This document shows positions 1-64,000 of a stretch of 64,000 bases of DNA, piece by piece. Below the pieces are notes generated by a model that saw only the letters and a program-made list of their open reading frames with translations, searched no databases and was not told where the DNA came from. Each line of letters opens with the position of its first letter. The first letter of the stretch is position 1. The translations under genes were made by a program, and so were the position numbers. The DNA is from Bacillota bacterium (GTDB taxonomy: Bacteria; Bacillota; UBA5301; Bu52), in NCBI GenBank assembly GCA_014896355.1, contig JADBKO010000019.1, positions 1 through 64,000 of the forward strand, given 5' to 3'.

Positions 1-2
1 GG

Positions 3-101
3 GCCATCATGCGGCGCGACGGGCCGGAGGGATACCGGGCCTATATGCGCGCCAAGATGCGGGAATACCGCAAACGGAAAGCCGCCAAGAAGGGGGAATG
101 A
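3..101 (+). CDS. C-terminal end of a small basic protein (partial)
   Basis: An open frame enters from the left edge and stops at the TGA at 99-101, four bases before the integrase start. The visible 32 residues are rich in Arg, Lys, Tyr and Met (YRAYMRAKMREYRKRKAAKK). Short basic proteins with this kind of tail are common in integrated elements just upstream of the integrase, so it probably belongs to the same element. Its function is unknown. Confidence 0.5.
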   Translation, partial: AIMRRDGPEGYRAYMRAKMREYRKRKAAKKGE

Positions 102-105
102 TCCT

Positions 106-1257
106 ATGCCGCGTGGAGAGAAGGGCCGCAGGGGCCGTGGGGAAGGTTCGGTTTTCCAGCGCAGTGACGGCCTGTGGGTTGCCATGGGAAGTTACCTGGA
201 CGCCCAAGGCAAGCGCCGCCGCCCGACGGTGTACGGCAGCACCAAACAGGAAGCATTGAAGAAGCTGGCCAAAATCCTCCAGGAAGCCGGTAAACTGCCG
301 GAACCTGAAAAGATCACCACCGGGCAATATCTGCAGCGCTGGCTGCAGGACGCAGCAGCCTCAACTCTGCGGCCTACAACGCTAAGCAGCTACCGGTACC
401 TTGTCGAAAGCCATATCACGCCTGAAATAGGCCGGGTACCGCTCCAGAAGCTCCAACCGCTCCACATTCAGCACCTGTTGGCAGCCAAACAGAAGGCCGG
501 TCTTTCCCTGCGCACCTGCGAATATATCTACGCCGTGTTGCACCGGGCCTTGGAACAGGCCGTCCGCTGGAAACTCGTTCCGTCCAACCCTGCCGACGCC
601 GTAGACAAGCCAAGGCCGCCCCACAAGGAGAAACTGTGCCTCAGCCGCGAACAAGTCCAGAAATTCCTGGACGCCGCCAAGGAAGACCGGTTTTACGCTC
701 TGTACGTGTTGGCTCTAGCTACCGGCATGCGGCAAGGGGAACTCCTGGGCCTCCAATGGCAAGACATCGATATGAAAGAAGCCATTCTACGGGTCCGGCG
801 CAAAGTCTACAGCCGAAAGGAACTTGAAATTAGCGAACCGAAAACAGCGGCTGGTCTTCGCGCTATCACCCTGCCGCCTATAGCGGTAGACGCGTTGCGC
901 CAGCACCGGGAACGCCTCCTGGCCGAAGGGTTAGCTGCCAGCCCGTGGGTGTTCCCGGATACCGCCGGTGGCCCTATGAGGGCCTCGAACCTGCTCCGGC
1001 GCAGTTTCAAGCCGCTGCTGAAGGCCGCGGGCCTGCCGGACATCCGGTTCCAGGATTTACGGCATACTTCCAATACCCTGTTGGCCGAAGCCGGGGTTGA
1101 TCCCCGCACGCTGCAGCAGCGCCTGGGCCATGCTAGCCCCCAGCTCACGCTGTCCGTCTACACGCACGTTACCGCCAATATGCAGAGGGAAGCCGCCGCC
1201 AAAATGCAGGAGATCCTGTCACCGAAGAACCCCAGCAGGGAAGAGTCGAAGCGATAG
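106..1257 (+). CDS. Tyrosine-type site-specific integrase
   Basis: This 383-residue phage/ICE-type integrase has an N-terminal Arg-rich AP2-like segment with an SDGLWVA motif (residues 1-60), a SAM-like core-binding domain (about 65-165) and a catalytic domain (about 180-370). Visible active-site elements are Arg in TGMRQGELLGLQW, a Lys in PKTAAGLR, Arg in FQDLRHT, His in LGHAS and the nucleophile Tyr in SVYTHV. The usual first His of the HxxR motif is Gln here (QDLR). The gene ends 88 bases from the 3' end of a tRNA-Lys gene, the standard position for an integrase beside its attachment site. It marks the right end of an element whose body lies left of this window. Confidence 0.93.
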   Translation: MPRGEKGRRGRGEGSVFQRSDGLWVAMGSYLDAQGKRRRPTVYGSTKQEALKKLAKILQEAGKLPEPEKITTGQYLQRWLQDAAASTLRPTTLSSYRYLVESHITPEIGRVPLQKLQPLHIQHLLAAKQKAGLSLRTCEYIYAVLHRALEQAVRWKLVPSNPADAVDKPRPPHKEKLCLSREQVQKFLDAAKEDRFYALYVLALATGMRQGELLGLQWQDIDMKEAILRVRRKVYSRKELEISEPKTAAGLRAITLPPIAVDALRQHRERLLAEGLAASPWVFPDTAGGPMRASNLLRRSFKPLLKAAGLPDIRFQDLRHTSNTLLAEAGVDPRTLQQRLGHASPQLTLSVYTHVTANMQREAAAKMQEILSPKNPSREESKR

Positions 1258-1312
1258 GCAACAGTTAGGCAACAGTAAGCCGGTTTTTCGGTACCCTACA
1301 GGGTAAAAGTAA

Positions 1313-1343
1313 CCCTCCGGAATTGGCTTCCGGAGGGCTTTTT
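1313..1343 (+). terminator. Terminator between integrase and tRNA-Lys
   Basis: A 10-bp GC-rich stem (1313-1322 with 1328-1337) and a 5-base loop are followed by a run of T to 1343. It ends integrase transcription. Read on the minus strand, the same hairpin directly follows tRNA-Lys and has a modestly T-rich tail, so it may also terminate the tRNA operon. Confidence 0.8.
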
Positions 1344-1345
1344 CG

Positions 1346-1421
<76 letters not shown>

Positions 1422-1426
1422 ACAAG

Positions 1427-1503
1427 TGGTAGCGGCGGTTGGATTCGAACCAACGACACTGCGGGTATGAACCGCATGCTCTGACCAACTGAGCTACGCC
1501 GCC
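1427..1503 (-). tRNA. tRNA-Met elongator type (anticodon CAT)
   Basis: A cloverleaf with acceptor 1497-1503/1431-1437 that includes a terminal G-U pair, anticodon loop TTCATAC and encoded CCA (1427-1429). The acceptor end is not of initiator type. A CAT tRNA could also be the lysidine-modified Ile2 isoacceptor, which cannot be decided here. It is the middle gene of the fMet-Met-Lys operon. Confidence 0.92.
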
Positions 1504-1554
1504 GGGACGCTTGAGTGTACGGGAGCCGGAGACAAACCTCCAGCTCCCGTTCTC

Positions 1555-1630
<76 letters not shown>

Positions 1631-1675
1631 TCGTCTCGGTCAGTCCAGCATCACGGCCTCGCGACCGCAAACGAT

Positions 1676-1703
1676 ATTATACCACTCCGGCCTTTCGTGT
1701 CAA
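1676..1703 (-). promoter_or_regulatory. Strong sigma-A promoter of the tRNA operon
   Basis: On the minus strand TTGACA (1698-1703) and TATAAT (1676-1681) are separated by 16 bases. Both are perfect consensus. The tRNA-fMet 5' end lies 46 bases downstream of the -10. Confidence 0.9.
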
Positions 1704-1960
1704 CCCTGGGAGACCTCGCTCCAGCCCTGGGAGACCCCGCGCCGTCTGATTCGCGACATCCGGCGGCAGTCTTCAGAGGCGGCCTCCAGATTCCGGGATC
1801 AACTTCGGGACCCAGAGCACGCACCCCAAGGATCCGAAGCCGCCCTGGGACGCGACCCCCACAGAAGGCTCCAGGAAAGCGGCGCTTGCGCACCTCGACC
1901 GGGAGACCCGCCATCAGGTCCACATCAGACCTGGTTTGCCCCAATCCAGACTTTGTGGCC
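1704..1960. other. Intergenic stretch without a recognisable gene
   Basis: This lies between the end of the S1-domain gene and the tRNA promoter. It holds a short imperfect direct repeat (CCCTGGGAGACC near 1704 and again near 1725). No gene or clear terminator is seen. Confidence 0.4.
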
Positions 1961-2335
1961 TCAGCCCCTGCCGCCGCGCCCTCCGCGCTTGGCGTCCACC
2001 GCCCGGCGCAGTTCCGTTTGGCGCTCATCGCTTTCTTTGATGAACCGCGCCAGTTTGTCCTCGAACGCCTGCCAGCTCGCCCGGTCCCGGCGCCGTCCGC
2101 TCCCGTTTGCCTGCCGAATAGAAAGGCCAATCTTCCCGTTCTCGATGGAAATGACCTTCACCCGCACGGTGTCGTTCTGCTTCAGATAGTCGTTGATGTC
2201 GCGCACATAGGCGTCGGCCACTTCTGAGATGTGGACCAGGCCGGTCCCGGCACCATCTGGAAGTTCCACAAAGGCGCCAAAATGGGTGATACCGGTGACG
2301 CGACCTTCAACAATGCTGCCTACTTCGAGAGGCAT
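1961..2335 (-). CDS. yabR: S1-domain RNA-binding protein (YabR-like)
   Basis: This 124-residue protein starts MPLEVGSIVEG and carries one S1 OB-fold RNA-binding domain over residues 1-72, with GAFVELPDG and GLVHISEVA as the usual S1 signatures. A basic Gly/Arg-rich tail follows and ends RGGRGGRG. The ATG at 2335 was chosen because the S1 domain begins there and AAGGGGAG lies upstream. It matches the yabR position just downstream of divIC in Bacillus. Its role is probably binding RNA or ribosomes; the exact target is unknown. Confidence 0.85.
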   Translation of the reverse strand: MPLEVGSIVEGRVTGITHFGAFVELPDGAGTGLVHISEVADAYVRDINDYLKQNDTVRVKVISIENGKIGLSIRQANGSGRRRDRASWQAFEDKLARFIKESDERQTELRRAVDAKRGGRGGRG

Positions 2336-2398
2336 ACGAGAAACAGGTCTCCCCTTCCTGGAATTGGGGTCTGCCCAAAAAGGCCCCGTACGCCAGTA

Positions 2399-2428
2399 AT
2401 TATAGCCCCGTGTACACAGCATTGTCAA
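2399..2428 (-). promoter_or_regulatory. Sigma-A promoter of the S1-domain gene
   Basis: On the minus strand TTGACA (2423-2428) and TATAAT (2399-2404) are 18 bases apart, about 65 bases upstream of the chosen ATG. The gene can therefore be expressed apart from divIC. Confidence 0.8.
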
Positions 2429-2478
2429 CGCATGTCCGGATGGCCCGCGTTGCCCGGTGCTTACCGCCCGGAGCCGCC

Positions 2479-2880
2479 CTAGTACAGCTGGTCCACGGGA
2501 CGCTGCTTTTGCCTGCGCACGACGTCCGGAGCCCCCTGCGCCTGCCCGGGACGGACTACCCGCACCGGGATCTCTCCGGGTCGCACCATGCCCAGGCTGC
2601 GGGCCTGCTCCTCTACGTATTGGTCCGTCTTGCGGTAAGCAATCTGCTGCTCCAGCTGCCGGTTGGCGGCTTGCAGTGCGAGCCGTTCCTGCCGTACGGC
2701 GTTCAGCTCGCGATTGACGTCAATCCATTGTATGGCGCCGGCCACCAAACCGTACCCGGTTTGCACAACGAAGATAAAGGCTCCCAGCACCAGAAGCACC
2801 CGGATGGTGGACAGCTGCGGCTGTCCGCCTTTGTCGCCCCCGATGGTCCGGCTGGTCTGGCCCCCGCGTTCCCCGAGCAC
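2479..2880 (-). CDS. divIC: Septum formation initiator DivIC/FtsL-like
   Basis: A 133-residue bitopic membrane protein with a short cytoplasmic N-terminus, one transmembrane helix (about 26-48, IRVLLVLGAFIFVVQTGYGL) and then a coiled coil (about 55-85, rich in Leu, Gln, Glu and Ala). DivIC belongs to the FtsL-DivIB-DivIC complex that licenses septal cell-wall synthesis. It starts with GTG at 2880 behind GGAGGGGG. The yabP-yabQ-divIC-yabR order supports the call. Confidence 0.85.
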   Translation of the reverse strand: MLGERGGQTSRTIGGDKGGQPQLSTIRVLLVLGAFIFVVQTGYGLVAGAIQWIDVNRELNAVRQERLALQAANRQLEQQIAYRKTDQYVEEQARSLGMVRPGEIPVRVVRPGQAQGAPDVVRRQKQRPVDQLY

Positions 2881-2946
2881 ACCTTTCTACCCCCTCCATG
2901 GTATTTATGTCCAACGCCACCCCGTCTCGGCGTCCTCCCCGGCGGT

Positions 2947-3267
2947 TCACTTTTCATCCGGCCTAGACGGCTCGTCCAACCGGCGCGGCTGGCGCGGCGG
3001 ATCTGGTTCCTCCGGCTCGCGCAGCTCGCCCGGATCCCCCGGGTCGCCCCCAGTTCCAACTTCGGGAATTCCCATGGCCTCCGCGGGCAGCACAAAGACG
3101 ATTTCATATCCCTTGGCGCGGGCCCGCGCCAACAGTTTCGCAACGGTGGCTTGTCCAATGCCCAGCTGAGCCGCAATGGCGGCCGTACTGTGGCCTGTTT
3201 CCTTTAGATAAACGGCCTGCCGCTCGCGCAGGCTGAGGCGCTCCAGCCCCCGTATTTCGATTTGCAC
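2947..3267 (-). CDS. Small helix-turn-helix protein (sigma-70 region 4-like)
   Basis: A 106-residue protein with a sigma-region-4/LuxR-like helix-turn-helix at residues 8-52 (LSLRERQAVYLKETGHSTAA, then IAAQLGIGQATVAKLLARAR). An acidic, Pro-rich tail follows and seems disordered. GTG start at 3267 with a GAGGAG site upstream. It lies between yabQ and divIC, where Bacillus has no such gene. It may regulate the sporulation or division genes around it; no partner is visible. Confidence 0.65.
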   Translation of the reverse strand: MQIEIRGLERLSLRERQAVYLKETGHSTAAIAAQLGIGQATVAKLLARARAKGYEIVFVLPAEAMGIPEVGTGGDPGDPGELREPEEPDPPRQPRRLDEPSRPDEK

Positions 3268-3442
3268 AGCGCCCGCTCCTCAGCCTTTCCCACCGGACCG
3301 CCGCCCTGGCCGCAAGCGTTGCCCGAAAGCGGGGCGAAGCGCTCGCCGGCCTGCCCGGCAGCCCCGGTTCAGCAGGGTCAGGATGGCCGGCCTGGCCGCA
3401 CAATTCCTGCTTTAGGTACAAAAGGAGTACAAATCGATGACG

Positions 3443-3910
3443 TTATTGACTTCGACCCCGGGAGCCGATTTCCTGCCAGACGTGTCGCACTCTCCGGGCC
3501 GCATATCGTGCCGGCGCCACCAGTACGTGGTGCGACCAATGCCAGGCCCCCGCCACGCCCAAGCAAACCCTTCCGGCTGCGGCCTGGCTGCCCCGCCAGA
3601 GCGCCGCCAGCATCCATAGCAACACAAGGCTGACGCGTAGCACCGGCCTGCTGAGAAAAAGAAGATAGAGACCTGCGCCCAACGCCAGGCCAAGAAGGCT
3701 GTGCAGGCGCAGCTCGCCCCAACTGGCCTGCCACAGAAAAACTGCCGTGACTGCGCCGGAAACCAGCCAGTAACCCAGGTCCCCTGCAAGCGTGCCCCAG
3801 CGCCCTGGCCGGGCCACTCCCCGCATCAGGCGATACACGTCAAAGAGCAGGCCCAGTGTGATCCCCGCCAGGACGACGAGGAGAAAGCCCCGGATCTGAT
3901 AAAAGAGCAT
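3443..3910 (-). CDS. yabQ: Spore cortex biosynthesis protein YabQ
   Basis: A 155-residue protein with about four hydrophobic segments and the YabQ N-terminus (QIRGFLLVVLAGITLGLLFD VYRLMR). In Bacillus YabQ is made in the mother cell and is needed for the spore cortex, acting at the forespore outer membrane. It follows yabP by 45 bases. Length and position match the family. Confidence 0.88.
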   Translation of the reverse strand: MLFYQIRGFLLVVLAGITLGLLFDVYRLMRGVARPGRWGTLAGDLGYWLVSGAVTAVFLWQASWGELRLHSLLGLALGAGLYLLFLSRPVLRVSLVLLWMLAALWRGSQAAAGRVCLGVAGAWHWSHHVLVAPARYAARRVRHVWQEIGSRGRSQ

Positions 3911-3955
3911 GGATCTCCCCCGCCGGAGCGGCTCCCTCGGCCGGAATAACGTTCT

Positions 3956-4267
3956 CTACCGGAACAGCTTTTTCAGCCAGCCTTTGCCCCGCTCCCCTGC
4001 GCTTTCCCCCAGGTAGTCCACGCCGTCCACGAGCCCCTGGATGACCAGACTGCCGCTCTCGATGTCCAAGTGGGCGATATGCAGGTTGGACCCCCTGACG
4101 ACCAGGGCTCCCTGTTGCGTCTGCAAAACGACCTCGTTTTCTCCAAAGCTCTGTACGTCCGTGACGCCTTCCATGCGCAGCTCTTCCCTCTGGCGCAGAG
4201 TGTACTGATGGGGCTTTCTGGCGCTCCCGGGCCCAGCCTGGGCACGGCCGGGCGACTCTCCTGCCAT
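3956..4267 (-). CDS. yabP: Sporulation protein YabP
   Basis: A 103-residue YabP/YqfC-family protein. It contains LRMEGVTDVQSFGENEVVLQ and the beta-rich core that follows (residues about 30-85). YabP is a mother-cell protein needed for normal spore maturation. ATG at 4267 is preferred because a G-rich ribosome site (AAGGGGGGG) lies 8 bases upstream; an in-frame ATG at 4291 is possible. It heads the minus-strand yabP-yabQ-HTH-divIC cluster. Confidence 0.88.
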   Translation of the reverse strand: MAGESPGRAQAGPGSARKPHQYTLRQREELRMEGVTDVQSFGENEVVLQTQQGALVVRGSNLHIAHLDIESGSLVIQGLVDGVDYLGESAGERGKGWLKKLFR

Positions 4268-4716
4268 GACGAATCCCCCCCTTGCGCTCATCCGACCATG
4301 TAACGATCATTTAGCAGCCGGCGCCCCCGCCGTCCCCCTGCTTCCCAGCCAATCCACCGCCTTCGACCCGCCTTCGCCTCCGGCACATTGGGCCATCCCG
4401 TAAATTATATGTAGCGCACCTGCGTCCAACCACCCGCGATGTTCCCGCCATCGAAAGACGCCAGAAGCCGGACCCGGCCTGTGCCCAGGTCTGGGCGCAC
4501 CCCCGGATGCCCGGCCACGCGGGGAATTTGGGCCGGGTTTTGCATCCTGGGCTGCAAATACGGTTATATTACATGCGAGAAGTCCAGCTACAGGCCGTTC
4601 AACCCCAAAACTGCCGCCGGGCCTACATTTTTTTTGTTACTCCGGGTAAAGATGCAGGAATAGAGCGGTCTGGGGCGAATAACAACTCAGAAATCCCAAC
4701 TGGGAGGGAATGGAAA
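4268..4716. other. Divergent intergenic region yabP / hup
   Basis: This 449-base gap has no gene. On the minus strand CATATAAT (4404-4411) resembles a sigma-E -10 box, fitting yabP, but no convincing -35 is seen. On the plus strand TATATT (4565-4570), with TTGCAT 19 bases upstream, is a weak candidate for hup. A T8 run occurs near 4628. The hup leader would be about 140 bases. Confidence 0.35.
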
Positions 4717-5001
4717 ATGAACAAAACGGATTTGATTGCTGGCGTCGCGGAGCGCGCAGGACTGTCCAAGAAGCAGGCGGGCGAGGCCGTCGAGGCCGTG
4801 TTCCAATCTATCGAAGACGCACTCAAGGGTGGCGAGAAGGTCACCGTCATCGGTTTCGGCACCTTCGAGGTCCGCAACCGCGCGGCCCGGGCCGGCGTGA
4901 ACCCTGCGACCCGCCAGCCCATCAAGATCGCGGCCACCAAGGTGCCCGCCTTCAAGGCCGGCAAAGCCCTCAAGGAGGCTGTGGCAGCCCGGAAGAAGTA
5001 A
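4717..5001 (+). CDS. hup: DNA-binding protein HU
   Basis: A 94-residue histone-like protein. It starts [20 protein letters not shown], has the alpha-helical dimerisation part up to about 45, the [20 protein letters not shown] signature and the DNA-wrapping arm around residues 55-75. HU bends and compacts DNA. ATG at 4717 has GGGAGGG upstream. It lies opposite mazG, as in many Firmicutes where hup sits near yabP and mazG. Confidence 0.96.
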
Positions 5002-5099
5002 CCCGGCCAAGATCGCATTTCAAGCTTCCGGCCCGCGCGCGTGTACCATCAGGGGCCCCTTGCCGGGCCTCGAAGAGCAGCAGATTGCGCAGCGATGAC

Positions 5100-5165
5100 G
5101 CCGCACCTGTTCTCGGCAGAGAGGGATTTTTCCTCCTTGCGCAAAAGAATAGGTGCGGCTTTTTC
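5100..5165 (+). terminator. Terminator after hup
   Basis: GCCGCACCT (5100-5108) pairs with AGGTGCGGC (5151-5159), followed by a run of five T. The long loop holds a second small hairpin (GAGGG/CCTC around a T run). It lies 100 bases past the hup stop. Confidence 0.6.
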
Positions 5166-5282
5166 ATGGCTGGCGGCGTCCCCAGGCTTTCCCATTCAAA
5201 GCGGGGCTCCCGGCGCCCCCTCCCTTCCCCCTCCCTCCCCCTCCCGGTGCACCGCACCCCTGCCGCCGCGGTTCGCGATCGC

Positions 5283-6200
5283 TCAATCTGCGCTCGCGAA
5301 CCGCCTACCGGAACGCGCCGCCTGCTCCTCCGCCTTGGCCTCCTCCCACAGCCGGTCCCACTCCTCCGGGCTCAGGCTGGAGAGGCTTTTGTCCTGCCGT
5401 TGTGCTTCCTTTTCCATGAAAGAAAAGCGGTGTTCGAAACGCCCGGCCGCTTCCCGGAGGGCAGACTCCGCATCTATATCCAGGAAACGCGCCAGATTGA
5501 CGGCGGCGAAGAGCAGGTCTCCTGCCTCCGCCTGGATCGCGGCCCGGGCCGCGGCATCCTGCGGCGGGCGCCGGCCATCCAAGCCCGCCGGACCCAGAGC
5601 CTGTTCCACTTCGGCCAGTTCCTCGCGGACCTTGGCCAGCACTCCGCCCACATTCTGCCAGTCGAAGCCTACCTGGGCCGCTTTCTCCTGGAGCTTCTGC
5701 GCTCGCAAGAGGGCCGGCAGGGCCGCGGGGACACCCGAGAGCGCGCCGGTGCGCCGGCCATCAGGATGTTCGCTCTTTTTGATTTCTTCCCAATTGTGTA
5801 CCACATCCTCGGCACTGTTCACCTGAACTGTGCCGAACACGTGGGGATGGCGGCGGCGCAGCTTTTCGCAGATCCCGGCAATGACCTGGTTCATGTCGAA
5901 CTGCCCATGTTCCCGGGCAATCTGCGCGTGAAACACCACTTGCAGCAGCAGATCCCCCAGCTCTTCCCGCAGGCTTTCGGGATCACGCCGATCGATGGCT
6001 TCCAGGACCTCGTAGGTTTCCTCCAACAAGTACCGCCTTAGGCTCTGATGAGTCTGTTCGCGGTCCCAGGGGCATCCCCCGGGTGCGCGCAATCGGGCCA
6101 TAATCTGCACCAATGGGGTAAGGGAAACCTCGTCCTCCGCCGCCGGATTTCCGGCCGGCCGCGCCGAACGCGAGGCCCCGCCTGTGGCTGTTTCCGTCAA
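5283..6200 (-). CDS. mazG: Nucleoside triphosphate pyrophosphohydrolase MazG
   Basis: A 305-residue all-alpha NTP pyrophosphohydrolase that cleaves NTPs and dNTPs to NMP and PPi. The first MazG domain (about 30-150) carries GGCPWDREQTHQSL and the metal-binding EETYEVLEA and EELGDLLLQV motifs. The second domain (about 165-270) has EELAEVEQAL and EAGDLLFAAVNLAR. The start codon is TTG at 6200, behind GGAAGGAG. It ends the pth-mfd-spoVT-mazG series. Confidence 0.95.
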   Translation of the reverse strand: MTETATGGASRSARPAGNPAAEDEVSLTPLVQIMARLRAPGGCPWDREQTHQSLRRYLLEETYEVLEAIDRRDPESLREELGDLLLQVVFHAQIAREHGQFDMNQVIAGICEKLRRRHPHVFGTVQVNSAEDVVHNWEEIKKSEHPDGRRTGALSGVPAALPALLRAQKLQEKAAQVGFDWQNVGGVLAKVREELAEVEQALGPAGLDGRRPPQDAAARAAIQAEAGDLLFAAVNLARFLDIDAESALREAAGRFEHRFSFMEKEAQRQDKSLSSLSPEEWDRLWEEAKAEEQAARSGRRFASAD

Positions 6201-6425
6201 GATCCTGTCTCCTTCCGCTCCGTTTTCCTCATTCTACCATGAAGAGGCAAAGAAAAAAGGCGGTTTCACCGCCCGCCTTCGTCCGGCCTGCCTGTCCATT
6301 CCCTTGCCACAGCTGCGCTCGCACCGCTTCAGGGTCCGCCCGGGGACCGGAACGCATACCGCCCCTGCGCCGCCTTTTACCCTGGCCCGCACTGGTGCTG
6401 TCCCGGTGGCTCTGGTTGCTCCACC

Positions 6426-6974
6426 TTATTGCTCCATCTGCTTGCCCAGGAACGCCGCAGCCGTTTCTGCCAACTTGGCCTCCAGCTCACCGACCTTGGT
6501 GCCGTCCTCGGCCGTGGAAGCGATGATCACCGATCCAATGGGATCCCCCTCGGCGACGATCGGCGCGATGATCTGCGACACGAACGCCAGGGAGCTCACT
6601 CCCTCACAGAAGGGGTGCTCCGCGGCGTTGGTCATGAGCACGGGTTTGCGTTCGTCCATGACCTTTTCCACCAAAGCGGTAATGGGCTTGTTCATGAGCT
6701 CCTTTCGGCCGGGCCCGGCTACGGCGATGACCATGTCCCGGTCGGTGATGCAGGCCGTCAAGCGCGTTGCGTCATGGAGGGAGTCCGCATATTCCTGGGC
6801 AAAGTCCCCCAGCTCACCGATGGGGGAATATTTTTTGAGAATCACCTCGCCCTCGCGGTCCACAAAGATCTCCAACGGATCCCCTTCGCGAATGCGCAGG
6901 GTCCGGCGTATCTCCTTCGGGATCACCACGCGCCCAAGGTCGTCAATGCGGCGCACGATCCCTGTTGCCTTCAT
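6426..6974 (-). CDS. spoVT: Stage V sporulation regulator SpoVT
   Basis: A 182-residue regulator with an N-terminal AbrB/SpoVT swapped-hairpin DNA-binding domain (residues 1-50; MKATGIVRRIDDLGRVVIPK) and a C-terminal GAF-like domain (about 55-178). SpoVT tunes sigma-G-dependent genes in the forespore. ATG at 6974 has GAGGAGG upstream. It sits between mfd and mazG as in Bacillus and has its own candidate sigma-G promoter. Confidence 0.96.
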   Translation of the reverse strand: MKATGIVRRIDDLGRVVIPKEIRRTLRIREGDPLEIFVDREGEVILKKYSPIGELGDFAQEYADSLHDATRLTACITDRDMVIAVAGPGRKELMNKPITALVEKVMDERKPVLMTNAAEHPFCEGVSSLAFVSQIIAPIVAEGDPIGSVIIASTAEDGTKVGELEAKLAETAAAFLGKQMEQ

Positions 6975-7030
6975 CGGCAGCGCCTCCTCAGTGAGACAGG
7001 TCCCCCACCGGAAGAGTCCGGCTCAGTAGA

Positions 7031-7062
7031 TAGTATATTAACGCCGCGAGCAGTCTTATTCA
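7031..7062 (-). promoter_or_regulatory. Candidate sigma-G promoter of spoVT
   Basis: On the minus strand TGAATA (7057-7062) and TATACTA (7031-7037) resemble the sigma-G boxes (GHATR, CATNNTA). The spacing is 19 bases, one more than usual. It overlaps the 3' end of mfd and lies about 60 bases before the spoVT start. spoVT is sigma-G dependent in Bacillus. Confidence 0.45.
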
Positions 7063-10000
7063 ACGGCGCCCTGGGACAGCCGGGCCTGGGGCTCCTTTCC
7101 TGCGGCATCCAGGATCCGGAAAACCGTCTCCAGCACAGCCAGCGCCTGCTGAGGTACAGGCGGGGCCTTCCGCGCCGCAGCCGGGGCTGTGGGCACTCCT
7201 GTCGTGGGCATTCCTGTGGTGGCACCGCGCCCGCGCCCCTTGGGCGGAAGAATGCGCAGAACGGGCGCTTCTCCTGCGTATACGGTGAGCTGCCCTTTGG
7301 AGCGGGAAATGGCCTCTGCCAGGGCCTGCGGGTGCAGCTGGACACCGGGATGGAAGCGGATGACCAGCGTCTCGCCTTCCTGGCCGACCTGGGCCACGCC
7401 CAGGCGCCTGCCGGCCAGTTTGGCCCGGGCCACGGTCAGCAGGTTGGCGGCCGCAGGCGGCAAGTCGCCGAAGCGGTCCAGCATCTCGTCCTCGATCTCG
7501 TCAATCTGCCCCGGCTCCTCGGCGGCGGCGATCTTCTTGTACATCTCCACCTTTTGCCGGCCGTCGCGGATGTATTCCTCCGGCAGATAGGCCTCCACGT
7601 TCAGATCCAGCGCCGGCGGCGGCAAGGTGGGTTTGCTCTCCCCGCGCAGGGCGGCCACCGCATCCCGCAACAGGCGGGTATAGAGCTCAAAGCCCACGGC
7701 GGCGATGAAGCCGTGTTGCTGTGGCCCCAGGATGTTGCCGGCACCCCGGATCTCCAGATCCCGCATGGCGACCTTGAAACCCGACCCCAGCTCCGTGAAC
7801 TCCTGGATGGCCTGCAATCTGCGCTCCGCCTCCTCCTGCAGGACCTTTTCCTTGCGGTAGGTGAAATAGGCGTACGCCACCCGGTTGGAGCGGCCCACGC
7901 GGCCGCGCAACTGGTAGAGCTGGGCCAGGCCCAGACGGTCGGCATCGTAGACCACCAGGGTATTCACGTTGGGGATATCCAGCCCGGACTCGATGATGGT
8001 GCTGCAGACCAGGATATCCAGCTCCCCCTGGTAGAAGCGCATCATCACCTCTTCCAGCTCATTTTCGTCCATCTGCCCGTGGGCCACGCCGACGCGGGCG
8101 CCGGGAACCAGCCGCTGCACTTCGCCTGCCATGCGGTCGATGTCGCGCACCTGGTTGTAGACGAAATACACCTGGCCGTGGCGCCCCAGCTCGCGCTGCA
8201 GGGCGGCCCGGATCACCTCCGGGTCGTACTCCAGCACGTAGGTGCGCACAGGGAAGCGGTCCTCCGGCGGGGTCTCGATGACACTCATGTCGCGCACCTG
8301 CACCAGGGACATGTGCAACGTCCGGGGGATGGGGGTGGCCGTCAGGGTCAACACGTCCACACTGGTGCGCAGCTCTTTCAGCCGCTCTTTCTGGGCCACG
8401 CCGAAACGCTGCTCCTCGTCGATGATCACCAGGCCCAGATTCTTGAACTGGACATCCTTCTGCAGCAGACGGTGGGTGCCGATGACGATATCCAACGAAC
8501 CGGTGGCCAGCTTTTCCTTGATCTCCGCCATCTCCCGGGCGGTCTGGAAGCGCGACAGCACTCCGACGGTGACGGGAAAGCCCTCCAGGCGCTCGCGGAA
8601 AGTGTTGTAGTGCTGCTGGGCCAGGAGGGTGGTGGGCACCAGCATGGCCACCTGCTTGCCGTCCATGACCGCTTTGAAGGCCGCCCGCAGCGCCACCTCC
8701 GTCTTGCCGTAGCCCACATCTCCGCACAGCAGCCGGTCCATGGGGCGGGGAGCTTCCATGTCGCGCTTGATCTCCTCCACGGCCCGCAGCTGGTCCGGGG
8801 TCTCCGGGTAGGGGAAGGATTCCTCGAATTCCCGCTGCCAAGGGGTATCCGGCCCGAAGGCGTGGCCCGGCAGATGTTCACGCTGGGCGTACAACTTGAG
8901 CAGCTTCTCCGCCATATCCTGCAGGGATTCCTTGACGCGGGCCTTGACCCGGCTCCATTCGCTGCCGCCCAGCTTGTGCAGGCGCGGCGGGATCCCCTCC
9001 ACGCCCACATACTTCTGCAGCAGATCGATCTGGTCGGTGGGCACGTAGAGGCGGTCGCCGCCGGCGTATTCCACCACCAGATAGTCGCGGTGGACCCCGT
9101 CGATTTCCAGGGTCTCGGTGCCCCGGTACTGGCCGATGCCGTGGTTCACGTGCACCACGTAGTCGCCCAGGTGCAGATCGTTAAAGCTGGCGATGCGGCC
9201 GGCTTTGTCCAGGGTCTTGTAAGCCCGGCGCCGGCGGCGTTCCCGGCCGTAGACCTCGTAATCGGTCAAGACCAGAAGCCCGGCTTCCGGTAGATCGAAG
9301 CCACTGCTCAAAGGCGCAGCCGCCAGCACCATGGCGCCGGCGTCCGGCAATCTGTCCAGGCCGCCTCCACCGCCAGTGGCCAGGGCAGCCTCCAGTCCGT
9401 GGTCCAGCAGGAGGCTTTGCATGCGGCGGCAGCGCTCGCGGTCCGAAAGGGCCAGCACAATGCGGGTATCCTGCCGGCGGCGCCGGGATAAATCGATGGC
9501 CAGCCGTTCCACACGGCCATGGTACAGATCCAGGGCTTTGCCGCCCAGATCCACCTGCCGCTGAGGAGGCCAGCCGGGCAGGCGTTTGGGCAGCAGGCTC
9601 AGGGAAAGGGCAGGATGGGCCCGCATGGCATCCAACAGCCGCTCCCAGGAGGCGAAGTTCTCCTGCCCTTCCGGCAAGACCTGGCCTTTTTCCAGCAGGC
9701 GGCTATACTCCTGGCCAATCTCCTGTGCCTGGCGCCGGGCGGCTTCCCGCAGCCGGGCGGCCTCGTCCAGGATCACCAGGGCCTGGGGAGCATAATCGAA
9801 CAGCGTGGCCAGGTCCTCGCCGGCGGTTTGTACAATCTGCGGCAGATACTGGGCGACGCCGGGAAAAGCGGCTCCTTCCGCCAGGAACCCCGTGTGCTCG
9901 CGGCCCTTCTCCAAAAGGCGCGCAGCCTCGCGGCCGTTGCCAGCCCGCCGCAGCCGCTCCGCCGCCTCCTGGAGCAGCCTCTCCACCACCGGCGCAGACT

Positions 10001-10835
10001 GCCGCAGTTCGCCCGGGGTGGCCACAAACTCTTGGGCCGGATAAACGGTGATCTCCGGCAGCCCGCCCAGGGAGCGCTGGGAATCCGGATCAAAATAGCT
10101 CAGGCGGTCGATTTCCTCATCGAAAAACTCCACCCGGGCCGGATAATCGTGCCAGGGAACGAAGACGTCGAAAATCTCCCCCTGCAGGCGAAACTGCCCG
10201 CGGGCTTCCACCAGGTCACTGCGCCGGTATCCCATGGCCACCAGCCGGTTGGCCAACTCTTCCCGGTCCACCGCCTGGCCCGGCGCCAGGCGCACCGCGT
10301 GGGCCGTAAAGCGCCGCGGCGCCGGCACCCGCCGCAGAAGTGCCTCCACCGGCGCCACCACCACCACGGCCTCACTGGCTGCCAGCCTGGCCAGCACCTC
10401 CAGGCGCTGGGAAGAGAGATCGATGCTCTCCACCATCTCCTCGTGGGGCCACAGCTCTGCAGGCGCAAAAAACAACACCTGCTGGCCGGGCAAAAACTGG
10501 GAGAGATCAGAGAACATCTGTTCGCCATCATAGGCATTCTCTGCCACCAGGATGCAGGAGCGGGGCGGGTGTTGTAACAAACAGGCTGCGGCCGCCACGG
10601 CGGCCTTGGCTGATCCGCCCACGCCTGTGACCAGCACATGCCCGAACGCACCGTCCGGCCGGATGGCACTCTGCAACTCCGGCCTCTGGGCCAGGAAGCG
10701 GGCCAACGGCCCCAGGGGCGGCGCCGGAGGGGGCGTCCCGGCCGGCGCCGTCACAGGCTGCGCACCGGGAACGGGAACCTTCGCCGACGGCGCCGCGGGC
10801 GCCGCGGGCGAAACGGGGGACTGTTTAACCGGCAT
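7056..10835 (-). CDS. mfd: Transcription-repair coupling factor Mfd
   Basis: A 1259-residue protein that removes stalled RNA polymerase from damaged DNA and recruits UvrA. It starts with a Pro/Ala-rich extension (about 45 residues) not usual in the family. Then come the UvrB-like N-terminal module, the RNA-polymerase-interaction domain near residues 550-610 (GDYVVHVNHGIGQY), the RecG-like translocase with Walker A GDVGYGKTEV near 705 and DEEQRFG near 807, the QLRGRVGRS motif VI and a C-terminal TRCF domain. It overlaps pth by 11 bases. Confidence 0.97.
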   Translation of the reverse strand: MPVKQSPVSPAAPAAPSAKVPVPGAQPVTAPAGTPPPAPPLGPLARFLAQRPELQSAIRPDGAFGHVLVTGVGGSAKAAVAAAACLLQHPPRSCILVAENAYDGEQMFSDLSQFLPGQQVLFFAPAELWPHEEMVESIDLSSQRLEVLARLAASEAVVVVAPVEALLRRVPAPRRFTAHAVRLAPGQAVDREELANRLVAMGYRRSDLVEARGQFRLQGEIFDVFVPWHDYPARVEFFDEEIDRLSYFDPDSQRSLGGLPEITVYPAQEFVATPGELRQSAPVVERLLQEAAERLRRAGNGREAARLLEKGREHTGFLAEGAAFPGVAQYLPQIVQTAGEDLATLFDYAPQALVILDEAARLREAARRQAQEIGQEYSRLLEKGQVLPEGQENFASWERLLDAMRAHPALSLSLLPKRLPGWPPQRQVDLGGKALDLYHGRVERLAIDLSRRRRQDTRIVLALSDRERCRRMQSLLLDHGLEAALATGGGGGLDRLPDAGAMVLAAAPLSSGFDLPEAGLLVLTDYEVYGRERRRRRAYKTLDKAGRIASFNDLHLGDYVVHVNHGIGQYRGTETLEIDGVHRDYLVVEYAGGDRLYVPTDQIDLLQKYVGVEGIPPRLHKLGGSEWSRVKARVKESLQDMAEKLLKLYAQREHLPGHAFGPDTPWQREFEESFPYPETPDQLRAVEEIKRDMEAPRPMDRLLCGDVGYGKTEVALRAAFKAVMDGKQVAMLVPTTLLAQQHYNTFRERLEGFPVTVGVLSRFQTAREMAEIKEKLATGSLDIVIGTHRLLQKDVQFKNLGLVIIDEEQRFGVAQKERLKELRTSVDVLTLTATPIPRTLHMSLVQVRDMSVIETPPEDRFPVRTYVLEYDPEVIRAALQRELGRHGQVYFVYNQVRDIDRMAGEVQRLVPGARVGVAHGQMDENELEEVMMRFYQGELDILVCSTIIESGLDIPNVNTLVVYDADRLGLAQLYQLRGRVGRSNRVAYAYFTYRKEKVLQEEAERRLQAIQEFTELGSGFKVAMRDLEIRGAGNILGPQQHGFIAAVGFELYTRLLRDAVAALRGESKPTLPPPALDLNVEAYLPEEYIRDGRQKVEMYKKIAAAEEPGQIDEIEDEMLDRFGDLPPAAANLLTVARAKLAGRRLGVAQVGQEGETLVIRFHPGVQLHPQALAEAISRSKGQLTVYAGEAPVLRILPPKGRGRGATTGMPTTGVPTAPAAARKAPPVPQQALAVLETVFRILDAAGKEPQARLSQGAVE

Positions 10836-11394
10836 TGTAACGGTTCATCGCCTCCGCCACACCTTCCGCCAGAATACACTCCACGGCGTCTGCGGCTCTT
10901 TCCCACACCGGGCGGAAGGCCAGGATCTCCTCGCGCGTCAGCGGCAGCAGCACGTACGCGCGGGCGTCCAGATGCGGTGCCGGGCGTCCGATCCCGATGC
11001 GGACCCGGGCGATCTCCTGGGTGCCTGCGGCCTGGATCACCGACAGCATGCCGCGATGTCCGCCGGCGCTGCCGCGCTGGCGCACCCGCAGCATCCCGGG
11101 GGGAAGGTCCAGGTCGTCGTAGACCACCACAAGCTCGGCAGCCCCCAAGCCGAGGCGCGCAAATAGGCATGCCACAGCCTCTCCGCTGGCATTCATATAC
11201 GTCTGAGGCTTTGCCAGCAGAACCTCTTTGTCTGCGACCTGGGCCTTGGCCAACAAGGCCGGGCACGGCGATTTTCTCCAGGACACCTGCCAGCGCCGCG
11301 CCAGGACATCCAGCGTCTGAAACCCCATGTTGTGGCGGGTCAACTCATACTGTGTGCCTGGGTTCCCCAGGCCCACCACCAGCATTTGGTTCAC
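10825..11394 (-). CDS. pth: Peptidyl-tRNA hydrolase
   Basis: This 189-residue enzyme cleaves peptidyl-tRNA released from stalled ribosomes. The N-terminus has VGLGNPGTQYELTRHNMGF with the catalytic His in TRHN, and VVYDDLDLPPG and GSAGGHRGM are the other family signatures. The GTG at 11394 is used, with an ATG three codons later as alternative; GAGAAGG overlaps the rplY end. Its stop overlaps the mfd start, so translation is probably coupled. Confidence 0.96.
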   Translation of the reverse strand: MNQMLVVGLGNPGTQYELTRHNMGFQTLDVLARRWQVSWRKSPCPALLAKAQVADKEVLLAKPQTYMNASGEAVACLFARLGLGAAELVVVYDDLDLPPGMLRVRQRGSAGGHRGMLSVIQAAGTQEIARVRIGIGRPAPHLDARAYVLLPLTREEILAFRPVWERAADAVECILAEGVAEAMNRYNAG

Positions 11395-11413
11395 GTTTTT
11401 TCAGGCGGCCTTC

Positions 11414-12160
11414 TCACGCTTTGGCAGCAGCCTTCTCTTCCTTGGCTCCTTCGGACTTGGCGCCCTCCGCGCCTTCCGCCGCGGCCTCACCCTCTGCCGC
11501 AGCCGGAGCAGCAGCTTCTTCCTCTTTCTGTTCAGCCGCTGTGACGCGGGCCGGGTTGATGACCGCCACCACCACATCTTCGGCAGGGGTCAGGATCTCC
11601 ACGCCTTCCGGAACCTGAAGGTCCCCCACAGTCAGAGATCCGCCCATTTTCAGCCCGGAGACATCCACCTCGATGGCGTCGGGAAGCTCCGTAGGCAAGC
11701 AGCGGACCTCCACCTGGTGAAGCCCGGCCTGGATCACACCGCCGTCCGCCTGCCGCCTGGATTCGCCCACTAACACCACAGGCACGTGGGCGGTCACCTT
11801 TCGGGTCAGATCCACGGCCTGAAAATCCACATGGAGCAGTTGCCTGCTGACCGGGTGCCGCTGCACTTCCTTAAGCAGCACAGGATAGGATGCGCCATCC
11901 ACCTTGAGGCTGATCAGATGGGCCCCGTGGGCACGGCGCAGAATCGCCTGCATGTCCCGGATCCCGACGGCGACAGGCTGAGCCGGGTGGTCCTTGCCGT
12001 ATACCACCGCCGGCAAAAGGCCCCGGCGGCGCAGCTGATTGGCCGTCCCCTTGCCGGTACTCCGGCGGGTCTGGGCTGACAGATCGAGCATTGCCTGGCT
12101 CATGTTTGTGCGGCGAGCGCGCCCCGGGCATGACAAAACAAGCCGGGATTCGCCCTGCAC
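11414..12160 (-). CDS. rplY: 50S ribosomal protein L25, general stress (CTC) form
   Basis: An approximately 248-residue two-domain L25. The 5S-rRNA-binding N-domain (GKGTANQLRRRGLLPAVVYG) is followed by the TL5-type C-domain to about residue 200, then an Ala/Glu-rich low-complexity tail of about 45 residues. GTG at 12160 is chosen because AAAGGAGG lies just upstream. The homologous core starts later, at an ATG at 12103 without a clear ribosome site, so a 19-residue leader is predicted. It pairs with pth as in other Firmicutes. Confidence 0.9.
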   Translation of the reverse strand: MQGESRLVLSCPGRARRTNMSQAMLDLSAQTRRSTGKGTANQLRRRGLLPAVVYGKDHPAQPVAVGIRDMQAILRRAHGAHLISLKVDGASYPVLLKEVQRHPVSRQLLHVDFQAVDLTRKVTAHVPVVLVGESRRQADGGVIQAGLHQVEVRCLPTELPDAIEVDVSGLKMGGSLTVGDLQVPEGVEILTPAEDVVVAVINPARVTAAEQKEEEAAAPAAAEGEAAAEGAEGAKSEGAKEEKAAAKA

Positions 12161-12189
12161 CGCCACCTCCTTTGAGTATGTCGCGGAAA

Positions 12190-12195
12190 ATTATA
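12190..12195 (-). promoter_or_regulatory. Candidate -10 box of rplY-pth-mfd
   Basis: A perfect TATAAT on the minus strand lies about 30 bases before the rplY start. The matching -35 is poor, so this is only a candidate promoter. Confidence 0.4.
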
Positions 12196-12277
12196 TCATG
12201 ACCGGAGCGGCCTGGGAAGCGTCCCGGCGGAGGCGCCGGGGCGCCGCCGGGCCTCATGCCGGATGCCGGGCACGGCT

Positions 12278-13846
12278 CTACTCTTCACCGGGCTTTTGGG
12301 ACCCCACCGCACCGCGCTGTCCAGCCTGCTCCTCCTCCAGGCGGTGCTTCTCCCTGCGGCGGGCGGCCCACCCCTCGATGTTGCGCTGGCGGGCCCGGGC
12401 CACAGCCAGGCTGTCTGCCGGCACATCCGTGGTGATTGTGGAGCCTGTGGCCGTGTATGCCCCGGCCTCGACCCGGACGGGGGCCACCAGGTTGTTGTTG
12501 GCACCGATGAAGGCCCCATCGCCGATGAAGGTCCGGTGCTTGCGGAACCCGTCGTAGTTGCAGGTGATGCTGCCGGCACCGATGTTGACCCCGGCGCCCA
12601 TGTCCGTGTCCCCGATATAGGTCAGGTGCGGCACCTTGCTGCCGGCGCCGATATGGGAATTCTTGATTTCCACAAAATCGCCGATCTTGGCCCGATCCTC
12701 CACCACCGTGCCCGGCCGCAGATAGGCGAAGGGGCCGATATGGACTGCGTTGCCGATGCGGGCCTCCTCGGCCACGGTGAAACGCACGTGCACCTGATCG
12801 CCCACGGTGACGTTGGTGAAATGGACGGACGGCCCGACCTGGCATTCTGCGCCGATGCGCGTCTGCCCACACAGGTACGTATTGGGCCAGAGGACGGTGT
12901 CCGGGCCCACCTCCACGCCGGGCTCCACATAGGTGCTGGCGGGATCCACCACAGTCACGCCGGCGGCCATGAGGCGCCGGGCTTCCCGGCGGTAAAGGAG
13001 AGCGGCGGCGGCGGCCAGGTCCGCGCGGGAATTGACGCCGGTGACCCGCCAGGGTTCGTCCACCGGAAGGACCGCCACGGTTTTCCCCTGGGCCAAGAGC
13101 AGGGGCAGGACGTCGGGAAGGTAATATTCCGCCTGGGCGTTTTCCGCCTTCACCTGCGGAAGAACGGCGCGTAGATCAGCGCTGCGGAAGCAGTAAATGC
13201 CCGCGTTGATTTCGCGCACCCGTTTTTCCTGCGGCGTGGCATCGCGCTCCTCCACGATGCGCTCCAGATCCCCTGCCGGGCCTTTGCGCAAAACCCGTCC
13301 GTAGCCGGTGGGGTCCTCCAGCACGGCGGTCAACAAGACAGCAGCCGCCTGCCTACGCTCCTGCAGATCCACCAGGGCCCGCAGGGTCTCCCCGTCCAGC
13401 AGGGGCGTATCCCCGTAGAGCACCACCAGGCGGGGGCTCAAGGCCGGCCCAGAGCCTGCCTGCGCAGCCTCCATCTGCTGCAAAGCCTGCCAAGCCGCCT
13501 GGGCTGTGCCCCGGCCCCGGGCGAAGTCCTGCTCCACCCAGCGTAGACGATTGTCGCCCAGGCTCTCCAGCCATTGAATCACCCGCTCCTTCTCATGGCC
13601 CACCACCACCGTGGCCCGGCGGGCGCCGGCCTGCCACACAGCCTGCAACACGTGCCAGAGCAGGGGCCTGCCCGCCAGGGGATGCAGCACCTTCGGCACC
13701 GCCGACTTCATGCGGGTTCCCTCGCCGGCAGCAAGGATCAAGGCCTCCCAGCCTGGCCCCCCCGGGACCTCGCCGGCGGAGTTGGGCGTGCATGGCGGCA
13801 CGCTTGCCGGAAAACCCGTGGAATGGTTCTCTTCCCTGCCGTTCAT
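12278..13846 (-). CDS. glmU: Bifunctional UDP-GlcNAc pyrophosphorylase / GlcN-1-P acetyltransferase
   Basis: This 522-residue enzyme makes UDP-GlcNAc for peptidoglycan. A roughly 33-residue Pro-rich N-terminal extension precedes the uridyltransferase motif LAAGEGTRMKSAVPKVLHPL. The pyrophosphorylase domain runs to about residue 265. A left-handed beta-helix acetyltransferase domain follows (hexapeptide repeats, AHIGPFAYLRPGT-like), with GNNNLVAPV-type loops and a charged tail of about 40 residues. ATG at 13846 has AAGGAGG upstream, overlapping the previous stop. Confidence 0.96.
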   Translation of the reverse strand: MNGREENHSTGFPASVPPCTPNSAGEVPGGPGWEALILAAGEGTRMKSAVPKVLHPLAGRPLLWHVLQAVWQAGARRATVVVGHEKERVIQWLESLGDNRLRWVEQDFARGRGTAQAAWQALQQMEAAQAGSGPALSPRLVVLYGDTPLLDGETLRALVDLQERRQAAAVLLTAVLEDPTGYGRVLRKGPAGDLERIVEERDATPQEKRVREINAGIYCFRSADLRAVLPQVKAENAQAEYYLPDVLPLLLAQGKTVAVLPVDEPWRVTGVNSRADLAAAAALLYRREARRLMAAGVTVVDPASTYVEPGVEVGPDTVLWPNTYLCGQTRIGAECQVGPSVHFTNVTVGDQVHVRFTVAEEARIGNAVHIGPFAYLRPGTVVEDRAKIGDFVEIKNSHIGAGSKVPHLTYIGDTDMGAGVNIGAGSITCNYDGFRKHRTFIGDGAFIGANNNLVAPVRVEAGAYTATGSTITTDVPADSLAVARARQRNIEGWAARRREKHRLEEEQAGQRGAVGSQKPGEE

Positions 13847-13861
13847 GTCGGGTTGTCCTCC

Positions 13862-15556
13862 TTACGAGTCGCGGTCCGCTACCCGGAGAGTGCGCAGCCG
13901 GTTGATGGCGGCGGCCAGTTCCAGGCGGCGCGGCCGGGCGTAATCGCCCCGAATGAAGGGGCCGGAGGCCTCCAGGCCCTGCCGGTCCCATTCCTCCTCC
14001 ACCCGGTCCAGGATGCGGCCCAGCGGAGTGCGCCCGTCGGCGTAGCGCCGGACCAAATAGTATAGGCTGTCTGCCAGGCAACGGGTCTGGGACGGATGAA
14101 CAATCTGCTCCACGGCGCCCAGATCCAGGGTCGTGGAGCCAAAGACGATCTGCCGCTGCCCGCGGGTACTGATCTTCACCGGGCGGCTACCGCGGTGGGG
14201 ATCAAAGCTTTCCGGCAGCGGACAACGACTGCGGGGCCGGACAGGCAGCGGGCAGCCTTCGCTTTGCCGCCCGGTGGGGAACCTGGCAGCCACCTGCCGC
14301 GCCTGCTGGGTGGCATCCACGGGCCTGTAGGTGTCCATCATCAACACCGTATCGGCCACATCCAGATAGTCGCCGGATCCCCCCAGCACCAGCACGGTGG
14401 AGACCCCTTCCTGGGCCAGCCGGCGCACCTGGTCGATGAACGGGGTGATGGGCTCATGCTCTTTGGCCACCAGGCTTTGCATGCGCCGGTCGCGGATGAG
14501 AAAATTGGTGGCCGAGGTGTCCTCGTCCAACAAGAGGGCTGTGGCCCCGGCTTCCAGGGCTTCCATGATGCTGGCCGCCTGGGAGGTGGAGCCGCTGGCG
14601 TTGGCTGTGGAAAACCGGCGGGTGTCGGCGCCGAAGGGCAGATTGGCGATGAAAGGGCTGATATCTACACCGCAGATGGAACGGCCGTCCTCCGCCCGGA
14701 CTTTGACGGCTCCGGCGTCTGTGACGACCCGCTCCCGGCCGTCGCCGGGTACATGATTGTACACCCCGCTCTCCACAGCGGCCAAAAGGGTGGATTTGCC
14801 GTGATATCCACCGCCTACGATGAGCGTGACGCCTCTGGGAATCCCCAGACCCCGGCAGCGCCCGCTGTAGGGCAGTTCCACCTCCACCGCCAGGGAGGGG
14901 GGAACCTGCAGGGGGACCGCCTGGCCGGCAGGCAGGGGCCGGTCATCCACCCCGCTACGCCGGGGAAGGATGCTGCCCTCTGCCAGAAACGCCACCAGGC
15001 CCAGTTCTGGCAGCCGGCGGCGCAGAATGGCCGCCTCCTCCACGGTCTCCACGTGCCGCCGGACGGCGCGGGAGTCCAGGCTGGCAAAGCACAGCGCCCT
15101 CTCCGCCAGAGCCGGCAGCGCCTGCAGCAGCAAGGCCTCTGCCTGGCGCCCCAAAACCGTGCGGCCCCGGGCCGGCAGATCCGCCCAGAGGCGGGCCTCC
15201 ACAAACTGGTCCGTGATGGCGACGGCAGTTTGTTCCAGCACTTCCTGGCCTGGCCGGTCTACGGACAGGCCTTCCCCCGCCAGGCTGGCCAACTGCCTGA
15301 GGACAAAATCTTCCAGGGCCACGCGGCGGTCGCGGTTGTTATACAGGTTCCTGGGAAAGCCGGCATAGGTCTGGGGCACCCGCAGCCGTATGCGGGAAGG
15401 TGGGGCATAGGGATCCGGCTGGACGTGGTCCACGAAAAGCTGGTATGCCAGCCCCCCCAGCCGCCCTTCGTAGGCCCCCTCGATCTGCTTATACGCCCCG
15501 TAACTCCGGCCGTCTGCGCTGCGCAGGGCCCGGGACAGGGCGTCCACTCCCTGCAT
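13862..15556 (-). CDS. Predicted ABC-class ATPase (PF09818 family)
   Basis: A roughly 564-residue soluble P-loop ATPase of the ABC_ATPase/MRB1590 family. The N-terminal half holds SYGAYKQIEGAYEG and RLRVPQTYAGFP. Walker A is VGGGYHGKSTLL. Walker B lies in ATALLLDEDTSATNFLIRDR, with a following His/Gln-containing loop. Unlike transport ATPases it has no membrane partner nearby. A eukaryotic member works in RNA editing; bacterial function is open. Start MQGVDALSRAL at 15556 is preferred; a GTG at 15580 is possible. Its stop abuts the glmU ribosome site, so the two are likely co-expressed. Confidence 0.85.
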   Translation of the reverse strand: MQGVDALSRALRSADGRSYGAYKQIEGAYEGRLGGLAYQLFVDHVQPDPYAPPSRIRLRVPQTYAGFPRNLYNNRDRRVALEDFVLRQLASLAGEGLSVDRPGQEVLEQTAVAITDQFVEARLWADLPARGRTVLGRQAEALLLQALPALAERALCFASLDSRAVRRHVETVEEAAILRRRLPELGLVAFLAEGSILPRRSGVDDRPLPAGQAVPLQVPPSLAVEVELPYSGRCRGLGIPRGVTLIVGGGYHGKSTLLAAVESGVYNHVPGDGRERVVTDAGAVKVRAEDGRSICGVDISPFIANLPFGADTRRFSTANASGSTSQAASIMEALEAGATALLLDEDTSATNFLIRDRRMQSLVAKEHEPITPFIDQVRRLAQEGVSTVLVLGGSGDYLDVADTVLMMDTYRPVDATQQARQVAARFPTGRQSEGCPLPVRPRSRCPLPESFDPHRGSRPVKISTRGQRQIVFGSTTLDLGAVEQIVHPSQTRCLADSLYYLVRRYADGRTPLGRILDRVEEEWDRQGLEASGPFIRGDYARPRRLELAAAINRLRTLRVADRDS

Positions 15557-15581
15557 GGGCACCACCCGATGGACACACAAT

Positions 15582-15617
15582 CGGCTTCATCCCCGCCGCG
15601 CGGCAGGGATGAAGCCG
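15582..15617. repeat. Perfect 12-bp inverted repeat
   Basis: CGGCTTCATCCC at 15582-15593 and its exact complement at 15606-15617 form a strong stem with a GC-rich loop. It lies between the TlpA-like gene and the ATPase. No T run follows on either strand, so it is either an attenuator or RNA-stability hairpin, or a Rho-type terminator. Confidence 0.6.
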
Positions 15618-15683
15618 TCCTCACAGCATTCTGTCCATCTATTCGCTGCCAGCCTGCCCGCTCCTGCAGCCGGCAGGCCGGAA

Positions 15684-16274
15684 TCACATGGCGTTCTTCA
15701 AATTCGCCAGCATCGTGGCCTGATCCATGGCTCCCACGGCCATGGCCCGGATGATGCCTTTGCGGTCGATAAAGAAGCTGGTAGGGATGAACCGTACCAG
15801 GTATTTTTGCGCCACAGAGCCTGTTTTATCCAGGACCACCGGGAAAGTATAGCCGTGGGCGGCGAGGAATTTCGCCACCGACTGGGGGCTGGTTTCAGAG
15901 GTGGTGAGGTTCACCCCCAGGATCACCACATCCTTCCCATAGCGCCGGTGCAGGGCTTCGATGTCCGGCATCTCCGCCTGGCACGGCGGGCACCAGGTGG
16001 CCCAGAAGTTCAGGAAAACAGGCTTCCCGCGTAAACTGGACAGGCGCCAGGATTTCCCCTTCCAGTCCGTCAGGGTGAAATCCGGAGCCGTATAGCCGAC
16101 CTGGGGCCGCTCCTCCGCCTGGACCAGGCTCCGCTGCCAGCCGTACGCCGCCACCGCAGCCACCGCCACGGCCAAAACCGCCAACCACAGCCACTGCCGG
16201 CCGGTCCAAGGCCCCTTGCGGCGCTTTACGGAACCCCGGGCAGGGCTGCTCCCATGTCCTTTTGTATCCAGCAT
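15684..16274 (-). CDS. TlpA-like membrane-anchored thioredoxin
   Basis: A 196-residue thiol oxidoreductase facing outside. A basic N-terminus is followed by one signal-anchor helix (about 27-45), then a TlpA/ResA-type thioredoxin fold with APDFTLTDWKGK and active site WATWCPPC. The cis-Pro loop is FIPTSFFID. ATG at 16274 is chosen because GGAGGG lies 6 bases upstream. It follows ccdA on the same strand, which would supply its reducing electrons. Likely role: reduction of apocytochrome or other extracytoplasmic thiols. Confidence 0.92.
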   Translation of the reverse strand: MLDTKGHGSSPARGSVKRRKGPWTGRQWLWLAVLAVAVAAVAAYGWQRSLVQAEERPQVGYTAPDFTLTDWKGKSWRLSSLRGKPVFLNFWATWCPPCQAEMPDIEALHRRYGKDVVILGVNLTTSETSPQSVAKFLAAHGYTFPVVLDKTGSVAQKYLVRFIPTSFFIDRKGIIRAMAVGAMDQATMLANLKNAM

Positions 16275-16462
16275 TCGATCCCTCCTGCTCTTCAACGTTC
16301 TGTCTATCGCTCCATCATCGCTCCGCGTGACCGGTTCGCCCAAGGGCCCACCCTGACCCTTCCGCTGTCTCGCCGCACCCCTCCGCTATCTTGCCTCACA
16401 AAGTAGGTTTTGTCCCGCACCGCGCCTTACCTCCTGTGACCTGCTGCCATTTGCGGCCGGCC

Positions 16463-17176
16463 TCAGCCGAGTGCCGGGGCAAAGGCGGAAAGCCGGGCAA
16501 AGGTGTTGGTCCACAACAACACACCTACGATGACCAGGAGCAGGCCGGCGGCGAAATAGATGGCCGGCTGGTACGGCCGGATCTGCCGCGTGAATTTCAG
16601 GAACCAGCCCACGGCCAGCCCCGCTGCCAGGAACGGAAGGCCCATCCCCAGGGAATACACTGCCAAAAGCCACGCGGCCTGCCAAACGTGGGCCTGGTTG
16701 GCAGCCAGCATGAGAATCGAGTACAGGATCGGACCGGTGCAGGGGGTCCAGCCCACAGAGAGCGCCATGCCGATGAGCAGTGAGTTCAAAGGGCCCGGCG
16801 TGCGGATCTTCACCTGCAGCCGCCGCTCCTGCTCCAGAAATGGCAACTTGAAGACGCCCATGACCAGCAGGCCGAACACGATGATGACCGCAGCCCCCAG
16901 CTTGCGAAGCAGGACCTGGTAGGTTAGCATCAGCCTGCCGATGGCGGACGCCGACAATCCCAGGAGCACGAAAATGAGGGCGAATCCGGCCACAAAAGTC
17001 AAGGCGTTGGCCAGCACCTGCCGGCGAAGCTGCGCCACCTCCCGGGTGTCCGTCAGTTCCCGCAGGCTGGCCCCGGTCAGATAGGTCAGATACGTGGGAA
17101 CCAGGGGCAGGACACAGGGGGAAAGGAACGACGCCAGCCCGGCACCGAACGCGATCAGAGACGATACTCCTTCCAT
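16463..17176 (-). CDS. ccdA: Cytochrome c biogenesis protein CcdA
   Basis: A 237-residue polytopic membrane protein with six predicted helices. CcdA carries electrons from cytoplasmic thioredoxin to extracytoplasmic thiol proteins. The redox Cys pair is in SFLSPCVLPLVP (helix 1) and GWTPCTGPILYS (helix 4). MEGVSSLIAFG at 17176 follows AGGAGGG. The TlpA-like gene lies 188 bases downstream, so the two form one functional unit. Confidence 0.93.
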   Translation of the reverse strand: MEGVSSLIAFGAGLASFLSPCVLPLVPTYLTYLTGASLRELTDTREVAQLRRQVLANALTFVAGFALIFVLLGLSASAIGRLMLTYQVLLRKLGAAVIIVFGLLVMGVFKLPFLEQERRLQVKIRTPGPLNSLLIGMALSVGWTPCTGPILYSILMLAANQAHVWQAAWLLAVYSLGMGLPFLAAGLAVGWFLKFTRQIRPYQPAIYFAAGLLLVIVGVLLWTNTFARLSAFAPALG

Positions 17177-17634
17177 CCACAGCCCTCCTCGCAAGGCACC
17201 TCCGTCGCGGCGGCCTCCGCGGGCCGCAGGAGCGCCGCCGACGCGGTAGGATACCTTGCAGGGTAGTGAAATAGTCCATCTGCCCTACAAGAAAGAACAT
17301 ATACCCCGTTTTCAGGGAGAATACGCCGTCCGCTTCCGGTTTCCTCCTGGCCGGCAACCAGCCCGGCACTCTGATCCCGCATCGGGGTGGGACAGCCTGG
17401 GCGGGCCAGCCCGGCGGCCCCGTCCGGGCCCCTGCCCTGCCAGGATCTGCCCGCCTTCCAGCAGCCAGGCAACACTGCCACCGGGACACAGGCCTTGCCA
17501 CAGGTACACAGGCCTGTTGAATATTGTCCGTGCCCCGCAGCGGCGGACTATGGTAGAGTCAAGGCAGGTCTGATGCACGGACAGGCCCTCCGCTTGTCCC
17601 CGCACAGTCCACAACCTTCGGGGAGGTCCATGGT
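17177..17634. other. Divergent intergenic region ccdA / LysM gene
   Basis: 458 bases without a recognisable gene. AT-richer pieces near 17285-17310 (ACATATACC) and 17517-17555 probably hold the two promoters, but no pair of boxes with good spacing can be defended on either strand. Confidence 0.35.
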
Positions 17635-18777
17635 GTGCGCAGTTTGTCGAACACATCGCGAACACATCTGCTCTATCTGGCGGCCGGGATGGCCATCCTC
17701 ATGGTTGCTGCAGCCACCGCAGGTCCGGCAACGCAGGTCTCTGCCGCTGAGCCGGCACAGGCTCAGGCGCAAGCCGCCCCAGGTGCCGCCGGCGCTGCGG
17801 TGGATGCGCAAGAAGTGTTCCTCTACACGGTGCAACCGGGGGACACCCTGTACACCATCGCCATAGCCCATGGGACCACGGTGGAAACCCTGGCGGGCCT
17901 GAACGGAATGCCGGTGAACGGAACAGTATATGCCGGGCAGATCCTGAAGCTTCCTGCGAACAGCACCGGGACTTCAAACAACGAAGCAAACAGCTCTGCG
18001 GCAGGGACCGCAACGGGTCCTGCAGCCGGGACAGCCGACAGCTCCGCGCCTGCCCCTGCCCCTGCCCTCAGCTCCCCTCAGGCTGGGCCCCAAGGCGGGT
18101 CTCAGGACGCACCCGGGCAGCCCTCGGCGCCCCAGCCGCCAGCCCAGGCTCAGCCCACAAATCCACCCCAACCTCAGCCCACAGATCAACCTCAACCTGC
18201 GGGCCAGGGTGGCTCCACTTCTGCCTCCGGCCCACTCAGCCCTGCCGCGGAAGCCGGAGCCGGGGCGGCCCAGAGCAGCTCGTCCTCTCTCCAGAGCGGC
18301 TCGTCCTCTCTGAAGCAGGATAACCCCCTCAGCAGCCTGGATGCCTGGCTGAAGCGTTGGACCGACGCAGCCAAGGCGCGCCTCAATGGCAGCACGGATA
18401 AAGGCCAAAGCCAACCGGCAGCTCCAAGCGCCGGGACATCCACCGGCGCCAACGGCGCCACGTCGGGCAGCCCCTCCGGCTCAGGCACCCCAGGTGCCAC
18501 GGGGAATGCGGCGGGATCTGCGGCCACAGGGGGAAGCCCTGCCGGCGGGAACCCCAACAGCGGCCCCAGCGCCTCTGGCGGTACTGCCGTGGCAGCCCCG
18601 CCCCAAGGTGCACCGTCCGGCAGCGGTGCCGCAGCCGCCCCGCCGCCACAGACGGGCCAGAACGGGATTGCCGGAGAAAACCTCTTCTCCTCCCTGCTGG
18701 GGAAAGTGCTGGGCTTCACCAAAAACTTCGGCTGGCTCCTGGCTTTTGTGGCGATGAAGCTCTTCCACCTGTTCTGA
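17635..18777 (+). CDS. LysM-domain protein with long Pro/Ser/Gln linker and C-terminal hydrophobic end
   Basis: A 380-residue secreted or membrane protein. It has a signal segment (about 10-38, LLYLAAGMAILMVAAATAG), one LysM domain (about 62-105, YTVQPGDTLYTIAIAHGTTV then LAGLNGM), a roughly 230-residue low-complexity linker of Ala, Pro, Gln, Gly and Ser, and a hydrophobic C-terminus (about 352-380). LysM binds GlcNAc-containing glycans. GTG at 17635 is 8 bases after GGGGAGG. No catalytic domain is seen, so it may tether the membrane to the wall. Confidence 0.85.
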   Translation: MRSLSNTSRTHLLYLAAGMAILMVAAATAGPATQVSAAEPAQAQAQAAPGAAGAAVDAQEVFLYTVQPGDTLYTIAIAHGTTVETLAGLNGMPVNGTVYAGQILKLPANSTGTSNNEANSSAAGTATGPAAGTADSSAPAPAPALSSPQAGPQGGSQDAPGQPSAPQPPAQAQPTNPPQPQPTDQPQPAGQGGSTSASGPLSPAAEAGAGAAQSSSSSLQSGSSSLKQDNPLSSLDAWLKRWTDAAKARLNGSTDKGQSQPAAPSAGTSTGANGATSGSPSGSGTPGATGNAAGSAATGGSPAGGNPNSGPSASGGTAVAAPPQGAPSGSGAAAAPPPQTGQNGIAGENLFSSLLGKVLGFTKNFGWLLAFVAMKLFHLF

Positions 18778-18811
18778 CGCCGGCGGAGCGCGTGCAGGCT
18801 CCCTCTCAAGC

Positions 18812-18859
18812 GCCGGAAGCTCCGGGCATCGGGCCGCAAAAGGCGCCGGGGCTTCCGGC
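18812..18859. terminator. Hairpin between convergent genes
   Basis: GCCGGAAGC (18812-18820) pairs with GCTTCCGGC (18851-18859), extended by CCGG inside. It lies between the convergent LysM and M48 genes and could stop transcription from both sides, though it lacks a T run. Confidence 0.45.
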
Positions 18860-18868
18860 GGCGGGCCT

Positions 18869-20515
18869 CTACCAGTGAATCCCGAAGGCGGCTTCCGCCT
18901 GCCACCCTCCCAGCCGTGGCGCCCCCGGACCGGGAGAAGCCTCCTGGTAGGGAATGCTCACGTCTTCGCCGTAGTCATCCCGGGCGCTGAACGTCTGGCT
19001 GCCGCCCAGGCTGAACAAGTATCCCACCCGGGTGCTGATGCCGAACCCCCGTCCAGGCAGGTTCAGCGTCACCACGGGCCCGCCAGCCCAACGTATATCA
19101 TGGTAGGAAATGGGCGTCCCGTCGTTGAGGCGGTGGCCGTCCACCCATAGAAAGGAAGTGCTGGACCCCGGCGGGGACTGGACTCTGCCCACCTGGCCGC
19201 CACTGAAGGCCCAGGCCAGGCCCAGCCCGAATCCGAGCTCCGTGCCGGTATGCCGCCCAAGGCCGGCCGCTGCCTGCTGGCCGGGGGACGGGTGGGACGG
19301 GTCCGGCCGGGCGGGTCCGGGCGCGGCCAGGAGGAGGCAATCAGCCTCCAGCCAGGCGGACCAACCTTCCCCAGCCTGCAGGACCTGGCCGCCAGAAAGC
19401 CAGCCTCCGGCCAGGGAAAAACGCCAGCCCGGCGAGCGGCCCAGAGCGAAGCGCATGCCCCACGGGGTTGCACCGGAGATCTCCTCCTGCTGCACGTTCA
19501 ACTCGTAGTTGTTCGTCTCGCCCAGGTAGTCCTCCCTGTAGTACAGCCTTCTCTGCCCTGCCGCACTGGTCAGAGGCCACTGCCCCAGCACCAACTCCAG
19601 CATTCCATCCGCAGAATCCCAAAGGAGCGGCGCAGGAGGTGCCGGAGGCGGCTGCGGCACGGGAGGAGGGGGTAACGGCGGAGGCGGAGGGGCAGGCTCC
19701 GGCGGCGTAGGCGTGATGATGATTCCAGATCCGCCGGAAGAAAGTTCGCCGTAGGAAACGATGCCGGGATGGGGATGGGTTCGGAAATACCCCGCCCGGG
19801 TCGCGACGGCGGCGATGCGCCTCTGCGCCAGGGTCAGGCCGTCCGGGTCGAAGCCCGCCTGGGCCATGATCCGCCGGGCCAGGTCATCGGCCTGAGCCTC
19901 CTCTTCCCGGGAGAAAGACTGCGCCAGCAGGGGGATGCCGGCTTTTCCCAGAACGCCGGGTTCGGGCGGCAGCTTCCCGGCCGCCACATCCATGGCGATC
20001 TGAAGGCCTGCGGGCGTCAATGACGCCACTGCGTGCCGCAAAACCAGGTGCGCCAGCTCGTGGGCCAGGATTCCGGCCAGCTCGTCGTCACTGCGCAGGG
20101 GCGCCAGGGCTCCGGCGGTAATGAACACAGGCCCTCCCGGATAGCTCCAGGCGTCCGGAACCCGGCTGCGGGTCACGGTGAGGCGGTACGGATAATCCCG
20201 CATCTCCTTGCTCACCTGGACCAGCCGGCCAAAAACCGCCTGCACCCGCCAACCCCAGGGCGCTGGCGCGGCCACGGCGCCCTCCCCCCGCTGCAGCCCC
20301 AGCGGGAAAAGCCGGCGCCCCAAGTCTTCCTCCCATTGGGCGGCAGGCACCACCCCGATCCCCTGGGCCTGCACCCCGGGGCTGTCGAAACCTTGCACCT
20401 GCCCATCCTGGGCCTGCGCGCCGGCGGCGCCCAGCACGGCGATGCCCACAGCCCAGCACAGCACCCCTACCCAGCCCATGACCAGAACCCATTGCCCATG
20501 CCTAAAAGAAGCCAT
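18869..20515 (-). CDS. Secreted M48-family zinc metalloprotease with beta-strand-rich C-terminal domain
   Basis: A roughly 548-residue exported protein. The signal peptide is residues 1-36 (MASFRHGQWVLVMGW, cleavage near AGAQAQ). The M48 peptidase domain covers about 50-260, with HELAH near 152 binding zinc and Glu in EEEAQADDLARR as the third ligand. A Pro-rich linker (about 285-320) follows, then about 220 residues of alternating Gly/aromatic strands ending in Trp. ATG at 20515 follows GGAGAGG. The N-terminal part resembles BepA-like proteases. The tail is unrecognised and looks like a small beta barrel. Confidence 0.85.
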   Translation of the reverse strand: MASFRHGQWVLVMGWVGVLCWAVGIAVLGAAGAQAQDGQVQGFDSPGVQAQGIGVVPAAQWEEDLGRRLFPLGLQRGEGAVAAPAPWGWRVQAVFGRLVQVSKEMRDYPYRLTVTRSRVPDAWSYPGGPVFITAGALAPLRSDDELAGILAHELAHLVLRHAVASLTPAGLQIAMDVAAGKLPPEPGVLGKAGIPLLAQSFSREEEAQADDLARRIMAQAGFDPDGLTLAQRRIAAVATRAGYFRTHPHPGIVSYGELSSGGSGIIITPTPPEPAPPPPPLPPPPVPQPPPAPPAPLLWDSADGMLELVLGQWPLTSAAGQRRLYYREDYLGETNNYELNVQQEEISGATPWGMRFALGRSPGWRFSLAGGWLSGGQVLQAGEGWSAWLEADCLLLAAPGPARPDPSHPSPGQQAAAGLGRHTGTELGFGLGLAWAFSGGQVGRVQSPPGSSTSFLWVDGHRLNDGTPISYHDIRWAGGPVVTLNLPGRGFGISTRVGYLFSLGGSQTFSARDDYGEDVSIPYQEASPGPGAPRLGGWQAEAAFGIHW

Positions 20516-20845
20516 CCGCCTCTCCTCCATGCCGGCCTGCGGGCGCAGCCGGCCGTTTCCGCCCAATGCCCTGCCGGAGTCCACGCGCTGTGCGCCCGGG
20601 TCCCCGGCCCATCGATGCCACACCATCGATGCCACACCCATTCAGACCTCCGCCGGCGGCACTTATTCTCTGGCGACTGGCAGGAACTGGGGGACGGCAA
20701 GCGAATACTCCTCCAAACTCCGCCCGGTATTGAGGGGATGTTCACTTCGTTACAAAAATGTTAACCCGCCCCAGCGTATAAGCCAAGCCAATTTGGACAT
20801 ATTCCGCAAAGGATACCCGTGCCACAAGGAGAGCGAACGCTTGGC

Positions 20846-23146
20846 ATGGCTGATACGGAACTCCGTGCATCTGTGGTCGAAGTTCCGGCGCAAGCAGGTG
20901 GACAAGTCTTTGTCGGAGTGGACGTAGGGTCCGCCAGCGTCAACGTCGTCGGCGTGGATGAGGAGGGGCGGATTGTCGGCCAGCCCCAATATGTCCGTAT
21001 CGCGGATTTCCCCACGCCCACCGACGCGTTGAAGGCTGCCTTCGGGCGTTTCCAGGCTTCCCTCCCGCCGCAGGCGGCCATCGCCGGCGTGGGCACCACC
21101 GGAAGCGGCCGCGAGCTGAACCGCCACATCATCGGCGGAGACGTGAGCCGTACGGAGATCTTCGCCCATGCCGCCGGGATCCACCAGCTGGTGGCCACAG
21201 GCCAGGTCCGCGACAGCCAGGGAAGGGTCCTCAACGATGTGGGCACCGTCATCGAAATCGGCGGGCAGGATGCCAAAATTATCGTCTTCGACGAGCGAGG
21301 CGTGCCGGCCTATTTCAACATGAATTCCATCTGTTCGGCGGGCACGGGAGAATTTCTGGTCCAGATCGCCGACGACGCCGGGATCCCCATCGCGGATTTC
21401 GGGGCTCTGGCGCTCCAGGCCGTCCATCCTGCGCGCATTGACGCCACCTGCACGGTATTCTCCAAGCGCGATTTCCGCCACCTCACCCAAAAAGGGGTGC
21501 CCCTGCCGGACCGGCTGGCAGGCATCTGCGACGCCATGGTGCACAACTACCTCACCAACGTGGCGGCGGCCACTCCGCTGCGGCCTCCCGTGATTTTCCA
21601 GGGAGGCGTGGCCGGCAACGCGGGCATGCGGGCGGCCTTCGAACGGCAGCTGGGCCTGCCGGTGACAGTGCCTCCCTACCATGACGTGGTAGGGGCCTTC
21701 GGCATGGCGATTCTGGTGCGGGACCTCCACCAAGGGCGTGCGGGCTGGAGCACCCAATTCCGCGAGGATTTCCTGGAGCGGCGCTTTGACAGCCGCATCC
21801 GGTATTGCTCCGGATGTCCCAACAGCTGCGAAGTGACCCTGCCGCTGGAAATGGGGGCAGACGGGACTCCCCAAGTGCTGGACTATCTGGGCGGCCGTTG
21901 TGAGCGTTCCCATGATGTCCGCAATCTGCGGGACCAGCCGCCAGCACAGGTGCACCTGCTTCTGCCGGTGGTACGGAACCCGGGTACACCGGCTCCGGCG
22001 CCGTTTCAGCGCCCGTCACGACGGCCTCGCCGCAGCTCGGAGGGCCTCTATTTCGCCGGTATCGACGGGGGGTCCCGCGGCACAAAATACGCCTTGATCC
22101 GCAGCCGGGGGCCGGAGGATCCGGTCGAGGTCCTGGCCGTGGGCAGCGTGGATACGGCAGGAGACGCCATCGGCGCCATCTGTAAAGCCCTGGCCGCGCT
22201 GGAGGCGGCTTTGCCGGCTGGCGCCGTGCCAGCCGCCGTGGGCACCACCGGCAGCGCCGGCGAAATGGCCCATGACCTGATCTGCAGCCGGGACGACAGC
22301 GCCGATTACCGCTCCACGGAGATCCTGGCCCACTACACGTGGGCTTCCTATTGGCGCCCGGATGTGGGCACCATCGTGGACATCGGCGGCAATGACTCCA
22401 AAATCGTGACGGTGAAACCCACAGGCCTGGATTTCCGCATGAACGACAAATGCGCCGCCGGTACGGGCTCGTTTTTGGAGGCCATCGCCCGGCGCTTCGA
22501 TCTACCCATCGAACGCTACGCCGAGGTGGCCCTGAGCTCCGAGCACCCGGCCCGCATTTCCGGGCGATGCGCGGTTTTCGGCGAGTCCGACGTGATCCAC
22601 AAAGCGCGGATGGGCTTTCCCATTCCGGACCTGCTCATGGGGGTCTGCCAGAGCATCGCCAAGACCTATTTTTCTGACGTGGCCAAAGGCGCCCGCCTGA
22701 GGCTGCCTGTGGTGGCCCAGGGCGGCACGTTCCTGAACCGGGCGGTGCAGGTGGCTTTCCGCCAGATCACAGGCCTTTCCGAAGCGGAGTTCGTGGTACA
22801 CCCGGATCCCCGCTATGTACTGGGGGCCGGAGCCCTGGGAGCGGCGCTCTTGGCCCGCAGGCGCTACGAGGAGGGAGCGGACACGGCGTTCAAAGGTTTC
22901 GCCGCCATCCGGCGCCACCACTACCGTACCGTCTCCCTGGACTGCCGGCACTGCGGCCGCTACTGCCCGGGCGTGGTGGCTTTGCTGGAGGATGGCCGCC
23001 CCATTGCGGGATACAAATCCATCGACTGCCCGCGGGGCCTGTTTGACGGCTTCATCCGTTTCGAAGAGGACCGGCGGCTGATCGCCGCGCTGGTTCAAGA
23101 ACAAGAAAGATCGCTGGAAGGAAGGCAGACTGCCGATGCCCGCTGA
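20846..23146 (+). CDS. Double BadF/BadG ATPase: CoA-dehydratase activase component
   Basis: A roughly 766-residue protein with two ASKHA (BadF/BadG/BcrA/BcrD) ATPase domains, about 20-300 and 398-665. Each has the nucleotide motif (GVDVGSASVN; GIDGGSRGTK) and the cluster-binding Cys pair (SICSAGTGEF with ATCTVF; DKCAAGTGSF with GRCAVF), so a [4Fe-4S] cluster is expected. Two more Cys groups, YCSGCPNSC (about 320) and DCRHCGRYC (about 698), match the long activases of clostridia. Such proteins drive ATP-dependent low-potential electron transfer. ATG at 20846 follows AGGAGAG by 12 bases; a GTG at 20819 precedes that site. It overlaps the next gene by 11 bases. Confidence 0.88.
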   Translation: MADTELRASVVEVPAQAGGQVFVGVDVGSASVNVVGVDEEGRIVGQPQYVRIADFPTPTDALKAAFGRFQASLPPQAAIAGVGTTGSGRELNRHIIGGDVSRTEIFAHAAGIHQLVATGQVRDSQGRVLNDVGTVIEIGGQDAKIIVFDERGVPAYFNMNSICSAGTGEFLVQIADDAGIPIADFGALALQAVHPARIDATCTVFSKRDFRHLTQKGVPLPDRLAGICDAMVHNYLTNVAAATPLRPPVIFQGGVAGNAGMRAAFERQLGLPVTVPPYHDVVGAFGMAILVRDLHQGRAGWSTQFREDFLERRFDSRIRYCSGCPNSCEVTLPLEMGADGTPQVLDYLGGRCERSHDVRNLRDQPPAQVHLLLPVVRNPGTPAPAPFQRPSRRPRRSSEGLYFAGIDGGSRGTKYALIRSRGPEDPVEVLAVGSVDTAGDAIGAICKALAALEAALPAGAVPAAVGTTGSAGEMAHDLICSRDDSADYRSTEILAHYTWASYWRPDVGTIVDIGGNDSKIVTVKPTGLDFRMNDKCAAGTGSFLEAIARRFDLPIERYAEVALSSEHPARISGRCAVFGESDVIHKARMGFPIPDLLMGVCQSIAKTYFSDVAKGARLRLPVVAQGGTFLNRAVQVAFRQITGLSEAEFVVHPDPRYVLGAGALGAALLARRRYEEGADTAFKGFAAIRRHHYRTVSLDCRHCGRYCPGVVALLEDGRPIAGYKSIDCPRGLFDGFIRFEEDRRLIAALVQEQERSLEGRQTADAR

Positions 23147-25667
23147 ACGAAAGCCCAAAGTCGGCATGGCCAACGCCTTCATCACCCATTACCCTTCGGG
23201 GCAAGTCATCCTGCGTTTTCTGCAGGAGGCCGGCGCAGACGTGATCCGCACGCCGCGCACCACCCCGGAGATCCTGCAGGCGGCCACCACTCTGGCCAGC
23301 GCCGATTTTTGCATCCCCTTGCGGGTGTATGTGGGACACATCTATTATCTCTTGCAGAAACATCCCGACCTGGATTTTCTCGTGGCGCCGGCCATTTGCC
23401 GGGAGCGGCGGCGCGGCTCCGCCTGCTCCAAGTACCGGGACCCGGCAGGTGTGGCTGTGCGCTCCATCACCGGCGCAGTGCCATACACCCTCAGCCAGGC
23501 CCGGGGAGCATTTCGAACCTGGGCCATGCGGAAACTGGAGCGGTCCTTCGGCGGAGGCGGACGCGCGGTGGCCAGGTCCCCCTTGCACATCCCGCCGGTC
23601 CTGGCTCCCAACATCTGGTCGCTGGAAAAGGGGGCCATGCGCAATGTCTGTCTGCGCTTGTATGCCGACATTTTCCACATTTTCCGGCCCGAAATGGCGG
23701 CGGCGCAGCTGCTGCCTGCGGCCCTGCGGCGGAAGGTCGGCTTCCTCTCGCGGGCGGAGGCGGCCTTCGAGCAGGCGTATGCTGCAGTGGTGAACGGGGA
23801 AGCCAGCCCGGTTTGGCTGGACTTGAGCGGGCAGGCCAGGCAGGACGGGCAGGCGCTGCCGGCGGGCTCGCCCAGCCGGGCCGGCACGCAGCCGGAGCCT
23901 CCCCGCCTGGCGTTGATCGGCCGCGAATACCTGCTGGAGGATCCGTTGGTCACGTCGGATATCCGCCGCTTCTTCCGCCAGCACGGAGTCCAGGTCATCA
24001 CCCCCCGCGACGTGCCGGAGACGGTGCTGGAAAAAGCCATGGGCGGAGTGGCTGGGTTTTATGAGTCCCACCAGCGCTACGAGGCGTTCATCAAGGTGGT
24101 GGGACCCCTGGTGGACGGGGTGGTGCTGGTGGCCAGCTTCGGCTGCCACCCGGACGGGTTCATGATGGAGTACCTGCTGGACCAAGCGCGGGCGCTGGGC
24201 CGGCCGGCCTGGTTATTCCGCTATGATGAGCAATCTGGCAGCGCCGGCTTTCTGACGCGCTACGAGACCGTGCTGGGATTCCTGGAGGCCCGGCGGGACG
24301 AACGGGTGAAAGAGCAGGCGAAGGCCGCAGCCTGCAAACCGGTCCCGGCGCAGAACACCCCGGCGGCGCCGGCTCCCGCCTCCCCCAAAATACGGCATCG
24401 GGCGTCGGCGCCGCCTGCCCCGGGGCCGGACCTGCGGGAACCCCTGATCATCTGGCCGTACATGAACGAAATCGTAGACCTCACCGTGGAAGAGCTCTTC
24501 TTCCAAGCGGGGCTGGCCCGCTATCTCCGTCCGCCGGCCCCTGCCACCCAGGCCACGCTGGCCCTGGGAGACATCAAGTACACGGAAACCTGCTCTCCCT
24601 TTGCCATCACCACCGGGAGTCTGCGGGAGTCTGTGGCCCGGGTCCTGGCGGAGCTGAAGGAAGAGGCGCGCCGGACCGGCCAGCCGGTTAAGCCCCGCCG
24701 CATCATTATGCTGCAGGGGCGGGGCGAGGGCCCGTGCACCTACGGTTGGTATGCCATCGCCCAGGCCCAGGAACTGCCGCAGCTTTTCGCTCAGGAGCTG
24801 GCAGAGGGGGGACACACCCTGGAAATGGCCAGCGTGGGTTTCCAGGGCGTGCAGGAATTCCTGACCCGCCTGGCGGAGCTGGGCGACAAGGAGCGGCTGA
24901 AAGGCCTAGTGGACTACCTGAGTGCCCCGCCCGGGCAGTCGCGCTGGCGCAAACTGCGGCTCACCCTGGGCTTGGCCCGCTCCATCTGGAGCCTGGCCCG
25001 CCCCACCTGGGCCAAATTGAAGGCAGCCGAAGACCTGCGGGCGCGATCGTTGATTCTACGCGCCCACGAAGTGCGGCGGGGGGATACCACAGCCCGGTAC
25101 CAGGAGGCTTTGGACCTGCTGCGGCAGGCGCATACGCTGCCGGCCATCCGGGCGGCGCACAAAGCCGGAGTCCGGCGGTTGGAATCCGTCCCGCGCGACC
25201 ACGAACCGAAGCCCCGGGTGGTGGCCGTGGGCGAAATCTACGTGGCGCTTTCCTCTTTTGCGAACCGGGGCACCGTGGAAAACCTGATGGGCCGCGAGGG
25301 TTTGGAGGTGGTGGAAGGCGTTTCGGTGCGGACATTTCTGCGCTTCACGCTGCTGGAATTCCTCCGCCGTTTCTGGGTGGGGCTTCCCGGCGTCCGGCAG
25401 GCCGTGCACTGGCTGGCGCGGCACAACATCTATCTATGGCGCCAGCAGGTGCGGGGGCCCGGGGCCCGGCCGTTTCTCACCCGCGAAGTGGGCGGCGATG
25501 GGCTCCTATCCGTGGCGGAAGCCCGGCATCACGTGGAAGATGGCGCCGACGGCATCGTGCATATGTTCCCCTTCAAGTGTATGCCGGAAGGCATTGCCAA
25601 GGACGCCCTGACGGAGATGGCCGATTTCTATGGCGTCCGTTACTTGCCGCCGAGCGTGTGCCCATGA
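23136..25667 (+). CDS. CoA-dehydratase/activase large component (DUF2229 plus HgdB-like), C-terminus probably lost
   Basis: An 843-residue protein. The N-terminal DUF2229-type part (about 5-110) has SADFCIPLRVYVGHIYYLL and a Cys pair near 90-97. An HgdB-like half with VASFGCHPDGF and DEQSGSAGFLTRYETVLGFL lies near 325-385. A second related module (about 445-840) has YTETCSPFAITTG, GRGEGPCTYGWYAIAQ and MFPFKCMPEG. In long homologues this is fused behind two BadF domains; here it is a separate overlapping gene. It stops soon after CMPEGIAKDALTEMADFYG, before the final DExxGxxTRxEAF-like motif normally expected. An inverted hppA fragment begins 20 bases later. Confidence 0.85.
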   Translation: MPAERKPKVGMANAFITHYPSGQVILRFLQEAGADVIRTPRTTPEILQAATTLASADFCIPLRVYVGHIYYLLQKHPDLDFLVAPAICRERRRGSACSKYRDPAGVAVRSITGAVPYTLSQARGAFRTWAMRKLERSFGGGGRAVARSPLHIPPVLAPNIWSLEKGAMRNVCLRLYADIFHIFRPEMAAAQLLPAALRRKVGFLSRAEAAFEQAYAAVVNGEASPVWLDLSGQARQDGQALPAGSPSRAGTQPEPPRLALIGREYLLEDPLVTSDIRRFFRQHGVQVITPRDVPETVLEKAMGGVAGFYESHQRYEAFIKVVGPLVDGVVLVASFGCHPDGFMMEYLLDQARALGRPAWLFRYDEQSGSAGFLTRYETVLGFLEARRDERVKEQAKAAACKPVPAQNTPAAPAPASPKIRHRASAPPAPGPDLREPLIIWPYMNEIVDLTVEELFFQAGLARYLRPPAPATQATLALGDIKYTETCSPFAITTGSLRESVARVLAELKEEARRTGQPVKPRRIIMLQGRGEGPCTYGWYAIAQAQELPQLFAQELAEGGHTLEMASVGFQGVQEFLTRLAELGDKERLKGLVDYLSAPPGQSRWRKLRLTLGLARSIWSLARPTWAKLKAAEDLRARSLILRAHEVRRGDTTARYQEALDLLRQAHTLPAIRAAHKAGVRRLESVPRDHEPKPRVVAVGEIYVALSSFANRGTVENLMGREGLEVVEGVSVRTFLRFTLLEFLRRFWVGLPGVRQAVHWLARHNIYLWRQQVRGPGARPFLTREVGGDGLLSVAEARHHVEDGADGIVHMFPFKCMPEGIAKDALTEMADFYGVRYLPPSVCP

Positions 25668-25686
25668 GCATCTCGGGTCTAAGGGA

Positions 25687-25960
25687 ACAGCCCGATGGCC
25701 ACCAGGAGAATGGTCACCAGGTAGCCCCAGTTCAGGGCGTTCATGGGCGGTTCGTCGTTTTCTGCACGCGGACGCTGAGAGTATTGCGCAGGATAGAGGC
25801 GATGAACTCACGGAGCGGGCCACCAGCGGAAACAGGATACCGTTCACGCCGAAGATCGGGAAGAGCGCGATGCCCAGGATCATGGCTCCGATGTTTTTCC
25901 GCCGTGGACTCGTTGTGGCGCCACGGCCCGCGCGACCTGCCTGGGCAACATGCATACCCG
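25687..25960 (-). pseudogene. Inverted, decayed partial copy of hppA
   Basis: Read on the minus strand, this stretch matches hppA from about 27226 to 27475 (codons about 229-311). It encodes NIGAMILGIALFPIFGVNGI and LFPLVARSV, as hppA does, and then several small indels break the frame. The identity is high in the middle and fades near 25930-25960. It has no start, and its orientation is opposite to hppA, which begins 580 bases away. It is a duplicated remnant, not a gene. Confidence 0.88.
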
Positions 25961-26540
25961 CCTTCGGCGCGGGCATTCTAGGAGCGTAGGGTCTACAGCA
26001 GCCGGGCCAAGGCTGTCGCCGGCTCTTATCAGGGCCGGCGATGGCCGGGCAAAGGTTGTTGCCGGTCAGGTCCTGACCGGCAACAGCCAGCGCGCAGACT
26101 GGCACCGGTCTATACTGGATCGGCGGCTGTCTACGGATAGCTGCCGGTTCATACAAAGATCGGTGTCGGTCGAGCTAAGATTCCGACGGGTTCCGCAGAC
26201 CGCCCAGTTTTAACATCTGGCGCAGTTGGAGGTTTCCGCTCCGCCGAGAGGTGGGCGAAGGCTTCCCAGGGATCCTTCGGGGTCGAGCCAAGGTGATTGC
26301 AGGTTCCGTAATGGTTCCCGGCAGCCGAAAGGTTGCCTCGAGCCATGCAGGAATCTGTGGTTGCCGGGTGCGAAGGTTGCTGTAGGCTCTTTCTTTCTAT
26401 TCCAGACGTCTTCCGGCGTGGGCGCAGCCGGAGGCGGAAGGCCCTGCCGGCGCATTGTCGTACCCGGGAACGGCAGGAACTGGGCGGCCTTTGGCGAAAT
26501 CCCCCCGTGTTTGTGCAAACAGCCGCAAGGAGGGATTCTG
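25961..26540 (+). ncRNA. Long, highly structured leader upstream of hppA (no gene)
   Basis: No protein gene is recognisable in these 580 bases. Strong hairpins follow one another: 26016-26041 (8-bp stem), 26058-26084 (27-bp palindrome), 26117-26152 (16-bp stem with a TACG loop of the UNCG class) and 26300-26357 (22 pairs, two symmetric internal loops, GAAA tetraloop). Smaller stems are near 26164-26190 and 26402-26430. Stable tetraloops and G-U pairs suggest a folded RNA on the plus strand. It matches no riboswitch class that can be recognised by eye. Confidence 0.5.
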
Positions 26541-28619
26541 TTGCAACCACATATGGGCATGCTGGCGCTCATTCCGACCGCCGGCGTTGCCGCGCTCATC
26601 ACCAGCATTTATCTCATCTTGTATGTCGTGAGGCAACCCAAGGGCGACGAAAAGATGCAGGAGATCGCCGGGGCCATCCGGGAAGGCGCACTGGCCTTTC
26701 TGAGCCGCCAGTATCGTACCATCGGCATCCTGGCCGTCGTGGTGGCCCTCATCCTGCTGGTAGCAGTGCGGGGACCGCAGGGATGGCACACCGCCATCGC
26801 CTTCCTGACCGGGGCGCTGGCTTCCGCCATCTCCGGCTATATCGGAATGTACACCGCCGTGACAGCCAATCTGCGGGCTGCAGCCGCCGCCCGGCGCTCT
26901 CTCAATGACGCCCTGCGGGTGGCCTTCCGCGGCGGAGCCATCACCGGCCTGGCTGTGACCACCCTCAGCCTTCTGGGTGTCACGGCGATCTTTTATGCGT
27001 ACGGCGGCGCCTCCCATCCGCAGGAAGCTCCGCTTCTGATCGTGGGCTTCGGCTTCGGTGCCAGCTTCGTGGCCCTCTTCGCCCAACTGGGCGGCGGGAT
27101 CTACACGAAAGCCGCCGACGTAGGGGCGGATCTGGTCGGCAAAGTGGAGGCGGGAATCCCGGAGGATGATCCCCGCAACCCGGCGGTGGTGGCCGACCTG
27201 GTCGGCGACAACGTCGGCGACTGCGCGGGCCGTGGCGCAGACCTCTTTGAGTCCACGGCGGCGGAAAACATCGGAGCCATGATCCTGGGCATCGCGCTCT
27301 TCCCGATCTTCGGCGTGAACGGCATCCTGTTTCCGCTGGTGGCCCGCTCCGTAGGGGTCATCGCCTCCATCCTGGGCATTCTCAGCGTCCGCGTGCGGCG
27401 GGACGACGAACCGCCCATGAACGCCTTGAACCGGGGCTACCTGGTTACCATTATCCTGGTGGCCATCGGGCTGTTCTTTGTGACCCGGGAGATGCTCAAT
27501 GGCGGCGGCAAGGTCGACTACCTCTACTTCTACGGTGCCGCCCTGGTGGGAGTTCTGACCAGCTACATTTTCGTCTGGACGACCCAGTACTACACAGAGT
27601 ACCGCTACCGGCCCGTGCGGGAAATCGCGCAGGCGTCCACCACCGGTCCGGCCACCAATATCATTGCCGGTGTATCGGTGGGCTTTGAAAGCACGGCCAT
27701 CCCGGTGGTCGTCATGTCCGCGGCCATCCTGGCGGCCTACTGGCTGGGCAGCATGGCCCTGCCCGGCGGCGGCCTGTACGGCACAGCCGTGGCCACCATG
27801 GGCATGCTCTCCACCGTGGCCTACGTGCTGGCCATGGACACGTATGGCCCCATTACGGATAACGCCGGCGGCATCACGGAGATGAGCGGCGCTCCCGAGG
27901 AAGCCCGCGAGCGCACGGACCGGCTCGATGCCAGCGGCAACACCACCAAGGCTCTGACCAAGGGGTACGCGGTGGGGTCCGCAGCGCTGGCGGCGTTCCT
28001 GCTGTTTTCCGCCTACATCGACGAAGTGAAACACCTGCTGGGCTTGGCGCCGGATCATCCCTTCCCCATTGATATCGGCCAGCCCAAGGTGTTCGTCGGC
28101 GCCTTCATCGGCGCCATGTTGGTGCTCTTGTTCAGCTCCACGGCCATCCGGGCGGTGGGGCGCGCAGCTCAGGTGGTGATCCAGGAGGTCCGGCGCCAGT
28201 TCAGGGAAGTGCCGGGCATCATGGAGGGCACCGGCCGGCCCGAGTACGGCAAATGCGTGGACATCGTCACCGTGGGCGCCCTGAAGCAGATGGTGATCCC
28301 CGGCCTGGTGGTGGTGGTGACTCCGGTGTTGGTCGGCGCCATCCTGAAGGCAGAGGCGGCGGCGGCGTTCCTGATGATTGGCACCATCGTCGGCGTCATC
28401 ATGGCCCTGTTCCTGAATAACGGCGGCGGCGCCTGGGACAACGCCAAGAAATTCATCGAAGCGGGCAACCTGGGCGGCAAGGGCTCCGATTCGCATAAAG
28501 CCGCCGTGGTAGGCGATACGGTGGGGGATCCCTTCAAGGACACGGCAGGCCCCAGCTTGCACGTGCTGGTGAAGCTGCTCTCCACCATCACCCTGGTGCT
28601 GGCCTGGCTGTTCATCTAG
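26541..28619 (+). CDS. hppA: Membrane-bound proton-pumping pyrophosphatase
   Basis: A 692-residue integral membrane pyrophosphatase with about 16 helices. It couples PPi hydrolysis to ion pumping. The substrate site is DLVGKVEAGIPEDDPRNPAV followed by DNVGDCAGRGADLFES; the C-terminal acidic motif is DTVGDPFKDTAGPSLHVL. In GNTTKALTKG a Lys occupies the position that marks the K+-independent, H+-pumping class (K+-dependent ones have Ala). A TTG start at 26541 fits the AAGGAGGG six bases upstream; ATG at 26553 is the alternative. A long structured leader precedes it and a strong terminator follows. Confidence 0.95.
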   Translation: MQPHMGMLALIPTAGVAALITSIYLILYVVRQPKGDEKMQEIAGAIREGALAFLSRQYRTIGILAVVVALILLVAVRGPQGWHTAIAFLTGALASAISGYIGMYTAVTANLRAAAAARRSLNDALRVAFRGGAITGLAVTTLSLLGVTAIFYAYGGASHPQEAPLLIVGFGFGASFVALFAQLGGGIYTKAADVGADLVGKVEAGIPEDDPRNPAVVADLVGDNVGDCAGRGADLFESTAAENIGAMILGIALFPIFGVNGILFPLVARSVGVIASILGILSVRVRRDDEPPMNALNRGYLVTIILVAIGLFFVTREMLNGGGKVDYLYFYGAALVGVLTSYIFVWTTQYYTEYRYRPVREIAQASTTGPATNIIAGVSVGFESTAIPVVVMSAAILAAYWLGSMALPGGGLYGTAVATMGMLSTVAYVLAMDTYGPITDNAGGITEMSGAPEEARERTDRLDASGNTTKALTKGYAVGSAALAAFLLFSAYIDEVKHLLGLAPDHPFPIDIGQPKVFVGAFIGAMLVLLFSSTAIRAVGRAAQVVIQEVRRQFREVPGIMEGTGRPEYGKCVDIVTVGALKQMVIPGLVVVVTPVLVGAILKAEAAAAFLMIGTIVGVIMALFLNNGGGAWDNAKKFIEAGNLGGKGSDSHKAAVVGDTVGDPFKDTAGPSLHVLVKLLSTITLVLAWLFI

Positions 28620-28662
28620 CCTACGGCTCCGGGGCAACGGAACAAAGGGCGAGGGTGTGACG

Positions 28663-28702
28663 GACTCCGGGCATCGCCAGGGCGGCGCCCGGGGTCTTTT
28701 TT
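28663..28702 (+). terminator. Terminator after hppA
   Basis: A 10-base stem (28663-28672 with 28687-28696) is followed by six T. It sits 44 bases past the hppA stop and closes the transcription unit. Confidence 0.9.
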
Positions 28703-28978
28703 ACCCCTGCAGGCCGAAAACCGGCACCCGTGTTCGGCCGCCGGGTCCACGGTAGGAAGCCGCCTCACGGATGGCGAAGAAAGTTCCATCCAGCTGGAAA
28801 GGATTGGCAGGCCAGTAGGCCCTGGTAAACCTTGGTGCGGCCACGCGGTGCGCCATTCCTCGCCCGGCCGGGGCTCTCCTGCCTGGCCTGCCCAGTGCGC
28901 TCGCCTGTATCCCACCGGCCCGCCCCGGCCTGTCTCTCCTGTCTGGGCTGGATCCGCCAATACCAAGGAGGAGTCCCC
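28703..28978. other. Intergenic stretch before the LCP gene
   Basis: 276 bases without a recognisable gene, Pro/Cys-like open frames only. No promoter with good boxes is visible; the only clear signal is the AAGGAGGAG ribosome site just before 28979. Confidence 0.35.
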
Positions 28979-30052
28979 ATGCCGCATACATACTTGCTCC
29001 AGTCCGGCTTTTCTGCGCCACCGGCACCCTCCCCCGCGAGCCGGCAGCCACAAATCCGACGGGGAAAGCGCACACCGCGCCTTCCCACGGTGCTCTGGGC
29101 AGTGACTTTGCTGGCAGTACTCGTGCTGGCGCTATTCAGCCCCGGATGCCAGCGCGTAGCCCCCTGGCTGAGCCGTTTTCACGTGCGCGAACAGAAGCAG
29201 TCCGGTTCATCGACCCCGGCTCCCACAGCGAGCCCCGGTGCTGCCAACCCGGGCCAGGCACCTGGCTCCCCTGCCGCCGGCAGCGCTGGTGCGGGGACGG
29301 GTGAGGCCCGCAACATCCACAATCTCCTGATTGTGGGCACAGACGCCGGGGGCCTGCGGACGGACGTGATTCTTCTGGCCCACCTGGATTGGTCGGCGGC
29401 CAAGGTGGATCTGGTTTGGATTCCCCGGGACACCCGGGTGCAGCTGGCGGTCAAGCAGGGAGCGGCTCCCCAGTACGCCAAGATCAACGCGGCCAACGTG
29501 TATGGGGGTATGGATCTGCTGAAGCATGCTGTGGCGGACCTCACGGGGATCTGGCCCGATGCGTATGTCCGCATGAGCTTCGCGGCATTTGAGAAAGTGG
29601 TGGATCTGTTGGGCGGCGTGACGCTCCAGGTGGAGAGGCCCATGAATTACCAAGACCGCCACGGCGGGCTGGACATCCATATTCCGGCTGGGACCCAACA
29701 TCTGACCGGAAAGACGGCGCTAGAGTACGTGCGCTACAGAGCCGACGGCCGTGGAGACATTGGCCGGATTTTCCGGCAGCAGCGTTTTGTCCTGGCCGCC
29801 TTTGGCGACTGGCTTGCCCTGGCACCCAAAATGGCGGAGATCCTGCCGCGTTTAGTGGCCTCCGTGCGGACCGATTTGACGGCATCCGAAGCGGCGGCCA
29901 TGGCCTCGGCCTTCCTGCGCCCGCAGGCACTGGCTCCGGACCGCTTACACCTTTTGCCCGGAAGTGCCCGTTACATCGGCGGGATCAGCTATTGGGTGGC
30001 GGACAAACAGAGGGCGCAGGCCACGCTGGAGAAGTTACGCACCGATTTTTGA
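28979..30052 (+). CDS. LytR-CpsA-Psr (LCP) family protein
   Basis: A 357-residue membrane-anchored protein. A roughly 35-residue cytoplasmic N-terminus is followed by one helix (about 37-58) and a low-complexity Pro/Ala/Gly linker (about 75-105). The LCP domain (about 110-330) carries NLLIVGTDAGGLRTDVILLA, IPRDTRV with the conserved Arg, KINAANVYGG and YVRYRADGRGDIGRIFRQQR. LCP enzymes move lipid-linked polymers such as teichoic acid or polysaccharide onto peptidoglycan. ATG at 28979 follows AAGGAGGAG. Confidence 0.93.
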   Translation: MPHTYLLQSGFSAPPAPSPASRQPQIRRGKRTPRLPTVLWAVTLLAVLVLALFSPGCQRVAPWLSRFHVREQKQSGSSTPAPTASPGAANPGQAPGSPAAGSAGAGTGEARNIHNLLIVGTDAGGLRTDVILLAHLDWSAAKVDLVWIPRDTRVQLAVKQGAAPQYAKINAANVYGGMDLLKHAVADLTGIWPDAYVRMSFAAFEKVVDLLGGVTLQVERPMNYQDRHGGLDIHIPAGTQHLTGKTALEYVRYRADGRGDIGRIFRQQRFVLAAFGDWLALAPKMAEILPRLVASVRTDLTASEAAAMASAFLRPQALAPDRLHLLPGSARYIGGISYWVADKQRAQATLEKLRTDF

Positions 30053-30163
30053 GGCACCCCCGCCCGCCCGAAGACGGCGCGTTCGTAGAGGCGGGGAGGA
30101 ATCCCGCGCCATCGCGCCGAAGGACAGTAGGCTGACAGAAAGCCGGGAGCATCTGTATCGAAG

Positions 30164-33100
30164 ATGACCGTACTGCATGCCACTTGGGCATCTGGCTGGC
30201 TGTGCGTATGGGGCGAGGAGGTTGCGCATCGCCCCGCGGAACCCAGGCCGGCTCCGCAGTTGCCCGCAGGCTCCGGTCCGAGGCCCCATCCCTTCGCTGT
30301 CCGCGCCGAGGTCCTGAAGGAGGTCCTGCTGTCTTTGGTCGGCAACTGCGCCCCATCTTGGCAGCAGGTACGGCAGAGCGCGTTTACGGTTTTGCTGCCG
30401 CCGGGACCCGACGGCCTGCCGGACTCTGCGCTCCGGACTGGGGTGTCCGGCATGGCGGCTCGGGCCGGAAAGGATCTCAACCCGTGGCTTGTGCCTGCGT
30501 TGAGGCTTCTTCCCGTTGACGCCCTGGTCCTGCTGCTGAGGCTGGCCCAAGCCTGCAGGGCCGGTTCCGAAACCAAAATGGGTACCCAGGATCCCGTCCC
30601 GGCAGCCGGACAAGCCCCTTTTCGTGCGGCGGCGGTTTTTTACGCGGCGGGGGCAGCGGGAGCGGCGTGCGGCCCGTCGGTCCGCTACTGGATGGCGGCG
30701 GCCCAGTGGGTGGCGGCGCTGTTGCAGGAAGGAAAGTTCCTGCCGGCATTGCGGAAGACTCCGGCGGGCTTCCGGGCTGTGTGGCAGCCACTGGCGGAGG
30801 GAGAGGCCGTCGCAGACTTTGCTGCCCAGATGCCTGCCCTCTGCCGGGCAAGCCGAAGATCAGCCCAGCAACCGCCCAAGACCGTCCTCATGGACTTCAT
30901 CCAGGCCTCTCTGGATGCTGCAGTGCGGCAGGCTTTGGCAGGCGCGCCTCCGGCCGTGGAGCCGCCGGCGGCGGAAACGGCAGCGCAGGCGGTCTGTGCC
31001 CTGGAACGGACGCCGGGCGCCTCGGTGCGGGTGGCGGAGCCGCTTAAGGGGCCTTCTGCTGTGGAGCGGTTCTTCGCAGCTTTGGCGAGCCCGCCCACCT
31101 ACACAGCTCCCTGCCGGACGCCCATTCTACCAGGCGTCCCTGTTCACGGACGAGACCGGGAACTCCTAGCACTGGATGAGGCTTTGCAGACCTGGATCCG
31201 CCAGGGGGACATCCCCCGGGGCTGGCGCTCGTTCCGCACTTGTTTCCGGCTGGTGCCTCCTGCTCCGCTGGCAGACCCTGGGGAGGAAGCGGGCAGCGAA
31301 CTTTCCGGCTCCGAGGAGGGGCCGGGGCAGGGGCCTGTTGGCAATCTGCCGTCCGGATCCCGGCCCGCGTCCAAGGCGGAGTTCTGGAAACTCACCTTCC
31401 ATCTGCAATCGCTGGACGATCCCAGCCTCCTCATCGATGCCCGCCGCGTATGGGAGGCCCCCTCCCACGCCTTACGTCCTTGGGGGCGCAACGGCGAGGG
31501 TCCGCAGGAGCTTTTTCTGGCGGATCTGGGCCGCGCCTGCCGGATCTTTCCCAGGCTGGAATCGGCCTTGGCGGAACCGCATCCCTGGCAGTGTATCCTC
31601 ACCACTGCCGAAGCCTACGCCTTTTTGGAACACGCCGCGCCTTTGCTGGAGCAGCAGGGTTTCGGCGTCCTGGTTCCCTCGTGGTGGGGCCGCGCCCGCT
31701 CCGCTCTGGAACTGCGGGTGCAGGTAGCGCCGAAGCAGCCGGCCCAGGCTGCCGGCCCGCAGGCCGGCGGCGGGGCGGCGGGCCACGGCCTGCTGGGGTT
31801 GGACGGGCTTCTGGATTTCCATTGGCAGGTGGCTTTGGGTGGGCAGGTGCTGGACGAGCGCGAGTTCAGGCAGTTGGCTGCGCTGAAGGTGCCATTGGTG
31901 CAGGTGCGGGGCCAGTGGGTGGAACTGGATCCGCAGCACGTGCAGCGGGTTTTGCGGCTCCTGGAGGGGATCCGCCGGAAAGGCGGAATGACGGTGCGGG
32001 AAGCCTTGCGCCTGGGCTTGAACGCTGAAGACTCCGGCCTCCGAGGGAATGGCTCCGAGGCCCAGGGGGAACGAGTCCGTGCAACCCCAGGGGTCCACAT
32101 CCGGCTAGAGGCGTCGGGCTGGGTCCAGGATGTCCTGCAAGGTGTTCCGCAAATGCCGGCCGCCCTTGCGGAGGCCGGCGGCAGCCCCGGCATACGATTC
32201 CGGCTTTTACCGCAGCCCGCCGGTTTTCGCGGCCAGCTACGCCCCTACCAGATCACTGGGTTTTCCTGGCTGGTCTTCATGGACCGCCTGGGATTGGGGG
32301 CTTGCCTGGCCGATGACATGGGCCTGGGTAAAACCATCCAGGTGATCGCGCTTCTCCTGCAGGAGCGGCTGCCTCAGGAGGGCGAGCCCGCAGCCCCCGG
32401 TCCCACGCTGCTTGTCTGCCCCATGTCCGTAGTGGGCAACTGGCAGCGCGAGGTGGCGCGGTTCGCCCCGTCTTTGCGGGTCCTGGTGCATCACGGAAGC
32501 CAGCGGTTAACCGGACCGGATTTCGCCGCAGAGGCTTCCCGGCACGATCTGGTGATCACCACCTACGCCCTGGCCTACAGGGATCACAAAGTCCTGGCGG
32601 GCGTGCCCTGGTACCGGGTGGTGTTGGACGAAGCACAGAACATCAAAAATTCCGCCGCCAAGCAGACGCAATCCATCCGCTCGCTGCGAGCCGCAAGGAG
32701 GCTGGCCCTCACCGGCACGCCCATGGAGAACCGGCTGGCGGAGCTGTGGTCCATCATGGATTTCCTGAACCCGGGGTATCTGGGATCGGCGCAGGGATTC
32801 CGCACCCGTTTCGCCATTCCCATTGAGCGGGACCACGACCAGCGGCGGCTTCAGACCCTGAGCCGGCTTGTAAAGCCCTTTCTGCTCCGCCGCACCAAAA
32901 CCGATCCCTCGATCATCCGAGACCTCCCGGAGAAGGTGGAAACAAAGGTGTACTGCAGCCTAACCCGGGAGCAGGCTTCCCTATACCAGGCTGTGGTGGA
33001 CGAAATGATGCGCGAGATCGACGGAGCAGAAGGCATGGAACGAAGAGGCCTGATCCTGGCCACCTTGACCCGCCTCAAGCAGCTGTGCGACCATCCGGCG

Positions 33101-33724
33101 TTATATCTTCAGGACGGCAGCTTTCTGGAGGGGCGGTCCGGTAAGCTGTCCAGGCTGGTGGAAATGCTGGAGGAAGTCGTGGCGGAAGGGGACCGGGCTT
33201 TGGTTTTCACCCAATTTGCGAAAATGGGCGCCCTTTTGCAGCCTTATTTGCAGGAGCGGCTGAAACGGCCGGTCTTGTACTTGTACGGCGGCTCGCCGAA
33301 AAAGGCGCGGGACCGTATTGTGGCGGAGTTCCAGAGCCCAGCCGGCGCAGAGGGCCAGGATCCGGCACCGGTGCTGATCCTGTCGCTGCGGGCCGGCGGG
33401 GTGGGGTTGAACCTCACGGCCGCCAACCACGTATTCCATTTCGACCGTTGGTGGAATCCTGCGGTGGAGAACCAAGCCACGGACCGGGCCTTCCGCATCG
33501 GCCAGCATAAGAACGTCCTGGTGCATAAGTTCATCTGTGCCGGTACATTGGAAGAGCGGATTGACGAGATGATCGAGCAGAAAAAGGAGTTGGCGGACCT
33601 GGTAGTGGGCGCAGGGGAGAACTGGATCACCGAGCTTTCCACGGCTGAGCTGCGCAGGCTGTTCGCCCTGGCCCAGGATGCGGTGGCGGAGGAGCCCGAC
33701 GTCCGGGAGGCGGCCGCGGAATGA
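30164..33724 (+). CDS. SNF2-family DNA translocase
   Basis: A 1186-residue protein with an N-terminal half special to bacterial SNF2 proteins that pair with SWIM proteins (residues 1-680, including a DUF3670-like region) and a C-terminal RecA-like motor. Motor motifs are ADDMGLGKTIQVIAL near 718, DEAQNIKNSAAK near 822, LTGTPMENRLAELWSIMDFL, and QATDRAFRIGQ for motif VI. It should move on double-stranded DNA or strip proteins from it, without strand separation. Its stop overlaps the SWIM gene by four bases (ATGA), so they are translated together. Confidence 0.93.
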   Translation: MTVLHATWASGWLCVWGEEVAHRPAEPRPAPQLPAGSGPRPHPFAVRAEVLKEVLLSLVGNCAPSWQQVRQSAFTVLLPPGPDGLPDSALRTGVSGMAARAGKDLNPWLVPALRLLPVDALVLLLRLAQACRAGSETKMGTQDPVPAAGQAPFRAAAVFYAAGAAGAACGPSVRYWMAAAQWVAALLQEGKFLPALRKTPAGFRAVWQPLAEGEAVADFAAQMPALCRASRRSAQQPPKTVLMDFIQASLDAAVRQALAGAPPAVEPPAAETAAQAVCALERTPGASVRVAEPLKGPSAVERFFAALASPPTYTAPCRTPILPGVPVHGRDRELLALDEALQTWIRQGDIPRGWRSFRTCFRLVPPAPLADPGEEAGSELSGSEEGPGQGPVGNLPSGSRPASKAEFWKLTFHLQSLDDPSLLIDARRVWEAPSHALRPWGRNGEGPQELFLADLGRACRIFPRLESALAEPHPWQCILTTAEAYAFLEHAAPLLEQQGFGVLVPSWWGRARSALELRVQVAPKQPAQAAGPQAGGGAAGHGLLGLDGLLDFHWQVALGGQVLDEREFRQLAALKVPLVQVRGQWVELDPQHVQRVLRLLEGIRRKGGMTVREALRLGLNAEDSGLRGNGSEAQGERVRATPGVHIRLEASGWVQDVLQGVPQMPAALAEAGGSPGIRFRLLPQPAGFRGQLRPYQITGFSWLVFMDRLGLGACLADDMGLGKTIQVIALLLQERLPQEGEPAAPGPTLLVCPMSVVGNWQREVARFAPSLRVLVHHGSQRLTGPDFAAEASRHDLVITTYALAYRDHKVLAGVPWYRVVLDEAQNIKNSAAKQTQSIRSLRAARRLALTGTPMENRLAELWSIMDFLNPGYLGSAQGFRTRFAIPIERDHDQRRLQTLSRLVKPFLLRRTKTDPSIIRDLPEKVETKVYCSLTREQASLYQAVVDEMMREIDGAEGMERRGLILATLTRLKQLCDHPALYLQDGSFLEGRSGKLSRLVEMLEEVVAEGDRALVFTQFAKMGALLQPYLQERLKRPVLYLYGGSPKKARDRIVAEFQSPAGAEGQDPAPVLILSLRAGGVGLNLTAANHVFHFDRWWNPAVENQATDRAFRIGQHKNVLVHKFICAGTLEERIDEMIEQKKELADLVVGAGENWITELSTAELRRLFALAQDAVAEEPDVREAAAE

Positions 33725-34572
33725 GGCAAACCAAGGGCCGGGCCACAGCCGCGGCGACGGCAGCCCATAGCGGCCCCTGGTGGACCACGCGCTGGCTGGA
33801 TGCCGTCACTTGCCTCGATACGGAGGCCCGCGCCCGCCGCGGCCTGTCGTACGCCCGCGGGGGGCGGGTGCTGTCCCTGCACCTGGAGCCGGGCCGGGTT
33901 GTGGCCAAGGTCCAAGGTTCACGGCCAGATCCGTACACGGTGGCCATCGGGGTTCTACCCCTCCCGGACTCCGTCTGGAACCACGTTCTGGACGCCATGG
34001 CCTCTAAAGCGCTCTTTGCCGCCAAACTTCTGGCCGGACATCTGCCCCAGGAGCTGGAGGACGTGTTCCAGCAGGCGGGGTCCTCGTTGTTTCCCCGGGG
34101 GCCCGCCGACTTCTGGACCGACTGCTCCTGCCCGGACTGGGCGAACCCCTGCAAACATGTCATGGCCGTTTTCTACACTTTGGCCGAAGAGATGGCGGAA
34201 GATCCCTTTGTGCTCTTCACCTTGCGTGGACGCACCAAAAGAGACCTCCTGTCCGCTCTACGCACCCGCCGCTCCGCTGTTTCGCAGGCGGACGGCACTG
34301 CTCCGCAGGCGGGAGGCACTGCGGCAAGCGCGGCCGCAGGCGCCGGGACAGAGGCTTGGACAGGCGGAACGGCAGGGGCCAGGTCAAGCGCCACGGCCAG
34401 CGCCGGCGCTTCCCCGGATCTGCGCAGCCCTTCTCCCTTCCGGGTGGGACAAGTGGATCTCATGGACCTGCTGCGGTCCATTTACCAGGCTGCCCGGCTA
34501 TGGGCTGCGGAAGCCGCGGTGGGCCGTGCGGCAGCAGAGGCACCGCCGCCCGGCCCCCGCGTGAAACCGTGA
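33721..34572 (+). CDS. SWIM zinc-finger protein
   Basis: A 283-residue protein with a SWIM zinc motif (CxCxnCxH) as CSCPDWANPCKHVMAVFY near residues 137-155. The N-terminal part (about 20-130) has ARRGLSYARGGRVLSLHLEP, typical of bacterial SWIM proteins. The C-terminal third is Ala/Gly-rich linker plus a short helix. It is the fixed partner of the SNF2 translocase upstream and probably supplies DNA or protein binding. The biological role of the pair is not known. Confidence 0.9.
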   Translation: MRQTKGRATAAATAAHSGPWWTTRWLDAVTCLDTEARARRGLSYARGGRVLSLHLEPGRVVAKVQGSRPDPYTVAIGVLPLPDSVWNHVLDAMASKALFAAKLLAGHLPQELEDVFQQAGSSLFPRGPADFWTDCSCPDWANPCKHVMAVFYTLAEEMAEDPFVLFTLRGRTKRDLLSALRTRRSAVSQADGTAPQAGGTAASAAAGAGTEAWTGGTAGARSSATASAGASPDLRSPSPFRVGQVDLMDLLRSIYQAARLWAAEAAVGRAAAEAPPPGPRVKP

Positions 34573-34591
34573 AAGGCCTTCCCCGCAAGCC

Positions 34592-35557
34592 CTATCGGAA
34601 CTGGTCCACCAGCCGTGCATACGTTTCGTCCGGCAGGTCGTCCAGCCGCCTGCCTACCACCGGGCCCCGGGCCAGGCCCGGCACCTGGCTCTCATAGGTG
34701 GGTTGGCTGTGATCCTCGTAAAGCACGCCGATGGGGATCCGGGGGCCCCACTCCTCCACCAGGCGGGCGGCAGCTTGGCGGTCCTGCGGGTCGTGGCCGG
34801 TTTCTTCCACCTTGTACACCCGTTCCCTGTACCAATCGTAGGTGTTCACCTTGTTAAACGTCACACAGGGCTGCAGCACGTCAATCAGCGCATAACCCGG
34901 ATGCCGGATGCCCGCGGCGATGATCGAGGCCAGGTGCTTGGGATCCCCGGCGAAGCCGCGAGCGATGAAGGTGGCCCCGGCAGTGAAAGCCAGCCGCGTG
35001 GGAAGCACAGGCTGTTCCAGAGCCCCCTGCGGCGAGGTGGACGTCCGGAAACCCGCCTCGCTGGTGGGCGAGTATTGCCCTTTGGTCAGGGCATAGATCT
35101 GGTTATTCTCCACAATGTGGGTGATGTCCAGATTGCGGCGTTGTACGTGCAGAAAATGATTTCCACCGATGCCGTACGCATCCCCGTCGCCGTCCACCAC
35201 CAGCACCCGCAGGCTGGGATTGACCAGGCGGATCCCCGTGGCCACAGGCAGGGGCCGGCCGTGCAGGCTCATGAACCCATTGGCGTGCAGGTAATCGGGC
35301 AACTTGGACCCGCAGCCGATGCCGGAAACCAGAACCACCTGGTGCGGGGCAATCTGCAGCTCCACCAACGCCTGCCGGATGGCGTTGAGGATGGCGAAGT
35401 CCCCGCATCCCGGGCACCAGGTGGGCTTTTGCTCGCTGGTGAACATCTGCAGCGTCACCACGGGTCCAGCTGCGGCGGGGCGGGCACCCCCGGGGAGCTG
35501 GGCCTGGACCGCCGGGTTGCCGCCACCGCTGCCGCGTCCGCGGGCATCATCCCTCAT
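34592..35557 (-). CDS. korB: 2-oxoacid:ferredoxin oxidoreductase, beta subunit
   Basis: A 321-residue thiamine-pyrophosphate subunit. Near the N-terminus TWCPGCGDFAILNAI gives Cys ligands of a [4Fe-4S] cluster; GIGCGSKLPDYLHANGF and VVDGDGDAYGIGGNHFLHV are the TPP-binding motifs. Together with the alpha/gamma subunit it makes acyl-CoA, CO2 and reduced ferredoxin from a 2-oxoacid, most likely 2-oxoglutarate. It overlaps the alpha gene by 11 bases. The first roughly 35 residues are a Gly/Ala-rich extension. Confidence 0.93.
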   Translation of the reverse strand: MRDDARGRGSGGGNPAVQAQLPGGARPAAAGPVVTLQMFTSEQKPTWCPGCGDFAILNAIRQALVELQIAPHQVVLVSGIGCGSKLPDYLHANGFMSLHGRPLPVATGIRLVNPSLRVLVVDGDGDAYGIGGNHFLHVQRRNLDITHIVENNQIYALTKGQYSPTSEAGFRTSTSPQGALEQPVLPTRLAFTAGATFIARGFAGDPKHLASIIAAGIRHPGYALIDVLQPCVTFNKVNTYDWYRERVYKVEETGHDPQDRQAAARLVEEWGPRIPIGVLYEDHSQPTYESQVPGLARGPVVGRRLDDLPDETYARLVDQFR

Positions 35558-37415
35558 GAAGCATCCCTCTTTCTCTCAACGCTTCCAAGATGTCCTCCGG
35601 CGCCAGGGGCCGGCCGTCGTACTTGCGGATCGAGGCCTGTGGCTGGTAGCCGGCCATCATCCGCAGAAAGCGGGCCAGCTGGCCCGTGTAATTCTGCTCC
35701 ACCACCACGCCGCGCCGCACGGCTGCCAACGCCTGGCTGGCGGGCTCCACTGGAAACGGCCAGATGTCCGTGAAAGTCAGCAGATTGGCGACCCCGGCTT
35801 CCGGCTGCCCCGGCCCCGGAGCGCTGTGCCCGTTGAGCAGATCCACCGCTTCCCGGGCGGCGCCATAGGTGGAGCCCCACGTGATCAAGGTCAGATCCGC
35901 CTGCGCTGGTCCGTACAGCTCCGGCCCGCGCATGTCGCCGCAGGCCAGGGCCGTCTCCAGCTTGCGCATGCGTTTTTCCATCATTCGGGTGCGGTTCTCC
36001 TGGTCCTCGCTGATGTGGCCCCATTCGTCGTGCTCATCGGTGCTGATGGCATAGACTCCCGCCGGATGCCCGGGAACCGCCCGAGGCGAGATGCCGTTCT
36101 CCGTGAAGGCGAAACGCCGGTACGGTGCCGCGGGCCGGGCCGGCGCCGAAACGCTGTCCGGAGCGCCGTAAATCCGGTCCATGTCCTCCCAGGTCAGGGT
36201 GGCGCCGCGGTCAATCTTCACCCTCTGCCGGTTCAGGGCTTCCTCCGGCACCGTGCGCAGCGAAGACGACAGGTACTCATCGCTCAGGACGATGACCGGG
36301 CATTGATACTTCTCCGCCAGGTTGAAGGACCGCCAGCCGGCTTCGAACGCTTGTTCCACCGTAGCTGGCGCCAGCACGACGCGAGGAAACTCGCCTTGGG
36401 AGGCGAACAAGGTGAACAGCAGATCTCCCTGCTCGCTGCGGGTCGGCAAACCCGTAGAAGGCCCGCCCCGCTGGGACACGAACACCACCAGCGGCACCTC
36501 CACCATGCCGGCCATGCCCAGGGCTTCCACCATCAATGAGAAGCCTCCGCCGGATGTGGCCACCAGGGCCCGGGCGCCGGCAAATCCTGCGCCTGCAGCC
36601 ATGGTGATGGCGGCGATTTCGTCCTCCGCGTGCTTGCTCACCAGCCCCGTCTCTTCCGCGTGGGCCGTGAGATACTCGAACAGGCTGGTGGCCGGCGTCA
36701 TGGGATAGGCGGCCACAAAGCGGCACCCTCCCGCCAAAGCCCCGAGAGCGAAGGCATGGTTCCCGTGTAAAAGCGGCGGGGAAGGGCGCCGGCCGTTGCC
36801 AGGACCAGCCGCTGCCGGCGGCAGATCCAAGGTATACGGAAACTCCGCCGCTGCCCCTTTTCGCTGAACGGCTTCGTAACCGGCGCGCAGGGCGGCCAGA
36901 TTGCCATCCACCACAGGCCTCCCCTTGCGGGCGAAGTTTTCTTCCACCACGCTCATCAACGGGTCCAGAGGTAAAGCCATCATGGCCGCAGCGGCCCCCA
37001 GCACCACCGTATTGGCCATGACCTTGCCGCCGGCGGTCTCGGCCAGCTGCGACAGCGGTAGAGATACGGGCCGCACGCCCAGGCTGGCCAGGCGGCTCGG
37101 ATCGACCTGCCAACCTTCATCGAAGATGACAGCGCCGCCCGGTACGATCTCATTCTGGTGCACCGCAACGGTCTCCGGCGTCAGAGCCAGCAACAGATGA
37201 ATACCGCGGCTGTGGGAATGCACCGGTTGGATACCGGCCCTCACCTGATAGAAATTGTGGCCGCCGCGGATGCGGGACCGGTAATCGGCACGGGTGGCCA
37301 CCTGAAACCCGGCCCTGGCCAGGGCCCGGGCAAAACCGGCGCCGCTGGATTCCACGCCCTGGCCGGCGTCGCCGCCCAGGACGATGCTTACTGCGGAACG
37401 CGTAGAAGTCTGCAT
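35547..37415 (-). CDS. korA: 2-oxoacid:ferredoxin oxidoreductase, fused gamma-alpha subunit
   Basis: A 622-residue fusion. The gamma domain (about 8-190) starts VSIVLGGDAGQGVESSG and the alpha domain (about 215-600) contains GNHAFALGALAGGCRFVAAY, PMTPATSLFEYL and ATSGGGFSLMVEALGMAGM. Its TPP-domain partner is KorB, encoded next. ATG at 37415 follows GAGGCGAGG. A 19-bp Fur-family-like palindrome lies 75 bases upstream, so metal or redox control is possible. Confidence 0.94.
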   Translation of the reverse strand: MQTSTRSAVSIVLGGDAGQGVESSGAGFARALARAGFQVATRADYRSRIRGGHNFYQVRAGIQPVHSHSRGIHLLLALTPETVAVHQNEIVPGGAVIFDEGWQVDPSRLASLGVRPVSLPLSQLAETAGGKVMANTVVLGAAAAMMALPLDPLMSVVEENFARKGRPVVDGNLAALRAGYEAVQRKGAAAEFPYTLDLPPAAAGPGNGRRPSPPLLHGNHAFALGALAGGCRFVAAYPMTPATSLFEYLTAHAEETGLVSKHAEDEIAAITMAAGAGFAGARALVATSGGGFSLMVEALGMAGMVEVPLVVFVSQRGGPSTGLPTRSEQGDLLFTLFASQGEFPRVVLAPATVEQAFEAGWRSFNLAEKYQCPVIVLSDEYLSSSLRTVPEEALNRQRVKIDRGATLTWEDMDRIYGAPDSVSAPARPAAPYRRFAFTENGISPRAVPGHPAGVYAISTDEHDEWGHISEDQENRTRMMEKRMRKLETALACGDMRGPELYGPAQADLTLITWGSTYGAAREAVDLLNGHSAPGPGQPEAGVANLLTFTDIWPFPVEPASQALAAVRRGVVVEQNYTGQLARFLRMMAGYQPQASIRKYDGRPLAPEDILEALRERGMLHEG

Positions 37416-37489
37416 GGAGACCTCGCCTCTTTTCTCGCTGCGTCTGGAACAGAAACACCCTCGGCGAAGAGGAGTGTCATATAAAAAGG

Positions 37490-37508
37490 ATCAGTAATCA
37501 TTACTGAT
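37490..37508. promoter_or_regulatory. 19-bp palindromic operator upstream of korAB
   Basis: A perfect 9-1-9 inverted repeat, ATCAGTAAT-C-ATTACTGAT. Its core GTAATNATTAC equals the core of the Bacillus Zur box and follows the 7-1-7 plan of Fur, PerR and Zur boxes. It lies in an AT-rich patch that on the minus strand also holds possible -10 sequences (TATTAT, TTATAT). Confidence 0.65.
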
Positions 37509-37637
37509 AATACCACGATGGAGAAAGAAGGTCAAGGGCGATCGGCGAACTGCATGCCCAGGGACGGAAAAAGATGGCTGGGGGCGCCGGGAGCCCAAAG
37601 AAAGAGGGAGGCATCACGGACCAGGCGGGGAGCCGCC

Positions 37638-38507
37638 TCACCGTTTCGTCTCCCACTCGGAGCGGCCGGAAGGAAGACGGCGGTAGTCCGGCCGGCGATA
37701 GGGCACAGGGATATAGCCGACGCTGGGCCGGCGTTGCGGCGGCTGCGGATAGAGCTCCATGACTTCGTAGACCTCACGGGGCAGTCCCACCCGCACCGGC
37801 AGCCCCAGCTGTTGCAGGATCTCCACCGTGACGGGGTAATCGTGGGTCCAGCGGCCTTCCGTCAACAGGGTGGCCACCTGCCGGGCTTGGTCCGCCGGCA
37901 TTTTCTCCGCCACCACCCTGTACACGGCATCTTCCACCTGCCGGCGGGCCTTCCCCGCCATATCCGCCAGGATCAGCGTCTGGTCTTCCACTTTCTCCGG
38001 GCCTTTTTCACGCACCACCGCCAGGATGCTGGCAGCCGGATAAGAGCCGATCTGCGGGTCCACCGGGCCCAGCACGGCGTTTTCGTCCATGACGATCTCG
38101 TCTGCAGCCAATGCCAGCAGTGTCCCGCCGGACATGGCATAGTGCGGAATAAACGCCGTCACCTTTCCCGGATGCTTCTGCAGAGCCCGGGCAATCTGCT
38201 CTGCGGCCAGGACCAGACCGCCGGGTGTGTGCAGAATCAGGTCGATGGGCATGTTGTCCGGCGTGAAACGAATGGCCCGCAGAACCTGTTCCGAATCCTC
38301 GATGCTGATGTAGCGGGCCAAGGGGATGCCCAAAACACTCAAGGACTCCTGGCGGTGGATAAGGGTGATGACCCGGGTCGCCCGCTTGCGCTCCAGCGCA
38401 TGCAACGCCGCGTAACGCTGCTGGGTAAGCCGGTGCTGGCTCATCATGGGCCAGAACATCGCCACCATGAAGAAAAGCAGCCAGAAGAGCCCGGTGAAGT
38501 CGCCCAT
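37638..38507 (-). CDS. Membrane-anchored ClpP/SppA-like serine protease (SDH family)
   Basis: A 289-residue protein with an N-terminal transmembrane helix (about 3-22, FTGLFWLLFFMVAMFWPMM) and a ClpP/crotonase-fold domain (about 55-240) of the serine dehydrogenase proteinase type (SDH_sah). HTPGGLVLAAEQIARAL forms the oxyanion part and HYAMSGGTLLALAADEIVMD carries the nucleophilic Ser. Proteins of this type cut membrane or signal-peptide substrates; the target is unknown. ATG at 38507 follows GGGGAGGGGG. The C-terminus is Pro/Arg-rich. Confidence 0.88.
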   Translation of the reverse strand: MGDFTGLFWLLFFMVAMFWPMMSQHRLTQQRYAALHALERKRATRVITLIHRQESLSVLGIPLARYISIEDSEQVLRAIRFTPDNMPIDLILHTPGGLVLAAEQIARALQKHPGKVTAFIPHYAMSGGTLLALAADEIVMDENAVLGPVDPQIGSYPAASILAVVREKGPEKVEDQTLILADMAGKARRQVEDAVYRVVAEKMPADQARQVATLLTEGRWTHDYPVTVEILQQLGLPVRVGLPREVYEVMELYPQPPQRRPSVGYIPVPYRRPDYRRLPSGRSEWETKR

Positions 38508-38770
38508 GGCCAACCCCCTCCCCCGCGGAAAGCCGGCGGGAAGCTGCCGCCACTGGCATCCGCGGTCCACGGCCATATTATGCCCACGCACGCCCAGCGA
38601 GGCAGCCTGCCCAATCTGGGACCGATTCCCTCTCCTGCCTGTTTTGGGAGCAAGGGCAGGCAAGCGCAGGTGGAGGAACGAAAAAAAAAGCCCGCTCGCG
38701 CGGACCTTTTCCCCCCAGGACAGGGAGTCGAGACTCTGAAAATGTACGGTTTGGAAATACCCGTCACTAC

Positions 38771-38846
38771 TGGCTGGGGCGCCTGGACTCGAACCAGGGA
38801 ATGCGGGATCCAAAGTCCCGTGCCTTACCAGCTTGGCGACGCCCCA
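38771..38846 (-). tRNA. tRNA-Gln (anticodon TTG)
   Basis: A cloverleaf with acceptor 38840-38846/38775-38781, discriminator G and encoded CCA (38771-38773). The anticodon loop CTTTGGA gives TTG (codon CAA). It stands alone behind its own strong promoter. Confidence 0.95.
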
Positions 38847-38924
38847 ACGGCGAGAGCCCCCGGACCTCGAATGCCTGGACCCGAGTTGCATTGTCGCGTC
38901 TAAGCTGCTTGCCTGTACGCGTAA

Positions 38925-38953
38925 ATTGTAGCAGAGGAGCCGGCCCCTGTCAA
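38925..38953 (-). promoter_or_regulatory. Sigma-A promoter of tRNA-Gln
   Basis: On the minus strand TTGACA (38948-38953) and TACAAT (38925-38930) with the ideal 17-base spacing. The tRNA starts 79 bases downstream of the -10. Confidence 0.88.
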
Positions 38954-39211
38954 CGGCACGCGGGCCGTTGGGCGTTTCAGGGCTAGCAGGGCCGGCGAAG
39001 GGCCATGCGGCGCAGCGCTCCGCCAGCGGAAGCCAGCAGACCGGCAGTGACGGTGTTGCGCACAGCGCCACCCTCGAACAGACGCTCCTCCACTACCTGA
39101 CCATCTTTATCGTGCAGGAACCATGTTTCCACCCGGTCTGCGGAGCCCGGCCGGTAAGACGGACAAGCTGTCTTTGGAGTGCGCTCTGTAATTCTGTAAT
39201 CCAGTAATCTG
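38954..39211. other. Non-coding or decayed stretch next to the RHS-like fragment
   Basis: The minus strand keeps an open frame with VETWFLHDKDGQVVEERLFE, which may be further RHS-type remains in another frame. Near 39184-39212 the motif GTAAT is repeated three times. No intact gene is seen. Confidence 0.3.
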
Positions 39212-39487
39212 CTACGCCCCATCCGCCCAGACCGCCTTTGCAGCACCCGGAGCCCCCTCCACCTGCGCCAGCAGGCGTCCCAGGGCGTAGATGTAGCTCA
39301 CCGTGGTGCCCGTAGACGGCGGCGCCCCCTGCCCCGGCAGGGTCCAGGGTAGCGTGGCCTCCGGCAGCATCCCCACCACCACATCCTGAATTACCCGATC
39401 CTTTAGGTCGAAGACGTAATCCCGCACCACGCCCTGGTTGGAGCCCGACACCCGCAGTCCCAGGCCGTCGTAGAGGTGCCGGGCCAC
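39212..39487 (-). pseudogene. Fragment of an RHS/YD-repeat-like protein gene
   Basis: The minus strand encodes RHLYDGLGLRVSGSNQG, DYVFDLKDRVIQDVVVG and SYIYALGRLLAQVEG. These resemble RHS/YD-repeat core strands (YDGLGRR, YVYGLGRLLAQ). The frame has no proper start within homology, ends at a stop at 39212 and is cut on the upstream side where a secretin fragment starts on the other strand. It is a small piece of a much larger surface or toxin protein. Confidence 0.6.
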
Positions 39488-39821
39488 CATCCGCGTGCGG
39501 GATGGCGAGACCGTGATCATTGGCGGCCTCATCCAGGACACCCGGCACAGAGACCGCATTCGGATCCCCATTCTCAGCGATCTGCCGGTGATTGGCCTGC
39601 TGCTACAAAACCTGAACGAAGTGGAGGCGCAAAGCGAATTCGTCATCTACATCACGCTCCACCTGGTAACCTCTGCCGGCGAGGCCAATCAGCTGTTCCG
39701 CCCTGCCCGGTCCGAGTCCGAAGGTTCCCTGGACCGGGCTCCGTCGCAGAACGGCCAAGAAGCAAGAAGGAGGGACGGGCGGCAACACCGGGAAGTAGGC
39801 CCGAGGACCCCGGTCGAATGA
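39480..39821 (+). pseudogene. 3' end of a secretin (GspD/PilQ-type) gene
   Basis: The plus strand encodes IRVRDGETVIIGGLIQDT, PILSDLPVIGLLLQN and SEFVIYITLHLVT. This is the C-terminal secretin signature of type II secretion or type IV pilus outer-membrane channels. Only the last roughly 60 residues of homology remain, followed by a tail of about 50 residues. No start codon or upstream part exists because the RHS-like fragment abuts it. Secretins sit in an outer membrane, unusual for a monoderm Firmicute. Confidence 0.75.
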
Positions 39822-39866
39822 GCAGGGGCCGGCACCCAATTACCGGAGCACGGCATCCCTCGGAGT

Positions 39867-39894
39867 TTGAGAGAGATGACATCCATGGTATAAT
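39867..39894 (+). promoter_or_regulatory. Sigma-A promoter of the zf-TFIIB gene
   Basis: TTGAGA (39867-39872) and TATAAT (39889-39894) with 16-base spacing. The transcript would begin near 39901 and carry the 14-bp tandem repeat in its leader. Confidence 0.8.
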
Positions 39895-39912
39895 AATGAA
39901 GAAGTGCTACCA

Positions 39913-39940
39913 TTGTGCAGCACTGCTTGTGCAGCACTGC
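39913..39940. repeat. 14-bp tandem repeat in the zf-TFIIB leader
   Basis: Two exact copies of TTGTGCAGCACTGC. With AGTGCT just upstream (39903-39908) they can form alternative AGTGCT/AGCACT hairpins in the mRNA leader, ahead of the GGGAGG ribosome site. Confidence 0.75.
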
Positions 39941-39971
39941 TACGCAGCATGACCACCAGGGAGGTTCGCGA

Positions 39972-40280
39972 ATGCGCTGCCCGGTCTGCGACACGGAATT
40001 GACACAAACCATGAGGTACGATGTGCAGATCGATGTCTGCCCCCGCTGCCGCGGAGTATGGCTGGATCGCGGTGAGCTGGATAAGATTCTTGCCCTGGCC
40101 CGGGGATTCCGCGAGGACGAGGTGGAGCGGACACCAGAGCAAGATCAACGCCGGCCTTATCGGCTGGAACATGACGTGGAAGACCGTTACGACGACGATT
40201 ATTCCCGGGATCAGATGCCCAGCCGCCGGCGCAGAAAAAAAGAGGGCATCTTCGACTTGTTCGAGGATCTGTTCGATTAG
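39972..40280 (+). CDS. zf-TFIIB zinc-ribbon protein
   Basis: A 102-residue acidic protein. The N-terminal zinc ribbon is MRCPVCDTEL and VCPRCRGVWLDRGELDKIL (two CxxC pairs), the zf-TFIIB signature. The rest is charged, with runs of Arg and Asp, ending FDLFEDLFD. ATG at 39972 lies 7 bases after GGGAGG. The function of this bacterial family is unknown. It has its own promoter. Confidence 0.88.
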   Translation: MRCPVCDTELTQTMRYDVQIDVCPRCRGVWLDRGELDKILALARGFREDEVERTPEQDQRRPYRLEHDVEDRYDDDYSRDQMPSRRRRKKEGIFDLFEDLFD

Positions 40281-40767
40281 CATTCGAGGGCGTGCTCGAC
40301 GGGCACAGGCGCGGCGGTGGAAAAGGAGGCTGCGCTTCCGGGGGTTTCCCGGAAGAAGTTTCCCGGAAAAAGATCATCATTCACGCGGCTTCCCGAGGAG
40401 TCTCTTCCCTTTCCCACCCCGATTGCCCCGTCCGGTCCTGCGAAATTTGCTGCGACTGCCGGCGAATGCCAGGTGCGGCTTGCCTCCCGTATGTCGCGAG
40501 ACTCTTAGTGTCCGAGCGATGGCTCGAATCGTCCGCCCTTGGCCCTGTAGTTCATAGAGCTTTTTCACTCTCCCGCCTTACAGCATGAGTTTGTTTCGAC
40601 ACCTCCGACTCTTGAGAACATTGACAGGTGTCCTTCGCTGGGGGCGGGTCATTTTCATTCCGGCGTTCCTGGGTCAGTTTACATCCGGTTCAGACATTCT
40701 TCCATATCCGAAGTAAAGCCAATGATGCCGGTTCCCGGAACACGTTACAGAAAGGATCGGGTGGGCT
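40281..40767. other. Intergenic stretch with an IS21-like remnant
   Basis: Apart from the transposase fragment at 40377-40568, no gene is seen. TTGACA at 40619-40624 lies 144 bases before the MFS start but lacks a convincing -10. Confidence 0.35.
40377..40568 (-). pseudogene. N-terminal remnant of an IS21-type transposase (IstA)
   Basis: The minus strand encodes MKKLYELQGQGRTIRAIART followed by LRVSRHT, the N-terminal helix-turn-helix of IS21-family IstA proteins. After this the frame leaves the family and stops, so only about 28 of roughly 400-500 residues are left. No inverted repeats or istB remain. It marks past insertion activity beside the MFS gene. Confidence 0.65.
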
Positions 40768-42015
40768 ATGGGCTTACGTTGGCGTGGAGCGGGTACTACT
40801 GGATTCTATCTGCTCTGGATCGGTGAGACACTATCCCAGGTCGGCGACTGGATTCACTACCTGGCTTTGATATTCTATGTCACCAGCGTGACGCGATCGA
40901 TGTCAGGGGCAGGGATGGCTCTTCTGTTCTCCGCAATTCCTTCGACAATCTTGGGGCCGTTTGCGGGTGTGGTCGCCGACCGCTGGGACCGAAAAGCCCT
41001 CATTGTCGCTAGCAACGTGCTCAGCGGTGTCTTTGCCCTGACCTTGGGCTTCCTCACCTTTCACGGAGCTCCCCCCATGTACCAGGTTTACGTGCTGGTG
41101 TTTCTTCTTGGGGCGGCTAGGGCCTTCTTTCGGCCAGCGCTTTCGGCATGCATTCCTTCTCTGATTCCCGTGAACCAGCTGAACAAGGCCAACTCTCTGC
41201 TGCGCTTTGGCTCGAGCATCACAGAGATCGCTGGGCCTGTGGCTGGGGGTACGGTGATATTGCTTCTGGGCGCACCCGCTTCCTTCCTGGCAAACGGGGT
41301 ATCGTTCCTCATCGCTTCCGCTATGGAGATTTGGGTTGCCATACCGAGGGTCTCGAACACCTCAAGCTCCAAGCCTGTCCTGCAAGATCTGGCCGATGGA
41401 TGGCGATGCGTAAGGAAGAACGCTACGCTGGCTAAAGTGTTTTCTGTGATGGCCATGCTGGTCTTCTTCGCACAACCGATGGCGATCGTCCTCAAAACCC
41501 TAACCGATGGGTACTACCATGCCGGCAGTCTCGGTCTGGGCCTGCTCGTTGCTGCGTCGGCTACAGGTACTCTGGTCGCCACGATCTATCTGATCGCGAA
41601 GCCTGACCTTCCTGGGTGGCCCGGCCTGTTTCTTGGTTTTCCCGTTGTCTCCGGAATTGCCATTATACTCATCGGTTGGATTCACAGTTTCCCAGTGGCG
41701 CTGGCACTGATGTTTGTGGAAGGACTGGTGGGAGGGCTGGGAGAAATCGTCTTTGCGACCATGATTCAGACCATGAGTCCCGACGAGATGCGAGGCAAGG
41801 TTTTTGGCTTCTTCGCCTCCATTACGGCTGCCCTTGCTCCGCTGGCGTATGCCGTTGCCGGTGTGGCTCTGGACAAGGCCAGTGTGGAAGTGGTCCTCAC
41901 TGTTAGCGGTCTGGCCCTCGTGGCCGGCGGAGTCGTGTTGGTGCAGGGCGCGCTCCCAACCCTGAAGGCAGGGAAAACCCCACTGACCGACACAGATGCT
42001 GGGAGAGGTGCATAG
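40768..42015 (+). CDS. MFS transporter, MFS_3/enterobactin-exporter-like
   Basis: A 415-residue transporter with about 12 helices. The loop 2-3 motif is GVVADRWDRKALIV, a variant of the MFS signature. The closest recognisable type is the MFS_3 group (drug or siderophore efflux, e.g. EntS/MefA-like). ATG at 40768 follows AAAGGA. Its GC and codon use are visibly lower than in neighbours, suggesting transfer. Substrate cannot be told. It converges on the ABC exporter genes. Confidence 0.88.
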   Translation: MGLRWRGAGTTGFYLLWIGETLSQVGDWIHYLALIFYVTSVTRSMSGAGMALLFSAIPSTILGPFAGVVADRWDRKALIVASNVLSGVFALTLGFLTFHGAPPMYQVYVLVFLLGAARAFFRPALSACIPSLIPVNQLNKANSLLRFGSSITEIAGPVAGGTVILLLGAPASFLANGVSFLIASAMEIWVAIPRVSNTSSSKPVLQDLADGWRCVRKNATLAKVFSVMAMLVFFAQPMAIVLKTLTDGYYHAGSLGLGLLVAASATGTLVATIYLIAKPDLPGWPGLFLGFPVVSGIAIILIGWIHSFPVALALMFVEGLVGGLGEIVFATMIQTMSPDEMRGKVFGFFASITAALAPLAYAVAGVALDKASVEVVLTVSGLALVAGGVVLVQGALPTLKAGKTPLTDTDAGRGA

Positions 42016-42081
42016 CTCAAGGCGAAGCCGCAATATGTTTTCCCGGTCGAAGAACGGCGCAGGACGCGGCAAGTCCCGCGA

Positions 42082-43995
42082 TCAGACCGCCTTCTCATCA
42101 AGGTACGCGCCCGCAAACTGGCTGTTGTAGAGATCCGCGTAGAAGCCGCCCCTGGCCAGCAGTTCCTCGTGGGTTCCCGTCTCAATGATGCGGCCGTTGT
42201 TCATGACCAGAATCTTCTCCGCGTTTCGGATCGTGGAAAGCCGATGGGCGATCACGAAACTGGTTCTCCCCTTCATCAGTTCCGTCATGGCCTTTTGGAT
42301 GTGAACCTCGGTTCTCGTGTCCACGCTGCTGGTGGCCTCATCCAGAATGAGGATGGCCGGGTCGGCGAGAATTGCCCGGGCGATGGTCAACAACTGCTTT
42401 TCACCCTGGGAAATGTTGGAGGCTTCGTCATTGAGGACCGTATCATACCCATTGGGCAAGGCCCTAATGAAGTGGTCCGCGTGGGCCGCTTTGGCTGCCC
42501 GCACGATCTCCTCGTGGGTGGCGCCTTCACGGCCGTAGGCGATGTTATCCCGGATCGTGCCGCTGAAGAGCCACGCATCCTGGAGCACCATGCCGAAAAG
42601 GCTGCGCAACCCCTCCCGTGTCAGGTCTCGAATGTCCACGCCGTCAATGGTGATCCTACCACTGCGGATCTCATAGAAGCGCATCAGCAGATTGACCAAC
42701 GTGGTCTTTCCGGCTCCAGTCGGACCCACGATGGCGATGGTCTGCCCAGGCTTGACCTCGAGGTTCAGGTGCTCGATCAGCGGCATGTCCTCCTTGTAGC
42801 GGAACGTAACGTCCTGGAAGCGGACCTCGCCCCGCGGCGAGGGGATGATCTTGGCGTCCACGCGATCCGGCTCCTCCTCCGGCTCGTTGAGAACCTCGAA
42901 AACGCGTTCGGCTGAAGCCAGCGTCGACTGCAGGACATTGACGATATTGGCCATCTGCGCGATGGGCATGGTAAACATCCTCTGGTACTGGAAGAACGCC
43001 GTAATATCGCCCAGCTGGATGCGCCGTTGGGTGACCATGATTCCGCCGACGACGCAGATCAGCACATAGCCGGTGTTGTTGATGAAGTTCATCAACGGGA
43101 AGATGATGCCGGAGACAAACTGCGCGCGCCAGCCTGCTTCGTAGAGCCGCTGGTTGATTTGGCGGAATTCGTAGATGGCCTTTTGCTCGTGGCCGAAGGC
43201 TTTGACGATCTTGTGCCCGGTGAACATCTCCTCCACCAGGCCGTTGAGTTCGCCCAGCTCCTTTTGCTGCGCCGCAAAGTTTCTCTGGGAGAACCTGGCA
43301 ATCAGCGCGGTCACGAAGAAGGAAAGGGGCAAGGTCAAGATGCATATCAGCGTGAGCCATCCGCTGATGGTGAGCATCATGACAATGGCACCGACGACAC
43401 CCACGGCCGAAGAGATCAGCTGCCCCAGGCTCTGCTGCAAGGACGAGCTGATATTGTCGATGTCGTTCGTCATGCGGCTCATGATCTCGCCGTGCGTGCG
43501 CCCATCAAAGTACTTCAGCGGCAGGCGGGCAAGCTTGTCGTTCATGTCGCGGCGCATGGCGAAGACGGTTTTCTGGGCCACGCCCGCCATGACATATTGA
43601 GCGATGTAGTTGAACAGCGCACTGGTGGCATAAAGCGCCACCAGCCACAGGGCGATCTTCCCAATATAGTCAAAGTCCACGTGGGCGGGCAAGCCCATGA
43701 GCCTCATGCCGAAGGTCTGACCCAGGCTGGTGACGGCCTTGCCCATGATCTTGGGGCTGATGATGCTCAGAACCGTGCTGGCAATGGTGGCCAAGAGCAC
43801 GATGAGGAGCCGCGGAAACATGGGTTGTAGGTACCGGATCAACCGTTTCAGGGTCCCCCGGAAATCCTTGACTTTTTCCACCGGCCGGCCGAACCCGCCG
43901 TGGCCGCCTCCAAAGGGCCGGCCTCCCCTGCCCGGCCCGAGCCCGGCAGGCTGCGTTGGCCCTGCGGGGCGTGCTTCTTTACGCTCCTCGCTCAT
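42082..43995 (-). CDS. ABC exporter half-transporter (canonical ATP site)
   Basis: A 637-residue fusion of six transmembrane helices (about 55-350) and an ATPase domain (about 385-625). A Gly/Pro-rich N-terminus of about 45 residues precedes them. Walker A is VGPTGAGKTTLVNL, the signature loop NISQGEKQLLTIARA, and Walker B AILILDEATSSVDTRT with the catalytic Glu. It overlaps its partner by four bases (ATGA). The pair forms a heterodimeric multidrug or lipid exporter like BmrCD or TM287/288. Confidence 0.94.
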   Translation of the reverse strand: MSEERKEARPAGPTQPAGLGPGRGGRPFGGGHGGFGRPVEKVKDFRGTLKRLIRYLQPMFPRLLIVLLATIASTVLSIISPKIMGKAVTSLGQTFGMRLMGLPAHVDFDYIGKIALWLVALYATSALFNYIAQYVMAGVAQKTVFAMRRDMNDKLARLPLKYFDGRTHGEIMSRMTNDIDNISSSLQQSLGQLISSAVGVVGAIVMMLTISGWLTLICILTLPLSFFVTALIARFSQRNFAAQQKELGELNGLVEEMFTGHKIVKAFGHEQKAIYEFRQINQRLYEAGWRAQFVSGIIFPLMNFINNTGYVLICVVGGIMVTQRRIQLGDITAFFQYQRMFTMPIAQMANIVNVLQSTLASAERVFEVLNEPEEEPDRVDAKIIPSPRGEVRFQDVTFRYKEDMPLIEHLNLEVKPGQTIAIVGPTGAGKTTLVNLLMRFYEIRSGRITIDGVDIRDLTREGLRSLFGMVLQDAWLFSGTIRDNIAYGREGATHEEIVRAAKAAHADHFIRALPNGYDTVLNDEASNISQGEKQLLTIARAILADPAILILDEATSSVDTRTEVHIQKAMTELMKGRTSFVIAHRLSTIRNAEKILVMNNGRIIETGTHEELLARGGFYADLYNSQFAGAYLDEKAV

Positions 43996-45719
43996 GCAAT
44001 CTCCTCCTCAGACAACTGCGAGGAGACGATTTCACGATAGACCTCGCAGGTCTGCATCAGTTCCCTGTGGGTGCCGATGCCGGCGACCCTGCCCTCATCC
44101 AGGACGACGATTCGGTCCGCATCCATGACCGTGCTGACCCTCTGGGCCACAATCAGGACCGTGGCCCCGTTGATCTCCCTCTTCAGCGCCGCACGCAGCC
44201 GGGCATCGGTCTTGAAGTCCAGGGCCGAGAAGCTGTCGTCAAAGAGATAGATCTCGGGCTTGCGCACCAGGGCGCGCGCGATGGACAGCCGTTGCTTCTG
44301 GCCACCCGAAAGGTTGGTGCCGCCTTGCGCCACCACGGCAGCGAAACCGCCCTCCAGCTGGGAGATGAAATCCATGGCCTGCGCGACCTCGGCCGCATGA
44401 CGGACCTCTTCCTCGCTGGCATCTTCCTTGCCGTACCGGATGTTCTCGGCGACGGTACCGGAGAAAAGCACGGCTTTTTGGGGCACGAAGCCGATTTTGG
44501 CGCGCAGTTCCTCCTGGGCCATTTCGCGGACATCCACGCCATCCACCAAGACACTGCCCTGGTCAACGTCGTAGAAACGCGGGATCAGATTGAGGAGCGT
44601 GCTCTTCCCTGAGCCCGTGCCGCCGATGATGGCGGTGACCTCTCCGGGGCGGGCGTCGAAGGAAACGTTTCGGATGGCGGGCTCTTCCGCACCGGGGTAG
44701 CTGAAGGTGACGTTCTTGAACTCGACATGGCTTCGCTCGCGGCCGGCATTTCGGGTCACCGGCGCGTCCACGATTTCGGGAGCGGTGGCCAGCACCTCAT
44801 GGATCCGGGCCGCGGATGCCTGGGCCCGGGGGATCATGATAAACATCATCGAGGCCATGAGGAGCGCATACATGATCTGCATGGCGTATTGGAAGAACGC
44901 CATCATGTTGCCAATGTCCAGGGTGCCTTGGTCCACACGGATGCCGCCGAACCAGATGATGGCCACCGTCGTCAAGTTCATGATCAACATCATGAAGGGC
45001 ATCAGAAGAGCCATCAACTGGGCGGCCCGGATGGAGGTCTCGGTCAGGTCCAGGTTGGCCTCGTGAAAACGCTGTTTCTCATGGTTGACCCGGTTGAACG
45101 CGCGGATGACCCGGATCCCTTCCAGGTTCTCACGTACGACGAGATTGATCTTATCGATCTTTTTCTGAATAGCCCTGAAAAGGGAGATCCCCTTCGTAGC
45201 CACCAGGAGAACCATGGCTGCCAAGATGGGAAGGGTCACCGCCAGGATCCAGGTCAGGCCCTTGTCCTTGGACAGGGCCATGATGAGACCGCCAATACAC
45301 ATGATCGGCGCGCTGACCATCATGCGCATCATGATTATGGCGACCATCTGAATCTGGGTGACGTCGTTGGTGTTCCGGGTGATCAGCGAGGGCGTCCCCA
45401 GCTTGTCGAACTCACGCAGGGAGAATTTCTCGACATGGGCGAAAATCGCGTCCCGCAGGTCTTTGCCCAGGCCCATGGCCGTTCGGGACGACAAGAGTGC
45501 AGCCACGATGGAGGCCGTGGTCCCACCGAGGGCCACCAGCATCATGAGCCGGCCGACCCGCCAGATATAGCCGACATCCCCCTTCATGACGCCGGTGTTG
45601 ATGATGTCCGACATCAAGGTAGGCAGGTACAGATCGGCCATGGTTTGCCCGAAAATGAGCAGCAAAACGCAGGCAATCTGAAAACGGTACGGTTTGAGGA
45701 ACCTGAGCAGTCCGTACAT
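43992..45719 (-). CDS. ABC exporter half-transporter (degenerate ATP site)
   Basis: A 575-residue partner of the following gene: six helices (about 15-320) and an ATPase domain (about 335-570). Walker A is IGGTGSGKSTLLNLIP and the signature is NLSGGQKQRLSIARALV. Walker B reads IYLFDDSFSALD, so Asp replaces the catalytic Glu, the hallmark of the non-hydrolysing half in heterodimeric exporters. ATG at 45719 follows GGAG and AAGGTG. An AbrB-type gene lies 76 bases upstream in the same direction and may control it. Confidence 0.94.
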   Translation of the reverse strand: MYGLLRFLKPYRFQIACVLLLIFGQTMADLYLPTLMSDIINTGVMKGDVGYIWRVGRLMMLVALGGTTASIVAALLSSRTAMGLGKDLRDAIFAHVEKFSLREFDKLGTPSLITRNTNDVTQIQMVAIIMMRMMVSAPIMCIGGLIMALSKDKGLTWILAVTLPILAAMVLLVATKGISLFRAIQKKIDKINLVVRENLEGIRVIRAFNRVNHEKQRFHEANLDLTETSIRAAQLMALLMPFMMLIMNLTTVAIIWFGGIRVDQGTLDIGNMMAFFQYAMQIMYALLMASMMFIMIPRAQASAARIHEVLATAPEIVDAPVTRNAGRERSHVEFKNVTFSYPGAEEPAIRNVSFDARPGEVTAIIGGTGSGKSTLLNLIPRFYDVDQGSVLVDGVDVREMAQEELRAKIGFVPQKAVLFSGTVAENIRYGKEDASEEEVRHAAEVAQAMDFISQLEGGFAAVVAQGGTNLSGGQKQRLSIARALVRKPEIYLFDDSFSALDFKTDARLRAALKREINGATVLIVAQRVSTVMDADRIVVLDEGRVAGIGTHRELMQTCEVYREIVSSQLSEEEIA

Positions 45720-45795
45720 GGAACACCTTCACTCCAGCAGATTAAGGGATGAATGCCGCGATGCAGACCATTTCGCGCCTGGACCCGGCCGCTGC

Positions 45796-46071
45796 TCACT
45801 GGGGCTCATCGTCCTTGCGCTGCCGCTCCAAGGCCATCTCGAGCATTTCCCTGAGGCTGTTGGTCCTTTCGGTGAACCTGGCCACGAGCTCACTGACCAC
45901 TTCGGCCTTGAGCATCATCAAGCCGTGATTTCCCATGGGTCCGCCCACCACAAGCATGCGGTCCCCGGGCTTGATCCCCAAGGCCTCTCTTGCCGCCTGC
46001 GGAATGACAACCTGCCCACGCTCGCCCACGGTGACGACGCCGTAAAAGCTGTGCCGCGCCGGATCTTCCAT
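45796..46071 (-). CDS. AbrB/MazE-type transcription regulator
   Basis: A roughly 91-residue protein. The swapped-hairpin DNA-binding domain covers about 8-52 (YGVVTVGERGQVVIPQAARE and LGIKPGDRMLVVGGP), followed by a helical tail. Similar small AbrB proteins precede ABC exporters in many Firmicutes. The ATG at 46071 is preferred as the domain starts just after it; an upstream ATG at 46110 has no ribosome site. It leads the operon with both ABC genes and likely controls it through repeats at its promoter. Confidence 0.85.
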   Translation of the reverse strand: MEDPARHSFYGVVTVGERGQVVIPQAAREALGIKPGDRMLVVGGPMGNHGLMMLKAEVVSELVARFTERTNSLREMLEMALERQRKDDEPQ

Positions 46072-46139
46072 GGTCTCACCCGCCTTCCCATGGCCAGTTC
46101 CCATGGTCATTCGTATTGATCATACCAATCATACTGAAC

Positions 46140-46168
46140 ATGATAGATCATACCCACGGCCATGTCAA
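46140..46168 (-). promoter_or_regulatory. Promoter of the AbrB-ABC exporter operon
   Basis: On the minus strand TTGACA (46163-46168) and TATCAT (46140-46145) with 17-base spacing. GTATGAT occurs three times across and just after the promoter (within about 46115-46158), partly as GATC-ended copies. This is a plausible binding array for the AbrB protein. Confidence 0.8.
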
Positions 46169-46242
46169 GAGGCCGCGATGCCTCCACGGTGGGATGCTGG
46201 CGGCAGGGGCGGATGAACGGGCCGGACGGACCGCCGCCGCAC

Positions 46243-46270
46243 AAAAAAGCCCGGGACCGCAATCCCGGGC
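46243..46270 (-). terminator. Terminator of the winged-helix regulator gene
   Basis: GCCCGGGA/TCCCGGGC stem (46249-46270) followed on the minus strand by six T (46243-46248). Confidence 0.88.
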
Positions 46271-46319
46271 TGCAATCGAAGGCACCTTCCCACCAACAGC
46301 GGTCGCGATCCGCGGACCA

Positions 46320-47021
46320 TCACGCCGGGGCAACCACGCCCATCTCGCCGGCGGCGCGCCGGGCGAGCCCGGCCAGCCACCCGATTTCATCTGCGCCTGT
46401 GCGGGCCAAAAGCGCCGGAAGTCTCTCCGCCACGCGGTCAGCCCCTGAGATGCCCAGCTGCGTCAAGGCGCCCACCAGACTGCTGGTGTAGACCAACATG
46501 CCGGCCAAAGGGCCAGGCGCAGACCGCAACATGCGTAACCCCAGGCTGAGGGCGGTTCTGGAATGCTGCGCCCCCGCCACCGTCAGATAGACTACGCCGT
46601 AGGCGCACCAGACCGTGGAATCCGGGGTTACGTCCATTTCGCCCTCCAGGGCCCGGAGCACCGCCGGGGCACCGCCGTCGCGCCCGGCGTCTTGAAGGCG
46701 CCGGAGAAGCGAGGCCTCCACCCGGCGCCACTCCTCCCGCACGGCCGACACCACCTGTGCCCGCACCTCGCCCAGAGCTTTGGCCGTCGGCACGAAATGC
46801 ACGCGCCAGCGGCCCGGACCCGGACGCTGCCCGTTTCCTTCATACACGGGCTCCGTGAGCCCTTCCTTTCGCAGAGCCCTGATCACCTCATAGGCAGTCC
46901 ATTTGCTGACCGAGAGGGATCTGGCCAGGTCTTCGTAGTGAACCGGCGCACCGGTTTTCTCATAGATCTGGATCAGCTTGGTCAGGAACTGTTTCCGCCG
47001 CTCCGTGAGCCGGGTGATCAC
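46320..47021 (-). CDS. Winged helix-turn-helix regulator
   Basis: A 233-residue protein with an N-terminal winged helix (about 3-75: LTERRKQFLTKLIQIYEKTG, YEDLARSLSVSKWTAYEVIR). The C-terminal part (about 85-230) is mostly helical and of unknown type, perhaps an effector or dimer domain. GTG at 47021 lies 7 bases after AAGGAG. It sits 167 bases downstream of the radical SAM gene with its own promoter. Its promoter and that of the radical SAM gene share a motif, so it may control both. Confidence 0.8.
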   Translation of the reverse strand: MITRLTERRKQFLTKLIQIYEKTGAPVHYEDLARSLSVSKWTAYEVIRALRKEGLTEPVYEGNGQRPGPGRWRVHFVPTAKALGEVRAQVVSAVREEWRRVEASLLRRLQDAGRDGGAPAVLRALEGEMDVTPDSTVWCAYGVVYLTVAGAQHSRTALSLGLRMLRSAPGPLAGMLVYTSSLVGALTQLGISGADRVAERLPALLARTGADEIGWLAGLARRAAGEMGVVAPA

Positions 47022-47095
47022 GATGAGACTCCTTCCGCCTTTCCGTGCAAGAATTGGCAACGATCCCGGTAGAACACAGGCCTGCCAGGAAACAC

Positions 47096-47124
47096 AAAAT
47101 ATCACCCGCCTAGCGGTCTGTCAA
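47096..47124 (-). promoter_or_regulatory. Promoter of the winged-helix regulator with overlapping operator-like motif
   Basis: On the minus strand TTGACA (47119-47124) and TATTTT (47096-47101), spacing 17. The plus-strand motif CAGGAAACACAAAATAT (47086-47102) covers the -10. Confidence 0.78.
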
Positions 47125-47188
47125 GCCCGCTCAGGGGCCCGGCTGCCGGCGGACCCGGCCTGAAAACCGGGCCCGTCGCTGCCGGCGC

Positions 47189-48625
47189 TTACTTCCTGCC
47201 TGCCGCCGCGCCCACAGGAATCTTCTCAGCCGCCGCCTGCCGCCGCTCCTCTTCCAACTGGTCCGCCACCCGATGCCACTCCGCCGAACGCTGATCCAAG
47301 AACGCCGCCGTCGCCCCGGTCAGCACATCCTCCGCCCCGACGTGGGTGGGACGGGCACCGCTCTCCGCCACGATGTCCCGCAAGCTCTGCGGATTATCGA
47401 TGATGGGGCAGGGCGCATAGTGGTTGGCGGCGAACGGCTGGCGCTTCTGGTAGGCCGCGAAGACGGGGTTGCGCAGGGCCTGGGCCAGGGACAGATTGCG
47501 GATGTTGTCGGTGGCGAAATGGACGAATGCGCACGGCTCAATGTCACCGGCGGCGTTGATGTGGAAGTAGGTGCGGCCGCCTGCGATGCATCCGCCCACA
47601 ACGTGGCCGTCATTCCAGAAATCTGCGATCAGCAGAGGCTTGGTATGGCGCAGATCATTCACTCTTCGCACGAGCCAGGCCCGCTGCTCGGGCAGCAGCA
47701 TGAGGTCGGTGTCGGGCCCGCGGCCGATGGGGATATAATGGAAGCTCCAGACATAGAGCGCGCCTTTGTTGATCAGGAAATCGATGAACTCGTCGCTGTA
47801 AAGCAGGTCCACGTTGTGGCGTGTCACCGTCACGGAAGCTCCAAATAGCACCCCCCGCTGCAGCAGCCGGTCCATGGCCGCCATGACTTTGGCGAAAACG
47901 CCCGGGCCGCGGCGGGCATCGGTCTGCTCCTCCCAGCCCTCCAGGCTGATGGCGGGGCTGAAATTGCCAAGTTCCGCCAGGCGGTCCGCCACGCGGTCGT
48001 CGATCAGGGTCCCGTTGGTATAGGCCATGAACGCCAGGTTCGGATGCCGCTCCACGACGTCTAGGAGCTCCTTGTAAGCAAATGGTTCCCCGCCGGACAG
48101 GACGATCCAGTAGATGCCCAGATCCTCCGCTTCGTCCAGGATGCGGTCCAGCAACTCCGGCTCTAGCCGGTCGGCTTGGCGGTAGGAACCGGCCCAGCAT
48201 CCCGTGCAGCGCAAATTGCAGGCCGACGTGGGGTCGATCAGGATGGCCGTGGGGATGTGCAGGTTCAGTTCCTTCATGCGCTGCTGGCGCTTCGGGTTCC
48301 CCAGCAGAATGGCATTCAGAACCCAGGTGTTCAAAATCCTTTTCACAACATGGGGGTTCGTCAGAATCCGGCGTGCCTGGGCCGCAACCTGCGGGTCACC
48401 GGACAGGCGCTGCCGCAGCCCGGCAATGCCGGCGTGGTGCCCGGGCGACTGCGCCACTCTGTCTGCGAAGTCCAACAGCTTCGGTAGGGCATTCTCCGGA
48501 TCCCGGGCCAGATGGTCCACAACCCGGTCGATGGCAAACTCGCCCACCACCCGCTTCAGCCATTCCCCGCCCAAAGCTTCGCGGTTGCGTCCGAAGCGGG
48601 CGGGTCTTTCTGGTGTTTGTGCCAT
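47189..48625 (-). CDS. Radical SAM/SPASM protein
   Basis: A 478-residue enzyme. A helical N-terminal region (1-120) is followed by the radical SAM barrel (about 125-330) with CNLRCTGCW (CxxxCxxC) holding the SAM-bound [4Fe-4S] cluster and LSGGEPFAYKELLDVV. The C-terminal SPASM-like region has GGCIAGGRTYFHINAAGDIE PCAFVHFA and YAPCPIIDNP Cys residues for extra clusters. Such proteins modify peptides or cofactors; no precursor peptide gene is visible nearby. ATG at 48625 lies 8 bases after GGAGG. The substrate is unknown. Confidence 0.9.
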   Translation of the reverse strand: MAQTPERPARFGRNREALGGEWLKRVVGEFAIDRVVDHLARDPENALPKLLDFADRVAQSPGHHAGIAGLRQRLSGDPQVAAQARRILTNPHVVKRILNTWVLNAILLGNPKRQQRMKELNLHIPTAILIDPTSACNLRCTGCWAGSYRQADRLEPELLDRILDEAEDLGIYWIVLSGGEPFAYKELLDVVERHPNLAFMAYTNGTLIDDRVADRLAELGNFSPAISLEGWEEQTDARRGPGVFAKVMAAMDRLLQRGVLFGASVTVTRHNVDLLYSDEFIDFLINKGALYVWSFHYIPIGRGPDTDLMLLPEQRAWLVRRVNDLRHTKPLLIADFWNDGHVVGGCIAGGRTYFHINAAGDIEPCAFVHFATDNIRNLSLAQALRNPVFAAYQKRQPFAANHYAPCPIIDNPQSLRDIVAESGARPTHVGAEDVLTGATAAFLDQRSAEWHRVADQLEEERRQAAAEKIPVGAAAGRK

Positions 48626-48691
48626 CACGGACACCTCCAATAAACACAAGAATAAAATCCAGCAACGGGATGGTAAAAGCACCCACGGCCC

Positions 48692-48720
48692 ATTATACCC
48701 CGCTGGCGAGAGGCCGTCAA
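48692..48720 (-). promoter_or_regulatory. Promoter of the radical SAM gene
   Basis: On the minus strand TTGACG (48715-48720) and TATAAT (48692-48697), spacing 17. The motif CAGGAAACAAAAATAT (minus strand, 48720-48735) abuts the -35, and a related AT-rich motif (48640-48658) lies in the leader. Confidence 0.85.
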
Positions 48721-48960
48721 TATTTTTGTTTCCTGTGTTTTTTATTAGAACCCCCCCCCGGACGCGACCGGGGGAAGCTCCTGGCGGCGTCACGAAGGCC
48801 GGGAGGAAACGGCCTTCCCCGCCGGCAGCCACAAAGAAGCGGCCGCGTTTCATCCCGCGGCCGCCACACCAAGGATCAAAGGACTGCATGCGGGTCCCGT
48901 ATCCCCCGCTCATCGCAGCAGGCCCAACCTCGTGCCCGAGACCCCAAGCCTGCGGCTACA

Positions 48961-49212
48961 TTACGCTCCCCGATACTCCTCCAAAATGCGTTGGGAGATC
49001 ATCTCGCGGGCTTCCTGGGTGATGGGATGCGCCACGTCCCGGAAATCGCCGTTGGGCGTCCGCCGGCTGGGCATGGCCACAAACAGCCCTTTCTGTCCCT
49101 CGATGATCCGGATGTCCCGCACCACAAACATGTTGTCGAAGGTGACGGAGCAAATGGCGCGCATCTTGCCTTCGCCGTCCGTCTTGCGGATCCGCACATC
49201 TGTGATGACCAT
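48961..49212 (-). CDS. spoVG: Septation/sporulation regulator SpoVG
   Basis: An 83-residue RNA/DNA-binding protein starting [20 protein letters not shown]. It contains [19 protein letters not shown], the family signature. SpoVG affects cell division timing, cortex formation and many stationary-phase genes. ATG at 49212 follows AGGAGG. It ends the dacF-to-spoVG run and has a candidate sigma-H promoter of its own, as in Bacillus. Confidence 0.96.
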
Positions 49213-49263
49213 GGCAAAAGCCTCCTGCTGGATAACAGTAATGGTTATTACCCGCATTATGGC

Positions 49264-49290
49264 TTTTCGCCACGGCCTGCCTCAGTTCCT
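49264..49290 (-). promoter_or_regulatory. Candidate sigma-H promoter of spoVG
   Basis: On the minus strand AGGAACT (49284-49290) and GAAAA (49264-49268), resembling the sigma-H boxes AGGAWTT and GAAT. The Bacillus spoVG promoter has the same layout. It lies about 55 bases before the start codon. Confidence 0.45.
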
Positions 49291-49342
49291 TCTGGGCAAC
49301 CAAAAACTGCCGGCAATCTGCTCCCGCCGGTTGCCGGGCCTG

Positions 49343-50125
49343 TTACCGCTCTGCGAAGACCTGCCGCACCAGGGCCAGGTCACTGGGTTTATCCACGTCG
49401 ATGCCGACTTCCGGATACGGGCTGATGATGGCCGCCCCTGTGATGCCCAAAGCCCGCGGCAGCCAGGCCTCGACGTCCTGCACCGACAGGCGGTGGAACA
49501 GAAGCTTCAGAGTGAAACGCAAGCCCAACAGGCGGCTCAGTTGCCAGGGTTTTTTGCGCAGATTCACCGCTGCCGCCAGCAGCGTGCGGATTTTCCCCAG
49601 GGCTTCCGGCGCCACCAAGACCAGGTTGCCGCCTGTAAACGTTCCTTCCTTCGTCCGCACATAGGTGCGGTGCACTCCCGGATACTTGGCCTCGTTGGCT
49701 TCCCGGGGCACCACGGGATAGTAGACATCCCGGCCGCCACGGGCCTGGCAGCGCTGGAAGAAATCGTCCAGGGCCTCGGTGGACAGAAGGGGGATGTCGC
49801 TGGTGACCAACAATATCTTGTGGCCCTTTTGCGCCACGCTGTCCCGGGCCGCCCGTTCCAGGCCCCGAAAGATGTTGTCAATCAGCGCCTGTCCGGAGGG
49901 CTCCAACCAGTCCACGGTGTCCCCCACCGCTTTGGACAGCTCCTCCACCGGCCCCACGACCCCAATCCGGCCGATGTGCGGAGAGCGCCGCAAGGTCCCG
50001 ATGACGTACGAAATCATGGGACGCCCGGCCACCTCGATGAGGGCCTCGTAGCGGTCGCCGGCCACCTCCTTTAGGGCGCCTTCATTGGGCGCCCCGGCCA
50101 ACACCACCGCTGTGTACTTCTCCAT
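49343..50125 (-). CDS. MobA-like nucleotidyltransferase
   Basis: A 260-residue protein with a GT-A-type NTP-transferase fold. The N-terminus AVVLAGAPNEGALKEVAGDR is a variant of the LAGGxxxRxG nucleotide loop; TSDIPLLSTEALDDF holds the metal-binding Asp. This gene is regularly found next to spoVG and ispE in clostridia. The nucleotide and acceptor are unknown. ATG at 50125 follows AAGGGGAG and lies inside the end of gntR (44-base overlap). Confidence 0.85.
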   Translation of the reverse strand: MEKYTAVVLAGAPNEGALKEVAGDRYEALIEVAGRPMISYVIGTLRRSPHIGRIGVVGPVEELSKAVGDTVDWLEPSGQALIDNIFRGLERAARDSVAQKGHKILLVTSDIPLLSTEALDDFFQRCQARGGRDVYYPVVPREANEAKYPGVHRTYVRTKEGTFTGGNLVLVAPEALGKIRTLLAAAVNLRKKPWQLSRLLGLRFTLKLLFHRLSVQDVEAWLPRALGITGAAIISPYPEVGIDVDKPSDLALVRQVFAER

Positions 50126-50912
50126 GGCTCTCCCCTTCCTGACGATGTTCCTGCACAATGCCCGCCGGGCCTGTGGAATTCGGGAGACCCGCTGCGGAAC
50201 CCAGGCTCTCCGGACGGCCTGCCTGCCCCGCAGCTTCCTGCTGGCGAATGGCGTCCATGAGGCCTTTCTCGGCGCTGACAATGTGCCAGTATGCCAGCGC
50301 CTGGGCTTGTTCCCGGTCGCGGCGCCGGATGGCCTGTACCACCTGCCGGTGCTCGTCCAGGGCCACCTTCATGCGGCCGGGATAAGCCAGGGATGTGCTG
50401 CGGAAACGCTGTACGTATTCCCGGAGATTCTGCATGATCTGCACCAGACGGCTGTTATGGGCACACTGGAACAACTGGCGGTGGAACTCGGTATCCACTT
50501 CCACCATGGTCTTCACGTCGTTTCGGGCGATGCACTCGGCGATACGGCCCAAAAGCGCCTGCAACTCATCCAGCTCCTGCTCGGTGGCCCGCTCCACCGC
50601 TAAAGTGGCAGCCAGCCCCTCCAGGGTGGCCCGGATCTCAAAGACCTCCTGGATATCCCGCGTGGACATGCGCGAAACGTATGCCCCTTTGCGGGGGATC
50701 ATGACCACCAAGCCCTCCAGCTCCAGCTTGCGGATGGCCTCCCGGACAGGGGTCCGGCTTACGCCCAGCTCATTGGCGAGCTGGACCTCCATGAGGCGCT
50801 CCCCCGGGCGGAGCTGGCCGGTCATGATGGCCTGGCGCAACGACTCAAAGACCAGCTCGCGCAAGGGCTTGTACGAATCGAAACGAATGGGGATCAAAGG
50901 CTCGCGTGGCAC
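50082..50912 (-). CDS. GntR-family (FadR subgroup) transcription regulator
   Basis: A 276-residue regulator. The N-terminal winged helix (about 8-75) reads LRELVFESLRQAIMTGQLRP and NELGVSRTPVREAIRKLELE. The C-terminal FCD effector domain (about 85-225) has EIRATLEGLAATLAVERAT and conserved Asp/His metal-binding positions (DTEFHRQLFQCAHNS). GTG at 50912 lies 8 bases after GAGGAG, just behind the ispE stop. A roughly 45-residue tail overlaps the next gene. The effector is likely an organic acid; targets are unknown. Confidence 0.9.
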   Translation of the reverse strand: MPREPLIPIRFDSYKPLRELVFESLRQAIMTGQLRPGERLMEVQLANELGVSRTPVREAIRKLELEGLVVMIPRKGAYVSRMSTRDIQEVFEIRATLEGLAATLAVERATEQELDELQALLGRIAECIARNDVKTMVEVDTEFHRQLFQCAHNSRLVQIMQNLREYVQRFRSTSLAYPGRMKVALDEHRQVVQAIRRRDREQAQALAYWHIVSAEKGLMDAIRQQEAAGQAGRPESLGSAAGLPNSTGPAGIVQEHRQEGESHGEVHSGGVGRGAQ

Positions 50913-50917
50913 GCCGC

Positions 50918-52177
50918 TCACTCCTCGCTGCTCGCTACTGGCGCCGGCACCGGTGCGGATTCCGGCACTTGCTGCTCGTGCACGCCTTCTCCGGCTTCTG
51001 CACCTGTTTGTTCTCCAGCCGCCACAACAACTCCTTGTTCGCACAATCGGGATAATGCCACCCACGTTCCGGCGGGAACCGGCGCTGCCCCGCCGGCACC
51101 GGACCAGCTTTGCAGGCGCCGGGCGATGTCCAGCGCCTCGTCTTGCCCGGAGCAGGCAGTCCAGACCGTGGTGCCGCTGCCGGCCACCAGGGCAAACGGC
51201 GCTCCTGCTGCCAGCAGCGCAGCCCGCACCGCCCCGATTTGCGGGCAAAGGCGCAGCGCAGGCTCCTGCAGATCATTGAATACACTGCTGCTGAAAGCTG
51301 CCAGATCCCCCCGCCGCCACGCGTCCACAATGCGCCCGAGGTCGGAATCCGTTGGGCCGGGGAGCGCGCCGCCAGCCCCCGCGAACCGGGGATTCGTTCG
51401 CGGGCCGGCGGCGCCGCAGGACAGCGGGCCGGCCTCCTCCCCGGTTTCGTTGGGCCGGGGCAGGCTGTCCCAGGCCTTGTACACGTCGGCTGTGCCCAGG
51501 CCCACCGGCGGCCGCGCCAACACCACCCACCACGCCGGGGCGGTGGGCAACTGCTCCAGAACGTCCCCGCGGCCCCGGCCCCGGGCGGCCCCGCCCTGCA
51601 GACAGAATGCCACATCGGCGCCGAGGCTTTGCGCCATGGCGGCCAAGGCGGAGCCCGGCACAGCCAGGCCCTCCTTTTTCTGCCACAGGAGAGCCAGCCC
51701 CCGCAGCACCGCGGCGGCGTCGGCACTGCCACCTCCCAGGCCGGCCTGGGCCGGAATGTTCTTGGTCAGGCGAAGGGTCACGGCTCCGCCCAAAACCGCC
51801 CGCAAAGCGCGCGCCCCGGCCTCGACCTGGCCGGCGGCCGGTGCACGGGACGGCCCCGCCCACTGCGGGCCCGCGACCGCCTTCCCCCGCGAGTGCGCCT
51901 GTCCTTCTGCAAGCTGCTGGGCGGCCCACCGGGCGAACGCCACCGCGGCCTGGCAGGCCAGGTTGTCCTCCGGTGCCCGATCCTGCGGCACCTGGCGGGC
52001 GAACGGCCCGTCTACCTCCAGGACAAGGCCTTCCCCTGGACGGACCGTGATCTCCACCCTGTCTGCCAGGCAAATGGAGTGGAACAGGATATCCAGCTCG
52101 TGATACCCGCCCGGCAACCGGCCGCAGACGCGCAGGCCGGGATTCACCTTGGCGTGGGCCCACAGAACCAAGGTCAT
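50918..52177 (-). CDS. ispE: 4-diphosphocytidyl-2-C-methyl-D-erythritol kinase
   Basis: A 419-residue GHMP kinase of the MEP isoprenoid pathway. It phosphorylates CDP-methylerythritol. The N-terminus AHAKVNPGLRVCGRLPGGYH ELD and the ATP loop IPAQAGLGGGSADAAAVLRG are diagnostic. It is much longer than the usual roughly 290: a Gly/Ala-rich insert at about 85-135, another near 245-280, and a C-terminal extension of about 50 residues. ATG at 52177 follows GGGAGG. The stop is 5 bases before gntR. Confidence 0.93.
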   Translation of the reverse strand: MTLVLWAHAKVNPGLRVCGRLPGGYHELDILFHSICLADRVEITVRPGEGLVLEVDGPFARQVPQDRAPEDNLACQAAVAFARWAAQQLAEGQAHSRGKAVAGPQWAGPSRAPAAGQVEAGARALRAVLGGAVTLRLTKNIPAQAGLGGGSADAAAVLRGLALLWQKKEGLAVPGSALAAMAQSLGADVAFCLQGGAARGRGRGDVLEQLPTAPAWWVVLARPPVGLGTADVYKAWDSLPRPNETGEEAGPLSCGAAGPRTNPRFAGAGGALPGPTDSDLGRIVDAWRRGDLAAFSSSVFNDLQEPALRLCPQIGAVRAALLAAGAPFALVAGSGTTVWTACSGQDEALDIARRLQSWSGAGGAAPVPAGTWVALSRLCEQGVVVAAGEQTGAEAGEGVHEQQVPESAPVPAPVASSEE

Positions 52178-52276
52178 GGCTCGGCATCCTCCCGGCTCCA
52201 GCCCGGCGGATCTGGAAGCGACCCAGGAATCCCTGGATGGCCTCCTGCACCTTCGTGAGCCTCGGAGCCCTGCCTC

Positions 52277-55267
52277 CTAATTATTCCACTCGCCGCCGTA
52301 ATCCCTGCCATGCGCAGCCGGTCCCGCCCCTGCGCCGATGCCGAGCCGGGAGGTGGTGGCTGCCGCCGCCGGCGCCGCAAGCGGCGCTCCGGCTCCAGCA
52401 GGCCGCCCGGGCCGTTGCGCCTGCCGGCCCCGGCGGGATGCCCGCCATTCCGCCAGGGCCCGCCGGACCACGGCGTGCTTTTCGTAGAAGACCGCCACCA
52501 GATCACCGGGCTGGGCTTGCTCCAAGGCCCGCCACACCGCCCGCCCTTCGTCGGCCACGATTTCCCATTGATCTGGAAGCATGCCAGCCCGGCTGGCGCC
52601 GCGCGCGAGCAATCTGGGTACCTCCAGAGGCGCCCGGCCGCGGCGGTCAGCGTCCTCTTTGATCACCAGACGGTCGAAAAAGCTTCCGGCCACGAACCCC
52701 AGCTCCTCAATGGCCACATCCAACCGGTCTCCAGGCGCAGCGATAACGCCTAACATGCGGCGGAAGCGCCGGGGAGGCCAGGTCAGCACCCCCGCTGCGC
52801 GCGCCCTCCGGGCCAGGGGGCCTACACCGGCTTCTGCCTTCAGGGCTTTTCGTGCCTCCCCGCCCTCCGCCGCCTGTGCCGGCAGCCGCAGCCGCGCCAG
52901 GGAAGAAAGCACGGCTCGCAGGCCGTCCGGGTTGTGGCCGTAATCCACCAGCACCCAGGCCTGCCCCACGGGGATGAAGTTGAACCTGCCGGGGTTGTGC
53001 TGCTCGGAGCAACTGAACTGGCGCAGGCCCCGCCGGATCGCGGCCAAAGGCAACCGCAGAGCCACGGCCGCCGCGGCGGCGGCCAACGCATTGGGCAGGT
53101 TGTGGACCGCCCATCCCCCCAGCAACAGGCCGATGGAGCGGACGGCCAGAAGCAGGTGGGTTTTCCCTCCCCGCCTCACCCAGACGGTGCCGCCCTCCGG
53201 GTCTGCGTACACAGCGGTGCCGCCCTCCTGACAATGCCTTTGTACCAGCGGATGGTCTGCGCGGGTGCTGAAAAAAACGATGGGGGCCGAAGCCCTTTCC
53301 GCCATGGCGGCCACGCGGGGATCATCGGCATTGAGGACCACGCGGCCCGCAGGCAGCACCGTCTCCGCCAGGACGCTTTTCACCTGGGCCAGGTCATCCA
53401 GGGTCCGCACGCCGAACTGGCCCAGGTGGTCCGCCTGGACGTCCAGCACCACCCCCACCTGGCTGCGGTCGTAGCCCAGCCCGCCCTGGATCAAGCCACC
53501 GCGGGCTACTTCCAGGACGGCCGTGCGCACCCGGCGGTCGCCCAGAAGGACCCGGGCGCTGTCCGGTCCCGTGTTGTCGCCCTCGCACAGCAGTTCGCCG
53601 TCCAGATAGATCCCGTCGCTGCACGCCAGCCCCACCCCACCGCCGCACAGCGACAGCAGATAGGCCACCAGCCGGGCTACGGTGGTTTTCCCGTTGGTGC
53701 CCGTAATGGCCACGATGGGGATGCGCCCGTCGGAACCGCGGGGGAAAAGGTGCTCCACCAAGGCGTCCCCCACGGGCCGTGACGGGCCGCCGCTGGGGAA
53801 GAGGTGCATGCGCAGGCCCGGAGAGGCATTGACCTCGATAATGGCTCCGTTGGCAGGCCCCAGGGGCTGGGAGATGTCCCGGGCCACGACGTCGACGCCG
53901 GCCACGTCCAGGCCGCAGACCCGGGCTGCCATGGACGCCAGCTGGGCGTTGCGGGGATGGACCTGGCCGGTGACATCCTCGGCCGTGCCGCCGCTGCTCA
54001 GATTGGCGTTGTCGCGCAGCCGCACCCAGCGGCCGGCAGGAGGCACGGAGTCGGGACGAAGCCCTTGAGCCGCCAGCACCGCTTCTGCCGTGGCATCCAG
54101 CTGGATCCAGGTCAGCGGACGGTCATGGCCGGGTCCGCGCCGGGGATCGGCGTTGGCCTGGGCCACCAGCTCCCGCACGGAGTGGATCCCGTTCCCCCGC
54201 ACGCCGGCGGGATGCCGGCGGGAGGCGGCCACCAAGCGGCCGCCCACCACCAGCAGGCGGTAATCGTGGCCTTCCAGCTGCTGCTCCACCAGCACCCGGG
54301 GGCCGGAAGTCCCGGCCCGGCTAAAGGCTGCCGCCGCCCGGAAGGCCCCCCGCACCTGCTCCTCGTCCTGCACGTTCAGGCTCACGCCTTGCCCCTGATG
54401 GCCGTCGGCAGGCTTGACCACCACAGGCCAGCCCAGGCGGCGGGCGGCAGCCACAGCCTCGCCCTCGTCCTGCACCACCCGGGAGCTGGGGACAGGCAGG
54501 AAGTGCCTCTGCAGCCAGGCCTGGCAGCGGGCCTTGTCCTGGACCAGGTCCGTGGCCAAGGTGCTGTCCCGCTCCGTGAGGCTGCCGCAGACCCACACGG
54601 CGTGCTGCCCGTACCCCAGCTGCAGCAGGTCGCTGTCCCGCTCCAGCCGGGTCACGGGGATTCCCCGCTGTGCCGCTGCCTGAGCCACCGCCGCGCCAGA
54701 TGGGCCCAGCCGGTAGCGCTCCACCGCCTGGGACAAACGCAGGAGCAGTTGCTCGCGTAGTCTGTCGAGGGAGGGCTCCGGCTGCGGGGGTGGAGCAGGG
54801 GCGCGCCCGGCAGGGGCAGCGTCCGCAGGGGGCTCCGCTGAACGGGGCCCGGCTTCTCCCGCCAGGAGGGCCTCCACTGCGTCCAGCGCCGCCAACAGGG
54901 CCTCCTCTCCGGCCCACAAGGCAGGGCTGGAGATCACCACGTAATAGTGGCCGGGCCGGTCAGCCCGCCGGGTCTTTCCGAAGCGGCCATCCACGCCGGC
55001 CAGCCTCTGCAGTTCCAGTGCCACATGCTCCACCACGTGCCCCAGGTAGGTCCCTTCCTGCAGCCGTTCAGTAAACCCTCCGGGGTATCCGCGGGAACAA
55101 GTGTGGTCGCTTAGTCCGGGAAAAAGAGCCAGGAGGCGGGCGCAGAACTCCGGCAGAGTGCGGGTGGAACGGTTTTCCCAGGGGCCGATATCCAATTCCA
55201 GGCGGCAGACGGGATGGAGGCTGTAGACATTGGGGCCGGGGTAGGTGCGAAGATCCACCGGACGCAT
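52277..55267 (-). CDS. cphA: Cyanophycin synthetase
   Basis: A 996-residue enzyme that polymerises Asp and Arg into cyanophycin, a nitrogen store. Three parts are visible. The N-terminal domain (1-160) has GPNVYSLHPVCRLELDIG and THLGHVVEHVALELQ-like sequence. An ATP-grasp domain (about 195-470) contains VVKPADGHQGQGVSLN and IEVNASPGLRMHLFPS. A Mur-ligase-like domain (about 500-960) has ITGTNGKTTVARL near 525. ATG at 55267 follows GGAAGGTG. The tail after about 950 is Ala/Gly/Arg-rich. cphB lies directly upstream. Confidence 0.95.
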   Translation of the reverse strand: MRPVDLRTYPGPNVYSLHPVCRLELDIGPWENRSTRTLPEFCARLLALFPGLSDHTCSRGYPGGFTERLQEGTYLGHVVEHVALELQRLAGVDGRFGKTRRADRPGHYYVVISSPALWAGEEALLAALDAVEALLAGEAGPRSAEPPADAAPAGRAPAPPPQPEPSLDRLREQLLLRLSQAVERYRLGPSGAAVAQAAAQRGIPVTRLERDSDLLQLGYGQHAVWVCGSLTERDSTLATDLVQDKARCQAWLQRHFLPVPSSRVVQDEGEAVAAARRLGWPVVVKPADGHQGQGVSLNVQDEEQVRGAFRAAAAFSRAGTSGPRVLVEQQLEGHDYRLLVVGGRLVAASRRHPAGVRGNGIHSVRELVAQANADPRRGPGHDRPLTWIQLDATAEAVLAAQGLRPDSVPPAGRWVRLRDNANLSSGGTAEDVTGQVHPRNAQLASMAARVCGLDVAGVDVVARDISQPLGPANGAIIEVNASPGLRMHLFPSGGPSRPVGDALVEHLFPRGSDGRIPIVAITGTNGKTTVARLVAYLLSLCGGGVGLACSDGIYLDGELLCEGDNTGPDSARVLLGDRRVRTAVLEVARGGLIQGGLGYDRSQVGVVLDVQADHLGQFGVRTLDDLAQVKSVLAETVLPAGRVVLNADDPRVAAMAERASAPIVFFSTRADHPLVQRHCQEGGTAVYADPEGGTVWVRRGGKTHLLLAVRSIGLLLGGWAVHNLPNALAAAAAAVALRLPLAAIRRGLRQFSCSEQHNPGRFNFIPVGQAWVLVDYGHNPDGLRAVLSSLARLRLPAQAAEGGEARKALKAEAGVGPLARRARAAGVLTWPPRRFRRMLGVIAAPGDRLDVAIEELGFVAGSFFDRLVIKEDADRRGRAPLEVPRLLARGASRAGMLPDQWEIVADEGRAVWRALEQAQPGDLVAVFYEKHAVVRRALAEWRASRRGRQAQRPGRPAGAGAPLAAPAAAATTSRLGIGAGAGPAAHGRDYGGEWNN

Positions 55268-55325
55268 GTACCAGCACCTTCCGAAAGCGGAAATCACCGG
55301 TCTAGCATGCCCCGGCGGCACCGGA

Positions 55326-56222
55326 TTAAACAGGGTCCGCCTGATCCTTCGGGTTTTCTAGCACCACCGCCCTGTGCCTCAGGTCGAAGCGGTGCCCGTG
55401 GGCCAGCACGTGCAGGGTCACGCCGGCCAGGGTCATGGGCTCCTGGGCGGTCTGCTCGGAGATGTTGGACCAATTGCAGCTGCGTCCGTCCAGTATGGTC
55501 ACGGTCTGAGATCCCACGACTTCCAGGGAGGAGTGGGATTCGTCCACCAAGACGGCGGTATCCTCGTCGATGCCCAGCGCCAAAAGCCCCGGCTGATAAG
55601 CCAGGGCCGCCAGCAGCCTGCCGATACGCCCGCGCTGGGCGAAGTGCTGGTCCACCACGGCCTCAGGCAGGAAGCCCAACCCCGCCGCCAGATGGATGGC
55701 GTCGCGGCTGGGTCCCACCTCGCTGCCGCCGCCTACGATCATCACCTGCGTCAGGGCGGACGCCCCGGCGCTGGTGCCTGCCACGACGGCGCCCTGGCGG
55801 TATGCCTCGTGCAGCGCCTGCCCCACGCAGCTTCCGCCCAGGATGCTGGCCAGGCGCAACTGATCTCCGCCGATGAGGAAAATGCCCGTGGCCTCGCGGA
55901 TGTGCTGGCACAACTCGGGCCTCTGGGCTTCAAGGCGCGACGCCACGGGCAGGGCCAGCGTGCTGCCTGCGCCCAGCTCCAAGAATAGATCTCGATAAGG
56001 CCGGCTGCTTTCGGCGGGAGTGGCGCTGGCCGTGCCCAGAACCACCAGGCGGGCTCCTGAACCGCCGGATTCCTGCACGAACCGCCGCAGGATCACGCGG
56101 TCTCCGGTTTTGTCCTCCCCGCCTCCGATCAGCAGCAGCTTGCCCCGGGCATGATCTGCCAAGGCCGCTCCACCTCCGCTCCGTTCCGCCGGCTGCGTCT
56201 GTGCAGTCAGGGCCGGAATCAC
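55326..56222 (-). CDS. cphB: Cyanophycinase
   Basis: A 298-residue S51-type serine exopeptidase that splits cyanophycin into Asp-Arg dipeptides. The nucleophile Ser is in VVAGTSAGASAL near 149. Other signatures are LLIGGGEDKTGDRVILRRF, FLIGGDQLRL, DQHFAQRGRIGRLL and LGIDEDTAVLV. GTG at 56222 follows AAAAGGGG at a longish distance. It is followed by cphA after 58 bases, so synthesis and breakdown are encoded in one operon. Confidence 0.95.
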   Translation of the reverse strand: MIPALTAQTQPAERSGGGAALADHARGKLLLIGGGEDKTGDRVILRRFVQESGGSGARLVVLGTASATPAESSRPYRDLFLELGAGSTLALPVASRLEAQRPELCQHIREATGIFLIGGDQLRLASILGGSCVGQALHEAYRQGAVVAGTSAGASALTQVMIVGGGSEVGPSRDAIHLAAGLGFLPEAVVDQHFAQRGRIGRLLAALAYQPGLLALGIDEDTAVLVDESHSSLEVVGSQTVTILDGRSCNWSNISEQTAQEPMTLAGVTLHVLAHGHRFDLRHRAVVLENPKDQADPV

Positions 56223-56274
56223 GGCCTGCCGGGCCCCTTTTCGCGACGCCGGGCCGCTCCGGTGCGTCCCGCGC

Positions 56275-57552
56275 TCAGACCCGTCCGAAGGTGACGATAT
56301 GAACGATGGAATGCCACAGCCAGCGGAAGAAAAGGGTCAGCCCGCCGGCGCGGCTCACAGACTGCGCCGCCACCACCGGCACCGTGACGCTGAACTGGTT
56401 CCCCTGGCGCACGACCAGCCCCCCCACCACCTGGCCTTTCCTGACCGGTGCATCCAGGCCCTTGCGCCACGTCAGGGAGCTCCGCACGGACCCGCGGCTC
56501 CAGCGGGGAACCAGGATGTAAGCCGGCGCCGCCGCCACGGCATCCACCTCGGCCCGAGCCCCGGAGGGAAGCGGGACTTTCCCCACCACCTGCCCTTTGC
56601 GGGCCACGGTCTTGGGGGTAAAGGAGCGGAAGCCATAGTCCAGCAACCGCGCGGTCTGCTCCACACGGGCAGCTTCGGAGGCTGCGTGCATCACCACGGC
56701 AATGAGCCGCCTGCCGTCCTGCTTGGCGGTGCCGGCCAGGCAATATCCGGCTGCATCGGTGTACCCGGTCTTGATGCCGTCGGCGCCGGGATAGGAGAAC
56801 AGCAGCCCGTTGCGGTTATACATCACAAACGGCTTGGCCCGCTTGGGCCCCGTAGGAATGATCGCCTTTTCCCGGGCAATAAACTGAAAGATGCTGGGAT
56901 GGGAAACCAGCGCCCGGGCCATCTTGGCCACGTCCGCCGCTGAGGTCACATTGTCGGGTTGGCCTGGCTCTGCGGGCAGGCCGGTGGAGTTATAAAACCG
57001 GGTGTCGGTCATGCCCAGCTCCCGGGCGCGCTGGTTCATGGCGGCCACAAAGGCTTCTTCCGAGCCAGCCAGGAACTCGGCCACCGCCACCGTGGCGTCG
57101 TTGGCGGACTCGATGGCCACGGCATCCATCATCTGCCCCAGGGTCAGGACCTCCCCCGGCTGGAGGTAGACCTGCGATCCGCCCATGTCATAGGCGTGCA
57201 GCGAGGTGGTGACGCGGTCTGACCACTTGGCCTGGCCCCGGTCCACGGCCTCCACGGTCAACAACATGGTCATGATCTTGGTGATGCTGGCCGGAGGCAG
57301 CTTCTCGTGGGCATTCTTGCTCCAGAGCACCTGGCCTGTGGTGGCGTCGATCAAAATGCCGGAGCGGGCCGGGATATCGAACGGCAATGGCGGAGCGGGC
57401 GGCGGGGACGGCGCCGCACTGGCCGCGGACGCTGCCGCCGCCAGCGCCAGCCCTGTTCGGACACCCGGGACGGCCCCGGGTGTTAGGCCCAGCACGGTGG
57501 TGGCAAGAAGGACAAGGGTCAGAAGTGTCCGGATGGCTGTTCCTCGTACCAT
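56275..57552 (-). CDS. dacF: D-alanyl-D-alanine carboxypeptidase (DacF-like, penicillin-binding protein)
   Basis: A 425-residue exported class-C low-mass PBP. A signal peptide (about 1-45, Ala-rich) is followed by the peptidase S11 domain (about 60-310): PASITKIMTML with the active Ser, SANDATVAVAEF, and GADGIKTGYTDAAG. A C-terminal PBP5-type domain (about 320-400) and a hydrophobic amphipathic end (LFFRWLWHSIVHIV) anchor it. It trims peptidoglycan stem peptides. The ATG at 57552 lies in an 18-bp tandem duplication that repeats ribosome site and start region. Confidence 0.94.
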   Translation of the reverse strand: MVRGTAIRTLLTLVLLATTVLGLTPGAVPGVRTGLALAAAASAASAAPSPPPAPPLPFDIPARSGILIDATTGQVLWSKNAHEKLPPASITKIMTMLLTVEAVDRGQAKWSDRVTTSLHAYDMGGSQVYLQPGEVLTLGQMMDAVAIESANDATVAVAEFLAGSEEAFVAAMNQRARELGMTDTRFYNSTGLPAEPGQPDNVTSAADVAKMARALVSHPSIFQFIAREKAIIPTGPKRAKPFVMYNRNGLLFSYPGADGIKTGYTDAAGYCLAGTAKQDGRRLIAVVMHAASEAARVEQTARLLDYGFRSFTPKTVARKGQVVGKVPLPSGARAEVDAVAAAPAYILVPRWSRGSVRSSLTWRKGLDAPVRKGQVVGGLVVRQGNQFSVTVPVVAAQSVSRAGGLTLFFRWLWHSIVHIVTFGRV

Positions 57553-57568
57553 GGCTGTTCCTCGTACC
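57533..57568. repeat. 18-bp tandem duplication over the dacF start
   Basis: Two exact 18-bp copies (57533-57550, 57551-57568). On the minus strand each contains ACGAGGAACAGCC. The upstream copy acts as ribosome site for the ATG at 57550-57552, and the downstream copy codes VRGTAI at the N-terminus. Confidence 0.85.
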
Positions 57569-58014
57569 TTGGTTCCGATCTTTTCTGCCTCGATGACGAT
57601 CCCTGGTGATCGCACTGTCAACTCTGCTCCCCTTTTCCCCCAGCAGCGTAATATTGCCGGACCTGCACCGCTCGATGCGGCGGTACCAGGGGCCTCGAGC
57701 CTGGTATCCGCAAACCCGGAGGCAGGCTCCCGGCCGTGCCACGACATGCCGAACCGGGCCTGTCGCGTCATAGCATGGGCTTCTGCCGCGATACCGGCAA
57801 CGCGATGCGATTTAGCCGCCGCCCGTCTCAGATCCTGCCATCTCCCCTGCAAAAAGTCCGGCTGCTTCCCCATTTTTTACCAGGATGTGACGGAAGCGCC
57901 TGTTTCATACGCGGACGCAAGAGTTCATGGCGCGTGTGATCGGGCGGATCACCAAGTGCTTCGCCGGCCTTGCGGCAGCCGCAACGCGGCCTCTGTACAC
58001 CGCGGGGTTTCGCC
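57569..58014. other. Intergenic stretch between dacF and the alcohol dehydrogenase gene
   Basis: About 450 bases with no recognisable gene. On the minus strand TTGACA occurs near 57616-57621, about 65 bases before dacF, but its -10 is poor. No terminator with a T run is seen for the alcohol dehydrogenase gene. Confidence 0.35.
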
Positions 58015-59217
58015 TCACAACGCCCGCCGGTAGATCTCCTCGATGGCCGCCGCATCGGCGGGCCGCGGGTTGGCTTGCACGCCGCCGCCCATGGTGCGCA
58101 GGCAATCTGCCGCCAACGCCGGAATGTCCTCCTCCCGTGCGCCCAGATCGCGCAGGCGCACGTCCAACTCCACGGCCTGCCGGAGTTGTCGTATCCGCTC
58201 CAGGGCCTGCTCCGCATCGCGCTGCGGCGCACCCAGAAAGGCGGCCACATCCGCCAAGCGTTCCCGCGCCGCCGGCAGGTCATACTCCAGCACCGCCTGC
58301 GAAAGCGCCGCCAGCCCCTCCGCATGCACCACGCCATAGTGCCCGCTCAGAGGGTGTTCCATGGCATGGATCAGCACAGTGCCAGCGGTGTTGATGGCCA
58401 CGCCCGCCAGCGTGCTGGCCCAAGCCATCCAGTAGCGGGCTTCCAGGTTGTCCCCCTTGCGGTAAGCCTCGGGTAGCCAGCGGGCCACCAGCCGGATGGC
58501 CTGAGACGCCGCCAAATCGCTGGCGGGGCTGGCGCTACGGTGCAGATAGGCCTCAACAGAATGGAACAGCACGTCCAGGCCGGTGGCGGCCGTGGTACGC
58601 GGCGGCACCCCCAGCATCAGCTCCGGATCCACAATGGCAGCGCGGGGTTGCATCCATTCCATGGCAAAGCCGGGTTTCTCGCGGGTGGCGGGATTCGTAA
58701 TCACCGCGTAGCGGTCCACCTCGGTGCCTGTGCCGGCCGTGGTCGCCACGGCCACGATGGGCAAAGCCTGCTGAGGCACAGCCCTGTCTCCTAGCGGCGA
58801 ATAGTGCCAGATTCCGCCCGGGTTCGTGGCGGCCACAGCCATGCCCTTCGCCGCATCGATGGCACTCCCCCCGCCCAAGCCGATCACCAGATCGCACCGG
58901 CGCTCACGGGCCAGAGCGGCGCCCTCGTCCACCGTGGTGGAAAGGGGGTTCGGCGTCACGCGATCGAACACCACCGTCTCCACGCCAGCATCCCGTAAGT
59001 GGCCCAAAACGCGGTCCAAAATGCCGCTTTCGCGCATGGCCCGCCGCCCCGTGACGAACAGGGCCCTGGTTCCGAACTTGCGAGCCACCTCCCCTACGCG
59101 CTGAACCTGGCCAGGGCCGAAGTACAGCTCGGTGGGCATGAAGAAACGAAAAGGTGCCGGGCTGGCCGCCTCCGGCTGTACAAGGCCAGTGTTCGTGTTC
59201 TGGCTACCTGTCTGCAT
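58015..59217 (-). CDS. Iron-containing alcohol dehydrogenase
   Basis: A 400-residue group III (Fe-type) NAD(P)-dependent alcohol dehydrogenase. The N-terminal cofactor domain has GGGSAIDAAKGMAVAATNPG. The metal-binding C-terminal half has His/Asp residues in GLDVLFHSVEAYL and HAMEHPLSGHYGVVHAEGLA. Substrates of this family include butanol, 1,3-propanediol, lactaldehyde and methanol; the specific one cannot be named. It is a single gene on the minus strand, divergent from feoAB. Confidence 0.93.
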   Translation of the reverse strand: MQTGSQNTNTGLVQPEAASPAPFRFFMPTELYFGPGQVQRVGEVARKFGTRALFVTGRRAMRESGILDRVLGHLRDAGVETVVFDRVTPNPLSTTVDEGAALARERRCDLVIGLGGGSAIDAAKGMAVAATNPGGIWHYSPLGDRAVPQQALPIVAVATTAGTGTEVDRYAVITNPATREKPGFAMEWMQPRAAIVDPELMLGVPPRTTAATGLDVLFHSVEAYLHRSASPASDLAASQAIRLVARWLPEAYRKGDNLEARYWMAWASTLAGVAINTAGTVLIHAMEHPLSGHYGVVHAEGLAALSQAVLEYDLPAARERLADVAAFLGAPQRDAEQALERIRQLRQAVELDVRLRDLGAREEDIPALAADCLRTMGGGVQANPRPADAAAIEEIYRRAL

Positions 59218-59370
59218 CTACGCTCGCCTCCTGCTGAAGACCCACGTCTGGAGGAGCCTTCCATACGCGATTATACATCATATACCCGGAAGACTTGGTT
59301 GTGGTCTTTCCACTCGAGCGGCGTCCACCGCCTCAGGACCAGAATAGGATGATCCCTGGACCGGGTGCGC

Positions 59371-59399
59371 TTGACATTCCTTTGACGGGACGGTAGACT
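59371..59399 (+). promoter_or_regulatory. Promoter of the feoAB operon
   Basis: TTGACA (59371-59376) and TAGACT (59394-59399) with 17-base spacing. Transcription would start near 59406, inside the first Fur-like box. Confidence 0.75.
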
Positions 59400-59404
59400 G
59401 GCAT

Positions 59405-59419
59405 TGAAAAAGATTTTCA
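59405..59419. promoter_or_regulatory. Fur-like box 1 upstream of feoA
   Basis: TGAAAAAGATTTTCA is a 15-bp inverted repeat of the form TGANAANNNTTNTCA, the plan of the Fur box TGATAATNATTATCA. It covers the predicted transcription start, a good position for iron-dependent repression. Confidence 0.65.
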
Positions 59420-59500
59420 TCTGGACACTGGAGAAGGCGTGGGCCAATGCCGGGCGGCGAAAAGTCACCGTGGCGGCGGCCCCTTTCAAAACAGCGTTTT

Positions 59501-59515
59501 TGAGAATGCTTCTCA
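59501..59515. promoter_or_regulatory. Fur-like box 2 in the feoA leader
   Basis: TGAGAATGCTTCTCA is a second 15-bp inverted repeat with the same TGANAANNNTTNTCA plan, 96 bases downstream of the first. Confidence 0.6.
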
Positions 59516-59634
59516 CCATTCGGACACGATGTCATCGCAGCAGGATGGAGGCAGGCCCGGCCGGGCAGGAGTACCGGGTGGATCCGTGGCGCCGCCCCGG
59601 CTCCCGGTGCAAGACACGGCCGAGCCGCAACGGT

Positions 59635-60033
59635 ATGAAGCTAACCGAGGTCCCCAGAGGTCTAACAGCCCGGGTACGCCACATAAATGACGAACGGGCC
59701 CGTTTTCAGGCGCTGAGGTTCGGCATCGGCGAGGGCAGCTATGTCCAGGTCCGGGAGAAAATTCCCCACGGACCTGTCATCGTGGGACGCCATCAACAGG
59801 AGATCGCCATCGGCTATCGACTGGCCGAAGCCATTGAAGTGGATGCGGCTCCAGAGCTGCAAGCCTCCCTGCCCGCTCCCATTCCGGGGCCGGCCCGGGG
59901 AGAAGGCGGCTTCACACCGGCTCCGACCGGCACGGCTGCGGCAGGACCGGAGCCTGCGGGCCCGGCACGCGGGTTCGGGATCGCAGCCTTCATGGGCCGG
60001 CGCCGCCATAGAAGGGGGCTTTTCGCCAGATGA
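59635..60033 (+). CDS. feoA: Ferrous iron transport protein FeoA (long tail)
   Basis: A 132-residue protein. The SH3-like FeoA domain is residues 1-72 (MKLTEVPRGLTARVRHIN and HQQEIAIGYRLAEAIEV). A roughly 60-residue Pro/Ala/Gly tail with a basic end is added, unusual for FeoA (normally 75-85 residues). FeoA assists the FeoB Fe(II) transporter. The ATG at 59635 has no strong ribosome site; an in-frame ATG at 59545 would add 30 residues. It overlaps feoB by four bases (ATGA). Confidence 0.85.
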   Translation: MKLTEVPRGLTARVRHINDERARFQALRFGIGEGSYVQVREKIPHGPVIVGRHQQEIAIGYRLAEAIEVDAAPELQASLPAPIPGPARGEGGFTPAPTGTAAAGPEPAGPARGFGIAAFMGRRRHRRGLFAR

Positions 60034-61937
60034 GCTGCCACACGCCCGGCAACACGGTTACCAACAGTACAAGCGCCGCGGCCCACAGCTGCCACAGCAC
60101 CGGCCATACCGCCGGCCCCGGTACGCACCTTGTCCCCGGCGCGCGCCGTATCGCGCTGGTGGGCAATCCCAACGCCGGCAAGTCCGCGCTGTTCTACGCC
60201 CTCACCGGGCAATATGTAGAGATTTCCAACTTTCCCGGCACCACGTTGGAGATCTTCTCCGGGCACCTGGGCGATGATCTGCTCCTAGATACCCCGGGGG
60301 TGTATGGCATCTCCAGCCTCAACGACGAAGAGCGCGTCACGCGGGACATGGTCCTGGAGGCGGACCTGATCCTCAATGTGGTGGACGGCACCCACCTCGA
60401 GCGGGACCTCTTTCTGACCCTGCAGCTTCTGGACATGGGCTTACCCATGGTGGTGGCCGTCAATATGATGGATGAAGTGCGCCGCCAGGGGCAGAGAATC
60501 CATCTGGACCGGCTGCAGCAGGCGCTGGGCGTGCCGGTGGTGGGCATCAGCGCCCTGCATCGCGAGGGTATCGGCCAGGTACGGCAGGCGTTGGCCCAGG
60601 CGCAACCCGGCAGGCAGGATCCCGCCCTGGAGAGGCGGCTCAAGGCCCTGGCCGCCCGGGTGGGCCAACCTGCCGCCCTGCTGATCCTGGAAGGCGACGC
60701 GGAGACCGCCGCCCGCTTCGGCGTCAAAGTGGAGCCCGAGCAGGAGGCCCTCTATCGCCGCCGGCGCCAGCGCGTGGATGAACTGGTGGCGCAGATTCGC
60801 GAGGAAGTCCTGGACCGGGCTGGCTTCAGCGCCCGCCTGGGCCGCTGGCTGGTGCGGCCGTGGCCGGGAATTCCCGCGGCCCTGCTGGCTCTGGGCCTGC
60901 TCTATTACCTGATCGGCGTTCTGGTGGCTCAGACCCTGGTGGGATATAGTGAAGGCTGGCTCATGCAGGGGCACTACGAGCCGGCCATCCGCTGGCTGGT
61001 GGGCCACGTCTTCCCCGCCGGGACGGCCCTCAACGCCCTGCTGGTGGGGCCGTACGGCGTGCTCACCATGACGGTGACCTACGTGCTGGGCCTCATCTTC
61101 CCCCTGGTGCTGGCGTTTTATCTGGCCCTGTCTTTCTTGGAGGATTCCGGCTATCTGCCGCGCCTGGCCACCCTGGTGGACCGGGCCATGTCCGCCCTGG
61201 GGCTGAACGGACGCGCCATCATCCCTATGATTCTGGGGTTGGGATGCGTCACCATGGCCACCATCACCACCCGCATGCTGGGATCCAAGCGGGAGCGCAC
61301 CATCGCCACAGCGCTTTTGGGGCTGACCATTCCCTGCTCCGCCCAGCTGGCTGTCATCACCACCCTGTTGGTACCGCTGGGCGCGGGGGTGGTGCTGTTG
61401 TACGTAGCGGTGATCGCAGCCATGTTTGGGCTCATCGGATGGGTGTTGGACAGGCTGCTGCCGGGGTACTCCTCGACGCTGCTCATTGACCTGCCGCCGC
61501 TGCGCTGGCCCCAGGCCAGCAATGTCTGGCGCAAGACCTGGATGCGGACGCAAATGTTCATCCGCGAGGCCACGCCCCTGTTTGCCCTGGGGGCCCTGCT
61601 GATCAGCTTCATGCAGATCAGCGGTGCCCTCACCGCCGTGCAGGGGTGGTTCAAGCCCATTACGGTGGGGGTGCTGCATCTGCCGGCGCAGGCGGCCACC
61701 GCTTTCATCATGGGCATTATCCGGCGGGATTTCGGCGCTGCCGGGTTCAGCAACATGGCCCTCTCGCCGGCGCAAACGCTGGTGGCCATGGTGGTCATCA
61801 CTTTGTTCGTGCCCTGCATTGCGGCGGCGCTGACCATGTTCAAGGAGCGGGGCTGGAAAGAAGCCAGCTTGGTGTGGGGCGGCTCGTGGGTGGTGGCGTT
61901 CCTGGTAGGCGGCCTGGTGGCGGCCTTGGTATTGTAG
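60030..61937 (+). CDS. feoB: Ferrous iron transporter FeoB
   Basis: A 635-residue membrane protein. The N-terminal G domain (about 38-200) has GNPNAGKSALFYAL (G1), SNFPGTTLE (G2), DTPGVYG (G3) and NMMD (G4). A helical insertion follows, then Gate-type membrane parts (about 285-635) with GCVTMATITTRMLGSKRERT. The first 36 residues are rich in Cys, His, Ser and Thr (SCH, HSCHSTGH), not part of the usual FeoB, and could bind metal. It is translationally coupled to feoA. Confidence 0.95.
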   Translation: MSCHTPGNTVTNSTSAAAHSCHSTGHTAGPGTHLVPGARRIALVGNPNAGKSALFYALTGQYVEISNFPGTTLEIFSGHLGDDLLLDTPGVYGISSLNDEERVTRDMVLEADLILNVVDGTHLERDLFLTLQLLDMGLPMVVAVNMMDEVRRQGQRIHLDRLQQALGVPVVGISALHREGIGQVRQALAQAQPGRQDPALERRLKALAARVGQPAALLILEGDAETAARFGVKVEPEQEALYRRRRQRVDELVAQIREEVLDRAGFSARLGRWLVRPWPGIPAALLALGLLYYLIGVLVAQTLVGYSEGWLMQGHYEPAIRWLVGHVFPAGTALNALLVGPYGVLTMTVTYVLGLIFPLVLAFYLALSFLEDSGYLPRLATLVDRAMSALGLNGRAIIPMILGLGCVTMATITTRMLGSKRERTIATALLGLTIPCSAQLAVITTLLVPLGAGVVLLYVAVIAAMFGLIGWVLDRLLPGYSSTLLIDLPPLRWPQASNVWRKTWMRTQMFIREATPLFALGALLISFMQISGALTAVQGWFKPITVGVLHLPAQAATAFIMGIIRRDFGAAGFSNMALSPAQTLVAMVVITLFVPCIAAALTMFKERGWKEASLVWGGSWVVAFLVGGLVAALVL

Positions 61938-61938
61938 C

Positions 61939-61977
61939 CGTGGAGGCGCTGGCCCCACAAAAGCGCCGGCCTCCACG
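61939..61977. repeat. Strong hairpin after feoB
   Basis: CGTGGAGGC (61939-61947) pairs with GCCTCCACG (61969-61977), with an inner GGCGCT/AGCGCC option. It follows the feoB stop at once. No T run is present, so it may be an mRNA 3'-end stabiliser or partial terminator before the zinc-ribbon gene. Confidence 0.6.
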
Positions 61978-62022
61978 ATGGGCGCGGCGGTAAGCGGTGA
62001 GCGGAGGGACGAAGCCGGAAAG

Positions 62023-62382
62023 ATGAGCCTTTTCCTCAAGCGAGCACAGGCCCGCAGGCAAACTGCAAAAGCAGAACGCCAACCAGACCGAGACGGCGGC
62101 TCCATTTCGGGCCCGGGGGCGGATTCCCTTCCAGACCCCGTCCTCCTGTGCCCGCAGTGCCGCTATCCGGTCCCCCTGCGGGAGGCCAATCTGGTGAACC
62201 TGCCGAAGCGTTGCCCACGCTGCAACGCACCGCTGTTCGCCCTCACGCCTCCGTGCGCATCCTGCAGCCTGGCGGGCAGCCACAGAAACCGCGGCACCCG
62301 AGCTGGGTCGGGTGGCGGCACGGCGGGCTCCGGCGAACCGGGGCCCGGCTGCGCAGGCGGATGCCCGTTCGCAAGGCTTTGA
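62023..62382 (+). CDS. Cys-rich zinc-ribbon protein after feoB
   Basis: A 119-residue soluble protein starting MSLFLKRAQARRQTAKAERQ. The middle has a four-Cys ribbon (LLCPQCRYPVPLREANL, KRCPRCNAPLF). It is followed by PPCASCSLAGS and, at the end, GCAGGCPF. It resembles neither FeoC nor the short Cys-rich membrane peptide seen after some feoB genes. Position suggests a part in Fe(II) uptake or metal sensing, which is inference. GGAAAG lies just before the ATG. Confidence 0.6.
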   Translation: MSLFLKRAQARRQTAKAERQPDRDGGSISGPGADSLPDPVLLCPQCRYPVPLREANLVNLPKRCPRCNAPLFALTPPCASCSLAGSHRNRGTRAGSGGGTAGSGEPGPGCAGGCPFARL

Positions 62383-62487
62383 TGCCCGCACGCAAAGGCG
62401 GCGAGGCGTTCTCCTCCGGCGCGGGTATCGGCAGACATCTTCATCGTGGGCCCCTCGTCTCCCCTGTCTCCCTCGCATCTTCATACT

Positions 62488-62520
62488 ATCCTGGCCACAT
62501 GCATGATCCTGGCCACATGC
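62488..62520. repeat. 18-bp-period direct repeat upstream of cstA
   Basis: ATCCTGGCCACATGC occurs at 62488-62502 and 62506-62520. The two copies are followed by ATG and GTG. They lie about 135 bases before the cstA start and may be a regulator site. Confidence 0.6.
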
Positions 62521-62652
62521 GTGTCTGCGTGGCACTGCGATCCTGGAGGAAATATCAGATCTTTTGTGGAAGTATTTAAATAAGGTCCGTCCGGCCTTAC
62601 ACAAACGCGCATCTTCCTGAACGCGTCGGTTCCCACGCACGAAAGGAGGTTT

Positions 62653-64000
62653 ATGGCATTGGCTACGTGGCTTCTGGTCATCGGCATCGTGTTTTACATT
62701 GTGGCTTATTTGACCTACGGCCGTGGCCTGTCCCGGTCCGTGGTGCGCACGGACGACAGCCGCCCCACTCCAGCCCATGCCCTGTATGATGGCGTAGACT
62801 ACGCCCCAGGGCATCCGCTGGCCATTTTCGGGCATCATTTCGCCTCCATTGCCGGCGCCGGGCCCATCGTGGGGCCAGCCATCGCGGTGGTCTGGGGCTG
62901 GCTTCCGGCCCTGCTGTGGATCTGGCTGGGGAATGTCATCATCGGCGCGGTTCACGACTACTTGTCCGTCATGGCTTCGGTGCGCAGCGAAGGGAAGTCC
63001 ATTCAATGGATTGCCGGCAAGGTCATGCGGCCCGGCACCGCCCGCATCATGATGGTCTTCATCTACTTGACCCTGATGCTGGTGGTCGCGGCGTTCATCT
63101 CCGTCGCCGGGACCAATTTCGCGGCCATGCCCGGCGTGGCCACCGCCAGCCTGTTGTTCATCGTGGCGGCCATCGTGTTCGGACTCATGTACTACCGGGC
63201 AAAGATCAACTTCACCCTCTCCACCATCGTGGGGCTGCTCCTGGTGGCGGCGTCCATCTGGATCGGCTTCCGCTACTGGGAGCTGCAGGCGTCCTTCCAT
63301 ACCTGGGTCATTGTCCTGGCCATCTATGCGCTGGTGGCCGCCTCGCTGCCTGTGTGGCTGCTGCTGCAGCCGCGCGATTATCTGAACGCCTACATCCTGT
63401 TCGTGGGCATGATTGCCGGCGTGGTGGCCATGATTGCCAGCGGCAAGGGGATGGCGCTACCTGCCTACACGTTCTGGAGCGCTCCCGCCGTGGGCAATGT
63501 GCCCTCCCCGTTCTGGCCTGCCATCCCGCTGGTCGTGGCTTGTGGCTCGCTTTCCGGGTTTCATTCGCTGGTGGCTTCCGGGACCACGTCCAAACAGCTG
63601 GACAAGGAAAGTCACGGCCTGTTTGTGGGATACGGCGGGATGCTGACAGAAGGCCTGCTGGCCACCTTGGTGACCGTAACCATGGGCGGCTACGGACTGC
63701 AGGCGTTGGCCACGGCCAGTGACAAGATCGCCGCCCTGGGAGTCACCCTGGACCAGATGGCCCACAACGCCACCTACTTCGGGCAGTCTTTCCTCAAGGC
63801 TGCCGGGGCCATAGGCGGCGCCGTAGGGGTTTTCAACCGCAGCTTCGGCGAAGCCCTCTCGGATGTGTTTGGCCTGAGCGCCCGCTTCGGCGCCACCTTC
63901 GCCGGGCTGTGGGTCACGGCCTTTGTCCTCACGACGCTGGATACGGCGACCCGCCTGGCCCGCTTCACCTGGCAGGAGTTCTTCGAGCCTCTGCGCCAAT
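62653..64000 (+). CDS. cstA: Carbon starvation protein CstA family transporter (partial)
   Basis: The frame starts at ATG 62653, 4 bases after AAAGGAGG, and runs off the right edge with 449 codons and no stop. It starts MALATWLLVIGIVFYIVAYL. It contains RTDDSRPTPAHALYDGVDY, HHFASIAGAGPIVGPAIAVV and the helices typical of CstA. CstA proteins import peptides or pyruvate. The C-terminal roughly 100-150 residues are missing from the window. Confidence 0.92.
   Translation, partial: MALATWLLVIGIVFYIVAYLTYGRGLSRSVVRTDDSRPTPAHALYDGVDYAPGHPLAIFGHHFASIAGAGPIVGPAIAVVWGWLPALLWIWLGNVIIGAVHDYLSVMASVRSEGKSIQWIAGKVMRPGTARIMMVFIYLTLMLVVAAFISVAGTNFAAMPGVATASLLFIVAAIVFGLMYYRAKINFTLSTIVGLLLVAASIWIGFRYWELQASFHTWVIVLAIYALVAASLPVWLLLQPRDYLNAYILFVGMIAGVVAMIASGKGMALPAYTFWSAPAVGNVPSPFWPAIPLVVACGSLSGFHSLVASGTTSKQLDKESHGLFVGYGGMLTEGLLATLVTVTMGGYGLQALATASDKIAALGVTLDQMAHNATYFGQSFLKAAGAIGGAVGVFNRSFGEALSDVFGLSARFGATFAGLWVTAFVLTTLDTATRLARFTWQEFFEPLRQ

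Follow-up and report, generated by a model that had tools for sequence, protein, structure and literature searches.

A probable two-gene reductase of the BCR/HAD superfamily from Bacillota, distinct from the PlsA/Ger giants and perhaps deployed in the forespore

What is the function of two overlapping genes that together encode the modules of a giant CoA-dehydratase activase, and are they merely this giant in two pieces? The pair lies in the window, i.e., the whole stretch of 64,000 nucleotides analysed here (contig JADBKO010000019.1 of the Bacillota assembly GCA_014896355.1). The original prediction, made from the letters alone, had described two genes overlapping by 11 bases, and the ORFs were confirmed in place and strand, both beginning with ATG. 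The features of the locus are compiled in Table 1.

Table 1. Features of the gene pair and its borders, in window coordinates.
Feature	Position	Strand	Evidence and remarks
Sigma-F/G-like site, GTATA-N14-GGACATATT / GTATA-N17-CATATTC	20776..20804	+	Weak; 70 nt upstream of the ATG of A
AAGGAG, probable ribosome-binding site of A	20826..20831	+	Read by eye; spacing to the ATG rather long at 14 nt
Gene A, fused double BadF/HgdC-type activase, 766 aa	20846..23146	+	ORF, Pfam, TIGR, Foldseek; ATG 20846, stop 23146
Activase domain 1, A residues about 20-290, Cys163 and Cys202	20903..21715	+	Pfam, alignment, Foldseek
C-x2-C-x3-C-x23-C motif after domain 1, Cys321/324/328/352	21806..21901	+	Invariant in 23/23 rows
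Activase domain 2, A residues about 400-672, Cys536 and Cys575	22043..22861	+	Pfam, alignment, Foldseek
Second four-Cys motif of A, Cys700/703/707/728	22943..23029	+	Alignment
Overlap of A and B, 11 nt	23136..23146	+	ORF coordinates
Gene B, fused Red1-Red2, BCR/HAD-like, 843 aa	23136..25667	+	ORF, Pfam, fold comparison; ATG 23136, stop 25667
Red1 half, DUF2229/COG3580-like, HadB-like fold, invariant Cys59/97/337	23148..24311	+	Alignment, fold
Red2 half, COG3581-like, invariant Cys486/534/815	24435..25655	+	Alignment
Partial inverted hppA copy, 87% identical to 27223-27498	25665..25933	-	Directly after B

The predicted BadF domains were recovered in gene A, where PF01869 matched in two stretches (225.8 bits, cut-off 31.5) and TIGR00241 reached 257.7 bits (cut-off 125.4), with MbdQ, HadI and HgdC at the best Foldseek ranks. 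Activases of this superfamily use two cysteines per unit to bridge a [4Fe-4S] cluster; Cys163/202 and Cys536/575 of A were invariant in 23/23 aligned rows, and the positions of Cys163 and Cys202 are presumably those of the cluster ligands in HgdC. The four-cysteine motif after domain 1, whose region is predicted to form a small beta element, is a possible extra FeS or Zn site, while the second motif is missing from the five short relatives (subtype f12). A search for C-x2-C-x3-C-x(n)-C across all activase domains found the strict form in nine of 12 single-protein giants, the other three being without it, and the same motif in 16/16 activases of a three-gene form (Red1, Red2 and Act as separate genes); the extra four-Cys motifs were absent from 12/12 small activases examined. 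Its position differs, after the first activase domain in the pair and after the second in the giants.

Gene B carries the DUF2229 domain, also predicted (PF09989, 58.7 bits, cut-off 29.4), whereas PF06050 (HGD-D) gave no match at E 0.001, and even the Red proteins of the three-gene form, whose Red1 and Red2 we take to be COG3580 and COG3581, stayed at 20.1-24.5 bits, under the cut-off of 28.4. The HgdB-like module is thus sub-threshold in Pfam, but clear by fold, with Foldseek PDB ranks 1-12 occupied entirely by hydroxyacyl-CoA dehydratase, DCCP, MbdON or BzdNO chains. VIA-align Z scores of 9.7-13.5 to HadBC, BzdNO, MbdON and DCCP chains refer to the Red1 half (residues 2-392), Red2 not having been folded alone and giving no separate rows. 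A PDB sequence search with B or its profile revealed no relative, the best hits (E 0.67 and 0.011) both being unrelated. Since B consists of two fused HadB-like halves, it is itself the dehydratase-like partner of A.

Six cysteines are invariant across the pair, three-gene and giant forms (Red1, 55/55 rows; Red2, 53/53 rows), three in each half. BzdO holds a three-Cys cluster (Cys95/128/380) and BzdN six cysteines for its [8Fe-9S] cluster, and judged by sequence the three cysteines in each half of B fit single [4Fe-4S] clusters. The suggested affinity to double-cubane proteins, which reduce small molecules, was therefore dropped on the cysteine count: DCCP chains are among the best fold matches, but dehydratase and BzdNO chains fit B equally well or better, and we consider such a protein very improbable here.

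B ends about 50 residues before its full-length relatives, such as those of L068 and L059, lacking their C-terminal tail; beyond its stop lies the inverted hppA fragment, and no other place in the assembly yielded the missing tail. Rearrangement or damage at this junction may have removed the C-terminus, or it may be a misassembly, and the shortened B may mean an inactive or misassembled copy in this genome. That the pair is decaying here, with B cut by rearrangement and non-functional whatever its role elsewhere, would agree with these observations, but is rather improbable in our view, since over 766 + 840 residues of A and B neither the reading frame nor any of the six cysteines or the two activase domains is damaged, and since a draft of 128 contigs may have been misassembled at this junction.

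Giants of about 1400 residues do exist, as expected from the original prediction, at 1410-1481 aa in the same phylum; their PlsA/Ger assignment here is by size and architecture only, the sequences in our trees being anonymous. The description of the pair as a split giant had to be given up, however, as pair and giants part both in the Red tree and by their domain motifs. In the tree of Red1 and Red2, with no characterised dehydratase included, the pair formed its own clade (24/24 rows, support 100/100, stem length 2.38) apart from clades of the giants (12/12, 100/98) and of the three-gene form (17/17, 93/76). B of the window shares only 0.16-0.21 identity with giants in either Red half, and is 20-29% identical to the three-gene relatives. 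In the activase tree, domain 1 and domain 2 of 25 pairs each formed a clade (both 100/100), and AU tests of three pairings between pair and giant domains rejected none (p of 0.429 for both first domains together, 0.433 for both second domains, 0.542 for domain 1 of the pair with domain 2 of the giants). The activase tree by itself is thus compatible with several deep orders, and an ancient activase duplication may be common to pair and giants. Two-gene forms were known before, plsA-plsR of C. perfringens being an operon of two genes (PMC12838417, section 8), and the sole split of that type among our loci, L093, runs Act-Act-Red1 / Red2 and not Act-Act / Red1-Red2. Sequence comparison thus sets the pair apart as a third branch, next to the giants of the PlsA/Ger type and the three-gene family tied to spoVA, and this branch has no characterised member in the Red and activase trees, in line with the original candidate of an undescribed reductase. 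Grouping with a characterised system had been named as refuting evidence; the comparison was run against anonymous giants only, from which the pair stood apart.

No dehydratase alpha/beta genes had been seen near the pair. This holds for the genome too, where a search at E 0.001 revealed no further DUF2229 protein or activase and hence no separate dehydratase system of this kind; the dehydratase-like partner is B itself. Among ten scanned proteins around the pair in the window there was no CoA-transferase, CoA-ligase or acyl-CoA dehydrogenase, and no aromatic degradation genes were seen there either. At 6/26 pair loci (five f12-type pairs and L071) the genes adjoin etfB-etfA-glcD; besides this and spoVA (two loci), few neighbours recur, and only in near relatives. 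A catabolic (R)-2-hydroxyacyl-CoA dehydratase, e.g., for fermentation of lactate or another 2-hydroxy acid, would suit the HadB-like fold, the three cysteines per half and those Etf and FAD-linked (glcD-like) dehydrogenase neighbours. We regard it as quite improbable, given the ten window neighbours, the missing PF06050 match, a tree, drawn without characterised dehydratases, that puts B near PlsA/Ger-like and spoVA-linked forms, and, at the f12 loci, a sigma-G-like promoter lying between glcD and A.

A tie of the relatives to spore genes was unexpected. Red genes of the three-gene form lie within 6 kb of SpoVAD in 22/29 genomes carrying both, neighbour identities having been checked with Pfam in examples only. 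At locus L066 a gene pair immediately precedes spoVAC-spoVAD-spoVAEB in the same orientation, within 30 nt, and spoVA is also near the pair at L071; these two are the only cases among 26 loci. No spoVA gene lies near the window's pair, and the SpoVAD match of this genome (1.6e-136) is on another contig (C36; the pair is on C40). SpoVAD occurs in 23/26 pair genomes, the window's included, against a background of 35/41 over the cut-off in the phylum; the three without it are a 78%-complete MAG, an Armatimonadota and a Planctomycetota MAG. Carriers of the pair that can be cultured include Vulcanibacillus modesticaldus and Tepidibacillus decaturensis. With just 20-29% identity between B and the three-gene relatives beside spoVA, the spore link of the latter reaches the pair indirectly.

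Upstream of A, promoter patterns were scanned with the sigma-F/G consensus strings of B. subtilis. A strict sigma-G pattern was found at five of 25 loci, all of the f12 subtype and mutual relatives that count as one lineage, compared with a mean of 0.055 in shuffles (never above 1) and 0/25 on the reverse complement; in these loci the boxes are conserved and the flanks diverged. The sigma-F-like pattern matched three of 25 (shuffles, mean 0.165; reverse complement, 0/25), among them the window, whose site is imperfect and was spotted by eye before the scan. The remaining 20 loci lack the strict sigma-G and 22 the sigma-F-like pattern, and neither was present at giant loci (0/15 ORFs over 960 aa).

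Such findings could also fit a spore-specific reductase acting not on a lipid but on a compound of the dipicolinate or lysine pathway. Several three-gene sets lie between spoVA, which serves dipicolinate uptake, and lysA. The proximity to lysA is weak evidence, because the spoVA-lysA order also occurs in Bacillus; moreover, dipicolinate synthesis requires an oxidation and not an ATP-driven reduction, and the window is without such neighbours. Etf genes beside the six pair loci speak for this reading insofar as EtfA is reported as dipicolinate synthetase in C. perfringens (PMC4959285). Altogether, we hold it to be rather unlikely.

Alternatively, the pair could be a vegetative enzyme of the PlsA/Ger type, replacing the giant in making plasmalogens or alkyl ethers during growth and having no spore role. 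Four modules and six cysteines are common to both, and 18/26 pair genomes lack giant and three-gene activase alike, so that the pair could fill the giant's place there. Low identity to the giants and the separate clade render this unlikely, as do the looser tie of giants to spore formers (SpoVAD over the cut-off in 8/13 giant vs. 29/31 three-gene genomes) and the sigma-F/G-like sites, which were found in the pair and its three-gene relatives but at none of the giant ORFs.

The module composition, the invariant cysteines, the separate clade, the spoVA linkage of relatives and the promoter footprint of one subtype point to A and B probably being, with somewhat better than even chances, an ATP-driven low-potential reductase of the benzoyl-CoA reductase / 2-hydroxyacyl-CoA dehydratase (BCR/HAD) superfamily, deployed in the forespore and perhaps acting on a spore-envelope substrate. 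The candidate put forward originally, an ATP-driven low-potential reductase, is thereby supported at the level of domains, fold and cysteines. In A, two HgdC-type activases form a covalent pseudo-dimer, which would take single electrons from ferredoxin or flavodoxin, hydrolyse ATP and fire the electron into B, as judged from HgdC, DCCP-R and MbdPQ. B joins two HadB-like halves covalently into a pseudo-heterodimer; each half should carry a single three-Cys [4Fe-4S] cluster, and the chemistry would take place at one of the two. Like the three-gene branch, that of the pair would be deployed in the developing spore, with forespore expression likewise presumed for the window's organism. The substrate had been called open; for the giants, PlsA/Ger-like by size and architecture, this no longer applies, while for the pair we infer a lipid ester or other spore-envelope molecule as the most likely one. 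Perhaps, then, this is a forespore reductase turning spore-membrane lipid esters into ethers. More broadly, and as a tentative idea that we rate as possible but doubtful, endospore-forming Bacillota may use a forespore-expressed, ATP-driven radical reductase, either the pair or the three-gene set beside spoVA, to turn ester-linked chains of spore-membrane phospholipids into ethers that help to seal the inner membrane of the spore; such an enzyme would act as an ether-lipid synthase specific to spores and would be a sister of the vegetative plasmalogen synthase PlsA/Ger.

Proteins of the DUF2229/COG3580-COG3581 kind are common in anaerobic Bacillota under uninformative names, and can now be sorted into PlsA/Ger giants, the spoVA-linked three-gene set and the gene pair, the latter two being the groups tied to sporulation. 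If this is true, a costly low-potential radical enzyme belongs to the spore programme of many anaerobes, and the spore may contain ether lipids or another product of the reductase, on which its permeability or resistance may depend. To our knowledge, such a reductase is not part of the spore programme in Bacillus subtilis. We found no literature linking DUF2229, COG3580, COG3581 or 2-hydroxyglutaryl-CoA dehydratase activators to sporulation, such terms having 0 occurrences in the main text of PMC3738446, PMC3533761 and PMC4433262, and nothing on point on plasmalogens in spores: PMC8982180 deals with ether lipids of vegetative cells, and PMC3044671 and PMC8760340 with other genes.

Among the nearest known systems are the giants (~1400 aa) of plasmalogen synthase PlsA/PlsR and glycerol ester reductase Ger, ester-to-ether lipid reductases characterised as PlsA from E. 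faecalis (EF1327) and C. perfringens (CPE1194/1195) and as Ger from T. maritima and D. alkenivorans. The pair has in common with them the Act-Act-Red1-Red2 modules, the six invariant cysteines and a four-cysteine motif after an activase domain (strict in 9/12). It differs from them in the break between activase and reductase, the low identity in the Red halves (16-21%), the clade, the motif after domain 1 instead of 2, and the spore-linked context. The three-gene set Red1/Red2/Act has the same activase motif and six cysteines and, like pairs L066 and L071, a spoVA context, but only a single activase, another gene order and its own clade; the window's pair does not belong to it, having two activases in one chain, Red1 joined to Red2, and the SpoVAD of its genome on a different contig. 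The 3-methylbenzoyl-CoA reductase MbdONPQ and the benzoyl-CoA reductase BzdNO(PQ) likewise combine paired activases with paired HadB-like subunits, MbdQ matching A, the MbdON and BzdNO chains matching B and BzdO having a three-Cys cluster, although their subunits are separate and BzdN carries the six-Cys double cubane. The 2-hydroxyacyl-CoA dehydratase HadBC with HadI/HgdC and DCCP with DCCP-R also couple an ATP-driven activase to a HadB-like fold; the activase of those systems is a homodimer, whereas in the pair the two activases are fused and bear the extra four-Cys motifs.

The double-activase gene A and the fused Red1-Red2 gene B, together termed the pair, are genuine open reading frames with an overlap of 11 nt, and their description in the original prediction as a two-gene, ATP-driven reductase was correct. 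In A, a BadF/BadG ATPase domain occurs twice (PF01869 at 225.8 bits, TIGR00241 at 257.7 bits); B has a DUF2229 domain (PF09989, 58.7 bits), which is the sole PF09989 match in this genome of 2.6 Mb and 128 contigs; a search of the same genome with A revealed no second activase at E 0.001. The pair is preceded by an M48 peptidase gene on the opposite strand and followed by genes for a proton-pumping pyrophosphatase and a LytR-CpsA-Psr protein, these neighbours providing no pathway context. The stop of B lies about 50 residues short of that of full-length relatives, and the missing conserved C-terminal tail was not found elsewhere in the assembly. Either an assembly error or genuine damage could account for this truncation, and what is concluded about the branch is drawn from the relatives.

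Coordinates of the pair and associated features in the window
Feature	Position	Strand	Remarks
Gene A	20846 (ATG)-23146	+, same as B	ORF, 766 aa
First C-x2-C-x3-C-x(n)-C motif of A	21806-21901	+	after activase domain 1
Second C-x2-C-x3-C-x(n)-C motif of A	22943-23029	+	after activase domain 2
Gene B	23136 (ATG)-25667	+, same as A	ORF, 843 aa
Partial hppA copy (of 27223-27498)	25665-25933	-, inverted	87% identical, gapped, directly after B stop

The AlphaFold model of A reached a mean pLDDT of 87.2 and that of B one of 80.9, both being built on 23-row alignments of the window and locus proteins. The best structural matches of A were the activators MbdQ, HadI, HgdC, and DCCP-R. For B, ranks 1-12 of the Foldseek PDB comparison consisted solely of 2-hydroxyisocaproyl-CoA dehydratase, DCCP, MbdON, and BzdNO chains, and a second structure aligner gave Z values of 9.7-13.5 for residues 2-392 (the Red1 half) against those chains, with unrelated folds at 9.0 or below. 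By these matches, B is no activator accessory; it is itself the partner of dehydratase/reductase type, a single chain made of two HadB-like halves. The Red2 half appears HadB-like from weak HGD-D matches of homologues in three-gene sets (separate Red1, Red2, and single activase) and from a common cysteine pattern. Among pairs, three-gene sets, and giants (Act-Act-Red1-Red2 proteins of about 1400 aa), Cys 59, 97, and 337 of Red1 are present in 55/55 rows, as are Cys 486, 534, and 815 of Red2 in 53/53. Three cysteines have been described to bind the catalytic [4Fe-4S] cluster of BzdO, and six the double cubane of BzdN (PMC11971306). Since each half of B reveals three invariant cysteines, as in BzdO and not six as in BzdN, two single cubanes would be expected per B and no double cubane, which speaks against the double-cubane candidate suggested before. 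A has retained the cysteines 163/202 and 536/575 of its two activase domains, the cluster-ligand positions of such activases.

PlsA plasmalogen synthase, with the domains Act1, Act2, Red1, and Red2, has been reported in E. faecalis, L. cremoris, and B. longum as a single gene of 4,248-4,920 bp and in C. perfringens as two genes, plsA-plsR (PMC12838417); of the glycerol ester reductase Ger, D. alkenivorans has proteins of 159 and 153 kDa and T. maritima a homologue (PMC11150832, PMC8788747, PMC13274423). By size and domain order, the giants of the window's phylum fit a PlsA/Ger-like assignment. The C-x2-C-x3-C-x(n)-C motif, the first copy of which is invariant in 23/23 pair rows, also occurs in 16/16 three-gene activases and in 9/12 giants, there after the second activase domain, and is absent from 12/12 small HgdC-type activases; appended to an activase, it marks a wider PlsA/Ger-like group, and is possibly an extra FeS site.

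The pair had been regarded as a split giant. One giant (L093) is indeed split, into Act-Act-Red1 and Red2 (971 + 415 aa), but it breaks between Red1 and Red2, whereas the window pair breaks between Act-Act and Red1-Red2. An unrooted Red1+Red2 tree of 53 rows and 705 columns, drawn on the giants, placed the pairs in a single clade (24/24 rows, 100/100, stem 2.38), the giants in a separate one (12/12, 100/98), and the three-gene sets in a third (17/17, 93/76). The window proteins share identities of 0.31-0.58 with other pairs, 0.20-0.29 with three-gene sets, and 0.16-0.21 with giants. In the activase tree (101 rows), which fixes no order among its five groups, pair domain 1, pair domain 2, three-gene activases, and giant domain 1 formed one group each, and giant domain 2 grouped weakly. 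Because of its own Red1+Red2 clade, its low identity to giants, and its grouped activase domains, the pair is, judged by sequence, an old separate branch and no broken giant. An intermediate gene order was found in the complete genome G309 (L052, 9328-14216), where a double activase accompanies separate Red1 and Red2 genes, and the double activase of Tepidibacillus decaturensis (L070, 5758-7979) reads as two overlapping ORFs of 329 and 426 aa, either a natural separation or a frameshift. Separate Red genes in the former and separate activases in the latter would fit a stepwise fusion.

Of 398 genomes sampled throughout the phylum, 10 were found to carry a fused B (E 1e-30), which was also detected at 24 loci of a named genome collection. 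The carriers of these 24 loci include Thermaerobacter-, Symbiobacterium-, and Limnochordales-like MAGs, Vulcanibacillus modesticaldus, T. decaturensis, and other Bacillota, as well as one Armatimonadota and one Planctomycetota MAG (L063, L073), both without SpoVAD, whose pairs may reflect either horizontal transfer or misbinned contigs. Eighteen of the 26 pair genomes lack both a giant and a three-gene activase, five contain a three-gene activase, and three a giant.

The surprising part is the association of the pair branch and its three-gene relatives with sporulation; the literature searched revealed no published tie of DUF2229, COG3580, COG3581, or 2-hydroxyglutaryl-CoA dehydratase activators to this process. 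SpoVAD is present in 23/26 pair genomes; at L066, spoVAC-spoVAD-spoVAEB come after A and B in the same orientation and no more than 30 nt away, and L071 has spoVA immediately downstream on the opposite strand. Among 41 genomes of 39 families, three-gene Red genes (COG3580 and COG3581, alongside an activase) were found in 31, SpoVAD over cut-off in 35, and both in 29; 22 of the 29 have SpoVAD no more than 6 kb from a Red gene, and the remaining seven have the two on different contigs. Several loci display, in this order, a sigma-F-type gene, spoVAC, spoVAD, spoVAEB, gerA-like, Red1, Red2, Act, and lysA-like. Such spoVA-adjoining sets (L037, L040, L094, L096-L100, and further genomes) probably represent an unrecognised sporulation gene set.

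A promoter scan at 25 pair loci (L060 left out) covered the 250 nt that precede the first activase motif. A strict sigma-G pattern occurred at five (L074, L075, L078, L079, L080), every member of the short-form subtype; 200 dinucleotide shuffles averaged 0.055 such hits and never exceeded 1, and the other strand gave 0/25. Both boxes and the ribosome-binding site are kept in the aligned regions, the rest having diverged. A sigma-F-like pattern was found at three loci (window, L068, L070; shuffle mean 0.165), the window site adding little, as it is imperfect and was spotted by eye ahead of the scan. In ORF-start windows, sigma patterns occurred in 4/25 pairs versus 2/514 control ORFs (Fisher 5e-5), in a further comparison in 3/25 versus 4/514 (0.003), and after thinning by lineage in 3/20 versus 6/514 (0.003), the controls being a greedy ORF list with many unsure starts. 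Neither pattern was present at giant loci (0/15 ORFs >960 aa). The short-form pairs are located behind etfB-etfA(Fer4)-glcD and have their own conserved sigma-G-like promoter.

Relatedness to PlsA/Ger favours, by analogy, an ester-linked lipid as substrate of B, and the spore context a spore-envelope component; taking both together, the boldest reading is that the pair may be a spore-membrane ether-lipid synthase. A dipicolinate-related role may also apply, in line with etf-glcD close to six pair loci and with the closeness to spoVA. ATP-driven electron transfer and radical chemistry are the established mechanism of the superfamily. A would most likely take single electrons from reduced ferredoxin or flavodoxin, ATP hydrolysis would push them to the very low-potential [4Fe-4S] clusters of B, and B would reduce or dehydrate its substrate through a radical step, a route modelled on HgdC/HadBC, DCCP-R/DCCP, and MbdPQ/MbdON.

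Follow-up and report, generated by a model that had tools for sequence, protein, structure and literature searches.

Structured RNA in the region upstream of hppA

The region preceding hppA in the window, the stretch of 64,000 nucleotides analysed here, contains a series of hairpins that raised the question of whether an RNA is encoded there and whether it serves the adjacent gene. The original prediction, made from the sequence, had proposed an element of roughly 500 bases (25961-26540) as a new regulatory RNA for the hppA pump. Folding calculations on 25985-26400 as a plus-strand RNA returned a free energy of -261.7 kcal/mol with a z value of -14.8 against 100 dinucleotide shuffles, so that the strong hairpins are real and far above chance, while the reverse strand only reached a z value of -4.7 in dinucleotide shuffles.

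The RNA proved to be shorter than predicted, with a length of about 400 nt and a core, from P1 to P1, located at 25989-26389 on the plus strand:

25987-26400, plus strand: RNA gene; ends approximate, the start placed from the -10 element and the end from the U-run; alignment A2 (42 relatives), fold z -14.8

The first hairpin of the region (25957-25973) falls within the promoter spacer and outside the RNA, and the 3' end does not lie just before the ribosome site of the TTG-started gene, as had been proposed, since about 140 nt separate it from the hppA TTG at 26541.

The RNA consists of nine helices of about 15 bp, P1 to P9, disposed in constant order around a central junction. Six helices (P1, P2, P3, P4, P6 and P8) meet at the junction and three of them carry a second helix (P5, P7 and P9). 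The features are given below with the percentage of alignment cells paired and, for some helices, the base pairs showing two-sided changes:

25989-26003 with 26375-26389, plus strand: P1, closing helix of 15 bp; 99.4% of cells paired, two-sided changes in 10 of 15 pairs
26011-26025 with 26032-26046, plus strand: P2, hairpin; 98.7% paired, two-sided changes in 12 of 15 pairs
26054-26068 with 26074-26088, plus strand: P3, hairpin; 93.6% paired, basal extension pair 26049:26093
26097-26110 with 26158-26171, plus strand: P4, enclosing P5; 94-97% paired (P4/P5), two-sided changes in nearly all pairs
26117-26131 with 26136-26151, plus strand: P5; 94-97% paired (P4/P5), UACG loop at 26132-26135 in the window copy
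26179-26194 with 26269-26284, plus strand: P6, enclosing a variable insert and P7; 96.1% paired
26229-26245 with 26250-26265, plus strand: P7; 95.4% paired, GNRA-type loop GAGA
26292-26307 with 26350-26365, plus strand: P8, enclosing P9; 97.9% paired
26312-26326 with 26331-26345, plus strand: P9; 96-99% paired, GAAA loop at 26327-26330
26390-26398, plus strand: U-rich run directly 3' of P1 (TTTCTTTCT), presumed intrinsic terminator

Both tetraloops of the original prediction were recovered, GAAA at the very position indicated (26327-26330) and TACG one base upstream of the predicted 26133-26136. The P9 loop is of the GNRA type in 41 of the 42 relatives and the P7 loop mostly so, and the interhelix linkers are mostly 7-8 nt long with a GAGC-AA flavour. 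The P6 insert (26195-26228 in the window) varies strongly in length and sequence and is hairpin-like in some copies; the P6-P7 insert may mark a position where variation is tolerated, or an exposed loop. Downstream of P1, the 8 nt that follow contain on average 4.8 T in the 42 relatives, compared with 2.4 in a control 8-mer taken 20 nt further, although the U-run is short in some of them (fewer than five T in eight in 17/42).

Identification of relatives and covariation analysis

The comparison genomes included none closer to the window than the same class. A BLAST DNA search within this class provided the first lead, consisting of two loci (G004 and G005) 69-71% identical to the window over 109-153 bases, neither of which lies beside hppA and both of which bear an array of hairpins of about 15 bp collinear with that of the window. 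Two covariance models were used, R1 from three sequences covering the 3' part of the element and R2 from 42 sequences. R1 matched 163 of the 399 genomes of the phylum and R2 matched 171 of 399 at E <= 0.001; the E-values are rough owing to a short calibration, and the best matches exceed 100 bits. The Bacillota MAGs E21_metabat.bin.75 and BP5.bin74 also matched, the latter more weakly.

Alignment A2 brought together 42 full-length elements, taken from the window and from 40 fetched loci, with a median pairwise identity of 60% and a P1-to-P1 length of 351-447 nt (median 396). P1 to P9 were collinear in all 42 relatives, and the fold is conserved across this class of RNA. Over the whole alignment 96.4% of 5677 cells were paired, a percentage biased towards the one A2 member from which the structure string was taken. 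Two-sided changes occurred in 117 of 137 pairs, a level too high to be attributed to this bias. Compensatory changes in the stems, the check proposed with the original prediction, amounted to 1133 cells, well above both the shuffled mean of 294.6 and the maximum of 241 obtained with slid structures, which strongly supports a structured noncoding RNA.

A mutual-information scan detected further pairs outside the counted helices. The strongest covariation was shown by 26049:26093, with CG in 29, GC in 11, UA in one and GU in one of the 42 sequences (42/42), and a second pair was 26176:26286 (UA in 33, CG in 6); these pairs lengthen P3 and P6 past small internal loops. G-U combinations accounted for 25% of cells over the 42 relatives, compared with 0.7% for C-A, which corresponds to G-U on the complementary strand. 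The RNA is therefore read from the plus strand of the window, and the predicted plus-strand-only tolerance of G-U pairs was confirmed.

Since the hppA frame is open in the 5' direction up to a TTG at 26226, across the 3' half of the RNA (26226-26540, plus strand), automatic gene callers might assign a false N-terminal extension to hppA. A protein-coding reading of this 3' part (open frame 26226-28619) was discarded, as pairing is conserved and indels break the frame.

Genomic location and relationship with hppA

Most genomes with the RNA carry a single copy (R1). Two or three copies were observed in G079:C9, G299:C73, G321:C1, G383 (C36, C13 and C34), G355, G312 and G018:C41, and the spacing of 2.6-16 kb between some of them suggests local duplication; copies separated by a few kb occur in G079 and G299. 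A 19-nt stretch (G000:C102:4025-4043, locus L115) identical to the 3' strand of P3 plus the linker that follows, close to an apparent transposase gene, was set aside as probably due to chance.

The neighbourhoods of the fetched copies were searched for a conserved gene partner and none was found. The neighbour cluster occurring in 14 of 41 neighbourhoods was an ABC-transporter ATPase, named by eye from its sequence, and was rejected as a conserved partner because it was taken as the effect of a common protein family. Local runs of shared neighbours, for instance in the f18 genomes, reflect relatedness.

These data bear directly on the proposal that the RNA is a cis-acting, riboswitch-like leader controlling hppA. 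In the window the RNA does lie upstream of hppA on the same strand, ending 140 nt before its start. However, in the 21 other genomes containing both, the two are on separate contigs or at a distance exceeding 1 Mb (0/21 adjacent); as many assemblies are fragmented, only direct adjacency is excluded by this count. Moreover, the hppA flanks of relatives contained no sequence matching the element, the gene neighbours of the RNA copies vary, and the RNA carries a separate promoter signature and finishes in a U-run of its own. P1 and the U-run would stop the transcript ahead of hppA. The leader reading was thus rejected on location and appears extremely improbable; the original prediction holds as regards a new structured RNA, supported by covariation and by the lack of an Rfam match, and fails as regards hppA regulation.

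The decayed hppA fragment reported upstream was confirmed as an inverted copy of hppA nucleotides 683-962, located at 25662-25933 on the minus strand with 87.6% identity and 14 gap positions, directly 5' of the RNA promoter. It is a partial inverted duplication within the same locus.

Forespore-type promoter signature

Inspection of the sequence upstream of P1 revealed two elements in the window:

25952-25956, plus strand: -35 element GCATA, sigma-G type; the window copy matches GHATR-N17-CATNHTA exactly
25974-25980, plus strand: -10 element CATTCTA, 17 nt after the -35 element and 8 nt before P1

The relatives show a G(T/C/A)ATA box followed after about 17 nt by a -10 box that is rich in A and T, in many cases has GG just before it, and ends 6-13 nt ahead of P1. 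The consensus forms of the sigma factors used here are those of Bacillus subtilis, sigma-G being represented by GHATR-N16-18-CATNHTA. Matches to these forms were counted at fixed position and compared with the expectation from GC-matched windows of the same loci. The sigma-G form with at most one mismatch was present in 20 of 42 upstream regions against 0.2 expected, and with at most two mismatches in 35 of 42 against 2.3 expected; among 34 sequences less than 80% identical the sigma-G count was 16. For sigma-F, 11/42 regions matched with no more than one mismatch, against 0.15 expected, while the sigma-A, sigma-E, sigma-B and sigma-H forms showed no excess upstream of P1 in the 42 relatives. 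Sigma-F and sigma-G motifs are documented to overlap in C. difficile (PMC7438776). A putative sigma-F/G promoter is present at the correct distance from the RNA, as would be expected for a forespore-specific transcript.

Occurrence in spore-forming genomes

The sporulation protein SpoIVA (PF09547) was detected in 336 of the 399 genomes, and R1 matched 157 of these 336 and 6 of the 63 SpoIVA-negative genomes. Five of the six carriers devoid of SpoIVA contain SigG (four above the curated cut-off and one just below), and the assembly of the sixth is 61% complete. The remaining 57 SpoIVA-negative genomes, 55 of which also lack SigG, include no confirmed carrier. R1 thus places the RNA in 162 and R2 in 170 of the 343 sporulators, and the 55 genomes with neither SpoIVA nor SigG have none. 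With the incomplete genome treated as a contrary case, Fisher's test for R1 gives p = 5e-13, a value that ignores shared ancestry. The RNA is therefore restricted to the sporulation-capable genomes of the sampled phylum. Within family f15 it occurs in three sporulators and is absent from two relatives without sporulation genes (G187 and G350). A 23-bit R2 match in the asporogenous genome G214, returned by a laxer search of 36 non-sporulators, was rejected as a single hairpin with no array.

About half of the sporulators, including three of the six class relatives of the window, have no detectable copy; with matched and unmatched sporulators equally numerous, sporulation in general does not require the RNA. 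In three genomes of family f48 (G300, G364 and G049) the RNA and spoIVA are convergent and separated by about 1 kb, a notable arrangement that is not general.

The distribution also bears on whether the locus is a mobile or selfish element, in which the hairpins would act in DNA mobility and not as part of an RNA. Such an element would fit the presence of up to about three copies in certain genomes (e.g., G383 and G355), the variable location and the inverted hppA fragment adjoining the window copy. It is nevertheless very improbable given the G-U bias towards a single strand (25% versus 0.7%), the positioned promoter, the predominance of one copy per genome, the lack of a conserved adjacent transposase and the occurrence in spore formers only.

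Proposed role of the RNA

The region 25952-26400 on the plus strand very probably represents the gene of a stand-alone RNA made in the forespore, acting in trans and perhaps architectural. From the sequence features we infer its forespore transcription, its termination and its action away from its own gene. The forespore RNA polymerase, carrying sigma-G and probably sigma-F too, would initiate at about 25987, and the transcript would fold while being made into a six-helix junction, P7 and P9 being capped by GNRA loops. P1 and the following U-run are probably the terminator, and pairing of the 5' and 3' ends would seal the molecule against exonucleases. The finished RNA would then work in trans.

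With its rigid, repetitive arms and conserved GNRA loops, the RNA looks suited to an architectural role. The RNA might be the scaffold of an RNA-protein particle or of an RNA-only oligomer in the developing or dormant spore, a conjecture with an appreciable, if minor, chance of being correct. A more specific form, in which the endospore RNA, alone or with proteins, would form a defined particle that remains in the dormant spore to protect or sequester a cellular component until germination, is speculative and rather unlikely. If it were true, bacterial sporulation would, to our knowledge, be linked to a large architectural RNA for the first time.

Two other functions were weighed against the architectural one. 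A trans-acting regulator in spore formation, pairing with mRNAs or titrating a regulatory protein like csfG, is possible though unlikely; the forespore-type promoter and the independent location agree with it, and sporulation-controlled small RNAs are known (PMC9147052). On the other hand, nearly the whole molecule is engaged in helices, with only short linkers left unpaired, and covariation outweighs sequence conservation, which is unusual for an antisense regulator. Alternatively, an abundant, nuclease-resistant A-form RNA might bind spore proteins as a decoy or constitute a nucleotide reserve, with its shape and stability under selection and not its fit to a specific partner. The extreme stability, the even helices of about 15 bp and the type of promoter are in line with this store or decoy, but the conserved junction linkers, the GNRA loops and the covariation outside the main helices indicate, over and above bulk stability, a specific three-dimensional shape and make it improbable.

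Few large structured RNAs are conserved across many bacterial families, and several of those known have no assigned function. The RNA described here occurs in about 40% of the genomes sampled from a major phylum of spore formers with a strongly supported fold, and carries a functional clue of its own, the forespore-type promoter and the restriction to spore formers making its role directly testable.

Comparison with known RNAs

A search of the whole window against Rfam 15 (4227 families) at gathering thresholds returned four tRNAs only. With permissive thresholds on 25900-26600, the best weak matches were far under the gathering scores and none was credible, and loci L113 and L114 likewise gave no match at gathering score. 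The predicted absence of known-RNA signatures (T-box, OLE and others) was thus borne out, no family reaching threshold. No description of this RNA was found in the literature outside subscription journals. The RNA is apparently undescribed and apparently forms a new family, to be placed loosely in the group of large ornate RNAs. It illustrates that Rfam can lack a widespread class of RNA.

This group includes OLE, GOLLD and ROOL (PMC12286853), OLE being present in anaerobic and extremophilic Gram-positives (PMC9723947). The window RNA resembles them in being stand-alone, large and multi-branched, with a function unknown or partly known. In contrast to their size of about 600 nt or more, it measures about 400 nt and has nine helices of nearly equal size arranged around a single junction; it shows no sequence or structure match to them in Rfam, has a forespore-type promoter and was seen in no phage or tRNA-island context.

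The presumed timing in sporulation is shared with csfG and Bvs196. The former is expressed in the forespore under sigma-F and sigma-G. The latter is a 294-nt sporulation-specific RNA of Bacillus, among the small RNAs under sporulation control described in PMC9147052. Both are shorter and belong to the Bacillus lineage.

Finally, as no Rfam match was obtained, the RNA does not belong to the raiA family as far as Rfam holds raiA, but like the raiA motif RNA, or ModT (PMC11706538), it is structured, stand-alone and widely conserved in Bacillota.
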